Below are positions 1 through 42,902 of a stretch of DNA of 42,902 nucleotides, in pieces. The stretch's first letter is position 1; every line of letters begins with the position of its first letter. The position numbers and the translations under genes were made by a program. The notes beneath the pieces are model-generated. The model was not told the DNA's origin. It did no database searches and was given only the letters and a program-made list of their open reading frames with translations. The stretch is from Saprospiraceae bacterium (GTDB lineage: Bacteria; Bacteroidota; Bacteroidia; Chitinophagales; Saprospiraceae). Where the stretch lies: NCBI GenBank assembly GCA_022841745.1, contig JALHQW010000061.1, forward strand, positions 1,292 through 44,193, written 5' to 3'.

Positions 1-330
1 GCCGAAGGCAAACCGCAACGTCACTAGGGCAGTCACGGCGGGACGTCCCTCATGACGTCGCAGGTTCCCTATGGGAATGACAAGGGGAAGTGCCGTTCAT
101 TGGGTAGGCTGTTTTGGGTGTGTCGCTTTTTGTCATTGCGAAGCAATCCGTCCACGCCACGTTTGTCATTGCCGAAGGCAAACCGCAACGTCACTAGGGC
201 AGTCACGGCGGGACGTCCCTCATGACGTCGCAGGTTCCCTATGGGAATGACAAGGGGAAGTGCCGTTCATTGGGTAGGCTGTTTTGGGTATGTCGCTTTT
301 GTCATTGCGAAGCAATCCGTCCACGCCACG
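1..330. repeat. Tandem pair of ~170-bp intergenic repeats
   Basis: Bases 1-161 and 171-330 are near-identical copies at a period of 170 bp. They differ by one substitution (120 versus 290) and one T in a T-run. Each copy contains an inverted-repeat block bounded by TGTCATT and AATGACA, and a shorter motif ATTGCGAAGCAAT that is itself palindromic. The first copy is cut by the window edge, so the array may extend to the left. No reading frame with coding character crosses it. Similar TGTCATT-bounded palindromes are common dispersed intergenic repeats in bacteria; that this is a multi-copy family in this genome is inferred. Confidence 0.9.
164..252. repeat. 89-bp imperfect palindrome (REP/MITE-like)
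   Basis: The block starts TGTCATTGCCGAAGGCAAAC and ends with the reverse complement of TGTCATTCCCATAGGGAACC. The two arms align over about 30 bases with scattered mismatches, so the single strand could fold into a long hairpin. The right-arm core recurs inside the fusion gene near 11079-11099 as TGTCATTCCCGAAGGGAACC, with two differences. A truncated copy of the same block occupies 1-82. Confidence 0.8.
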
Positions 331-353
331 AGGGAAAACACGAAGTGAATCTT

Positions 354-647
354 TCACGCCACCTTAAACCTCACCCGCATCTTACCCAGCAAATCCTCAA
401 TCAACTTTGCCTCCTCCGCATCGGCAGGATATATTTCAATAGGCGCAGCCGTGGCGTTAGGCTGCACAACTTCGGCATGAAGGTCGCTGACAAGCTCCCC
501 AATGGCTTTCACACCACTGAGCAGTTGCTCACCTGATTTTGTACCCACTTCTTGTTTTATTTGTTCCAAGAAGGCTTTTTTATCAGCCTCGCCTTCTAGT
601 TTCTTCCAAACTGCGATGATGTTTTGCATACTAGCTTTTTCTGTCAT
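354..647 (-). CDS. Hypothetical 97-residue acidic/helical protein
   Basis: A short cytoplasmic protein with no signal peptide or membrane segment. The N-terminal half (WKKLEGEADKKAFLEQIKQE) looks amphipathic and helical; the C-terminal part is rich in Ala and Glu and ends in a basic segment (MRVRFKVA). I do not recognise the family. Codon use and composition look genuine. An internal Met at residue 7 (629) is an alternative start. The gene sits alone between the 170-bp repeats and the TonB receptor gene, which lies 121 bp upstream of it on the same strand, so it could be the last gene of that transcript. Confidence 0.6.
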   Translation of the reverse strand: MTEKASMQNIIAVWKKLEGEADKKAFLEQIKQEVGTKSGEQLLSGVKAIGELVSDLHAEVVQPNATAAPIEIYPADAEEAKLIEDLLGKMRVRFKVA

Positions 648-768
648 GTCATGATTGATAGTAAAATCTAAAGTTACACTGTTTCCAAAATCTAAAAATA
701 CCTAAAACAAAAAACGGTGATACTTAAATAAAAAGGTGTCACCGCTCCCGCCAACAACAAGAATTCCC

Positions 769-3057
769 TCAAAAAAAATAACTCACCCCCCCCTTCAAAA
801 AGAACGGCGCACCCGGCGTGAAATGCAGTTCCGTCACGGGTTCCAGTTCCCCTTGCAGGCGGCTTTCCGTGTCGAATTGGGCATCGTTGTATTCCTCGTC
901 GAGCAGGTTCTGCACGGAGAGGGTGATTTCGTAGTTGCGCTTTTTGAAGCCCACGAGCGCATCCACCACGAACTGGCCAGTGGCCACGGTCGAGTTGTCC
1001 TCGTTGGCAGGGCGGTCGCCGATGTAGCGGTAGCGGAGGCTGCCGTAGAGGCCGTTCTTGGCCTGCGCCGTCAGCCCGCCAATGCTGGTGCTGGTGGGGG
1101 CGAGGGGGATATAGTCGGCGCCCTTGGGTTCGCCCTTGGCACGGGGCTTGGTCAGGTTCAGGTCGAGGTCTGCGTAGAGCCACTTGGCCACCTGCCAGCG
1201 GGCGCTGAGGTCAATGCCCTCCCGCTGCGTCTTGCCGCTGGGTTCCACCACGCCCGCATCGCCCACATAGACGAACTCCTGCTCCAAGTCCAAGCGCCAG
1301 ATGGAGGCGTTCAGGATAAGGCTCGGCACGGGCTTGAACAGGATGCCCGCCTCCACACCGAAGGCCCGTGGCAGTACCTCCCGGCCCTGCTGTGCCACCA
1401 CCACACGGGTATCGTTGGAGTGGAAACCGATGCCGCTGTTGGCGAAGAGCCGCAAGGACTCTGAGGCATCGAAGTACAGGTTCAGCTTCGGAGAGGCGAC
1501 GCCTTTCATCGCTGTCTCGTGCTTGTAATTAGGGAGCAGGGCGTTCACATAGCTGAAATAAAACTGGTCGTAGCGCAGCCCGGCGTTAAGTTTCCATCGG
1601 CGGCTGAGTTCCAGTGTGGAGTTCATGTAAAGGCCAGCGTTGCCCTCCTGCACGTCGCCGAGGGCGAGGTTTTCGAGGGTCTCCCGGCGGTTCTTGGTGC
1701 GGCTGAGTTCCACGTCATCCACTTCGTCGAAGCGGATTTGCAGACCCGCCTCGGTGGTCAGGCGCTTGCCGCCAATAGTCGCTTCTTTGTTCCAGGAGCC
1801 GTTGTAGCCGATGATATTGCGGCTTTCTTTTTGGCGGATTTGGTCGCCGTTGATGGGGTCTTCGAGGAAGAAAGTGAAATTGGAGTACAGCTCGAAATCG
1901 TATTTTACGAAGTAAACCTGGTTCTTGAGAAAGGTGCGGTCGCCAAGGTTTTTCATGAAAACGAGGTTGAGGTTCGAGCGGCTGGTCTCGCCGCCTTCTG
2001 TCGGGTCAATGGAGCCAAAGCGGGTGATGGAACCATCATTGATGGCTCGGAGCGGTATCTGGCCGGAATGGTCCCAGCGGCTTTTGAAGGTGGAGAAGGA
2101 GGCGGATATGCTTTGGTTGTCGCCGATGAAGCCTGTGTATTTCCCCATTAAATTGAAGCGGGTAAAATTTTGCGGAGCATCGAAATACCCATCAGAAAAC
2201 GAGTATTCGGATGCCAGCCAAGCGTTTTGGTTACGGGCCTTGGCGGCATCACCCAGCAGGTCAAAAGCACCGACGGCCCGGTAGGTGTCGAACTGTCCAG
2301 CCTCCAGTTTCACCATGCTCTGGCTGAGAGCGGTCGGTGTGTTGAAGTTCACATGGCCCGCCGTGGCGAAGTCGCCCGCCGTGGCGTCATAGTTGCCTTT
2401 GGCAAAGTCCACACCCCGCACCAGTTCTGGGATGAGGAAGTGGAGATCGGCATAACCTTGTCCGTGGGCATGGGAGACCATGTTCACGGGCATCCCGTCC
2501 GCCGTGATACGGATGTCGGTGCCATGGTCAATGTCGAAACCACGCAGGAAAATCTGCTCGGCCTTGCCGCCGCCAGCATGCTGCGCAATGACGAGGCCCG
2601 GCACGATACGCAGGATGTCCTGTGAGTTGTTCACGGGGCGGGTCTGAATGTCCAAGGCGCTGATTGTATGCAAATTGGCTGTGGCTTCGGAGGCGATTTG
2701 CACATCGGGGAGGTTGATTTCCTGCGGCGAGAGGCTGATTTTGAACGGAGTGGTTTCGTGGTCTTTCACCGTTACCGTCATGGTCGTATCTGCGAAGCCG
2801 ATATAGCTGATGCTTAGTTGGAACTCGCCGCTGGGCAGGTCCACGAAGGAGAAGATGCCCAGTTCATCGGTGAAAGTGGCCTGTGCTGGCTCCGAATTGA
2901 TGCGAATATGCGCACCCGGTAGCCCGGTCATGGTTTCGGCGTCGAGTACCATGCCCTTGATGGTTCCGTTATGGGCTTGCAATTGTTGAAAAACCAGCAG
3001 GCAAGCTGATGCAATAAGGGTTTTCAATAAAAACAAAGGGTGTTGATTCTTTTTCAT
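769..3057 (-). CDS. TonB-dependent outer-membrane receptor
   Basis: A 762-residue TonB-dependent receptor for active uptake across the outer membrane, driven by TonB-ExbBD. A signal peptide covers about residues 1-28 (KTLIASACLLVFQQLQA). A CarboxypepD_reg-like beta-sandwich follows (about 29-115, GTIKGMVLDAETMTGLPGAH), then a plug domain (about 125-245, with PGLVIAQHAGGGKAEQIFLR and GFDIDHGTDIRITADGMPVN) and a 22-strand-type barrel ending in the aromatic terminus GGVSYFF. The plug segment SHAHGQGYADLHFL is His-rich. The ligand cannot be read from sequence: no SusD partner, no siderophore genes and no regulator are adjacent, so a metal, heme or small organic ligand are all open. Confidence 0.9.
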   Translation of the reverse strand: MKKNQHPLFLLKTLIASACLLVFQQLQAHNGTIKGMVLDAETMTGLPGAHIRINSEPAQATFTDELGIFSFVDLPSGEFQLSISYIGFADTTMTVTVKDHETTPFKISLSPQEINLPDVQIASEATANLHTISALDIQTRPVNNSQDILRIVPGLVIAQHAGGGKAEQIFLRGFDIDHGTDIRITADGMPVNMVSHAHGQGYADLHFLIPELVRGVDFAKGNYDATAGDFATAGHVNFNTPTALSQSMVKLEAGQFDTYRAVGAFDLLGDAAKARNQNAWLASEYSFSDGYFDAPQNFTRFNLMGKYTGFIGDNQSISASFSTFKSRWDHSGQIPLRAINDGSITRFGSIDPTEGGETSRSNLNLVFMKNLGDRTFLKNQVYFVKYDFELYSNFTFFLEDPINGDQIRQKESRNIIGYNGSWNKEATIGGKRLTTEAGLQIRFDEVDDVELSRTKNRRETLENLALGDVQEGNAGLYMNSTLELSRRWKLNAGLRYDQFYFSYVNALLPNYKHETAMKGVASPKLNLYFDASESLRLFANSGIGFHSNDTRVVVAQQGREVLPRAFGVEAGILFKPVPSLILNASIWRLDLEQEFVYVGDAGVVEPSGKTQREGIDLSARWQVAKWLYADLDLNLTKPRAKGEPKGADYIPLAPTSTSIGGLTAQAKNGLYGSLRYRYIGDRPANEDNSTVATGQFVVDALVGFKKRNYEITLSVQNLLDEEYNDAQFDTESRLQGELEPVTELHFTPGAPFFLKGGVSYFF

Positions 3058-3551
3058 GCTAATGATTTATTGAGCATTTGGTGAATATACGAGTCAAGCA
3101 CCACAGCTGGTTTTTACGATGGGCATTTGTTTCAACTGATAAAAAACCAATCCTATTCGAAAGGGTTTCGCTTTTTTTCCAATAAAGGGATTTCCATGGC
3201 TCGGGCAAGTCAAATGCTACTGCTTTTGAACGAGTCGAAAGGGAGTTGTGGAGAATATATTTAATTTTCTAACCCATATCAATTTGGTAATGATAAAGCA
3301 TAGGGCAGCCAGACGGGACTTGAAGTCAGGGATTGAAACAGGGTTGGATTTAGTGAAATAGTTGAAAAGTGTAAGTAACAAAAAAGATATTGGTCGTTGA
3401 GAGGAGCCAGCTAAAATCAGCTCCCTAACCAATCGTAACATATTCCAATTTTGTAGAAAAGCTATTTTCAAAATAGGAAACATATTCAGCTTGTGCTTAA
3501 AGTCAGATTCTTGGGAATCAATTGACGTTTTGACATTTTTTTGAATTTTAT
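3058..3551. other. AT-rich stretch without a supported gene
   Basis: About 500 bp between the start of the TonB receptor gene and the promoter of the small membrane protein. A 129-codon minus-strand open frame (3217-3606) crosses it, but it resembles no family I know, has low-complexity composition and overlaps the predicted promoter of the next gene. The part next to 3057 should hold the receptor's promoter; I could not fix it to a clear consensus. Confidence 0.5.
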
Positions 3552-3581
3552 TTTGCGGTTTGGCAGCTATGTCTAATTTTG
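3552..3581 (+). promoter_or_regulatory. Bacteroidota-type promoter for the small membrane protein
   Basis: TTTG at 3552-3555 is followed after 18 bp by TAATTTTG (3574-3581), an exact match to the Bacteroidota -7 consensus TAnnTTTG. The gene starts at 3639, leaving a leader of about 50 nt. Confidence 0.5.
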
Positions 3582-3638
3582 TGCTGACTATTTGGCTTGA
3601 AGACAAACTTTTTAATTTCTTAACTAAATCAATTCAAA

Positions 3639-3899
3639 ATGGAACCAATTACATTCGTTTATTGGGCACTTGTTGGCTGGTGTGGAACTCCTTGGCCGAG
3701 GCGTTGGCCTGTACCACCTCCACCTCCGGAACCTTGGTGGCGTAGTGCGCTACTTGGGGTTATTGGTGGAATTATTGGCGGTTGGGCTTTTGGCTCGGCT
3801 TTAGGCATGGACGGCATGGTTGCCAGTAGTTTCGGCGCACTCGCAGGTGGCAGGATTCTTAACGATATTGCCGGAGGATTGATGGGTAATAAAGGTTAA
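3639..3899 (+). CDS. Small glycine-zipper membrane protein
   Basis: An 86-residue protein of unknown function. It begins with a hydrophobic segment (residues 3-14, ITFVYWALVGWC). A proline/tryptophan-rich stretch follows (PWPRRWPVPPPPPEPWW). A long glycine-rich hydrophobic region (37-84) has GxxxG-type spacing (GVIGGIIGGWAFGSALG, then FGALAGGRILNDIAGGLMG), typical of glycine-zipper proteins that oligomerise in membranes. The proline run would hold the two hydrophobic parts apart. It is transcribed alone, with its own promoter and a strong terminator directly after it. Its role is unknown; a stress-related or outer-membrane glycine-zipper protein is one possibility. Confidence 0.75.
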   Translation: MEPITFVYWALVGWCGTPWPRRWPVPPPPPEPWWRSALLGVIGGIIGGWAFGSALGMDGMVASSFGALAGGRILNDIAGGLMGNKG

Positions 3900-3924
3900 G
3901 GGTCAATAAGATTTTGCATAAATA

Positions 3925-3961
3925 TGGGCCAGTCCATTCAATTGGGCTGGCCCATTTTGTT
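3925..3961 (+). terminator. Rho-independent terminator
   Basis: The arms TGGGCCAGTCCA and TGGGCTGGCCCA pair over 12 bp with one G-T pair around a 6-nt loop, followed by TTTTGTTG. It lies 25 bp after the stop of the glycine-zipper gene. Confidence 0.85.
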
Positions 3962-4072
3962 GTAAACAATTCTATGCTTGAAAAAACTATTTGCCATAAT
4001 CCCTTCTAAAAGGGGAAGTTTAAGGTGTTTTAGCAGGCTTCCGGCCCGCTAGAAAACCTTCTTCACAAAATC

Positions 4073-6040
4073 TCATTCCTTCACAAAACTCCGCACGCTC
4101 GATTCGCCCCGCTCATTGCGCAGCAATAGCCTGTAAAGCCCGCTCGGCAAATCAACTAAACTAATATTAAAGCCGAATCCGTCGTTTGCGCCAAGTATCA
4201 CGGTCTGCCCCAAGCCATTGACAATGCCCCAATCGAGTTTGTTGGCCTCCGTTTGATTTTTAAATAAAACCTGTAGGAAATCCTTTGCTGGGTTTGGGTA
4301 AACCAACAGATTGCCGTCGGCAAACGCTTCCCCCACACCTGTCAGTTCGCCCTGCTGTACTGTGTTTTGGCTGGAAATAAGCCAGAGATCTGGGTCAACA
4401 TAGACGCCTGTCACTTCAAACGTAATGTTCATGCTGAACAATTCGCCGTTCTGCGTAGGCTCCAAACGCACGATGGTGTCTCGGTCATTGCCCAACAGAA
4501 GGATAGGCACTGGCATTTCAAAGAAATCCACCGACGAAGGCATGGATGTGGTCTGATCGAGCTTGATATAGACATCGCCTGCGTTGCTCTGCTCCCAGGT
4601 CACGTGATAACTTGGGAAGCCTTGCCCCCGGAACCAGTCCTCCAAGTACTCGTCCAGGTCTTGGCCAGAAGTGGCCTCTAAATGTGCCTGCAAATTTGAA
4701 GTGCGAGCAAAGTCATGCTCACGGTCAACTAAATAATTGCGAAGCGCACCGAAAAAAGCGTCCTCGCCCAGTTTCCAACGCAACATATGCAGCAGGTAAG
4801 CCCCTTTGTTGTAGCTAAGCCGGCTGCTGAAAATTCGGTTAACGGTCGTGGTGTCGTCCACCATCACCGAGCCACCAGGCTGCGACACGATACTCGCAAT
4901 TTTGCCAGCTTTCCAATCGTACCACTGCGTTTGCACCTGCGAGGGGAAACGCTCTCGTGAAATGCCTTCTAGGTAGGTAGCGAAGCCCTCGTTGAGCCAT
5001 ATATCTTCCCAACTGCCGCAGGTGACCATATCGCCAAACCATTGGTGCGCCAATTCGTGCGTGAGCAGCCCCCATCCATAGTTCGTCACGAAACTCATGG
5101 TCTGGTGCTCCATGCCGCCGCCCCAGCCAAACTCAGCATGGCCGTACTTTTCCTCATGGAATGGATAGGTGACGAAAAGGCTATCGTAGAACTGCAGCAC
5201 CTGCACCAGTTTTGCAGTCCCAGTTTGCGCATTAGCCAAGTTTTCCGGATAGACATAGTTGAGCATGGGCATGTTCGTACCGTTGCTGAGCAGCACATTA
5301 TCCGTGTACTGTGCATAATTCGTAACCGCTATGGCCACGAGGTAAGGAGTTATCGGGTAGCGGTGCTTCCAATGATAGACCTTGTCCGTGCCACTCACCG
5401 TCTCCGATACCAAAAGTCCATTGCTGGCCGCCCGGTACGCTGCCGGGGTAGTGATAATTACATCAATACTGTCAATTTTATCCGTTAAGCCGTTCTTGCA
5501 GGGCCACCAGTCTTGCGAACCATAAGGCTCTGAAAGTGTCCAAAGGACGGGGGTATTGGCGTGGTTGCTTTGGATAAAAGACCCAAAACCACCTGATGGT
5601 GGTGCCCCGGCATAGGTGATGGTCAGGCTATCGAGCGTCCCGGCAGGCAGTGCTGTGGGCAATGGGATGGTAAGCAGGTAGTCGCCGCTGGCTGAACTGC
5701 TGAGGCTCTGACCGTGGTAGTTCACGTCGTTCACGGCGAGCTGCGAGGAGAAGTCGAAATTGATTTCGGTGAAACCATCCTCCAGCACCTCAAAATAGAC
5801 AGTTGCCTTGCCGTCAATATAGTATTGTGCTGGATTGATGTACCACTCGAAGCGGTAGTATTTCAGGTCGTAATTGCTGGTGAGGGCGCTGGCGGAGCGC
5901 TCCTTTTGGTGAAAATGGTGTTTGTGTGCATCCGCCTCTTTGCAGACGACGGATTCAAAATCGTCGTCGGTCTTGGGGTTTTGCTGCGCAAAAATGCCCA
6001 CCGCAAAGGCGAGCAGGAAGATCGTAAAGTTACTTTTCAT
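4073..6040 (-). CDS. Secreted M1-family aminopeptidase with T9SS tail
   Basis: A 655-residue zinc metallo-aminopeptidase that removes N-terminal residues from peptides outside the cell. The start at 6040 is chosen because a clean signal peptide begins there (KSNFTIFLLAFAVGIFAQQ); the frame stays open 23 codons further upstream. Residues 60-240 fit the M1 N-terminal beta domain. The exopeptidase motif is GGMEHQ (308-312, usually GAMEN, so the variant Asn to His is notable). The zinc site is HELAH (328-332) with the third ligand Glu at NEGF (351). The C-terminal 80 residues (YPNPAKDFLQVLF to SSVRSFVKE) form a type A T9SS sorting domain, so the enzyme should cross the outer membrane. It is transcribed alone. 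Confidence 0.92.
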   Translation of the reverse strand: MKSNFTIFLLAFAVGIFAQQNPKTDDDFESVVCKEADAHKHHFHQKERSASALTSNYDLKYYRFEWYINPAQYYIDGKATVYFEVLEDGFTEINFDFSSQLAVNDVNYHGQSLSSSASGDYLLTIPLPTALPAGTLDSLTITYAGAPPSGGFGSFIQSNHANTPVLWTLSEPYGSQDWWPCKNGLTDKIDSIDVIITTPAAYRAASNGLLVSETVSGTDKVYHWKHRYPITPYLVAIAVTNYAQYTDNVLLSNGTNMPMLNYVYPENLANAQTGTAKLVQVLQFYDSLFVTYPFHEEKYGHAEFGWGGGMEHQTMSFVTNYGWGLLTHELAHQWFGDMVTCGSWEDIWLNEGFATYLEGISRERFPSQVQTQWYDWKAGKIASIVSQPGGSVMVDDTTTVNRIFSSRLSYNKGAYLLHMLRWKLGEDAFFGALRNYLVDREHDFARTSNLQAHLEATSGQDLDEYLEDWFRGQGFPSYHVTWEQSNAGDVYIKLDQTTSMPSSVDFFEMPVPILLLGNDRDTIVRLEPTQNGELFSMNITFEVTGVYVDPDLWLISSQNTVQQGELTGVGEAFADGNLLVYPNPAKDFLQVLFKNQTEANKLDWGIVNGLGQTVILGANDGFGFNISLVDLPSGLYRLLLRNERGESSVRSFVKE

Positions 6041-6149
6041 AAGTAAGGATTGTAATAACTTAACAAAGCCGGTAATGAAATCCAAAATTCTCCAAATTGG
6101 ATAATGCACTTGGTGATAAACCGCACCTTGGCCTATGGAATGCCATTTA

Positions 6150-6275
6150 TCACTGAACTATTATTTTGAAAGTTTCGGCGGCTCGCACATTGCTCAGTTT
6201 TAGGAAATAAATGCCTGATGGCAACTGGAGCGCCGTGTTGTCAATAGCAACTTCGTTCAAGCCTGCGCTGGAAGG
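6150..6275 (-). pseudogene. Orphan T9SS C-terminal sorting tail (gene remnant)
   Basis: On the minus strand 41 open codons end in TGA and read LNEVAIDNTALQLPSG followed by IYFLKLSNVRAAETFKIIVQ. This is the characteristic end of a type A T9SS sorting domain (valine/aspartate turn, LPSGIYFLKL, final basic-hydrophobic strand). There is no start codon in frame, and a TAG stops the frame just upstream at 6276-6278. The sequence beyond has no recognisable coding content. It is best read as the 3' end of a secreted-protein gene that has been deleted or eroded, 110 bp upstream of the M1 gene. Confidence 0.75.
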
Positions 6276-6627
6276 CTAATACTTGAATGATATTCGTGCT
6301 TTTGCATCAACACTAATGATGATTTATGTCATCTGTAAGCACAAAACATGGCTTTAATCCAGCCTGATGAGAAAGCAAATTATCTTGCGCACAATTATTA
6401 TAACCTTTTCCAATAATCAATGTTCTGGTTCAACATGCCCAAAAAGAACTTGCACTCAAACATTTCTCACTTCCAAAAAAAAATGGTCAGTTTTCAGCAA
6501 GGGCTAAGAAGGAAGGGAAATATTGAACGCTCGAATTTTTCTACAAATTCTGGGGTGCCATCTTGGAAAGCACGTTCAATTTTCACTTTAAAACACTCCT
6601 TGCAAATCCGTTTCAAAAAATTTACTC
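6276..6627. other. Gene-free, AT-rich stretch upstream of the kelch gene
   Basis: No frame here has coding character beyond the T9SS remnant. It may hold decayed sequence of that lost gene and the promoter of the kelch gene, but I see no convincing TAnnTTTG box. Confidence 0.5.
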
Positions 6628-7872
6628 ATGAAACAATTTTCATTTTTAGTCTTGTTCGTTTGGTCATTTATGAGTCCAGCCTTTGGTCAGTCATGGGAAC
6701 AAAAACGATCGTTGCCTGCCCCGCCCCTTGGGCGAAACCACCCGGTCACTTTCGCTTTGGAAGACAAAGGCTATCTGTTGACAGGTGGCAATTATGACCA
6801 ATTCAACTATTTCACTGATTTTTTTAGCTATGACCCAATCGCTGATACTTGGACACAATTAGACGATTTCCCAGGTGGCGCCCGCAGTTTTGCTGTTGGC
6901 TTGGCCGCAGCAGGTAAAGGGTATATTGGCTTTGGGAACAACGTTGCTGGTGAGTTATTTAACGACCTTTGGGAATACTCGCCCCAAACAGGTGAGTGGA
7001 AACAATTGGCTTCCTGCCCCTGCTCAGGTCGGACCCATCCGGCTTTTATGGAAGTAGGGGGTAAAATTTATGTCGGCATGGGTAACAGTTCGGGCAACTT
7101 AAAAGATTTTTGGGCTTACGACATCGCAACCGATACATGGGAGCAAAAGGCCGACCTGCCTGCGCAAGCTCGCCACCACCCTTTTTATTTTTCTTTAGGT
7201 GATTATGCTTACGTGGGTTTTGGGCACGGCAGTGCTATGGTAGCTGGTTGGGTAGTGTACAACGACTTCTACCGCTATGACCCTGCCAACGATACTTGGA
7301 CAGCGTTGCAAAATTTCCCCGGCGAGGGGAGGGTGGCTGGGACGCAGTTCTCCTACAATGGCAAAGGCTACGTGTTGCACGGAGAGGGCCAAGACCACTA
7401 TTATTTGGATGAAGGTGAACTCTGGGAATTCGACCCTGTGACAGAGACTTGGACGCAATTGCCTTCCATGCCCGGAGGCGGTCGTTGGGCTCCCGGCGCT
7501 TTCGTCATCGGCGATGTGGCTTACTCGGCTTGTGGCACGGCAATCACCCCTGATTTTGAAGAGAAATACGATTTATGGGCATACAATTTCCCCGTTATTT
7601 CTTCTGCCGAAGATGTAGTGAATAATGGTGATAAATTGGTCGTTTCCCCTAATCCGGTATCAAACATCCTCCAGATAAAACTTAGTGACGAGTCACTGCA
7701 CACGAATAGAATGCCCGAAATTGAGGTCTTCTCTTCAAATGGCCAACTGCTATTCCATACAGTTAATAGTTGGGAGGAAGGAATGGATGTCAGTCATCTA
7801 GCACCAGGCCTATACTGGATTCGAGCAAACGATGGGCTGGATACCTTTTCGGCCAAATTCGTGAAACATTGA
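6628..7872 (+). CDS. Secreted kelch-repeat beta-propeller protein with T9SS tail
   Basis: A 414-residue extracellular protein. A signal peptide covers residues 1-20 (KQFSFLVLFVWSFMSPAFGQ). Five clear kelch blades follow, each with the pattern (Y/F)DP...DTWTQL...PG.(A/G)R: about residues 68-88, 117-136, 165-185, 217-240 and 273-295; with the first strand (GYLLTGG) this fits a six-bladed propeller. The last 75 residues (VVSPNPVSNILQIKL to TFSAKFVKH) are a T9SS sorting domain. Kelch propellers usually bind proteins or glycans; no catalytic motif is visible, so a surface-binding or adhesin role is inferred. It is monocistronic and convergent with the fucosidase gene. Confidence 0.88.
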   Translation: MKQFSFLVLFVWSFMSPAFGQSWEQKRSLPAPPLGRNHPVTFALEDKGYLLTGGNYDQFNYFTDFFSYDPIADTWTQLDDFPGGARSFAVGLAAAGKGYIGFGNNVAGELFNDLWEYSPQTGEWKQLASCPCSGRTHPAFMEVGGKIYVGMGNSSGNLKDFWAYDIATDTWEQKADLPAQARHHPFYFSLGDYAYVGFGHGSAMVAGWVVYNDFYRYDPANDTWTALQNFPGEGRVAGTQFSYNGKGYVLHGEGQDHYYLDEGELWEFDPVTETWTQLPSMPGGGRWAPGAFVIGDVAYSACGTAITPDFEEKYDLWAYNFPVISSAEDVVNNGDKLVVSPNPVSNILQIKLSDESLHTNRMPEIEVFSSNGQLLFHTVNSWEEGMDVSHLAPGLYWIRANDGLDTFSAKFVKH

Positions 7873-7899
7873 GCTAAGCAAGCAATGTTTAATAATAAC

Positions 7900-7940
7900 T
7901 TCTGGGGGTTGTGACATCGAAACTACCACAACCCCCAGAA
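7900..7940. terminator. Convergent terminator hairpin
   Basis: A perfect 14-bp inverted repeat, TTCTGGGGGTTGTG and its complement, around a 13-nt loop. It lies between the stops of the kelch gene (plus) and the fucosidase gene (minus) and probably serves both. The T-tracts after it are short and interrupted on both strands. Confidence 0.75.
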
Positions 7941-7949
7941 CTTGTTAAA

Positions 7950-9338
7950 TCATTTTTTAAGGACAATCTTTAATACCGTGTCTATTTTATCGGGCAGCGC
8001 ATAGGTGAAATGGATTGGCTCTTTTAGGTTGATGAAAAAATTGCCCGCATCTTCGTTTCCCCACCATTTCGTGGCGGTTGCCGCTCTTTTTCCATCGTGC
8101 AGCATGGTGACGCTCTCGACCCGGTCTGCATAGCCCTTGATATTGATATTTCCGATTTTTGGGTTCGTCCAATGGGCATAAAGCGCCTTGCCATTTTGGG
8201 TAAAATAGCCCCAAACTGGCTTTTCCAATTCTGCCTTTCCACAACCATAAATACTCTCATGATTGGCCTTCATCCACACGCCCACTTCTTTCAGTACTGC
8301 TTGGCAGGGCGCAGGAATAGTGCCTTGTGGTTCAGGGCCAACGTTCAACAGCAAGTTGCCCCCCTTACTGGTAACTTCTACCAGCGCATTCACAATGGTT
8401 TCAGGCGATTTCCACTCGTTGTCATTGAAGGAAAAACCCCAGTTGTTGTTGAGCGTAAGGCAGGTTTCCCAAGGCAGTGGATTGTCGTAAATGTCCACAA
8501 CGGGGACTTCGGGGATGCCCATCTCTGGGGTTTCAAAATCGCCGTAGCCTTCAAACTTCCTTTTTTGGGCGCTGTTGCCCTCATTGAACACCAGGCGGTT
8601 GTTCAAGATGATGTCGGGCTGGAGGGAACGAATCATAGCGATCAACTCCTTTGCCTTCCATTTTTCGCCTTGGTAATCATCGAAGGAATAGTCGAGCCAA
8701 AGGATGTCAATCTTGCCGTAATTGGTCATCAACTCCTTGATTTGGCTGTGCATATAATTGAGGTAATTGTCCCAATTGCGCTTGTCGTTTTTCCAATCCT
8801 TGTTCTCCCGCATGGGGTGGTTCCCCACGTTTGGATAGTCGGGATGGTGCCAGTCAATCAACGAGTAGTACAACCCCACTTTCAGGCCCTGCGCCCGAAA
8901 GGCTTCGACATATTCTTTCACAAAATCCCTTCCAGGCAGGTTTCTGCTGATTTTATAGTCTGTGTGCTTGCTGTCGAATAGGCAAAAACCGTCGTGGTGC
9001 TTGGCAGTCATCACGGCGTACTGCATGCCTGCTTCTTTGGCTAAACTCGCCCAAGCCGCTGGTTTGTAACTGGATGGGACGAAAGCGTCCACGTATTTTC
9101 GGTACTCCTCCACGCTCATCCTTTCGTTGGACTGCACCCATTCGCCCCGGCCAGGGATGGCATAAACCCCATAATGGATGAACATCCCGAAACGTGCCTT
9201 CCTGAACCATTCGGTCCGCTTCATGCTGGCGTTGTATTTTTCCATGTAAGCCGTGGAGGGCTGCGCCTGACTGAGCGCAACTGAGAGGATAATAAAAAGA
9301 ACGCTCAGTTCTGTTTTAAGCTTTAGCATTGAAATCAT
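7950..9338 (-). CDS. GH29 alpha-L-fucosidase, secreted
   Basis: A 462-residue glycoside hydrolase of family 29, which releases L-fucose from glycans by a retaining mechanism. A signal peptide (about 4-26, ending LSVALSQAQ) sends it to the periplasm or beyond; there is no T9SS tail and no lipobox. Family hallmarks are WFRKARFGMFIHYGVYAIPG (44-63), TAKHHDGFCLFDSKHTDY (111-128) and GKIDILWLDYSFDD (208-221), in which Asp216 is the expected nucleophile. The last 90 residues form a small beta domain. Met4 is an equally good start. It stands alone, without a SusCD pair. Other GH29 specificities cannot be excluded. Confidence 0.92.
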   Translation of the reverse strand: MISMLKLKTELSVLFIILSVALSQAQPSTAYMEKYNASMKRTEWFRKARFGMFIHYGVYAIPGRGEWVQSNERMSVEEYRKYVDAFVPSSYKPAAWASLAKEAGMQYAVMTAKHHDGFCLFDSKHTDYKISRNLPGRDFVKEYVEAFRAQGLKVGLYYSLIDWHHPDYPNVGNHPMRENKDWKNDKRNWDNYLNYMHSQIKELMTNYGKIDILWLDYSFDDYQGEKWKAKELIAMIRSLQPDIILNNRLVFNEGNSAQKRKFEGYGDFETPEMGIPEVPVVDIYDNPLPWETCLTLNNNWGFSFNDNEWKSPETIVNALVEVTSKGGNLLLNVGPEPQGTIPAPCQAVLKEVGVWMKANHESIYGCGKAELEKPVWGYFTQNGKALYAHWTNPKIGNINIKGYADRVESVTMLHDGKRAATATKWWGNEDAGNFFINLKEPIHFTYALPDKIDTVLKIVLKK

Positions 9339-9555
9339 AATGAATCGAGTTTAATTGACAAGCAAAGAACGGTAAATGGGGTGCACATTTTCTCACCGAT
9401 TTCTGCCTTGCTTTTAAAATTTGGATTTTCCCCCGTGCACATTCTCCAAAATCTTGATATTGCCCTCTCGAAGCGAAGATTGGCAATAAGAAGCTGTTCA
9501 ACAAACACGGTTATTCCCCTGTCACTTCAATTCGAAACTTCAACCATTCCTTTCC

Positions 9556-12500
9556 ATGAGTTTCAGCCTAACAGAAGCCGCCGAATTGGCACTGCACCAT
9601 TATCAACTCCAAGCCACTGCCAAGCATTTGCCCGGCGAGATTGACCTGAATTTTTTATTGCAAACTCCTGATGGTCAAAAATTTACGCTAAAAATTGCAC
9701 ACCCCGACACGCTGTTTGGCTATCTCGAATTCCAAAATGCCCTCATGCAGCGACTCTCGGCAGCGGGCCTCGGCTTGGAGATTCCAAAGGTCGTGAAGAC
9801 CACAATTGGCGAAGAAATCACACCCATTGCCGCTCCCGATGGCAGCCAGCGGTTCATGCGCCTGCTCACATGGGTAGAGGGCCGCTGCTTCGCCGAGGCG
9901 AACCCACATACCGAGCAATTAATGGAGGCCGTCGGTGAAATGTGCGGCAAGCTCAGCCGGGCACTCCACGGCTTCGACCACCCAGCGGCGCATCGCTTCA
10001 TCAAATGGGACTGCTCCCAAGCCGCTTGGACAGGCGAGCACCTCGATAAAATCGGCGACCCGGATAAGCGCTCGCTGGCTCAGCATTTCCTCTATTTTTT
10101 TGAAAAAAACGCCTTGCCCCTGCTGCCCTCGCTGCGCCAAAGCGTATGCTACAACGACGCCAACGACTACAACATCCTCGTCAGTCACGATGCCGAAAAC
10201 CCCACCGTGCCAGGCGTGATTGACTTTGGCGATGCCGTTTACACACAGACAATCAACGAGTTAGCCATCCTTTGCGCCTACGGCGCAATGCTCAAGCCCG
10301 ACCCGCTTGCCGCTATTTTTTGCTTCGCAAAAGGCTACCACCCCCAATGGTCACTGACAGAAGCAGAGGCAGAAGCGCTGTTCCCGCTTCTCATTGGGCG
10401 ACTGCTCATCAGCGTCACTTGTTCCGCAATGAACATGGCCGAGCACCCCGACAACGAGTACCTCCAAATCAGCGACCAACCCGCTTGGGATTTGCTCCAC
10501 AAATTGCGAAGCATACCGCCCTCGCTCGTACATGCCGTGGTGCGCCACGCCTGCGGGTGGGAGCCTTGTCCGAAAAATGCGAGGTTCATGCAATGGGCAA
10601 CGAACCGTCCAACAAAGTCAGGCGGTGACTTGAAGTCACCGCCTGACTTATTCCCCAACCTCCAAAACGCCACTTGGCTCGACCTCAGCGTTGGCAGCCC
10701 CGACCTCGGCACCTACGCCGACATCGAGGACGCCGAAAAACTCTACCGGCGCATCGTACACTGGAACCCCAGTTCCGGTGTCGGTTATTCCGGAACTGGG
10801 GTTCCGTTGTACGGTCGCTATGACGAAGTCCGCCCCTTCTACACCACCGACGCCTACGCCGTGGAGGGCAACGACGGCCCTGAATGGCGGACTGTTCACA
10901 TCGGGTTGGACGTGTTTTTACCGCCTGGCACGCCAGTCCATGCACCATTGGATGGCATCGTCCACAGTTTTCAGGACAATGCCAACGAACGAGACTACGG
11001 CCCCACCATTATTTTGGAACACCATACGATTGCGGATTGGGGATTGCGGATTGCGGATTCAGCAGACCCCCAATCCTTTGTCATTCCCGAAGGGAACCTA
11101 AATCCGCAATCCGAGATAATTTTTTACACTCTTTACGGTCACCTCAGCCGCAAGTCATTAGCGGGTTTGGCCGTTGGCCAACAGGTAAAAGCAGGTGAGG
11201 CTTTCTGCGAAATCGGGCCGATGCCGGAGAACGGCAACTGGCCGCCGCACCTGCATTTTCAGGTCATGCTTGACATGATGGGATGGGAGGGCGACTTCCT
11301 TGGGGTGGTCTTCCCTCGTTGGCGGGAGGTGTGGAAAAGCATCTGCCCCGACCCATGGCTGTTGCTGACCGGACAGCCTTCGCCGCCACCGCCAGCTAGT
11401 TTGGCTGCTTCGCAAATACTCGACTTCCGCCGGGAGCATTTGGGAAAAAACCTCAGTGTTTCCTACACAAAGCCGCTGAACATGCAGCGGGGCTGGCGGC
11501 AGTACCTGTTCGACGACACGGGGCGGCGCTACCTCGATACGGTGAACAATGTGGCGCATGTAGGGCACGAGCACCCAAGGGTGGTGCGGGCCGGGCAGCG
11601 TCAGATGGCCGTGCTAAACACCAATACCCGCTACCTGCACGAGAACATCGTGCGGTTTTCGGAGGAGATGCTGGACACGTTCCCAAAGGAGCTCAGCGTG
11701 GCCTTCATCGTGAACAGCGGCAGCGAGGCCAATGAACTGGCCATGCGTTTGGCGAAGAATTTTACTCAACAAAAGGATATGCTAGTGGTGGAGGTCGGCT
11801 ACCACGGCAATACGCAGGGCTGCGTTGACATCAGTTCCTACAAGTTCGAGGGGCCGGGCGGAAAGGGCGCGCCACCGCACACCCATGTTGTGCCGATACC
11901 CGATGCTTACCGGGGCATTTATCGAGGAAATACGCTGGAAACGGGCTTGAAGTACGCCGCCCATTTAGGCGAAGCCGCTAAAAAAGTACAAGCCGAGGGA
12001 CGGGGCGTGGCGGCCTTCATCTGCGAGTCGGTCATCAGCTGCGGGGGACAGGTGACACTGCCGCCGGGCTATTTGGCGGCAGCTGCGCAACAGGTGCGAG
12101 CGGCGGGCGGCCTGCTCATCAGCGACGAGGTGCAGACGGGCTGCGGGCGGCACGGGGCGCATTTCTGGGCGTTCGAGGAGCACGGTGTGGTGCCGGACAT
12201 TGTGACAGTGGGCAAGCCCATCGGCAATGGCCATCCGCTCGGCGTGGTGGTCACGACGCCTGCCATCGCTGAAGCTTTTGCCAACGGCATGGAGTATTTC
12301 AACACCTTTGGGGGCAATCCGGTGTCCTGCGCCATTGGAAGGGAAGTGCTTCGGGTCATCAAAGACGAGGGCTTGCAGCAAAATGCCTTAGAAGCGGGGG
12401 CATATTTGACGGCTGCTTTGCGGGATTTGGCGGGCCGCTTCCCTGTCATCGGCGACGTGCGGGGGCCAGGGCTTTTTCTGGGATTTGAATTGGTGGACGA

Positions 12501-12699
12501 TCCCGTGACACTGGCCCCTTCTGAACGGAAGGCAACCTATCTGTCAAATAGAATGCGGGAGCTTGGTGTGCTGATGAGCACGGATGGGCCATTCCACAAC
12601 GTGCTGAAAATCAAGCCGCCCATCGTTTTTGGTAAAAAGGATGCGGATTTCCTGCTCGGCATGTTGGAGCGGGTGATGCGGGAGGGCATGATGCGGTAG
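9556..12699 (+). CDS. Fusion: APH-type kinase / M23 peptidase fold / class III aminotransferase-like phospho-lyase
   Basis: A 1047-residue three-domain protein. Residues 1-340 are an aminoglycoside-phosphotransferase/hydroxylysine-kinase-like kinase with catalytic loop CYNDANDYNIL (Asp201, Asn206) and metal site IDFGD (Asp223). Residues 420-600 are an M23/LytM fold with its zinc ligands intact: HIGLD (His448, Asp452) and HLHF (His565, His567). Residues 636-1047 are a class III PLP enzyme with ISDEVQTGCGR (Asp857) and GKPIGNGHP (Schiff-base Lys887). Similar kinase-lyase fusions are known relatives of hydroxylysine kinase (AGPHD1) and the AGXT2L phospho-lyases, so phosphorylation of an amino alcohol followed by phosphate elimination is inferred. 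Substrate and the role of the M23 part are unknown. Three palindromic repeats are embedded in frame. Monocistronic. Confidence 0.88.
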   Translation: MSFSLTEAAELALHHYQLQATAKHLPGEIDLNFLLQTPDGQKFTLKIAHPDTLFGYLEFQNALMQRLSAAGLGLEIPKVVKTTIGEEITPIAAPDGSQRFMRLLTWVEGRCFAEANPHTEQLMEAVGEMCGKLSRALHGFDHPAAHRFIKWDCSQAAWTGEHLDKIGDPDKRSLAQHFLYFFEKNALPLLPSLRQSVCYNDANDYNILVSHDAENPTVPGVIDFGDAVYTQTINELAILCAYGAMLKPDPLAAIFCFAKGYHPQWSLTEAEAEALFPLLIGRLLISVTCSAMNMAEHPDNEYLQISDQPAWDLLHKLRSIPPSLVHAVVRHACGWEPCPKNARFMQWATNRPTKSGGDLKSPPDLFPNLQNATWLDLSVGSPDLGTYADIEDAEKLYRRIVHWNPSSGVGYSGTGVPLYGRYDEVRPFYTTDAYAVEGNDGPEWRTVHIGLDVFLPPGTPVHAPLDGIVHSFQDNANERDYGPTIILEHHTIADWGLRIADSADPQSFVIPEGNLNPQSEIIFYTLYGHLSRKSLAGLAVGQQVKAGEAFCEIGPMPENGNWPPHLHFQVMLDMMGWEGDFLGVVFPRWREVWKSICPDPWLLLTGQPSPPPPASLAASQILDFRREHLGKNLSVSYTKPLNMQRGWRQYLFDDTGRRYLDTVNNVAHVGHEHPRVVRAGQRQMAVLNTNTRYLHENIVRFSEEMLDTFPKELSVAFIVNSGSEANELAMRLAKNFTQQKDMLVVEVGYHGNTQGCVDISSYKFEGPGGKGAPPHTHVVPIPDAYRGIYRGNTLETGLKYAAHLGEAAKKVQAEGRGVAAFICESVISCGGQVTLPPGYLAAAAQQVRAAGGLLISDEVQTGCGRHGAHFWAFEEHGVVPDIVTVGKPIGNGHPLGVVVTTPAIAEAFANGMEYFNTFGGNPVSCAIGREVLRVIKDEGLQQNALEAGAYLTAALRDLAGRFPVIGDVRGPGLFLGFELVDDPVTLAPSERKATYLSNRMRELGVLMSTDGPFHNVLKIKPPIVFGKKDADFLLGMLERVMREGMMR
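10615..10649. repeat. Perfect 17-bp palindrome inside the fusion gene (insert 1)
   Basis: AAGTCAGGCGGTGACTT, one G, then its exact reverse complement. It encodes residues about 354-365 (KSGGDLKSPPD), in the linker after the kinase domain. Because it is self-complementary, the opposite strand encodes almost the same peptide. Confidence 0.9.
10755..10813. repeat. Second palindrome inside the fusion gene (insert 2)
   Basis: The core arms GGAACCCCAGTTCCGG (10763-10778) and its exact complement (10790-10805) flank an 11-nt loop. After two unpaired positions, CGTACA/TGTACG adds six more pairs. It encodes about residues 400-419 (NPSSGVGYSGTGVP), in the linker just before the M23 domain. Confidence 0.9.
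11028..11114. repeat. Heptamer tract and inverted partner inside the M23 domain (insert 3)
   Basis: 4.6 copies of the heptamer GATTGCG (11028-11059) are matched by two inverted copies, AATCCGC/AATCCGA, at 11101-11114; 13 bp pair perfectly (11047-11059 with 11101-11113). Between them lies TGTCATTCCCGAAGGGAACC, a relative of the palindrome at 164-252. The insert encodes about residues 491-520, starting IADWGLRIADS and ending NLNPQSE, between two conserved M23 strands (TIILEHHT and FYTLYGHLS), where family members normally have only a short turn. Confidence 0.85.
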
Positions 12700-12711
12700 A
12701 AGCAGGAAGCT

Positions 12712-13053
12712 CTACTTGTTCTTTGCCAATTTCCTTGATTGTGCGATGGCCTCGGCTACGTCCTGCCAAGGCCCTCCATTTATGGCCTGCACACCTGCGG
12801 CATTCAGTTGCTTGGTTGCGTTGCCACTCCGTCGCCCTGAAACGCAGCAGGTAATGATCGGCCTATTCAATGCTTTTAACCTGGACAAGTGGAGGTCAAG
12901 TTCTTGCAATGGAACGTTTTGCGCACCTTCTGGGTGGCCCGAATTGTACTCTTCCCTTGTTCGCACGTCCAAGACAAGGGCATCTTGGGTCAGTAGCTCC
13001 GATAAATTGGCAGGGTTACCACTGCCAAAAAGTTTTTTCAAGAAATTAAGCAT
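12712..13053 (-). CDS. Rhodanese-domain protein
   Basis: A 113-residue single-domain rhodanese (sulfurtransferase). After a short amphipathic N-terminus (MLNFLKKLFGSG) come the LVLDVRTREEYNSGHPEGA motif and the active-site loop CVSGRRSG, whose cysteine would carry the persulfide; CxxGxR is the usual sulfurtransferase signature. The C-terminal INGGPWQDV is the normal end of the fold. The second half of a two-domain rhodanese is absent, as in GlpE/PspE-like proteins. It is convergent with the fusion gene (12 bp apart) and is preceded by a 20-codon micro-ORF on the same transcript. The physiological sulfur acceptor is not apparent. Confidence 0.9.
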   Translation of the reverse strand: MLNFLKKLFGSGNPANLSELLTQDALVLDVRTREEYNSGHPEGAQNVPLQELDLHLSRLKALNRPIITCCVSGRRSGNATKQLNAAGVQAINGGPWQDVAEAIAQSRKLAKNK

Positions 13054-13087
13054 GGTGATTGATTAGAATTAAAAACAGAGGTATAGC

Positions 13088-13150
13088 TCACGACACCAAG
13101 TTTTGTGCATGGTTGATGAAGTCGTAGAAACTGTTTTTTTTGTTGTCCAT
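13088..13150 (-). CDS. Candidate 20-residue micro-ORF upstream of rhodanese
   Basis: ATG at 13150 opens 20 codons (MDNKKNSFYDF...NLVS) to TGA. It starts about 20 nt after an exact TATCTTTG promoter box, the spacing expected for the first gene of a Bacteroidota transcript, and ends 35 bp before the rhodanese start. It could be a leader peptide, a small protein, or chance. I know no family for it. Confidence 0.35.
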   Translation of the reverse strand: MDNKKNSFYDFINHAQNLVS

Positions 13151-13170
13151 TTCAGAAAATTTTAATGGTG

Positions 13171-13178
13171 CAAAGATA
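13171..13178 (-). promoter_or_regulatory. Promoter -7 box for the micro-ORF/rhodanese unit
   Basis: On the minus strand TATCTTTG followed by CA exactly matches TAnnTTTG. No TTTG is present at the usual upstream distance. It places the transcript start about 10-15 nt before the micro-ORF. Confidence 0.5.
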
Positions 13179-13324
13179 CGGGGGACGGATGGGGCGGTCT
13201 GTGATATTGTTCACATTGGTGTTCAGCATAGGGATTGCTATCAATTACAATCAGGATTCTCCCCAATCTTCCCAAGCACTCTTGAATAGTCATCCAATAT
13301 TTTTATGGAAAGAATCTAAATAAG

Positions 13325-13357
13325 TTTGGCAATTAGTTGTTGGCTTTCATAGTTTTG
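13325..13357 (+). promoter_or_regulatory. Promoter for the ECF sigma factor gene
   Basis: TTTG (13325-13328), 21 bp, then TAGTTTTG (13350-13357): a match to the primary-sigma consensus of Bacteroidota. The ATG at 13377 follows after 19 bp, favouring it over the in-frame TTG at 13374. Confidence 0.5.
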
Positions 13358-13376
13358 CCCCGCAACCTCATCATTG

Positions 13377-13898
13377 ATGCAAGAAACAGAACTCATATCA
13401 GCACTTAAATCTGGCGACAAGAACGCTCTCGGCGTGGTTTATGACCGCTACGGGGCAGCGCTGTATGGCATAGTGCTGCGCATCGTTCAAATACCAGAGG
13501 TAGCAGAGGAAGTGGTTCAGGACACCTTCCTGAAAATTTTCAGGAACATCGCCAGTTTCGATGAAAACAAAGGGAAGTTCTATACTTGGGCACTCAATAT
13601 TGCCCGAAATTCAGCCATAGACGCCACCCGCACTAGCGACTATCGCAACCGACAGAAAACCGACCAGTTCGATTTTGTCGTATATCGAGAATCAAACCCA
13701 TCAACCCCCTTCGTGGAAGGCATTGGCCTGAAAGAGCTGGTAAACAAGCTAGACGAAAAACATCGGAAAGTCATAGACCTCGCCTATTTCCAGGGTTATA
13801 CCCAGACGGAGATAGAACAGGCATTGAATATTCCAATCGGAACGGTAAAGACACGTATGCGATTGGCAATCAAGGAATTACGTAAAGTATTTAGTTAG
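13377..13898 (+). CDS. ECF-type RNA polymerase sigma factor
   Basis: A 173-residue extracytoplasmic-function sigma factor that directs RNA polymerase to alternative promoters. Region 2 covers about residues 5-85 (YDRYGAALYGIVLRIV, then EVVQDTFLKIFRNIASFD and WALNIARNSAIDATR). After an acidic linker, region 4 covers 115-173 (LDEKHRKVIDLAYFQGYTQT, then IEQALNIPIGTVKTRMRLAI), with a standard helix-turn-helix. The length is normal. The next gene, 113 bp downstream, encodes an RskA-type anti-sigma factor, so the pair should form a regulatory module; the ECF41/SigK-like assignment comes only from that partner. The ATG at 13377 is preferred to the TTG one codon earlier. Confidence 0.92.
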   Translation: MQETELISALKSGDKNALGVVYDRYGAALYGIVLRIVQIPEVAEEVVQDTFLKIFRNIASFDENKGKFYTWALNIARNSAIDATRTSDYRNRQKTDQFDFVVYRESNPSTPFVEGIGLKELVNKLDEKHRKVIDLAYFQGYTQTEIEQALNIPIGTVKTRMRLAIKELRKVFS

Positions 13899-13931
13899 AC
13901 AGTTAGACAGTTGGCGGTTAGCAGTCGAGGT
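13893..13931 (+). repeat. GTTAG-type short tandem repeat after the sigma gene
   Basis: Imperfect 7-8-bp units GTTAGACA, GTTAGACA, GTTGGCG, GTTAGCA begin at the stop codon of the sigma gene. A weak inverted partner (AACAACTGTCAGATTGACTA) lies at 13980-13999, just before the anti-sigma gene. The pair may form a hairpin between the two coding sequences. Confidence 0.55.
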
Positions 13932-14011
13932 GCAGCTAAGTAGTCTTAAAGAGGCTATGCAATCATCTTCACACTGCTTAACAACTGTCAGATTGACTAC
14001 CAACTTCGAAA

Positions 14012-14860
14012 ATGGACCTTAATTCTTTCATATCATCCGGCATTTTGGAGCTGTACGCCAGCGGCCTTGCCACGCCCGAGGAAGCAAGGGAAGTGGAGGA
14101 TATGGCTGCGAACCACCCCAAAGTGCAAGCGGAACTGGATGCTATCCGTAAGGCGCTGGATGCCTATACGGGTGTCCATGCCGTGCGACCGCCGGAGGGG
14201 TTGAAGGAGAAGGTCATGCAGCGGGTGGAGGGAATGCCAAAGAGCCGGCCAAAGGAAACTTCAAAGCCGGAGACAACACCTACCAATCAATACAGCTATG
14301 AACCAAGGGAGTCGTCTGGAGGCTCTAGCAATATTGCCAATATAGCCGCATGGATACTGGGCTTGGCGCTGTTGGGCGCATTGGCAGCTATCTTCCTTTT
14401 CTGGCAAGAAGCCGAGCGGGCCAAAACCAAAGTGCAGGCAGCCAAAGATGAAACTGAGCAACTTCGCAAGGATTGCGAAGCAGAAAAGGCAAAGGCAAAG
14501 GCCATCGACAAACAGTTCGTTGATCTGCGTCATTGGGCAACGAAGCCCATACAGCTCAAAGCCACACCAATTGGCGGTGATGCTTATGCTACTGTTTTCT
14601 GGAACAATAGAAAGGGATTCACCTACTTCGACATGGGCAACCTGCCCAAACCTACCGCCGACAAGCAGTTCCAACTCTGGGCCATCGTGGATGGCCAGCC
14701 CACTGATATGGGCGTATTTGAGGTCAATGACACCAATGAACTGATTGCCATTGAAGGCCACATCGAAAACCCACAAGCCTTCGCCATCACGCTGGAACCC
14801 AAGGGCGGCAGCCAAGCGCCTACGCTTGACCAGATGTGGGTTGTGGGGGCTGTAAATTGA
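14012..14860 (+). CDS. RskA-type anti-sigma factor
   Basis: A 282-residue single-pass membrane protein that should hold the preceding sigma factor inactive at the inner membrane. Residues 1-75 form the cytoplasmic sigma-binding region (FISSGILELYASGLATPEEA, the zinc-less anti-sigma type with LELYASG). A charged linker leads to one membrane helix at 109-131 (IAAWILGLALLGALAAIFLF). A coiled coil at about 132-170 is rich in Ala, Lys and Glu. The periplasmic RskA C-terminal domain (180-282) includes FTYFDMGNLPKPTADKQFQL and ends LDQMWVVGAVN. The release signal and protease are not visible. Confidence 0.9.
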   Translation: MDLNSFISSGILELYASGLATPEEAREVEDMAANHPKVQAELDAIRKALDAYTGVHAVRPPEGLKEKVMQRVEGMPKSRPKETSKPETTPTNQYSYEPRESSGGSSNIANIAAWILGLALLGALAAIFLFWQEAERAKTKVQAAKDETEQLRKDCEAEKAKAKAIDKQFVDLRHWATKPIQLKATPIGGDAYATVFWNNRKGFTYFDMGNLPKPTADKQFQLWAIVDGQPTDMGVFEVNDTNELIAIEGHIENPQAFAITLEPKGGSQAPTLDQMWVVGAVN

Positions 14861-14892
14861 AAACGCCCCAATTTCAAGTCCCCAATTCTATT

Positions 14893-14924
14893 TTTGGGAT
14901 AAATAAATTCAGGGCTTACTTTCG
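14893..14924 (+). promoter_or_regulatory. Promoter for the ccmB transcript
   Basis: TTTG (14893-14896), 20 bp, then TACTTTCG (14917-14924), one base off TAnnTTTG. The ccmB ATG is at 14931, giving a very short leader. It suggests that ccm genes need not depend on the sigma/anti-sigma transcript. Confidence 0.5.
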
Positions 14925-14930
14925 CCGCCG

Positions 14931-15590
14931 ATGAACCTTTTTTCTCAAATTCTTTATCTCCTTCAAAAAGAAATTACGCTGGAACTCCGGCAGCGCTACG
15001 CCATCGGTGGCATTCTACTATACGTGCTCAGCACGGTGTTCATCGTCTATATTTCCTTCCAGCACATCGGCCCGCAGGTCTGGAACGTACTGTTCTGGGT
15101 CATCATGCTCTTTGCCTCCGTCAATGCCGTAATGAAAAGTTTCGTGCAGGAGAGTGGTTACCGGCAGCTTTACTATTTCCAACTGCTCCACCCTGTTTCC
15201 ATTTTATTGTCAAAGATGATTTACAACGCCCTTTTGCTGTTGGTGCTGGGCGGCCTCACGTTTGCGGCTTTGAGCTTCGTGGCAGGCAGCCCCGTTAAGG
15301 ATGCGGGGACCTTTGCCCTGGCACTGTTCCTTGGCAGCTTGGGCTTTTCCATAACGTTTACCTTTGTGTCGGCCATAGCGGCCAAAGCGGACAACAGCAG
15401 TACGCTTATGGCCATCCTGAGTTTTCCGGTGGTGATACCCGTGCTGCTGCTGCTGGTCAGCCTCTCTGCCCAAAGCATCGGGTTGCTCGGTGGGGACGAT
15501 ATTGGCGACAAAATCAGCCTGCTGGCCGCCGTGGACCTGATTTTGGTGGCAATGGGACTGGTGCTTTTCCCGTTCTTGTGGCGGGACTAA
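14931..15590 (+). CDS. ccmB: Heme exporter subunit CcmB
   Basis: A 219-residue inner-membrane protein with six predicted helices, matching CcmB of the system I cytochrome c maturation ABC complex (CcmABCD), which releases holo-CcmE. Family features are the N-terminal ILYLLQKEITLELRQRYAIG and FVQESGYRQLYYFQLLHPVS regions, followed by four hydrophobic helices (LLVLGGLTFAALSFVAG and later). The length is normal. ccmC-like and ccmD-like genes follow on the same strand at 100 and 85 bp. No ccmA, ccmE or ccmF is in the window, so these must lie elsewhere. Confidence 0.9.
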   Translation: MNLFSQILYLLQKEITLELRQRYAIGGILLYVLSTVFIVYISFQHIGPQVWNVLFWVIMLFASVNAVMKSFVQESGYRQLYYFQLLHPVSILLSKMIYNALLLLVLGGLTFAALSFVAGSPVKDAGTFALALFLGSLGFSITFTFVSAIAAKADNSSTLMAILSFPVVIPVLLLLVSLSAQSIGLLGGDDIGDKISLLAAVDLILVAMGLVLFPFLWRD

Positions 15591-15690
15591 CCGGAAGGAA
15601 AAAGGAAAAGTACAAAGGTATAAGTACAGATAAGGCAGTGGCTACCAACTTTTTACTTTCTCCTTTTTAATTTGTACTTGTTAATAAACT

Positions 15691-16737
15691 ATGAAGAATT
15701 GGTGGAAAATACTCGGCGTGTTGCTGCTGCTCTACGCCTTCGTGGCGGGGCTGCTCATCCCACTCAAGCCCGGCCTGCTCGGCGTAGAGCCGACCATCTT
15801 AGAAGCGGGTAAGCCCGTTACGCTCAACGTAGAGGGCTACAACACTTTCTTGTTGTCGCAAAAGGCGGGGTTACAGGCATGGCTGGTCAGGAAGGACGGC
15901 AAGCTGTTGAAGCCCACTAAGCTGGACGTGACGAGCGAGACCCAACTTGCCGTCAGCTTCAACCTGCCCCCGAAGGAATCCGCCCCCAGCGTGGTGGACA
16001 CCCTGCAACTGGTACTCGACAACCCACAGGACGGCCACTTCACCCGCACTGTTTTCGTAAAACAAGGCACTGATTCACTGGCCACTGCTGCCACTGCCAC
16101 TTGGGCCAACGAGCAGGTGCAGCTCCACGAGAGCAAGGGCCTCGCTTACCCTTTCATGATTAACAACTACGAGAGCACCCGCAACTTGTTCTACCATGTG
16201 CCTATGTGGTTCGCCATGTTCATCATCGGCATTGCGGCGGCCATCGTCAGCGGGATTTATTTTTATAAAAGGGACAGCAAGCACGACCTGCGGGCCGAGG
16301 CCCTCTCCAAAATGGCCATGACGCTAGGACTGCTGGGGCTGGTGACGGGCGCCGTTTGGGCGAGGCACACTTGGGGCGAGTATTGGAGCAACGACCCAAA
16401 GCAGGTCTATACTGCCATCGGGCTGCTCATTTACGGAGGCTATTTCGTGCTGCGCTCCTCCTTCGAAGACCCCGAAAAGCGGGCGAGGGTATCAGCGGCC
16501 TACAATATATTCGCTATTTCTACCCTGTTCCCTTTGCTGTACATCCTGCCGAAGTTTGCCGCTGAGTCGTCGCACCCCGGCGCAGGCAGCACCAGCACCT
16601 TCAGCACCGTGGACGTGGACAACACCATGCGCATGGTCTTCTATCCCGCTATTCTCGGTTGGACGCTGCTGGCACTATGGGTAGCCGACCTGAGCTACCG
16701 CACCGCCAGGCTGCGGGATAAATTATTGGACAGCTAA
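15691..16737 (+). CDS. ccmC: CcmC/CcsA-family cytochrome c biogenesis protein
   Basis: A 348-residue heme-handling membrane protein. After one N-terminal helix (about 5-24) a long periplasmic segment (30-165) precedes the core of five helices; this insertion is typical of Bacteroidota versions and absent from the ~240-residue proteobacterial CcmC. Candidate axial heme ligands are His169 (FYHVPMWF) and His295 (ESSHPGAG). The Trp-rich heme-binding motif is HTWGEYWSNDPKQ (226-238), in which Ser-Asn replaces the usual Trp before Asp-Pro, a small variation from WGxxWxWD. It should load heme onto CcmE together with CcmB and CcmD. Confidence 0.87.
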   Translation: MKNWWKILGVLLLLYAFVAGLLIPLKPGLLGVEPTILEAGKPVTLNVEGYNTFLLSQKAGLQAWLVRKDGKLLKPTKLDVTSETQLAVSFNLPPKESAPSVVDTLQLVLDNPQDGHFTRTVFVKQGTDSLATAATATWANEQVQLHESKGLAYPFMINNYESTRNLFYHVPMWFAMFIIGIAAAIVSGIYFYKRDSKHDLRAEALSKMAMTLGLLGLVTGAVWARHTWGEYWSNDPKQVYTAIGLLIYGGYFVLRSSFEDPEKRARVSAAYNIFAISTLFPLLYILPKFAAESSHPGAGSTSTFSTVDVDNTMRMVFYPAILGWTLLALWVADLSYRTARLRDKLLDS

Positions 16738-16822
16738 CAATCACTCGCTACTTTGCCAGTAAGAATATTTCACTGACATTTGCCCCCGAATATCAAGCAG
16801 GTTTACAGATAAAAATAAAGCC

Positions 16823-17044
16823 ATGTTGATTGTTATCAAAAAAGCCCTTGCCACATTGTCCTTGCTTCTGCTCCCCCTCACCTTTTTGTTAGCGCAAAAT
16901 GACCAAGACTTCATGCGCAGCACGGGGAAAATCTACGTGGTACTGGCTGTCGTTTTGACTATTTTTCTTGGCATCATTATTTATCTCATCCGGCTCGATA
17001 GGAAGCTCACCAAATTGGAGGACCAAATTAAAAATCATGAGTAA
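16823..17044 (+). CDS. ccmD: CcmD-family small membrane protein
   Basis: A 73-residue protein with a signal-like first helix (LATLSLLLLPLTFLLAQ), a short spacer (NDQDFMRSTGKIY) and a second helix (VVLAVVLTIFLGIIIYLIRL) followed by a charged tail (DRKLTKLEDQIKN). Helix plus basic/acidic tail right after ccmC is the CcmD pattern, stabilising the CcmABC complex. The two-helix form, with a cleavable-looking N-terminus, is longer than proteobacterial CcmD. Its last eight bases overlap the start of the glutamate dehydrogenase gene. Confidence 0.8.
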   Translation: MLIVIKKALATLSLLLLPLTFLLAQNDQDFMRSTGKIYVVLAVVLTIFLGIIIYLIRLDRKLTKLEDQIKNHE

Positions 17045-18479
17045 GCAAGTTCAAGCACCAAATTTCTACAATACCGTAGAAAACTTCTTTGCAAAGGCAG
17101 CGCCCTACACGGGACTTGACGCTGGCCTTTTGCACCAAATCAAAGTCTGCAACTCCATCTACGCCATCCAGTTTCCCGTTGAAATTACCAACAAGCAAAC
17201 AGGCAAACAAGAGGTAAAGGTCATCGAGGCCTACCGGGTGCAGCACAGCCACCACCGCCTGCCGACAAAGGGTGGTATCCGCTACGCTCCTGACGTTGAC
17301 CAGCACGAGGTTATGGCCCTGGCTACCCTGATGTCGTACAAATGCGCCATCGTACACGTTCCGTTCGGCGGAGCAAAGGGTGGCGTAAAAATCAACCCCA
17401 AGGACTACACCGAGGAGGAGTTGGAGCGCATCACCCGCCGCTATACCTACGAGTTGGTGCGACGCAACTTCATCGGCCCCAGCATAGACGTACCAGCACC
17501 CGACTATGGAACGAGTGGCCGTGAAATGGCCTGGATTTACGATACCTACCGCACCCTGCGGGAAAACGAGATAGACGCTGCTGGCTGTGTGACGGGGAAG
17601 CCTGTTGCGCTTTACGGCATCCAGGGCCGTACCGAAGCCACTGGCCGGGGCGTGTTCTATGGCCTGCGTGAGGCATGCGACAACGAAGCGGACATGAAGA
17701 AGCTTAAGTTGAAACCAGGCATCGGTGGCAAGACCATGATCATCCAGGGTATGGGCAACGTAGGCTCCTATACTGGAACCATTTGCCAAGAGGAAGGCGG
17801 CGTGAAGGTCATCGGCGTGGGCGAATGGGATGGTGCCATTTACCTCGAAAGCGGCATTGACGTGGCCAAACTGCTGAAAGTAAAACAAGAAACCGGCAGC
17901 ATCACCAATTACCCCGGCGCCAAGGTGTTCTCAAAAGAAGATACCAACCACATCTTGGAGATGCCCTGCGACATCCTCGTACCTGCTGCATTGGAAAACC
18001 AGATCCATGCCGGCAACGCCAAGAACATCAAGGCAAAAATCATCGCCGAAGCAGCCAACGGCCCCATCACTTCCGAGGCAGAAGAGATATTGCTGAAAAA
18101 AGGCACCTTAATTCTCCCCGACGTTTACCTGAATGCTGGTGGTGTGACGGTCTCCTATTTCGAATGGCTCAAAAACCTCTCGCACATGCGTTTTGGCCGT
18201 TTGGAAAAACGCTTCAACCAGACTTCGCAGGAGCGCATGCTCCACATGATGGAAGAAATGACTGGTAAGCGCATAGACAAGGACGTGCTGCGCAAACTTG
18301 CCCGTGGCGCCGACGAGGTGGACCTCGTGCGTTCGGGTTTGGAAGAAACGATGGCCCGTTCCTATAATTTCATCAATGAATTCCGCCAAGAAAAAGGGAT
18401 TGACATGCGCACGGCAGCCTTTGCCTACGCAATTAAGCTCATTGGAAACGATTACACGGCACTGGGCATTTTCCCATAA
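17037..18479 (+). CDS. gdhA: Glutamate dehydrogenase
   Basis: A 480-residue NAD(P)-dependent dehydrogenase interconverting glutamate and 2-oxoglutarate plus ammonia. The start at 17037 (MSKQVQAPNFYN) overlaps ccmD by 8 bp; the frame is open further upstream but only in the shadow of ccmD. Substrate-site lysines are in LPTKGGIRY (Lys78) and SYKCAIVHVPFGGAKGGVKI (Lys102, catalytic Lys114). IGPSIDVPAPDYGTSGREMA and VYLNAGGVTVSYFEWLKNLS are present, and the Rossmann motif is QGMGNVGS. These strings are closer to animal mitochondrial glutamate dehydrogenase than to the classical 450-residue bacterial enzyme; the animal antenna insertion is missing or much shorter. Cofactor preference is not decidable by eye. 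Confidence 0.92.
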   Translation: MSKQVQAPNFYNTVENFFAKAAPYTGLDAGLLHQIKVCNSIYAIQFPVEITNKQTGKQEVKVIEAYRVQHSHHRLPTKGGIRYAPDVDQHEVMALATLMSYKCAIVHVPFGGAKGGVKINPKDYTEEELERITRRYTYELVRRNFIGPSIDVPAPDYGTSGREMAWIYDTYRTLRENEIDAAGCVTGKPVALYGIQGRTEATGRGVFYGLREACDNEADMKKLKLKPGIGGKTMIIQGMGNVGSYTGTICQEEGGVKVIGVGEWDGAIYLESGIDVAKLLKVKQETGSITNYPGAKVFSKEDTNHILEMPCDILVPAALENQIHAGNAKNIKAKIIAEAANGPITSEAEEILLKKGTLILPDVYLNAGGVTVSYFEWLKNLSHMRFGRLEKRFNQTSQERMLHMMEEMTGKRIDKDVLRKLARGADEVDLVRSGLEETMARSYNFINEFRQEKGIDMRTAAFAYAIKLIGNDYTALGIFP

Positions 18480-18508
18480 GCGCAAGTCGCAAATCCTGTG
18501 CTTTACAT

Positions 18509-18545
18509 ACGTCGGCGAGGTCGTTGCACCTCACCGACGTTTTTA
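18509..18545 (+). terminator. Rho-independent terminator after gdhA
   Basis: ACGTCGGCGAGGT pairs with ACCTCACCGACGT (one mismatch) around a 6-nt loop, followed by TTTTTA. It closes the ccm-gdhA transcript. Confidence 0.85.
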
Positions 18546-18549
18546 TAAT

Positions 18550-18675
18550 ACGGACTGCCAGTCCGTGCTTTCTCCTTTCCAAGTTCAGGCACCATTTTTT
18601 GCCAACCTCACTTCCTGACGCAAATAATAAAGTCGGGAGCATTCGACTTGCCGGAAGCACGGACTAGCAGTCCGT
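18550..18675. repeat. 126-bp element with inverted palindromic ends
   Basis: Both ends carry AAGCACGGACTNGCAGTCCGT in opposite orientation (18550-18570 reverse, 18655-18675 forward), 20 of 21 bases identical. Each end is itself a palindrome (ACGGACT, 3 nt, AGTCCGT). The interior has no coding frame. The arrangement resembles a miniature inverted-repeat element, or two facing copies of one REP sequence. Confidence 0.75.
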
Positions 18676-18876
18676 GTTACCAAGCAAGCCCGTGTTTTCC
18701 AGAAAAAACACTACCCATAATTAAACCATTCCATTTGCCAACAGTCTATCCCCTTCGTAAACAAAACCACTTCAAAATTGCATTGAAATTTACCCGATTA
18801 TCATTCACAAACTGTGCACAGTGTTGGTGTGTCAAATCGAATCATCCATTTATTCAACAAAAAAAAATCTACAGAC

Positions 18877-19692
18877 ATGAAAATCATGAAATTGCTAACC
18901 GTTGCGGCCCTTGGTCTGGCCGTGTTTTTCACTGCTTGCAAAAAAGAAGAATCTGCCACTATGTTGCCAGCGCAAATTACTGCTGCTGAAGACCAAACGA
19001 CCGCAAACGACCTCTACGAAGACGTGGACGACCAAGTGGACGAGGCCATCGAGACACGAGGTGGCGGTGAAGATTGCCCCACCGTGACCATCGTTCCCGC
19101 AGACGGTACCTACCCCCGCACCATGACGATTGATTTTGGCACCGACGGCTGCACTGGCCCCGATGGCCGGGTTCGCAAAGGGCAAATCGTGGTAAACCTC
19201 ACAGATACGCTTTCGAACGCTGGTGCCGTCCGCACCGCCACGTTCGTGGATTTTTATGTGGATGATGCCCATTTGGAAGGCACCCGCACGCTGACCAATA
19301 TGGGCCTCGATGCCAATGGCAACCGCATTTTTACCCGTACCGTAGTGGGTGGCAAAATCACCTACCCCAACGGGGAATTCTCATCATGGGAAGCCAACCA
19401 TGACATTACCCTTGTGGAAGGTGCCGATACCCATACCCTGCTTGACAATGTATGGGAAGTGACGGGGGGTGCAACAGGCGTGACTCGCAATGGTAGGGCA
19501 TTCATCACGGAAATCACCACGCCGCTGGTTCGCAAACGGATCTGTCGTTGGGCAGTGGCTGGCATCAAAACGCTGACCATTGATGGCAAGACATTGACCA
19601 TTGACTACGGGGACGGTACCTGCGACCGCAAAGCAACCGTTACAGGGTCCAACGGCAATACGAGGGAGATTTTGATTCGCTGGTGGCGGTAG
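18877..19692 (+). CDS. Lipoprotein of unknown function
   Basis: A 271-residue predicted lipoprotein. The start at 18877 is chosen because it opens a lipoprotein signal peptide (KIMKLLTVAALGLAVFFTAC) with the lipidated Cys directly followed by KKEE; the frame is open 21 codons upstream without signal character. After an acidic, Thr-rich linker (TTANDLYEDVDDQVDEAIET) comes a beta-rich domain with repeated GxLTIDYGDGTC-like strands and four further cysteines (DC, GC, IC, TC) that could form two disulfides. This architecture is common in Bacteroidota hypothetical lipoproteins; I cannot assign a role. It is monocistronic, followed by a strong terminator. Confidence 0.85.
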   Translation: MKIMKLLTVAALGLAVFFTACKKEESATMLPAQITAAEDQTTANDLYEDVDDQVDEAIETRGGGEDCPTVTIVPADGTYPRTMTIDFGTDGCTGPDGRVRKGQIVVNLTDTLSNAGAVRTATFVDFYVDDAHLEGTRTLTNMGLDANGNRIFTRTVVGGKITYPNGEFSSWEANHDITLVEGADTHTLLDNVWEVTGGATGVTRNGRAFITEITTPLVRKRICRWAVAGIKTLTIDGKTLTIDYGDGTCDRKATVTGSNGNTREILIRWWR

Positions 19693-19747
19693 TGAAGTTG
19701 TCCCGAAAGGAGTAACAATAGGCAGTCAGTTATTGCTAAATTTAAAG

Positions 19748-19780
19748 AGGCATGGCGGGTTTTAATCGCCATGCCTTTTT
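19748..19780 (+). terminator. Rho-independent terminator
   Basis: AGGCATGGCG and CGCCATGCCT form a perfect 10-bp stem around a 9-nt loop, followed by five T. It ends the lipoprotein transcript. Confidence 0.88.
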
Positions 19781-19875
19781 GGTTCTTATTGAAAATCGCT
19801 CAACACGTATCCAATTCGTAATTTATTGAAAATCAAAGAATTACTAGATTAACCAATGATAATAAAACCCCATAA

Positions 19876-19986
19876 TTACTTGTTGCGACGTCCGCCTTGA
19901 CGCCTGAGAAATAATGTGCCAACGGCAAGCAAAATGATTAAACCAAGTAAAATATAGGTTTCCGTATCGAAAAAACTTTGGCTCAT
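19876..19986 (-). CDS. 36-residue single-pass membrane microprotein
   Basis: A short open frame that reads like a real membrane miniprotein: MSQSFFDTETY, then a 16-residue hydrophobic helix (ILLGLIILLAVGTLFL), then a strongly basic tail (RRQGGRRNK) ending in TAA. The charge pattern predicts an N-out, C-in orientation. It lies 93 bp downstream of rimK on the same strand and could be co-transcribed. Comparable small hydrophobic/basic proteins are easily missed by gene finders because of their length. The function is unknown. Confidence 0.6.
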   Translation of the reverse strand: MSQSFFDTETYILLGLIILLAVGTLFLRRQGGRRNK

Positions 19987-20079
19987 GATTTTCAATCAGC
20001 GGTTTAATAATGAAACAAAAAAAGCTTATTTTCAAAAAGCGTGCTGAGCGCTCAAGTCACACCGTGAGCACCTCCTCTA

Positions 20080-20982
20080 CTACCATTTCCGCCTTCCTTC
20101 GTACTTATTCACGCCATTTTCCACGTTTTCTATGATTGCTCCGGCAATGTCAATCTTGGTTGTGGTCTCGATGCCTTCGAGGCCGGGTGAGGCGTTTACT
20201 TCCATTACGAGCGGCCCACGTTTTGAGCGCAGGATGTCAACGCCCGCAATTTCGAGGTTCATCAGGCGGGCGGCTTGCAGTACCGTCTTTTCTTCCTCAG
20301 TTGTCAATGTTTCGATGGAAGCGGTGGCACCTCGGTGCAGGTTCGAGCGGAACTCACCCTCTTGGGCTTGTCGCAACATGGAAGCTACCACCCGCTTGCC
20401 CACCACGAATGCCCGGATATCGGCCCCAGCAGCCTCTTCGATGAATTCTTGCAGCAGGACGGGCTGCCCCAATTTGGTAAACGCTTCCACGATGGAGATG
20501 GCTGTGCTTTTTGTTTCGGCCAATACCACACCGACGCCGTGGGTACTTTCCAGCATTTTCACCACCACAGGCGCACCGCCAAGGTAACCTATCAACCGGG
20601 GAAGTGCTTCGGGCATGCCTGCCATCACGGTTAGAGGCACTGCAATCCCGTTGGCGCTTAGGATTTGCAGGCATTTCAGTTTGTCCCTTGCCATGATGAG
20701 CGCCTCGGAGCGAGTGCTGGTATAAATATCCATCAGCTCGAACTGGCGGATGACGGCTGCCCCGTAGTCAGTCACAGAGGCACCGATGCGGGGGATGACG
20801 GCGTCCATACCTACGAGCTTAGTGCCCTCATAAAATACCTGCGGGATGCCTTGCTCGATGATAAGGCTGATTTGGCCGTGGTCAATGACCCGGACATAAT
20901 GACCCCGTCTGCGGGCAGCCCGGAACAGGCTCTGCGTGGAATAAAGGCCGGGGCCTCTGGAAAGTAGGGCTATATTGAGCAA
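20080..20982 (-). CDS. rimK: RimK-family ATP-grasp glutamate ligase
   Basis: A 300-residue ATP-grasp ligase of the RimK family, which adds glutamate residues to a protein C-terminus (ribosomal protein S6 in E. coli). Seen: an N-terminal pre-ATP domain (MLNIALLSRGPGLYSTQSLF), RSEALIMARDKLKCLQIL, the ATP-binding strand VVVKMLESTHGVGVVLAE, the substrate region EEAAGADIRAFVVGKRVVAS, and the metal-binding end GPLVMEVNASPGLEGIE. The length matches E. coli RimK. The usual neighbour, a RimB-type protease, is not here. Family relatives make other peptide bonds, so the S6 target is inferred. Confidence 0.9.
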   Translation of the reverse strand: MLNIALLSRGPGLYSTQSLFRAARRRGHYVRVIDHGQISLIIEQGIPQVFYEGTKLVGMDAVIPRIGASVTDYGAAVIRQFELMDIYTSTRSEALIMARDKLKCLQILSANGIAVPLTVMAGMPEALPRLIGYLGGAPVVVKMLESTHGVGVVLAETKSTAISIVEAFTKLGQPVLLQEFIEEAAGADIRAFVVGKRVVASMLRQAQEGEFRSNLHRGATASIETLTTEEEKTVLQAARLMNLEIAGVDILRSKRGPLVMEVNASPGLEGIETTTKIDIAGAIIENVENGVNKYEGRRKW

Positions 20983-21293
20983 TTTTCTTTGCGAGATTTA
21001 GTCCAAGTATTTGGCAGCAAATGGAGATGCTAAAAGATGGTGGGTATTGGAAGGTGAATTCCAAGGCCTCATACCCCTTTTGGGTAACGATTTGACAAAA
21101 GCAACGGTTTTCTGCCGCCAATCACAAATGGCAAGTAAAGGTAATATTGTGGCTCAAATAAAAAATTTCTTGGTAACAAATTATTGGCGTAGCTTGCAGC
21201 TCAAATAAAATATTGTTGATTACTAAACACAAATGCAACTAACTTAGTCTGCTATTCTATTATATACATTAACCATAAAAGCCCTAACCAATC
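20983..21293. other. Divergent intergenic region, no gene seen
   Basis: 311 bp between the divergent rimK and MBL-hydrolase genes. It should hold both promoters. I find no exact TAnnTTTG box, no hairpin and no small frame with coding character. Confidence 0.5.
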
Positions 21294-22190
21294 ATGGTAA
21301 CAACCATTGACCTCCGATTTCAAGACCGAGATAATGCCATTGCTGCATTTGTCCTAAAAACCAAGGTCGGCCCTGTCCTAATCGAAACTGGCCCCCATTC
21401 ATGCCTTCCTGCCTTGGAAGCGGGACTTCGCAAAATCGGCTACCAATTATCCGATGTCCAGCATGTGCTCCTTACCCATATTCACCTCGACCATGCTGGC
21501 GCTGCCTGGACGTTTGCGCAGCAAGGAGCAACCATTTATGTTCACCCTTTGGGGCTGCCGCACCTGCACAACCCAGAAAAACTGCTCACATCTGCGAAGC
21601 GGATTTACCAGGACAAAATGGACAGCCTTTGGGGAGACCTACGGCCTATCCCGATTGAAAAACTTCGTGGGCTGAGGACAGGGGAGCGGTTTGCAATTGG
21701 CGGACTCACCTTTAAAGCATTACATACCCCTGGGCATGCCATCCACCATATCGTCTATTCTATGGGCGATGTGGCCTTCACGGGCGATGTGGCCGGTGTG
21801 AAAATAGGCGAAACCGGCCCTGTTGTTCCTCCTTGCCCGCCGCCCGACATCAATCTCCAGGATTGGGAAAAATCCATTGCATTGCTCCGCAAAAAAATGT
21901 ACTCCTCCTTGTTCCTGACGCATTTTGGTGAAGTAAAAAAACCCAAACCCCATCTGCGGGAATTGGAAGGAAGGCTTCATAATTGGGCAAATTGGATTAA
22001 GCCATATTGGGAACGAGGCATACCCATCGAAGAAGTACTGCCCGTGTTCATAGCTTATGTTGAAAAAAGTTATGACCTTTTGAATATGAGCGACGAAGAC
22101 CGGCTGCGCTATGAATTAGCCAACCCTCCCGATATGAGCGTTGGGGGGCTGTACCGATACTGGTCAAAGAAAACTGGCAAGGCAACGTAA
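21294..22190 (+). CDS. MBL-fold metallo-hydrolase
   Basis: A 298-residue metallo-beta-lactamase-fold hydrolase of the glyoxalase II/RNase Z-like branch. The binuclear metal site is complete: HIHLDH (62-67), TPGHAIHH, FTGDVAG and LTHFGEV. The protein has no signal peptide and is cytoplasmic. Its C-terminal helical extension (about 225-298, WANWIKPYWERGIPIEEVLP) is also found in MBL proteins that act on thioesters or small lactones. The exact substrate cannot be inferred. It is transcribed toward a methyltransferase gene 181 bp away; a hairpin of GTTGCC/GGCAAC (22207-22224) sits between them. Confidence 0.88.
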   Translation: MVTTIDLRFQDRDNAIAAFVLKTKVGPVLIETGPHSCLPALEAGLRKIGYQLSDVQHVLLTHIHLDHAGAAWTFAQQGATIYVHPLGLPHLHNPEKLLTSAKRIYQDKMDSLWGDLRPIPIEKLRGLRTGERFAIGGLTFKALHTPGHAIHHIVYSMGDVAFTGDVAGVKIGETGPVVPPCPPPDINLQDWEKSIALLRKKMYSSLFLTHFGEVKKPKPHLRELEGRLHNWANWIKPYWERGIPIEEVLPVFIAYVEKSYDLLNMSDEDRLRYELANPPDMSVGGLYRYWSKKTGKAT

Positions 22191-22355
22191 CTAATTAGAA
22201 AATAAAGTTGCCCCTTTCGAGGCAACCTAAACTTCAACTCCAATTACAGGAATTGCTACGATGGGCCAAAGCTATGGCCAGACAAGGCGTTGCTTCGCAG
22301 CCATTGAGTAAGCGTAGGGAGGCAGTTAGCAAGCGTCAGTTTTGGACAAAATCCC

Positions 22356-22363
22356 TACATTTG
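22356..22363 (+). promoter_or_regulatory. -7 promoter box for the methyltransferase
   Basis: TACATTTG exactly matches TAnnTTTG and sits 8 bp before the ATG at 22372. It argues against the TTG start at 22342, which would lie upstream of the promoter. No well-spaced TTTG partner is seen, and the leader would be extremely short. Confidence 0.4.
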
Positions 22364-22371
22364 GCGCAGTC

Positions 22372-23259
22372 ATGAAATTTTCCTTGCCTCGAAATATTGA
22401 TACAAAGCGCCTGCTGTCCTTCCTCGACCGGGCCAAGCGACAGCAGGCAAAACTGCAAGCCCCCGATGACCGCCGGGAGGTGCTGCAATTGCCGGAGCCT
22501 CGCACGCCGTTCGATGTTTACCGAAAGCAAAAATTGATTAACCTACTGAACCTCAAGCAATTGGCCGAAGGCCGTTCCGTCCTCGAAATTGGCTGTGGCA
22601 TTGGCGACTTGTTGAAAGAAATTGCGAAGTACAACCCCAAAGAACTGTATGGTGTGGACAGTTCGCCAAAAATGGTGGCTTATGCGAAGGCATTTTTGAA
22701 AGAAGAAAAAGTGGACGTGCAGGTGGCCAACCCCTTCCGTTTGCCCTTTCCCGAAAAATCGTTTGACCTCGTAGTGGTCATGGACGAGTTCCAGCATGTG
22801 TTCACAGAAAAGGACGCCGAAAAGCTGTTTTATGAAGTATGCCGGGTATCCCGTCAATGGGTGATTCTGGTAGAAGAAACAGCACCAGAACAAAAAACGG
22901 TGGGGAAAATGCTGCTGCGAACGGTGCAGAAATACAAGGACGAGATGAAGAAAAAACGCTTCTACCTTCGCAGTGCCAACTTCCTCGACATTGCGGCAAC
23001 GAGCTATATTTATACCAGCCGCCGCAACCCTTGGCATTGGGTCAGGTGGGTGTTCAGCCCGCTGCTATACCTGATTGGGTTTCCCAGTTCTGTGATGAAA
23101 ATGCCAACCAGCGAGGAGAAAATCCCTGATTCGGAACTTGCCATGAAGCTCCAAGCCTTCACATTGCCTTTTGCCACCAGTTTGGATGGCATTTTCCGCA
23201 AAGTGGAGGGCACCACGGTCATGCGTTTCGAGCGGGAGCAACTTTTCCGGCGTGGCTGA
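22372..23259 (+). CDS. Class I SAM-dependent methyltransferase
   Basis: A 295-residue methyltransferase with a Methyltransf_11-type Rossmann core. SAM motif I is LEIGCGIGD (71-79), the acidic motif II region is ELYGVDSSPKMVAYAKAF, and the post-core strand is FDLVVVMDEFQHVF. An N-terminal 65-residue helical extension and a C-terminal helix pair (FSPLLYLIGFPSSVMKMPTS) surround it; the latter is hydrophobic and may touch the membrane. The acceptor is unknown (lipid, quinone and small-molecule methyltransferases share this fold). The ATG at 22372 is preferred over the TTG at 22342. Confidence 0.85.
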   Translation: MKFSLPRNIDTKRLLSFLDRAKRQQAKLQAPDDRREVLQLPEPRTPFDVYRKQKLINLLNLKQLAEGRSVLEIGCGIGDLLKEIAKYNPKELYGVDSSPKMVAYAKAFLKEEKVDVQVANPFRLPFPEKSFDLVVVMDEFQHVFTEKDAEKLFYEVCRVSRQWVILVEETAPEQKTVGKMLLRTVQKYKDEMKKKRFYLRSANFLDIAATSYIYTSRRNPWHWVRWVFSPLLYLIGFPSSVMKMPTSEEKIPDSELAMKLQAFTLPFATSLDGIFRKVEGTTVMRFEREQLFRRG

Positions 23260-23291
23260 GCGTATAGTTAGAAGGTTTGAGGCTCACGATT

Positions 23292-24764
23292 TCAATCAAA
23301 CTTCGGGTTCACAAACTCCCAATCCCGGATATGGGCTTGCTGGTGCTCCCGCTTCAAAATGGCTTCAAACTGCTGCAAGACTTCAGGGTGCTGCTCCGCA
23401 ATATTCTTGGTTTCGTAAGGGTCTTCGATGAGGTCAAAAACTTCCCACGGCGCGTTCCTGTCCTTTTTCATATTGCTTTTAACGCCATTCCAATTGCCTA
23501 CCCGTATGGCCACCTGGCCACCTTTTTCTGGGTATTCAAAGAAAAGATATCCCTTGGAAGATTGTGCCTCCCCTGTGCCAAGCAAGGTCGGCAGCAGGCT
23601 AACGCCATCATTGGGTGGAGGTTCTAACCCCGCAATATTTGCACAAGTGGCGAGCATGTCATATTGTGACGATGCCAAGGAGGAAACACTGTTTTGGGCA
23701 ATCATGCCTGGCCAGCGGGCAATGAAGGGCACTCGGATACCACCTTCGTAGAGGTCCATTTTTCGGCCCCTAAGCCCAGCCGTGCTGTTGAAAAACTCCG
23801 TGTCCACGCCACCCACATCGAAGGTCGGGCCGTTGTCGCTGGAAAATAGGACGAGGGTGTTTTCATCCAAACCCAGTTCTTTGATAGAACGCAAAAGCAA
23901 ACCCACAATGGCGTCCATGTAGTCAATCATGGCAGCGTAAGTAGCCTTGGCATATTGGTTGGGGTAGTAGCCTTTTTGTCCGAGGTAGGGTGTGTCATCA
24001 AAAAGGTCTAAGTAGTTTTCCACAATGGGCTGTGGGGCTTGAAGGGCAAGGTGAGGGGTGGTCAGTGGTAGGTACAGGAAAAAGGATTGCGCCTTGTTTT
24101 TTTCGATGAAATCCAATGCTTTTTCCGCTAATTTGTCCATCGCATATTCCTTGCCCTTAAAGCGGTCGAAAACTGCTTGTGTAGCTTCCGTGCTATCTGG
24201 CAGTCGTTTGTGAACCAGCGGTAAATCATTGTCGAGGTTGTCCCATTGGCCATTTTCCCAGAGGTGGGTCGGGTAATGGTTGTGAGCTTGTTTTTGGTCG
24301 AGGTAGCCATAGAAATAATCGAAGCCCTGTTGGTTGGGGGCACCTGTGGTATTGGCCATGCCGAGGCCCCATTTACCTATGCATGCCGTGGCATAACCTG
24401 CGGTTTTGAGCAATTTTGGCAAGGTGACGATGCCTTCCGGCAATGGCATCTGGCCGCCTTCCCGGTCATCGGTGTAGCCACCCAGTTCGTAATTGCCACG
24501 GATATAGCTGTGCCCGGCGTGCTTGCCCGTTAGCAAGATGCAGCGGGCCGGCGCACAAACTGGGGAACCCGTATAATGATGGGTGAAACGCATGCCTTCT
24601 GCAGCCATTTGGTCGAGGTGTGGCGTTTTGATTTTTGCCTGGCCATAACAGCCCAATTCGCCATAACCAAGGTCGTCGGCATAGATATAGATGATATTGG
24701 GTTTTTGCTGCGCAAAAAATGGGGTGGCCAAAAGACCTAATAGAGCAAAAAGAAGGTAACGCAT
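23292..24764 (-). CDS. Secreted formylglycine-dependent sulfatase
   Basis: A 490-residue arylsulfatase-type sulfatase (family S1) that removes sulfate esters from glycans or aryl substrates. The start at 24764 opens a signal peptide (RYLLFALLGLLATPFFAQQ). The metal site begins with IIYIYADDLGYGELGCYG. The sulfatase signature is VCAPARCILLTGKHAG: Cys70 in CxPxR must be oxidised to formylglycine by an FGE or anSME maturase, not seen here. VLFSSDNGPTFDVGG supplies further metal ligands. The C-terminal subdomain ends DWEFVNPKFD. There is no T9SS tail or lipobox, so a periplasmic location is likely. No carbohydrate operon surrounds it. Confidence 0.92.
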   Translation of the reverse strand: MRYLLFALLGLLATPFFAQQKPNIIYIYADDLGYGELGCYGQAKIKTPHLDQMAAEGMRFTHHYTGSPVCAPARCILLTGKHAGHSYIRGNYELGGYTDDREGGQMPLPEGIVTLPKLLKTAGYATACIGKWGLGMANTTGAPNQQGFDYFYGYLDQKQAHNHYPTHLWENGQWDNLDNDLPLVHKRLPDSTEATQAVFDRFKGKEYAMDKLAEKALDFIEKNKAQSFFLYLPLTTPHLALQAPQPIVENYLDLFDDTPYLGQKGYYPNQYAKATYAAMIDYMDAIVGLLLRSIKELGLDENTLVLFSSDNGPTFDVGGVDTEFFNSTAGLRGRKMDLYEGGIRVPFIARWPGMIAQNSVSSLASSQYDMLATCANIAGLEPPPNDGVSLLPTLLGTGEAQSSKGYLFFEYPEKGGQVAIRVGNWNGVKSNMKKDRNAPWEVFDLIEDPYETKNIAEQHPEVLQQFEAILKREHQQAHIRDWEFVNPKFD

Positions 24765-25062
24765 TGGGTAAGCAAGAGGAAAATGGAAATTATTTGGAAT
24801 TAGGAAATCGGAGTGCATTTATTTGATTATCAATCTTTTGCAACAACTTCCAAATTCCTACCAATTTTCAATTTCTGATTTAGGTGTTTTTCTCAATTTC
24901 AATCCAGTGGCGAATTAACCAGATTTTTTAATGATTTTCGCCCCTTTGGAATTAGTATGAATAAACGTAACCATTTAGCTGGGGGCGTTTTTGGGTAAAA
25001 ACCTCCAATTTTTATCAAAAACCACCTTAACCCTCCTAAATTGTTACGAACAAAACAAAACA

Positions 25063-27639
25063 ATGCGAACGACCATCCTTGCCCTTTTGCTGGCTCTGCC
25101 AATCCTGCTTTTTTCCCAAAAACAAACCTTGGATTATTACTTGCCAAAGGCAAAATACGACACCAGCATCCCCACACCTGAACAGTATTTCGGCTTTCAA
25201 ATTGGGGAGTGGCATCTTAGCCACGACCAAATCATAGGCTACTACAAGGCCCTTGACGCCGCCAGCCCAAGAATCAGCTTGAAGGAATATAGCCGCAGCC
25301 ATGAAGGCAGGCCATTGATATACCTCACCATTACTTCGGAAACAAACCACGCCAATTTGCAAAGCATTCAAAATGAGCATCTTATGCTTTGCGACCCCGT
25401 GCATTCTGGCAAATTGGACGTTTCAAAAATGCCCATCGTCATCTATCAAGGGTTCAGCATCCACGGCAACGAACAGAGCGGGGCAAATGCCGCCCCCTTG
25501 GTCGCTTACCGGCTCGCCGCCGCCCAGGATGAGGAGACGACGAAACTACTCAGCGAGGCTATCATACTCTTCGACCCTTGTTTCAACCCAGACGGGATGC
25601 AGCGGTTCTCGACTTGGGTAAATGCCAACCGCAACCGCAACCTGAACGGCGATGGAAACGACCGTGAGTACGACGAGCCTTGGCCTCGTGGCCGCTTCAA
25701 CCATTATTTGTTCGACCTGAACCGGGACTGGCTGCCCGGCCAACAGCCGGAAAGCGTGGGCCGCATCGCTAATTTTCAGGCATGGAAGCCTAACATACTC
25801 ACCGACCACCATGAAATGGGCACCAACTCAACCTTCTTCTTTATGCCCGGTGTGCCCAGCAGGGTGAACCCGCTCACGCCCAAGTTGAACCAAGAACTAA
25901 CCGCCAAAATCGGCACCTACCACGCCGCCGCCTTGGACGAAATAGGCTCGCTCTACTATTCCGAAGAGGGCTTCGACGATTTCTACTATGGCAAAGGCTC
26001 GACCTACCCCGATGCGCAGGGCTGTATCGGTATCCTCTTTGAGCAGGCCAGTAGCCGTGGGCATTTGCAGAACTCGGAGAATGGGCCACTGTCCTTTTCT
26101 TTTACCATACTGAACCAAGTGCGTACGGCGCTTTCCACCCAAAAAGCGGCCATCGCCATGCGCACAGAATTGCTTGATTATCAGCGTAATTTTTACAAAA
26201 ATGCCTTTGAAGAAGCCCGCAAGGACAGCCGCAAAGCATTTGTCGTTGGAGAAAAACACGACAAGGCACGGCTGCTCAAATTCGTGGAATTGGTGCGGCG
26301 GCAAGGCATACAGGTTTTTGAAACCAATGAAAAAATCAAGGCGGGCGGCACGGAGTTCGAACCCGGAAACAGCTACCTCATCCCCTTGGAGCAGCAGCAA
26401 TACAAGTTGATATTGGGCATGTTCCAGCGGGATACCAGCTTTACTGACAGCATTTTCTACGACATCAGTGCGTGGACGCTGCCATTGGCCTTCAACTTGG
26501 AATATGCCAGCTTGGCGGGTAGCCAATTCTCCAGCAAATTGCTCGGCAGCGAAGCCTCCAACACGCAACTGCCTGATGGTCAATTGATTGCCAAAGCCAC
26601 TGATTATGCATTTGCTTTTGAATGGGATGCCTATTATGCGCCAGCGGCACTTTATCACCTATTGAAAAAAGGGATTTTGGTAAAAACTGCTGCCAAGCCC
26701 TTCATGGCAAATACCGCTGAAGGACAACGGAATTTTGGCTATGGCACCATCCTAATTCCTACCCAAAATCAAAAGCAAGAAGGCGATGCCCTTCTCAATA
26801 CGCTTAGGGAAGCAGCCAATCTCGGTCACCTGCGCATTCATGGTTTGACAAGCGGCTTGACGTCCATTGGGATTGACCTCGGCAGCAGCAATTTTGAACT
26901 GCTCCGCAAACCCAATATCCTGCTTCTCACAGGCGATGGCGTTACGCCCATGGATGCCGGGGAGGCCTGGCACCTGCTCGACACACGATATGACATACCC
27001 GTGACCAAGGTGGATTTGAACGATGTGTCGCCAAGCCTGCTCGAAAATTACAACACGGTCATCATGCCAAACGGTGGCTACGGCCCGCTTAACGTAGAGG
27101 CGTTACGGACTTGGGTAAATGGCGGCGGTACGCTCATCGCAGTGGAAGGGGCTGTTAAATGGCTGGAAACCAAGCAGTTGGGGACTGTTACGCTTAAAAA
27201 AGAACCAGAAACTACTACGGCAACATCAGCTCGAAGACCTTATGATGGTGCCTCCGAAGACCGGGCAGCGACGGAATTGCCAGGCAGCATCTTCGAGGCG
27301 GAATTGGACCTGACACATCCGCTTTGCTTCGGTTTCCGCCGCCAGAAATTGGCCTTGTTCAGAGGCAGTGGCCTTTTTTGCGAAGCAACCAAAAACCCTT
27401 ATGCTTCACCATTGGTACTTGTCAAACAGCCATTGCTGGCGGGTTATCTTCCAAGGAAAAACAAGCCAATGGCCCCTAACAGCCCTTCGGTGGTGGTGAC
27501 AGGAAGTGGCCAAGGCCGTATTATTTGCATGTTGGACAATCCTAGCTTTAGGTCGTTCTGGTATGGCACCGATAAGCTTATGGCCAACGCCATTTTCTTT
27601 GGGAATATCATCGCTTCGCAAACCGTGGAGAAGAAGTGA
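25063..27639 (+). CDS. Secreted M14-family zinc carboxypeptidase
   Basis: An 858-residue peptidase. The start at 25063 opens a signal peptide (RTTILALLLALPILLFSQ); the frame is open 24 codons upstream without signal character. The M14 domain covers about 40-400: zinc ligands HGNE (His134, Glu137) and His249 or His250 in LTDHHEMGTN, substrate Arg/Asn region NRNRNLNGDGNDREYDE, and catalytic Glu327 in GILFEQASSRG. The rest (about 420-858) is a C-terminal region with a GATase1-like fold (PNILLLTGDGVTPMDAGEAW, then NTVIMPNGGYG and VNGGGTLIAVEG). This long two-domain form is frequent in Bacteroidota. No T9SS tail is evident. Function: trimming of peptides or amidated/peptidoglycan substrates. Confidence 0.88.
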   Translation: MRTTILALLLALPILLFSQKQTLDYYLPKAKYDTSIPTPEQYFGFQIGEWHLSHDQIIGYYKALDAASPRISLKEYSRSHEGRPLIYLTITSETNHANLQSIQNEHLMLCDPVHSGKLDVSKMPIVIYQGFSIHGNEQSGANAAPLVAYRLAAAQDEETTKLLSEAIILFDPCFNPDGMQRFSTWVNANRNRNLNGDGNDREYDEPWPRGRFNHYLFDLNRDWLPGQQPESVGRIANFQAWKPNILTDHHEMGTNSTFFFMPGVPSRVNPLTPKLNQELTAKIGTYHAAALDEIGSLYYSEEGFDDFYYGKGSTYPDAQGCIGILFEQASSRGHLQNSENGPLSFSFTILNQVRTALSTQKAAIAMRTELLDYQRNFYKNAFEEARKDSRKAFVVGEKHDKARLLKFVELVRRQGIQVFETNEKIKAGGTEFEPGNSYLIPLEQQQYKLILGMFQRDTSFTDSIFYDISAWTLPLAFNLEYASLAGSQFSSKLLGSEASNTQLPDGQLIAKATDYAFAFEWDAYYAPAALYHLLKKGILVKTAAKPFMANTAEGQRNFGYGTILIPTQNQKQEGDALLNTLREAANLGHLRIHGLTSGLTSIGIDLGSSNFELLRKPNILLLTGDGVTPMDAGEAWHLLDTRYDIPVTKVDLNDVSPSLLENYNTVIMPNGGYGPLNVEALRTWVNGGGTLIAVEGAVKWLETKQLGTVTLKKEPETTTATSARRPYDGASEDRAATELPGSIFEAELDLTHPLCFGFRRQKLALFRGSGLFCEATKNPYASPLVLVKQPLLAGYLPRKNKPMAPNSPSVVVTGSGQGRIICMLDNPSFRSFWYGTDKLMANAIFFGNIIASQTVEKK

Positions 27640-27673
27640 TTTTTGTTATAGCCGCAGAAGAGGGATAGTTGGA

Positions 27674-27864
27674 TTTTGCTGCGCAAAATGAGTTTTTTTT
27701 TGACGCTGAAAGACGCAGATTCATTATGATGGATTATGTTTTGCGCAGCAAATACAAACTAATGAATCATATAAAATCAGCGTCTCTCTGCGTCGAAAAA
27801 CATTTTTGCGCAGCAAAAACAAACCTATTTAATCATAAATAATCAGCGTCTTTCAGCGTCGAAA
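27674..27864. repeat. Clustered mixed-orientation repeats upstream of galK
   Basis: Three copies of a ~38-bp unit (core GACGCTGAAAGACGCTGATT): one forward at about 27701-27738 and two reversed at about 27760-27797 and 27826-27864. Each is preceded by a copy of the palindromic 15-mer TTTTGCGCAGCAAAA or its complement (27674-27688, 27739-27752, 27804-27818). The forward copy can pair with either reversed copy, giving alternative hairpins. The cluster ends 8 bp before the galK start and must be in its leader or promoter. Confidence 0.85.
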
Positions 27865-27872
27865 CATCCACT

Positions 27873-29030
<1,158 letters not shown>

Positions 29031-29148
29031 CGGCAGTTCAAACCATCGTTCGGCATTTTTTCGACGGAATGAAATGTTAATTCTTTCCCCAAGTTTGAAA
29101 TTGCGGTTATGTAGGACTATTTTTCAGCCTCGAAAAATCGCCCGTAAC

Positions 29149-31086
29149 ATGCCGACCTTTCCGCAATTTGCAATAGAATCGCTTACAGCTTTCCTGCTTT
29201 TGCTTGGGTACTACCAATTTACCCATCGGCATCATTCAACTTTTTTGGCAAAAAGATGGCAACTACGGCTCGTGCCTGTGCTGGCTTGTTTGCTTCCGCT
29301 GATTCCTTCGCTTTTTGAGCAGGGGGTGGTGAAAGTTCCAAACGGCGTACAGGTCATGTCCATCGGGCCATTCCTCGACTTTGAACTACCCGCTTTTTCC
29401 ATCAAAATAAGTACCCTACTGCTTGCCATTTATTTTGCTGGGGTGGTTTACACTTCATTCCGCTTTGCCGACCGGCTTTGGTTGGTGTCGCAGTTTTTGA
29501 AGGAAAAGGGCAATGCGCCGCAGGTTTTGGCAGCTTGGCAAGGCAACCCCACGGCACTCATGGGCCATTTGGTGCTCAATTTTGAACAAATGACCGAGGC
29601 CGAAAAAGAAGCTTGGGCCAACCAATGGGTGCCCATCCATCCCGTTTTTGGGTGGGAGGCATTTCTGGTGGAGTTGTCGGTCATCGGAAATTGGTGGAAC
29701 CCGCTGGCACATCTTTACCGCCGTCATTGGGCTGCCTTGTATGCAGGATGGCAAGCAGAGCGCCGTTCAGCATACAATTTTTTCAATTTGGGCATGGTAG
29801 GCTACGGGGGCATCGCCTTGGGCTTGGCGAGCTTGTTTTATTGGATGCCTCCGGCAATGTCTCCTTCCCACCGCCTAGGTGAAATGACAGGCTCTTTCTT
29901 AAATACCACCATCGTGGAGAAGGTCATTGAAAAACCGCACGAGTACGAAGTAGAATGGGGAAACTTGAAACTGCCGCTGAAGAAATACGCCAATCCAAAT
30001 GGGTTCAGTGCCGAAATCGAAGTAGAACTCACCGATTTTCAAAAAGACCTCAGAAAAGAACTCAAAATATATCGAGACGGCAAGCCCATGAAACCCGGAA
30101 CGTTGAGCATGCTCTACAAATCCTATGAGCTGGGCAGGCAAGCCTATCTCAATGGCATTGACCCCAAGCAGGTCAAATTGCTCGACCGGCAGGATGGTAC
30201 TTTGTTCAACGACAGCCTTAGCCTTGGCGACGAATTGGTGCTCTTCGGCGATGCGGAGGAAATTTACCTTTCCCGCATCCAAATCAGGATTAAAGACCCA
30301 GATGCAGGCTACGAGCCTCCGATTTTTGTGCCCGAAATCAGCCAGTTGGAGCCACACATGTACTATCAAATCGTGGCGAGGAAGGGCAAGCGGGCCTTGG
30401 TGAAAATTGACCCTGACCACCCCAACACACCTCGCATCCTGCAACTCTATGGCGATGCCAAACAATACGAAATCGTTTACCTGCCCGGATTCCGCACCAA
30501 CCGCCATTACCTGACCGAGGCCGAGACGCTTGCCTCAAAAGTAGCTGCCGCCAATTCCGACTTGACCTTCATGGAACGGGACGCTTTTTACCTTCCGGAA
30601 TTCCAAGGTTACTATGAAAAGGAAGTTAGGATGGTCTGGGGTGATTTGGTAGCCTCGCCTTCGAGCGAAAACTACCCCTTGGACAGCTTCTTGCTTTCCA
30701 TTGCCCACGAACCGCAACTGCTCGTAGGGGAGGACAGCTTGGACATCATCTCTTTCGAATTTATCCTCGCCGGAAAAAACATGGATGCCAAGAGCTACCA
30801 AACCTATCGCATCGGCGACCTAAACCTGCGAGGCATCTTCAAGAACCTGCGTGAAGATACGAGCATATATTTCGATAAAATAGTTGTAAAGGATGTTGAA
30901 GGCAAACTAATGCTGTTCCCCGCCGCCTTTGCTTTTCATATCGGCAAGCCCAAGAAATACCCCGATTTAGGGTTTATACCGGGTAAGAACTATATCTTCA
31001 AAGAAGGGGCTAAACCTGAAATTAGTGAATTACATATCCCGGGTCGTGACACATTTTTTGAAAAATATCAAAAATCAAAAAACTGA
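29149..31086 (+). CDS. M56/BlaR1-like membrane protein lacking the zinc site, with unknown C-terminal region
   Basis: A 645-residue membrane protein. The start at 29149 (MPTFPQFAIESLTAFLLLLG) fits BlaR1/MecR1-type proteins; an upstream Met at 29074 is less likely. Four hydrophobic helices lie at about 7-24, 40-55, 86-103 and 213-232, as in Bacteroidota M56 peptidases. The segment VELSVIGNWWNPLAHLYRRH (174-193) matches the M56 block that usually reads fWfNPfvwly. Where HExxH belongs, EKEAWANQW (152-160) is found, so the peptidase is predicted inactive. Residues 250-645 have no family I can name; they include IYRDGKPMKPG and several beta-rich stretches. No BlaI repressor gene is adjacent. The M56 relationship is inferred by eye. 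Confidence 0.7.
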   Translation: MPTFPQFAIESLTAFLLLLGYYQFTHRHHSTFLAKRWQLRLVPVLACLLPLIPSLFEQGVVKVPNGVQVMSIGPFLDFELPAFSIKISTLLLAIYFAGVVYTSFRFADRLWLVSQFLKEKGNAPQVLAAWQGNPTALMGHLVLNFEQMTEAEKEAWANQWVPIHPVFGWEAFLVELSVIGNWWNPLAHLYRRHWAALYAGWQAERRSAYNFFNLGMVGYGGIALGLASLFYWMPPAMSPSHRLGEMTGSFLNTTIVEKVIEKPHEYEVEWGNLKLPLKKYANPNGFSAEIEVELTDFQKDLRKELKIYRDGKPMKPGTLSMLYKSYELGRQAYLNGIDPKQVKLLDRQDGTLFNDSLSLGDELVLFGDAEEIYLSRIQIRIKDPDAGYEPPIFVPEISQLEPHMYYQIVARKGKRALVKIDPDHPNTPRILQLYGDAKQYEIVYLPGFRTNRHYLTEAETLASKVAAANSDLTFMERDAFYLPEFQGYYEKEVRMVWGDLVASPSSENYPLDSFLLSIAHEPQLLVGEDSLDIISFEFILAGKNMDAKSYQTYRIGDLNLRGIFKNLREDTSIYFDKIVVKDVEGKLMLFPAAFAFHIGKPKKYPDLGFIPGKNYIFKEGAKPEISELHIPGRDTFFEKYQKSKN

Positions 31087-31187
31087 CAGTCAACCATTTA
31101 TGAAATAGAATTCTTCCCAATCAGCTTTACCAGTTTTTTTGGTAAACAATTTGAACCCGATGAAGCACCTCCGCTTAAATCGAGTTC

Positions 31188-31697
31188 ATGTACTTCAAGA
31201 TTCTCACTGCCTTAGCATTCGCATCTTTTCTTTCCATCATTGCCGTCGTTGGCCTTGAGACACCCATCGGGTTGTTCATCAAAGACACCATTGCCTCCAT
31301 ACCTTATTGCGACAAAGCCGTACATTTCAGCATGATGATAACCATCTCATTCCTTTTGTACCACGCTACCCAGCAACGCAGGGTGAACATACTCGGCCAG
31401 AACTTGTTGTTCAGCAGCCTGCTATTGTCCATCGGCATCAGCTTTGAAGAATGCAGCCAAGCCTTCATACCATCCAGAAATTTTGAAATAATGGACATGG
31501 TGTGTAACTATGCAGGTATTTACATGGGAAGCCTGTTACCAAGGCTCTCGCTGAAACACTTGACAAATGCTGATTTTTTCCGACGTGAAGCCATTTCAAT
31601 TCAAACAGTTCACCATAGCGCAAGACCGATGTTCCATGAAAGTGGGCACGGACGGAGTACTCTTAGGCGCCTGGTCAGACGCCACGGGAGCCGCTAA
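31188..31697 (+). CDS. VanZ-like membrane protein with overlapping tail
   Basis: A VanZ-family membrane protein with four helices in residues 1-125 (LTALAFASFLSIIAVVGL, then FSMMITISFLLYHA, LLFSSLLLSIGI and MVCNYAGIYMGSLLP). Family motifs DKAVHF and EECSQAFIPSRNFEIMDMVC are present. VanZ proteins are linked to teicoplanin resistance in one case, but most members have unknown roles. The frame continues 43 residues past the last helix into the trmN6 coding sequence; that tail (RREAISIQTVHHSARPMF and so on) is Arg/His-rich and is probably read-through after loss of the ancestral stop near 31563. The overlap with trmN6 is 131 bp. Confidence 0.75.
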   Translation: MYFKILTALAFASFLSIIAVVGLETPIGLFIKDTIASIPYCDKAVHFSMMITISFLLYHATQQRRVNILGQNLLFSSLLLSIGISFEECSQAFIPSRNFEIMDMVCNYAGIYMGSLLPRLSLKHLTNADFFRREAISIQTVHHSARPMFHESGHGRSTLRRLVRRHGSR

Positions 31698-32298
31698 TAT
31701 CCTTGACATCGGTACGGGAACGGGTCTAATTGCCATCATGCTGGCGCAACGGGCCAGCTCGGCCACCATTCATGCCGTAGAAATTGACGAAGAAGCCTGC
31801 GCTCAGGCCGCCGAGAACATAAATGCCTCGCCCTGGGCTGACCGCCTCCACGCCTTCCATTCCTCCATCCAAGATTTTGCGAAGCAAATCAATCAGAAAT
31901 ACGACCTCATCGTAAGCAATCCGCCTTTTTTCAGCGGCGGCACCTTCTCACATAGCCAGGACAAGAACTCCGTCCGCCATACCATCAAGCTGCCACATGG
32001 CGACCTCCTCATGGCTGTGCGCTCCCTACTGACACCACATGGCAAGTTCTGCATGATACTCCCCCAAATGGAGGGACTTCGTTTTCGGGAGATGGCGAAC
32101 AATTACGGCATTTATTGCACCAAATTAGTCGAAGTCGTGCCCAAACTTGGCAAGCCAGTCGAGCGTTTGCTGCTCCAATTCGAGTTGGTGAACCAACCGA
32201 CCGAAAAGTCTCAATTGGTCATTCATAACAGCGACACCGCCAATGATTGGACTGCCGAGTACCAGCAATTGACTGGGGACTATTACCTAAAACTTTGA
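31567..32298 (+). CDS. trmN6: tRNA1(Val) adenine(37)-N6-methyltransferase
   Basis: A 243-residue SAM-dependent N6-adenine methyltransferase of the TrmN6/YfiC family, which modifies A37 of tRNA-Val. Hallmarks are FQFKQFTIAQDRCSMKVGTD at the N-terminus, SAM motif DIGTGTGLIAIMLAQR, acidic HAVEIDEEAC and the adenine-specific motif NPPFFSGG. The ATG at 31567 is used; an in-frame GTG at 31585 would give the shorter N-terminus MKPFQFKQF. Either start overlaps the VanZ frame by more than 110 bp. The next gene follows after 2 bp, so these genes form one transcript. Confidence 0.9.
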   Translation: MLIFSDVKPFQFKQFTIAQDRCSMKVGTDGVLLGAWSDATGAANILDIGTGTGLIAIMLAQRASSATIHAVEIDEEACAQAAENINASPWADRLHAFHSSIQDFAKQINQKYDLIVSNPPFFSGGTFSHSQDKNSVRHTIKLPHGDLLMAVRSLLTPHGKFCMILPQMEGLRFREMANNYGIYCTKLVEVVPKLGKPVERLLLQFELVNQPTEKSQLVIHNSDTANDWTAEYQQLTGDYYLKL

Positions 32299-32300
32299 GT

Positions 32301-33005
32301 ATGGATATCGCCAAAGACAACAAAACCGCCCTTGTATTCGGTGCCACCGGCCTTATTGGCGGCCATGTGGTCAACTTCCTTTTGTTGCACCCCGCCTATT
32401 CCAAGGTGCTGGTCTTCGTTAGACGACCAATGGAAATGGAGCATCCAAAACTGATACAGCACGTCGTCAATTTTGATAAGCCGGAGACCTTTCACCATCT
32501 TGTCAAAGGCGACGACCTTTTCTGTTGCCTCGGCACCACGATGGCCAAGGCGGGCAGCAAGGAGGCATTTTATAAAGTGGATTTCACCTATGCATTTGAA
32601 GCTGCGCAATTGGGCAAACGGAATGGCGTAGGGCAATACCTGCTGGTGTCCTCGGTAGGTGCCGACCCGAATTCCCGCTTTTTCTACAGCAAAGTGAAAG
32701 GTGAGCTGGAAGTCATGGTGAAAACCCTTGGCTTCTGGGGGCTGCACATTTTCCAACCATCGGTGCTGCTCGGCGAGCGCAACGAGAACCGATTTGGCGA
32801 ACAACTGGCAGGCAAAATCGGCAGTTTCTTCGACCGTATGACTGGGGGGCTGCTCACGAAGTACCGCCCCATCGAGGCGGACGTAGTGGCCAAGGCTATG
32901 GTGAGTGCTGCGCAAGGATTGAAGCCCGGCGTGCATGTCTATCCGTCGCATTGGTTGCAAAAACTGGCAAATGAGATTGACCAGACGATGCTTTTGAGCG
33001 AATAG
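32301..33005 (+). CDS. Rossmann-fold NAD(P)-binding oxidoreductase (TIP30-like)
   Basis: A 234-residue short atypical SDR/NAD(P)H-binding protein. Dinucleotide motif FGATGLIGG (13-21), strand-end VFVRRP, the central LFCCLGTTMAKAGSKEAFYK motif and a YSKVKGE catalytic-type Tyr-Lys pair after LLVSSVGADPNSRFF are seen. This set is typical of the HTATIP2/TIP30-like branch found in bacteria and animals. The substrate is unknown. The start at 32301 is 2 bp after the trmN6 stop; the frame is open 18 codons upstream inside trmN6 but without the family's N-terminus. Confidence 0.85.
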   Translation: MDIAKDNKTALVFGATGLIGGHVVNFLLLHPAYSKVLVFVRRPMEMEHPKLIQHVVNFDKPETFHHLVKGDDLFCCLGTTMAKAGSKEAFYKVDFTYAFEAAQLGKRNGVGQYLLVSSVGADPNSRFFYSKVKGELEVMVKTLGFWGLHIFQPSVLLGERNENRFGEQLAGKIGSFFDRMTGGLLTKYRPIEADVVAKAMVSAAQGLKPGVHVYPSHWLQKLANEIDQTMLLSE

Positions 33006-33046
33006 CCTTACCTTCGGAGCCTCCTTTAAAATTCAACACCTGCATT

Positions 33047-35584
33047 ATGAATAAATACACTTTCCTCTTCCCAATCCTTGCCATTGTTGCTTTATTGACG
33101 GCCTGCCAGTCAAGGAAGAAACCCGTGGAAAATTCAATGGGCAAATGGCCTAACGAAGACTATTTCAACGTACTCGCCTACCCTGACAAATACATGGACG
33201 TGAAAGCTTATCAGGCCGGCATGTTGGAAGCCCAATTGATGGCCGCTGAAAAAGTGGAAGGCTTCGACGATGAATGGACGGTGCAAGGCCCCGGCAATAT
33301 CGGTGCCCGGGTGAACACGGTAGCCGTGAACCCTATTAACGAGAACATTATTTTCGCTGGGTTCGGCCACGGCGGATTGTGGCGAACCAAGGACGGCGGC
33401 CAGAACTGGGCACCAATTTTCGATGACAAGGAATTCCCCAGCATTGGCGACATAGCCATCAGCCCCACCGACCCGAACACTATTTACGTGGGCACGGGCG
33501 ATCCTAATATCAATTGGTACCCCAAACTTGGCGATGGCCTCTATCGCAGCGCCGACGGTGGCGACACCTGGCAGCACCTCGGCCTCTCAGCGCAAAGGGT
33601 CATTACTAAAATTGCCCTGCACCCAACCAACCCGAACATCATCTATGCAGCCTCGATGGGGCTTCCTTTTATCCGTGACAATGAACGTGGGCTTTTCCGC
33701 AGCTTGGACGGCGGCGCAACTTGGCAAAAAGTGCTCAATGTCAGCGACCAAGCGGGCATCATTGACCTCGTGATGGACCCTTTCAACCCGAACGTGCTCT
33801 ATGCCAGTGGCTGGGACAGGGTGCGCAACAACGTGGAGAGCGTTACAACTGGCCAAGGCGCCAAGGTCTTTAAGACTACGGATGGCGGCGATACCTGGAC
33901 GCAATTGGAAGGTGGGCTTCCTACCGATAATAAAAGCCGCACGGGCCTTGCCATTTCGAAACAGACGCCCGGCCTCGTCTATGCCATGTATGTGGGCACT
34001 GACCAACAGTTGAACGGCATCTTTAAATCAACCGATGCTGGCGCAACATGGGACACCATCACCATCGTCGGTGTGGAAGGGTCTTTGGGTGGCTTTGGCT
34101 GGTACTTCGGAAAAATCAGGGTGAACCCCACCAACGACGAAGAGCTGTATTTGCTCGGCGTGGAAGCTTGGCGTTGCTACGTGGACCTGGGCATTTGGGA
34201 AACGATGAACCCCGATTGGTGGCAATACGAAGTTCACGCCGACAAACACGACCTTGAGATAAGCCCCTCTGGCAAGTTCTACCTCGCCACCGACGGCGGC
34301 CTCTATCGTTCCGACAACAATGGCGGCTCTTGGTCAGATATTGAGAACATTCCTACTACCCAATTTTACCGGGTAGCTTACAACCCACATGAGCCTACGC
34401 TATACTATGGTGGCGCACAGGACAACGGCACCACTGGCGGCAATGCGCTTGGCATCAACGACTGGCCCCGAATCTATGGCGGCGATGGTTTCCAAGCTAT
34501 CTTCCATCCTACCGACCCCTTGGTGATGTATGTTGAGACCCAAAACGGCGGCTTGTCCGTGACCGATGACGGTGGCAACGATTTTTACAATGCTTCCGAA
34601 GGCATGGTGGATGCTGACCGCCGCAATTGGAACATGCCCATCATCATGAGTTCGCACTACCCAGAAGTGCTTTATACCGGCACTTACCGACTCTATCGGA
34701 GCGAAGCTGGCACTTTTCCGTATTGGGACACCATCAGCTATGACCTGACCGACGGTCTGGTTACAGCGGCAAGGAACCACACCATCTCTACCCTCTCGGA
34801 ATCGCCGCTTGAATACGGATTGGTTTATGTGGGCACTACCGATGGTAATGTCCACCGCTATGAAGGCACTGATTTCAAATTGACCAATGTTTCGACTGGA
34901 CTGCCCGACCGCTATGTCTCGGATGTGATGGCTTCCCCAACCGTTGCCAATCGGGTCTATGTGACGCACACGGGCTACCGTGACAACGAGTTCATCCCAC
35001 GCATCCACCGCTCCGACGACCGTGGCCAAAACTGGACAGACATCAGCGCCAACCTGCCCGATATTGCCATCAACACAGTGTTCGTGTTGCCCGGCCATGC
35101 TGACTCCGTGCTGTTCGTGGGAACGGATGCGGGCGTCTATGCCACAAAGGACGCTGCGCAAACCTGGCATCGGCTAGGCGTGAACATGCCTTTTGTCCCA
35201 ACTTTCGACCTCAATTGGAACCCTGTTGAAAATACGCTGATTGCTGGTACTTTTGCCCGCTCAATCATGACCTATCCAATTGACTCCTTGCTGAAGGTGG
35301 TGGAGCCGCCTTCGGCAACAAGTCAGCCAATGGCTCGGATTGAGCTAAAAATAAGCCCCAATCCGGCGAGCAGCCACGTCAACGTTTCCGTTGATATTCT
35401 GCTAAACGGGGAGGCTGAAATTGGCATTTTCGACCTGCAAGGCCGACAAGTCCGCACTGCGAAATTGCCCAAAGGTAAGGCCATCAATCAGCGTTTCGAT
35501 TTGGTTGGGCTGCCCTCCGGGCAATATTTTGCAAGGGTGAAATCAGGAGGCAGGGTCGGCATCAAACGTTTTATCAAACAGTAA
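33047..35584 (+). CDS. Sortilin/BNR-repeat beta-propeller protein with lipobox and T9SS tail
   Basis: An 845-residue surface protein. The N-terminus is a lipoprotein signal (YTFLFPILAIVALLTAC, Cys20). A long double propeller follows, built from BNR/VPS10-like blades with repeated Asp-box motifs: SxDGGxTW appears at TKDGGQNWAP, SADGGDTWQH, SLDGGATWQK, TTDGGDTWTQ, STDAGATWDT, SDNNGGSWSD and SDDRGQNWTD. The last 80 residues (KISPNPASSHVNVSVD to GIKRFIKQ) are a T9SS type A sorting domain. Such propellers occur in photosystem-assembly-like and sortilin-like glycan or protein binders; no catalytic site is evident. A lipidation site and a T9SS tail in one protein are an odd pair. gldC follows after 3 bp. 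Confidence 0.88.
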   Translation: MNKYTFLFPILAIVALLTACQSRKKPVENSMGKWPNEDYFNVLAYPDKYMDVKAYQAGMLEAQLMAAEKVEGFDDEWTVQGPGNIGARVNTVAVNPINENIIFAGFGHGGLWRTKDGGQNWAPIFDDKEFPSIGDIAISPTDPNTIYVGTGDPNINWYPKLGDGLYRSADGGDTWQHLGLSAQRVITKIALHPTNPNIIYAASMGLPFIRDNERGLFRSLDGGATWQKVLNVSDQAGIIDLVMDPFNPNVLYASGWDRVRNNVESVTTGQGAKVFKTTDGGDTWTQLEGGLPTDNKSRTGLAISKQTPGLVYAMYVGTDQQLNGIFKSTDAGATWDTITIVGVEGSLGGFGWYFGKIRVNPTNDEELYLLGVEAWRCYVDLGIWETMNPDWWQYEVHADKHDLEISPSGKFYLATDGGLYRSDNNGGSWSDIENIPTTQFYRVAYNPHEPTLYYGGAQDNGTTGGNALGINDWPRIYGGDGFQAIFHPTDPLVMYVETQNGGLSVTDDGGNDFYNASEGMVDADRRNWNMPIIMSSHYPEVLYTGTYRLYRSEAGTFPYWDTISYDLTDGLVTAARNHTISTLSESPLEYGLVYVGTTDGNVHRYEGTDFKLTNVSTGLPDRYVSDVMASPTVANRVYVTHTGYRDNEFIPRIHRSDDRGQNWTDISANLPDIAINTVFVLPGHADSVLFVGTDAGVYATKDAAQTWHRLGVNMPFVPTFDLNWNPVENTLIAGTFARSIMTYPIDSLLKVVEPPSATSQPMARIELKISPNPASSHVNVSVDILLNGEAEIGIFDLQGRQVRTAKLPKGKAINQRFDLVGLPSGQYFARVKSGGRVGIKRFIKQ

Positions 35585-35587
35585 ATA

Positions 35588-35938
35588 ATGGCAAATACCC
35601 GTTCATCACAAATACGAATCACCGTCAACCTCGACGAAAAGAACATGCCCACGGGCATTGATTGGGATGCAGACGACCGTACCGACGGCAACGACCCCGT
35701 GGCCTGCAAGGGAATGCTGCTCTCCCTTTTCGAGCGGGAGACCTTGGACACCATGAAAATTGACCTCTGGTCAGCGGATATGCAAGTGAACGAGATGGAC
35801 CGATTTGTTTTTCAGACGCTTAGGGGCATGGCCGATTCCTATTTCAAGGCCACCCAAAACCGGGAACTGGCCGTGGACATGCAGCGGTTCGTGCAGTATT
35901 TTGGGGAGAAGACAGGGATTATTGAGCAGAAAGCTTGA
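35588..35938 (+). CDS. gldC: Gliding motility protein GldC
   Basis: A 116-residue cytoplasmic protein matching GldC of gliding Bacteroidota. Family features are RSSQIRITVNLDEKNMP, IDWDADD, MLLSLFERETLDTMKIDLW, and MQVNEMDRFVFQTLRGMADS, ending in a QRFVQYFGEKTGI helix. GldC supports the Gld/Spr motility machinery that shares components with the T9SS, but is not a core secretion subunit. It follows the propeller gene by 3 bp and so is probably co-transcribed with it. Its stop lies 3 bp from the convergent ABC ATPase stop. Presence of gldC is compatible with, but does not prove, gliding. Confidence 0.92.
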   Translation: MANTRSSQIRITVNLDEKNMPTGIDWDADDRTDGNDPVACKGMLLSLFERETLDTMKIDLWSADMQVNEMDRFVFQTLRGMADSYFKATQNRELAVDMQRFVQYFGEKTGIIEQKA

Positions 35939-35941
35939 AGG

Positions 35942-37624
35942 TTATTTCACAAAAACAGCTTCCAGCAATTCCTTTGTATATGGATGCTTGGGTGCAGCAA
36001 AGACCGTTTCCGAATCGCCCATTTCAACAATTTTCCCATCCTTCATCACGGCAATGCGGTCGGAAATCATGCGCACCACACCAAGGTCGTGCGAGATAAA
36101 AAGATAGGTAAGGCAGTGCTTTCGCTGCAATTCCTGCAATAGGTCAAGTATCTGCGTCTGCACGGTGACATCGAGGGAGGAAATGGCCTCGTCGCAAACG
36201 ATAAGCCGAGGTTCCAAAGCCAATGCCCTGGCGATGCAAATCCGCTGGCGTTGCCCGCCCGAAAACTCAGCTGGGTAGCGCCAAAAATGGTCGGCCTCCA
36301 GCCCTACCGTTTCCAGTAATTCCACCGCCCGCTCCCGCCGTTGTTTTTCATCCGAAAAAAGGCCATATACAGTCATTGGTTCTGTTAGCGCAAGCCCGAT
36401 GGGCTGCCGAGGGTCGAGCGAACTATAGGGGTCTTGAAAAATGATTTGCAGTTCCTTCCGGGTGCTAAACCATTCATTGTCAGCTTTTTGAAGGATGTTC
36501 TTGCCCTTGAAGACCACTTCACCACTAGTCGGGCTGATGAGGTTAAGGATGCTCCTGCCCAATGTCGTTTTCCCACTGCCAGACTCACCGACCAGCCCCA
36601 ATGTTTCGCCTTCGTAAATTTCCAAGCTCACACCATCCACCGCTTTCACATGCTCGGTTGCCTTGCCAAAGAAATTGCGCTTGGTAGGGAAATGGGTTTG
36701 GAGGCTGGTGATGGTCAAAAACGGTGGACGATGGACGGTGGACGGTGGACGGTGGGCGATGGACGATGGACGATGGGCGGAGGGGGAAGCGATTCGCTTT
36801 TGGTAATTTTCAAGCAGTAGCTGGGTGTAAGGATGTTTTGGGTGCTTGAAAACATCGGCGACTTGGCCATGTTCCACCACTTCGCCTTTTTGCATAACGA
36901 TCACATTATCAGCCACTTCTGCCACGACGCTGAGGTCGTGGGAGATGAAAATGGTGCTGCCGCCCCAGGTGGTTTTTAGTTCTTTTAATAATTGTAAAAT
37001 GGAACGCTGCACGGTCACATCCAGCGCACTGGTCGGCTCATCGGCGATGAGAAGGGAGGGATTGCTGGCCAATGCCATCGCAATCATCACCCGCTGCCGC
37101 TGCCCCCCGCTGAGCTGGTGCGGGTAGCTCCGCCATATCCGCTCTGGGTCAGGCAATTTCACTTTTTCAAACAGCTCCAATACTCTTTGCTTTACCGTCG
37201 CCTTGGCTTGTTTACGATGTGTCCAATCGTAAATCGTAAATCGTAAATCGTAAATCGCCTCCCCTACCTGCTCCCCGCACCGCATCACCGGGTTCAGTGA
37301 GGTCATCGGCTCTTGGAAGACCATCCCGATTTCCTTGCCCCTAATCCCTTGAAAATCAGCGGGTTTTACTTTGGTCAAATCGGTCTGTATCCCATCTTTT
37401 TTTTCGAAAATAATTTCCCCTCCCACCAATTGTGCCTTACCTGGCAGCAGCCCCATGATGGCCAGGGCAGTCATGGATTTACCGGAGCCGCTCTCACCCA
37501 CGATGCCAAGCGTTTCGCCCCTTTTCAAGGAAAAAGAAATGCCACGCAACGCTTCCACCGTACCTTCCTCTGTTGGGAACTGGATGCGCAAATCGTTGAT
37601 GGTGAGGAGGTTGGGACTGGGCAT
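35942..37624 (-). CDS. Double-NBD oligopeptide/dipeptide ABC transporter ATPase
   Basis: A 560-residue fusion of DppD- and DppF-type ATPases, like E. coli YejF, energising uptake of peptides (or nickel) through a separate permease. NBD1: Walker A GESGSGKS (43-50), signature LSGGQRQRV (171-179), Walker B LLIADEP. NBD2: Walker [10 protein letters not shown] (346-354), signature FSGGQRQRI, Walker B LIVCDEA. Both have the C-terminal HPYT oligopeptide-specific motif. Two repeat inserts interrupt it: [11 protein letters not shown] (124-134), in the helical subdomain of NBD1, and about 280-301, in the linker between NBDs ([19 protein letters not shown]). No permease or binding-protein gene is adjacent. 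Confidence 0.92.
36722..36777. repeat. Heptamer tract in the inter-domain linker of the ABC ATPase
   Basis: Eight consecutive 7-bp units of the form CG(G/A)TGG(A/G). On the coding strand they give a seven-residue peptide period ([14 protein letters not shown]). The same heptamer in opposite orientation occurs at 40479-40547. Confidence 0.92.
37225..37257. repeat. Perfect heptamer tract inside NBD1 of the ABC ATPase
   Basis: 4.7 perfect copies of AATCGTA (33 bp). On the coding strand they read [10 protein letters not shown], a seven-residue period. Being perfect, this tract is the better candidate of the two for slipped-strand length change. Confidence 0.92.
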
Positions 37625-37647
37625 TGTTGATGGGTTGAATTCAGGCG

Positions 37648-37655
37648 GAAAGGTA
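37648..37655 (-). promoter_or_regulatory. Possible promoter of the ABC ATPase gene
   Basis: TACCTTTC on the minus strand, one base off TAnnTTTG, 23 bp before the start. A T-rich segment lies at about -33. Low confidence. Confidence 0.3.
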
Positions 37656-37867
37656 CGAAGATTGGGATGGAAAAATAACTACCTAACAGTGAAGGAGCTT
37701 CGCTTCCTTAACTCCCTACCGCACCAAACCGCCTTTCCACACGAGTTAAGACGACACCTGCAAATGGCCTTTCAAACACTGCTAAATAGCACAGATTGAG
37801 CGGTCATTTGTAGACTCATTTAAACGGCGTTCAATTTTTCCCTGTATTAAGGTCAGCCCCAAAACCC

Positions 37868-40321
37868 TCAACTTTTTACCCGCTGCTGCTCGCTCTCCGA
37901 CCCCGACCCAGTATGCCGCTGCCGTTGCTGACTCGCCTTTCCAAATCGGTAGGAAAAGCTCATTGTCACCACCCTCGAATCGTATTTGCTGTTCCAATCG
38001 GCATAGGTACGCTCCAAGTTGTTGATGATGCCGCTGCCCCGGCGGGTGTAGAGCAGGTCTTGGGCGGCGAGTTTGAGGGTGCCGGCATCCTTCAGTATTT
38101 TCTTGGAAACGGCCATGTTCAGTGTTCCGAAATTCAAAATCACCAATTGCGAATAGACTTGGTCGGTTTGGTAATCGGCCCGAATTTCTGTGGCCCAGCC
38201 CTTGCCAAGCTGGAAGCTGTTGGTCGTGGAAGCATAGCCATTGTAGCCCGTGGTATCGAGTCGCTGGGTGTAGAGGTCGCTGGTATAGGTGGCTTGTTCC
38301 CCGAATACATAGAGCATGAGCGTCCACCATTTGGTGGGGTTCAGGGCGGCTTCCACGCTCAAGCCGATGCGCTGTGCCGTGGCAATGTTGCCGGGACGGC
38401 TATAATAGATTTCGTTCACGATTTCCAAGGTTTCGTTGATGCCGTCGAGGGTCTTGGAATAGCTGAGGGTCGTGTTCACCTTGCCCATGAACGAATGCGT
38501 GAGCGATAGGTTGTGGGCAAAAGTGGGCAGTAGGTTCGGGTTGCCCGTATAGAAAGTGAACCTGTCCAATGGGCTGACGAAAGGGTTCAGGTCTTGGAAG
38601 AACGGGCGGTCAATGCGGCGGCCATAGGAGAGGCTGATCGTGTTTTTATCCAGGCTGTCCAAGCGCCAATTGGCGAAGAAAGTGGGAAACGCCTCGGTGT
38701 AGCTCCTCGAAAACTTGGAGCCGGGCTTGATTTCATTGCCCAGTTGGGTGCCTTTTAAGCTGGTGTTCTCCACTCGCAGGCCAGCTTGCAGGTCGAGGCG
38801 GCCAAAGGTCTTGCTGAAATTGAGGTAGGCCGCATGGATCCATTCATCGTAGAGGAAGCGGTTGCTCAGGTCATAGTTCACAGAGGTCAGGCCATCTTTT
38901 GTAGTAGTATAGGCCGCTTCGTTGTCGGTCTCCGTGAAGGCAGATTTCAGGCCCGCTTCCATTTTAAGGCCATTTGCAAAAGGCTTTGTATTATCCGCTT
39001 TTGCTGCATATATTTTGATATTGGAGGGCAGCCCGCCACGGATGGTATCGGCGTAATTGAGCTGATCGAAGCTGTCATAGACGAAGTTTTGGAAAAACTG
39101 ATTGGCGTCGGTGCGGTAGGTCACGTAATCGGCATCGAAGACGATATTGCTACCCATAGAGTCAAGTTGGTGGCGCAGGTTGACGTTGTAGGTACCGTTG
39201 CGGAAGCGCCTATCTTCGGCATTGTCGGCAAGGACGGTATTGAGGAGCGAGCCATCCGGCCAGCTTACGATGGCAGTGTTGTTGGTCTGTCGCTGGTCGG
39301 GGTTGCCGAGGCCCTTCACCACCAAGCCCACCGTCGTTTTTTCGCTCAAATATAAATCGAGTCCAAACTTGGCGTTCAGCGATTTTGACCTCGGCACGAT
39401 ATAGGAGTTTTGGGCAAAATCGGAGGAAGGTTCGCCGTCAGTGCTGGTGTAGGATCGGTTGATATTGAGGTCTTGGAAAAAATTGCGGTGGCCAGCCCCC
39501 AGGTTCAGGAAGAGGCCGAACTTGCTGCGGTTCAAGTTGAGGTTCAAGCTGTTGTTGCTTCGGCTGAACTTGCCCTGCGTATAGGCCAGCGAAGTGCTCC
39601 CATTGAAGCCCGGCGCCCTGTTGCGCTTTGTCACGATATTGATGACACCCGAATTGCCTGCCGCTTCGTACTTGGCCGGCGGGTTGGGCATCAGTTCTAT
39701 CTGCTTGACGCTGCTGGCAGGGATGGAGCGAAGGTAGCTTTCCAATTCCGTCCCGCTGAGGTAGGTCGGCTTGTCGTCTATGAAAATGGCCACACCTGAG
39801 CGGCCTTTTAGCCGAATGTCGCCGCCATCGCCGACCTGCACACCCGGGGCTTTTTCCAAGGCCTCCAAGGCACTGCTGCCCGCATTGGAAATGAGTGCAT
39901 CGGGGTTCACGATGGTGCGGTCGGCCAGCCGCTCGATATAGGGCTTGCGGGCCGTTACCGTCACCTCCGATAGTTGCGACTCGTCGGGCAAGAGTTGGAT
40001 GGTCGGAAGCTGCACCAGCTTATCGGCCCCACCAATTGTCACTGGCTGGCTCGTGTATTTTGCGAAGCCGACAAAGCTCACCTCCAATCGGTAGCTGCTG
40101 GCGGGAAGGCCAGCAAGCACAAAGCTGCCATCGGCCTCGGTGTAGCTGGCTTGCATCATTTTGGCATCGCCTTCGGCAAACAGCACCACGGTCGCCAATT
40201 CGACGGGACTGCCTTTGTCGTCCGAGACACGGCCTTGCAGGGTAAAGTCATTTTGGCCATGTGCCAGAAAGCCAACAATCCAAAAGCAGGAGAACAGTAG
40301 GCTGATTTTTTTGATGGACAT
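37868..40321 (-). CDS. TonB-dependent receptor / OMP_b-brl_3-type outer-membrane protein
   Basis: An 817-residue outer-membrane barrel. The signal peptide is at 1-23 (LLFSCFWIVGFLAHGQ). A carboxypeptidase-regulatory-like domain (26-110) starts LQGRVSDDKGSPVELATVVL. A plug-like domain (120-230) contains VTVTARKPYIERLADRTIVN, ALEKAPGVQVGDGGDIRLKG and the family's KYEAAGNSGVINIVTKRN. The barrel is of the OMP_b-brl_3 kind common in Bacteroidota; its substrate is unknown. The C-terminus is odd: the last aromatic strand (VVTMSFSYRFG) is followed by a 23-residue polar Gln/Ser/Arg-rich tail, whereas barrels normally end on the aromatic residue. No SusD partner. Confidence 0.88.
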   Translation of the reverse strand: MSIKKISLLFSCFWIVGFLAHGQNDFTLQGRVSDDKGSPVELATVVLFAEGDAKMMQASYTEADGSFVLAGLPASSYRLEVSFVGFAKYTSQPVTIGGADKLVQLPTIQLLPDESQLSEVTVTARKPYIERLADRTIVNPDALISNAGSSALEALEKAPGVQVGDGGDIRLKGRSGVAIFIDDKPTYLSGTELESYLRSIPASSVKQIELMPNPPAKYEAAGNSGVINIVTKRNRAPGFNGSTSLAYTQGKFSRSNNSLNLNLNRSKFGLFLNLGAGHRNFFQDLNINRSYTSTDGEPSSDFAQNSYIVPRSKSLNAKFGLDLYLSEKTTVGLVVKGLGNPDQRQTNNTAIVSWPDGSLLNTVLADNAEDRRFRNGTYNVNLRHQLDSMGSNIVFDADYVTYRTDANQFFQNFVYDSFDQLNYADTIRGGLPSNIKIYAAKADNTKPFANGLKMEAGLKSAFTETDNEAAYTTTKDGLTSVNYDLSNRFLYDEWIHAAYLNFSKTFGRLDLQAGLRVENTSLKGTQLGNEIKPGSKFSRSYTEAFPTFFANWRLDSLDKNTISLSYGRRIDRPFFQDLNPFVSPLDRFTFYTGNPNLLPTFAHNLSLTHSFMGKVNTTLSYSKTLDGINETLEIVNEIYYSRPGNIATAQRIGLSVEAALNPTKWWTLMLYVFGEQATYTSDLYTQRLDTTGYNGYASTTNSFQLGKGWATEIRADYQTDQVYSQLVILNFGTLNMAVSKKILKDAGTLKLAAQDLLYTRRGSGIINNLERTYADWNSKYDSRVVTMSFSYRFGKASQQRQRHTGSGSESEQQRVKS

Positions 40322-40478
40322 AGGTTGGGTTTATGATGGATTTCTTTTCACAGAAAGAATGACCCGCAAAAACGGTAGGGTTGCAAAGGCATTTCAAATA
40401 ATTCGACCAAAGCAATGGCAAATATTGATGAATCAAGAAAACATGGTTTGTCAAATGCTGCTTATTTATCAGGCCTAC

Positions 40479-40547
40479 CGCCCATCGTCCATAGTCCATC
40501 GCCCACCGTCCGCCGTCTATCGTACACCGTCCACCGTCTATCGTAAT
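40479..40547. repeat. Intergenic heptamer tract upstream of the bestrophin gene
   Basis: About ten 7-bp units of the form CG(T/C)CCA(T/C) with point variants. It is the same heptamer family as in the ABC ATPase linker, in opposite orientation, and ends 5 bp before the bestrophin -7 box. Confidence 0.9.
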
Positions 40548-40552
40548 ATCCC

Positions 40553-40560
40553 TATTTTTG
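40553..40560 (+). promoter_or_regulatory. -7 promoter box for the bestrophin gene
   Basis: TATTTTTG exactly matches TAnnTTTG, 48 bp before the ATG. The upstream -33 position falls inside the heptamer tract and has no TTTG. Confidence 0.4.
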
Positions 40561-40608
40561 TCTTCAAAACGGACAAGGTTCGTTTGATAAAATCCAATAT
40601 TTCGAGCA

Positions 40609-41475
40609 ATGGTTGACTACAACCCAAAATCTTGGTGGAAGCTCATCTTCATGTTCCACCGCAGCGACACGTTCAGTATGTTGTTCCCGGCCATGCTGGG
40701 TGTAGCGGCCTACACGGGCTTGGTTGCCTACGTGGAAGAAGAGCTGCTTCATACCCAATTCAAGAACTCGACCATTGTGCATTCAATGATTGGTTTCGTC
40801 CTATCCATGCTGCTGGTCTTCCGCACCAACACCGCCTACGACCGCTGGTGGGAGGGCCGCCGGATCTGGGGCGGCATCGTCAACAATTCGAGGAACCTCG
40901 CACTGAAACTGAGCGCCCTGGTGGATGACCCCGCTACCCGTCAACGCCTACGTGCGCTCATCACCAACCAGGTGATGGCCATGAAATGGCACCTGCGAAA
41001 GGGCTTCAACGAAACCGATTTTGAAGAGACCGACCGCTACCCGTTGGCCGCAATGCAAGCAAAAAAACACCTGCCCAATGCCTATATGCAGGCAATCTAT
41101 AAAGAGGTGGAGGAACTGCACCGCAGCAAGGCCATCAGTGGCGAGCAACTGCTCTACCTGAACCCGGAACTCCAATCCTTCACCGACCATATCGGTGCCT
41201 GTGAGCGAATACAAAAAACACCCATCCCCTACTCCTATAGCATGTTCCTCAAAAAAGTCATTTTCCTCTACATCCTTACCATGCCCATCGGGTTCGTGAA
41301 GGAGTTCGGGTATTGGAGCGCCGTCATCATCCCGTTGGTGTTCTATATTTTCGCCAGCATTGAGGTATTGGCCGAGGAAATCGAAGACCCTTTCGGTTCA
41401 GATACCAACGACCTTCCGCTGAACCGGCTGTCGAATACGATCAAGGAGAATTTGGTGGAGATATTTGGGGTGTAG
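40609..41475 (+). CDS. Bestrophin-family anion channel
   Basis: A 288-residue bacterial bestrophin (formerly UPF0187), a pentameric membrane channel for chloride or other anions. Seen: N-terminal helices (LFPAMLGVAAYTGLVAYV), the signature VFRTNTAYDRWWEGRRIWG (70-88), the CERIQKTPIPYSYSMFLKKV block around 203-222 that continues into the third helix, the fourth helix (AVIIPLVFYIFASIEVLAEE) and the conserved EEIEDPFGSDTNDLPLNRL near the C-terminus. The length is normal. It stands alone, followed by about 190 bp without a gene. Some bacterial members conduct cations, so ion selectivity is not certain. Confidence 0.93.
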   Translation: MVDYNPKSWWKLIFMFHRSDTFSMLFPAMLGVAAYTGLVAYVEEELLHTQFKNSTIVHSMIGFVLSMLLVFRTNTAYDRWWEGRRIWGGIVNNSRNLALKLSALVDDPATRQRLRALITNQVMAMKWHLRKGFNETDFEETDRYPLAAMQAKKHLPNAYMQAIYKEVEELHRSKAISGEQLLYLNPELQSFTDHIGACERIQKTPIPYSYSMFLKKVIFLYILTMPIGFVKEFGYWSAVIIPLVFYIFASIEVLAEEIEDPFGSDTNDLPLNRLSNTIKENLVEIFGV

Positions 41476-41666
41476 GCTTAAATCAAGTGAATCAATGGGG
41501 CGCAGGGTTTTTTCAGGTGGGTAAAAAGCGGGTTTGAGGGTGTTGACTTTAGTTATTCAATTTTATGTGGAGATTCGATTACGATTGCATGGACGCTGTG
41601 CTGCCCTGCGTTGGCTTTGAGCGTTGGGCTTGGGCAGCATAGGCGACCATCAATTGTTCGGCGATT

Positions 41667-42476
41667 TTATAGGTCTTCAATTTCAGCCTCGGATAAGCCA
41701 GTGAATTCAGATATATCTTGGGGTGACAAGCCCTTGTTTTTCATTTTCTTGGCTACATCCATTTTCGTTCTTTTTTCTGCCAATTCTACTTTCCCCCTTT
41801 CATCTTGTTCTCTCATGGCAGCATAATCGTAGGCTTCCAATTCTTCCTTCGTCCAAGAATGTTTGTTGGCATCTTGGTAGGCTGCTTTCAATCCTTCGTC
41901 GTCCACATTTGCCGGAACGACATCCAGGTTTTCTGCCTCTTTGATGAAGAAAATCCACTTGTCCGTTACTTCAACAAGTTCTTCCAATGGTTTCGTAAAT
42001 TTTGGAAGTTCAATGAAATAAAAATCCATGTCTTTTATGACCCGCTCACCGTCCTCAACATCGCAAACTGAATGATGCGAGCGATATTTTTTGCCTTCCG
42101 TGAACTTGAAGTCAAAAATCCCGATGAAAATAACGGGCTTGAGTTCTGTGTAATATTCACCGCTTTCGATTTGCTGAGAATAATCCTTGCTGGCATAGTA
42201 AAGCAACCGCTTATCCAAACCGTCCGGCTCGGCTACCTGCATCTCGATGATATAGGTTTTGCCCTTCTTGTCCCTCGCCTTCACATCAATGATGGAGGCT
42301 TTCAGGTTCTTGATGATGGGAAGTTGGTAGGGGTTGAGGATTTCCACGTCCTCGATTACATCCTTGCCCTTCAACTTCATTACGGCGTTGAGGAAGGAAA
42401 TGAGGATGATTTTCTTGTTTTCGTTGCCGAAAATCTTCCGAAAAGCGATGTCGTTTTTTATATCTACGAAATGCAT
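41667..42476 (-). CDS. Rpn-family PD-(D/E)XK nuclease
   Basis: A 269-residue protein of the Rpn recombination-promoting nuclease / PDDEXK transposase-like family. The N-terminus DIKNDIAFRKIFGNENKKI is the family's entry motif. The nuclease core is SIIDVKARDKKGKTYIIEMQ: Asp64, then Glu78-x-Gln80 in place of the canonical (D/E)xK, which is normal for this family. RLLYYASKDYSQQI follows. The C-terminal part holds a charged helix and a small HTH-like end (GLSPQDISEFTGLSEAEIED). Members are often multi-copy and mobile-element-like. Here a 124-bp inverted-repeat element lies 68 bp upstream. Confidence 0.88.
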   Translation of the reverse strand: MHFVDIKNDIAFRKIFGNENKKIILISFLNAVMKLKGKDVIEDVEILNPYQLPIIKNLKASIIDVKARDKKGKTYIIEMQVAEPDGLDKRLLYYASKDYSQQIESGEYYTELKPVIFIGIFDFKFTEGKKYRSHHSVCDVEDGERVIKDMDFYFIELPKFTKPLEELVEVTDKWIFFIKEAENLDVVPANVDDEGLKAAYQDANKHSWTKEELEAYDYAAMREQDERGKVELAEKRTKMDVAKKMKNKGLSPQDISEFTGLSEAEIEDL

Positions 42477-42543
42477 GGGTTAGATTTTGGCTACAAAATT
42501 ACCATATTACCCGTCAACTGTCCAAGATTTCAAGGCATTAAAG

Positions 42544-42667
42544 CGGGTTAGACAGTGGTCAATTTCGCACCATGCCACCCATGCGTGTACTGGCTTGTCC
42601 ACTTAGGTCTCGCTTCCGCCATCTTGTGCGTGTTAGGAATTGATGGGTTTGACCACTGTCTAACCCG
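42544..42667. mobile_element. 124-bp MITE-like element with perfect 19-bp terminal inverted repeats
   Basis: CGGGTTAGACAGTGGTCAA (42544-42562) and its exact reverse complement (42649-42667) bound an 86-bp interior with no reading frame. No clear target-site duplication is visible. The form fits a miniature inverted-repeat transposable element or an internally deleted insertion sequence; the parent element is not in the window. Confidence 0.75.
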
Positions 42668-42902
42668 TGAGGATTTGAATAGTTTTGGTTCTAAATTGAG
42701 ATAACGCAGGCTGTGAAATAATCCACTTCCCCCGTTTTCCGAGCATTTCGTTTCGATAGAATCGCCTCACGCCACCTCCCATCACCGCTGTGCTCCGATA
42801 ATTTGTCCCTTGAAAAACCAAGAGACCCGACGTTCCAAATAAAAGTCCCGCCACAACGCCCCGGAATGCCCCCATAAACAACAAAAAGAGCTGCCCCGCC
42901 CC
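42668..42902. other. Right-edge segment, no supported gene
   Basis: A minus-strand open frame of 74 codons (42660-42884) ends inside the inverted repeat, and another minus-strand frame stays open to the window edge. Neither has a recognisable motif. The segment may be the decayed end of a gene that starts outside the window. Confidence 0.4.

What the first reader, a model, noticed from the sequence alone, without database searches (positions are those of the whole stretch)
10615..11114. Three different palindromic repeat elements inserted in frame in one enzyme gene
Seen directly: a perfect 17-bp-arm palindrome (10615-10649), a 16-bp-arm palindrome with outer extension (10755-10813) and a heptamer/inverted-heptamer block (11028-11114), all in the open frame of the APH-M23-aminotransferase fusion. 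Two lie in the linker, one between conserved strands of the M23 domain. All catalytic residues remain. This resembles the Rickettsia palindromic elements known to enter coding sequence, but the sequences are different and three unrelated types share one gene. It suggests that repeat spread creates new protein segments in this lineage, with the linker of this protein acting as a tolerant landing site.
Basis: partly seen in the sequence, partly recalled or inferred. Interest (0 to 1): 0.75.

Follow-up and report, generated by a model that had tools for sequence, protein, structure and literature searches.

The report
Repeat DNA invading bacterial enzyme genes
In one group of environmental bacteria, several kinds of short repeated DNA have landed inside intact genes, including ones needed for life, and are read through as extra stretches of protein; one enzyme gene carries three of them.

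Summary
Three palindromic blocks lie in frame in a 1047-aa enzyme and are its only insertions longer than one residue against 29 homologues, 28 of which reach the sites. The two nearest orthologues that reach the sites lack them. AlphaFold confidence is low at all three.

All three are multi-copy in this 8.43-Mb Saprospiraceae genome: E1, a 35-bp palindrome (33 places); E2, a REP-like doublet whose arrays surround a RAYT-type transposase gene; E3, (GATTGCG)n arrays, here holding a fourth repeat. Other copies lie in frame in dnaE, leuS, pheT, mutY, mutS, hypF, gatA and hsdR. Of 56 exact heptamer clusters, 32 lie in ORFs of at least 300 aa, nearly always read as RNPQSAI rather than DCGLRIA (24:2; 12:0 in a second species). 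Some sites are shared with that species, others are not.

Best reading: lineage-specific repeats enter coding DNA freely; selection keeps in-frame, stop-free, tolerable copies. Intragenic REPs and Rickettsia palindromic elements are known, so this is a new variant of a known kind. What moves E1 and E3 is unknown.

The parts
9556..12699 (+). Host gene: APH - M23 - class III aminotransferase fusion, 1047 aa
   Evidence: Pfam APH aa 27-260, Peptidase_M23 best stretch aa 523-571, Aminotran_3 aa 640-1040
10615..10649 (.). E1, perfect 35-bp palindrome, read as KSGGDLKSPPDL (aa 354-365), between the APH and M23 parts
   Evidence: 33 places in the genome; insert columns aa 357-362 = 10624-10641
10755..10813 (.). 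E2, REP-like inverted doublet with GTAC at both outer ends, read as VHWNPSSGVGYSGTGVPLY, just before the M23 strands
   Evidence: arm family; insert columns aa 413-418 = 10792-10809
11028..11114 (.). E3, heptamer array with inverted partner, in the turn between two M23 strands
   Evidence: insert columns aa 492-517 = 11029-11106; predicted strands 482-492 and 520-528 on either side
11028..11059 (+). GATTGCG-type heptamer array within E3
11077..11099 (+). E4, a fourth repeat (TTTGTCATTCCCGAAGGGAACCT) within E3, read as FVIPEGN plus neighbours
   Evidence: 26 hits at <=4 mismatches in 494 kb of own-genome stretches; 5 of 19 rows have clear heptamer units alongside

Best explanation
Several unrelated families of short repeats have multiplied in this Saprospiraceae lineage and enter coding DNA without being strongly kept out of it. 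Copies that break a gene are lost; copies that keep the frame, hold no stop in that frame and fall in a linker or loop survive and are translated. The enzyme in the window has collected three, each probably a flexible loop without a function of its own. E2 was most likely moved by the RAYT-type HUH transposase whose gene lies among E2 arrays in the same genome. What moves E1 and the heptamer arrays is unknown; capture during DNA repair or template switching, or mobilisation in trans, are candidates. Shown: multi-copy status, absence from homologues, kept frame, the same families in many other genes, shared and unshared sites in two species, orientation bias inside genes. Inferred: translation of the segments, mobilisation of E2, lack of function, the mover of E1 and E3.
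For: Insertions coincide with the repeats: aa 357-362, 413-418, 492-517; absent from L133 and L134. Multi-copy. Y1_Tnp gene inside an E2 array. In frame in Pfam-supported ORFs: E1 at 8 of 21 places including the window; E3: 32 of 56 exact clusters in ORFs >=300 aa, in 27 ORFs of which 25 have a Pfam family, while 64% of sampled positions lie in such ORFs. Insert seen against solved homologues in LeuRS, DnaE, PheT and MutY. Shared sites with UBA6168 in 6 of 8 gene pairs compared, and unshared copies. Orientation in ORFs >=300 aa 24 RNPQSAI: 2 DCGLRIA: 6 both, p=1e-5; 12:0:5 in UBA6168. Low model confidence at the three segments.
Against: E1's linker and the E3 turn vary in length among homologues (L008 has 14 and L006 has several extra residues in the same M23 turn). 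E1 and E2 give smaller net gains than their own length, and in GatA, gamma-GT and a PMT-like gene there is little or no gain, so simple insertion is not the whole story. No E1 or E3 copy was seen within the fetched flanks of any of the 9 Y1_Tnp genes. E2 lies mostly outside genes (clear in-gene cases: window, HsdR, GatA, of 21 places). Low pLDDT is expected wherever there are no aligned relatives.
Confidence: 0.86

Rival explanations
1. The inserted peptides are useful and kept for a function, for example as spacers or interaction sites, or the hairpins tune translation.
For: Several inserts are shared between two species at 69-96% protein identity and still recognisable; orientation is strongly biased to one polar peptide.
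Against: The same peptides sit in unrelated proteins at unrelated places; E2 and E3 were found in 1 of 90 family genomes, E1 in 4 of 296, so the homologues work without them; sites differ between species.
Confidence: 0.08
2. The orientation bias and the in-gene copies come from a strand-specific insertion mechanism tied to transcription, not from selection on the peptide.
For: A 24:2 and 12:0 bias would also follow from such a mechanism; no control on transcribed but untranslated DNA was made.
Against: Clusters with both orientations occur inside genes (6 of 32 and 5 of 17); RNPQSAI is the more polar of the two peptides, as selection on the protein would favour (inference).
Confidence: 0.2
3. 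The repeats are an assembly or binning artefact.
For: The genome is a draft of 178 contigs and one E2 array contains a run of N.
Against: Separately named MAGs carry copies at the same sites: UBA6168 in mutS and five other genes, Prado044 in hypF; the frames stay open and the host genes have Pfam families.
Confidence: 0.02

Closest known systems
Intragenic GTAG/CGTC REPs (PMC3733652; passages, section 15, and part 1 of 2 of section 17 read)
   Same: Short palindromes inside open frames, many in DNA synthesis and repair genes and some tRNA synthetases; two insertions in one gene; suggested to lie in linkers or loops.
   Different: Here several unrelated families, one a heptamer array, three in one gene; the E2 foot is mostly GTAC, not GTAG; sites are compared with orthologues and between two species.
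Rickettsia palindromic elements (PMC10969869, passages read)
   Same: Repeats that enter many unrelated genes in frame and add peptides.
   Different: RPEs are described there as about 150 bp with a conserved encoded peptide; these are 35-87 bp, of other sequence, in a large free-living-type Bacteroidota genome.
RAYT/TnpAREP subclass 2.4 with REPs inside its own gene (PMC6006769; passages, sections 13 and 23 read)
   Same: Bacteroidetes among the hosts, NHVH and YIxNNP motifs, frame-keeping insertions, inverted dimers.
   Different: Described there inside tnpAREP genes; feet GT[AG]G. Here insertion is across housekeeping genes and the foot is mostly GTAC. Subclass was judged by motif only.
TAACTGA direct repeats of Beggiatoaceae (PMC4679880; listing and start of abstract only)
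   Same: A 7-nt unit repeated in short arrays at many places of a genome.
   Different: Title says intergenic; here over half of the exact clusters lie in long ORFs, often with inverted partner arrays.
Enterobacterial small mobile sequences found intragenically (PMC2759123; listing only)
   Same: Small non-autonomous repeats found inside genes.
   Different: Units of 103-168 bp according to the abstract start; other bacteria, other sequences.

Membership tests
REP mobilised by RAYT (for E2) | Multi-copy short hairpin, often in inverted pairs | tested here: met
REP mobilised by RAYT (for E2) | GT[AG]G tetranucleotide at the foot of the hairpin | tested here: not met
   GTAC in 48, GTAG in 9, GTAT in 4, GTAA in 4, other in 2 of 67 copies; a conserved GTA foot, but canonical in a minority. 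So E2 is called REP-like, not filed as a canonical REP.
REP mobilised by RAYT (for E2) | RAYT gene flanked by copies | tested here: met
   Y1_Tnp at C24:91598-91735 with E2 copies at 91039-92498; NHVH and YILNNP read by eye from the sequence
REP mobilised by RAYT (for E2) | Binding and cleavage by the transposase | not testable with these tools
   Needs the purified protein
REP mobilised by RAYT (for E1 and E3) | RAYT gene flanked by copies | tested here: not met
   No E1 or E3 copy in the 9 Y1_Tnp loci L038-L046
Rickettsia palindromic element | Sequence kinship with RPE families | not tested
   No RPE sequence was compared; the likeness is in behaviour only
Rickettsia palindromic element | In-frame insertion in many unrelated genes | tested here: met
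MITE | Target-site duplication at an empty site | tested here: inconclusive
   The nearest homologues compared at DNA level are too diverged (dS about 3)

The most novel reading that the evidence does not exclude
In this genus several unrelated repeat families act as a continuing source of ready-made peptide segments for essential proteins: copies enter replication, repair, translation and metabolic genes, are fixed and inherited across species, and are filtered by selection on the encoded peptide (or by a strand-specific insertion mechanism), so that a few stock peptides such as RNPQSAI and KSGGDLKSPPD become loops in many proteins.
Probability: 0.35. Interest if true: 0.8.

Novelty: new variant of a known kind. 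Interest (0 to 1): 0.64.

Why it matters
It is a natural, genome-wide insertion experiment: defined short sequences have entered genes for essential enzymes, insert-free relatives are at hand, and two species show shared and unshared sites. This makes it testable how often repeat spread creates new protein segments and how far selection acts on the peptide itself. It also warns that predicted proteins in these genomes hold repeat-derived residues.

Tried and rejected
E2 as a unique palindrome: suggested, overturned by the arm search.

Ordinary length variation: rejected for E3 (26 aa, absent from the 28 homologues and 2 nearer orthologues that reach the site), although that turn does vary (L006, L008). 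Less sharp for E1, whose linker is variable and where the net gain is only 4-6 residues.

Six-frame openness of GATTGCG arrays as a special adaptation: about 50% of all heptamers give arrays free of stops in six frames, so it is permissive, not remarkable.

UvrA (L111) is not counted as a strong case: the array is at aa 12-43 and may lie before the true start. The cyclase (L078, aa 10-24) is N-terminal too. The PKD protein (L068) has half motifs only at regular places in a modular protein. L085 (a half motif in an unscanned 1666-aa ORF) and L086 (no hit in the stricter scan) were not counted as in-gene E2.

Counts: the 56 exact heptamer clusters leave out two further exact sites (C27:16971 in L057, C38:17444 in L084), and sites with one mismatch were not fetched apart from those lying near. 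The UBA6168 sample is 21 of the 28 exact clusters listed. ORFs, not predicted genes, were used; the 64% background counts both strands and stretches centred on arrays.

Distribution: the 90 genomes were about one per genus and did not include UBA6168, which is rich in E3. Same-genus G061 has no match for any of the three. The single E2 arm in G301 has a control hit in the same genome, so it is no evidence of the family there.

Full report
Setting. The window lies in contig C61 of an 8.43-Mb draft of 178 contigs, G+C 52% in the stretches sampled. All seven named contigs with an exact E1 core are Saprospiraceae or Lewinellaceae MAGs (records of the window's own genome may be left out there). UBA6168 (G217 and G302 give the same matches) is marked same genus.

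Observation. ORF 9556-12699 encodes 1047 aa with APH, Peptidase_M23 and Aminotran_3 families. Against 29 homologues (L014 does not reach the sites) the protein has four insert runs: aa 357-362, 413-418, 492-517 and a single residue at 615; the first three are the three palindromes. Two nearer orthologues, L133 (G300, 77% over aa 1-787) and L134 (G299, 82% over aa 520-1047, 68% over aa 5-490), lack all three; the window protein gains +6, +9, +26 aa over L133 and +4, +9, +26 over L134. A third, L135 (84% over aa 2-307), ends with its contig before the sites. Residues recalled as catalytic (M23 H448, D452, H565, H567; APH D201, N206, D223; PLP lysine K887) are invariant in the 28-sequence alignment. 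dN is 0.18 and 0.22 against L009 and L013 with saturated dS, consistent with purifying selection.

Structure. AlphaFold: mean pLDDT 86.8, pTM 0.88. Of six segments under pLDDT 50, four lie in the elements (354-364; 406-414; 496-503 and 505-517); the other two are 765-770 and 911-919. E3 fills the turn between strands 482-492 and 520-528. Residues without aligned relatives are expected to score low, so this supports loops but does not prove disorder.

The elements. E1: 33 places at <=3 mismatches, 7 exact, control 0; tandem arrays occur. E2: the arm has 33+36 hits, control 9+12, many in inverted pairs with a GTA foot: GTAC 48, GTAG 9, GTAT 4, GTAA 4, other 2 of 67. One of nine Y1_Tnp hits lies at C24 inside an E2 array with copies on both sides. 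None of the nine loci holds E1 or E3. E3: 99+71 hits, control 0, some arrays facing an inverted array. Within the window's E3 lies a fourth repeat, E4, next to clear heptamer units in 5 of 19 other rows.

Other genes. E1 lies in Pfam-supported ORFs at 8 of 21 places: the window gene, gamma-GT, an Aminotran_4 enzyme, HypF, an FGGY kinase, MutS (after the last Pfam domain), a FAD-oxidase/Fer4 protein and an ABC transporter. It is read as KSGGDLKSPPD or SQAVTSSHRLT; the third frame has stops. E2: window gene, HsdR and GatA, with a PKD protein and a cyclase uncertain, of 21 places. E3: 32 of 56 exact clusters lie in ORFs >=300 aa, 27 ORFs, 25 with a Pfam family; 64% of sampled positions lie in such ORFs, so heptamers are not strongly kept out of coding DNA. 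The other 24 clusters lie elsewhere.

Solved homologues. LeuRS has about 9 more residues in its editing domain than 1h3n. In DnaE 84 residues stand where 3e0d has 35. PheT has about 13 more than 3pco. In MutY 64 residues stand where 3g0q has 6. GatA and gamma-GT show no net gain at the element; against UBA6168, E1 in the FAD-oxidase gives +4 and the heptamers of a PMT-like gene +1. So some elements replace rather than add.

Orientation. In ORFs >=300 aa, 24 clusters are read only as RNPQSAI, 2 only as DCGLRIA, 6 both ways (p=1e-5). In UBA6168, 17 of 21 clusters lie in such ORFs: 12, 0 and 5. The samples share some sites, so they are not independent. I read this as selection on the translated peptide; strand-specific insertion is not excluded.

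Evolution. E1: 4 of 296 family genomes (34 copies here, 1 or 2 in the others). E2 and E3: 1 of 90, the window's own. Among six named genomes with E1, heptamers abound in G301 (Prado044, 108+94) and G302 (UBA6168, 41+62), with 1+1 in G303 and none in G298-G300. Of eight own/UBA6168 pairs, six share a site (A2M-like, LptD-like, RecB-like, FAD-oxidase, glycosyltransferase; mutS for E1); a second A2M-like copy, the FAD-oxidase E1 and the PMT-like heptamers are unshared; one pair (L153/L087, 40% identity) was not orthologous. The single hypF copy is also in Prado044. In 5 of the 7 named contigs E1 lies in an ORF of at least 150 aa, among them FGGY kinases (L032, L033) and HemD (L037).

Known or new. 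Intragenic REPs, many in replication and repair genes and some in tRNA synthetases, with double insertions in one gene, were described in 2013 (PMC3733652). RPEs are reviewed in PMC10969869 (passages). REPs inside tnpAREP genes were reported in 2018 (PMC6006769). Searches pairing Saprospiraceae with palindromic or REP terms gave 0 papers; heptamer searches gave one paper on intergenic repeats of Beggiatoaceae (listing) and none. The library lacks most subscription papers. So: a new variant of a known kind, whose new parts are several unrelated families, heptamer arrays in coding DNA, three in one gene, and the peptide-orientation bias.

Noticed in passing
window 11473-12675: The aminotransferase part of the fusion is closest by fold to human O-phosphoethanolamine phospho-lyase (6tor, 48% identity over the aligned part), so the fusion may act on a phosphorylated amine or hydroxylysine; APH plus M23 plus phospho-lyase in one chain is odd.
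   Followed up: no
L042:2703-2867 (contig C35): Copies related to E4 lie near another Y1_Tnp gene, so E4 may be the repeat of that second RAYT-type gene.
   Followed up: partly
L122:2168-5845 (-), RecB/UvrD-like ORF: About 100 residues of PQSTVGSPKLAVHS-like repeats present here and absent from the UBA6168 orthologue: a further short tandem family growing inside a gene.
   Followed up: no
L053:1928-4693 (+), hypF: E1 forms a 78-nt (26-aa) tandem array between the zinc finger and Sua5 parts of HypF, in the SQAVTSSHRLT frame, plus one single copy further on.
   Followed up: partly
L057 (own FAD-oxidase) and L157 (UBA6168 A2M-like ORF): The string TDVNLRFRNPQSAIG occurs in two unrelated proteins; TDVNLRF may mark a further repeat that travels with heptamers.
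   Followed up: no
L087, L111, L122: A repeat like GGAACTTGTCCCGACACCTCGGGA lies in or beside heptamer arrays (5 hits at <=4 mismatches in 494 kb, one of them in L071).
   Followed up: no
window 7893-7947 and 27666-27761: Two further long inverted repeats (21 nt, 90%; 23 nt, 87%) outside the long ORFs around them, not examined for other copies.
   Followed up: no
L032, L033, L054: E1 sits in FGGY-type kinases of three genomes, apparently not at one and the same place.
   Followed up: no
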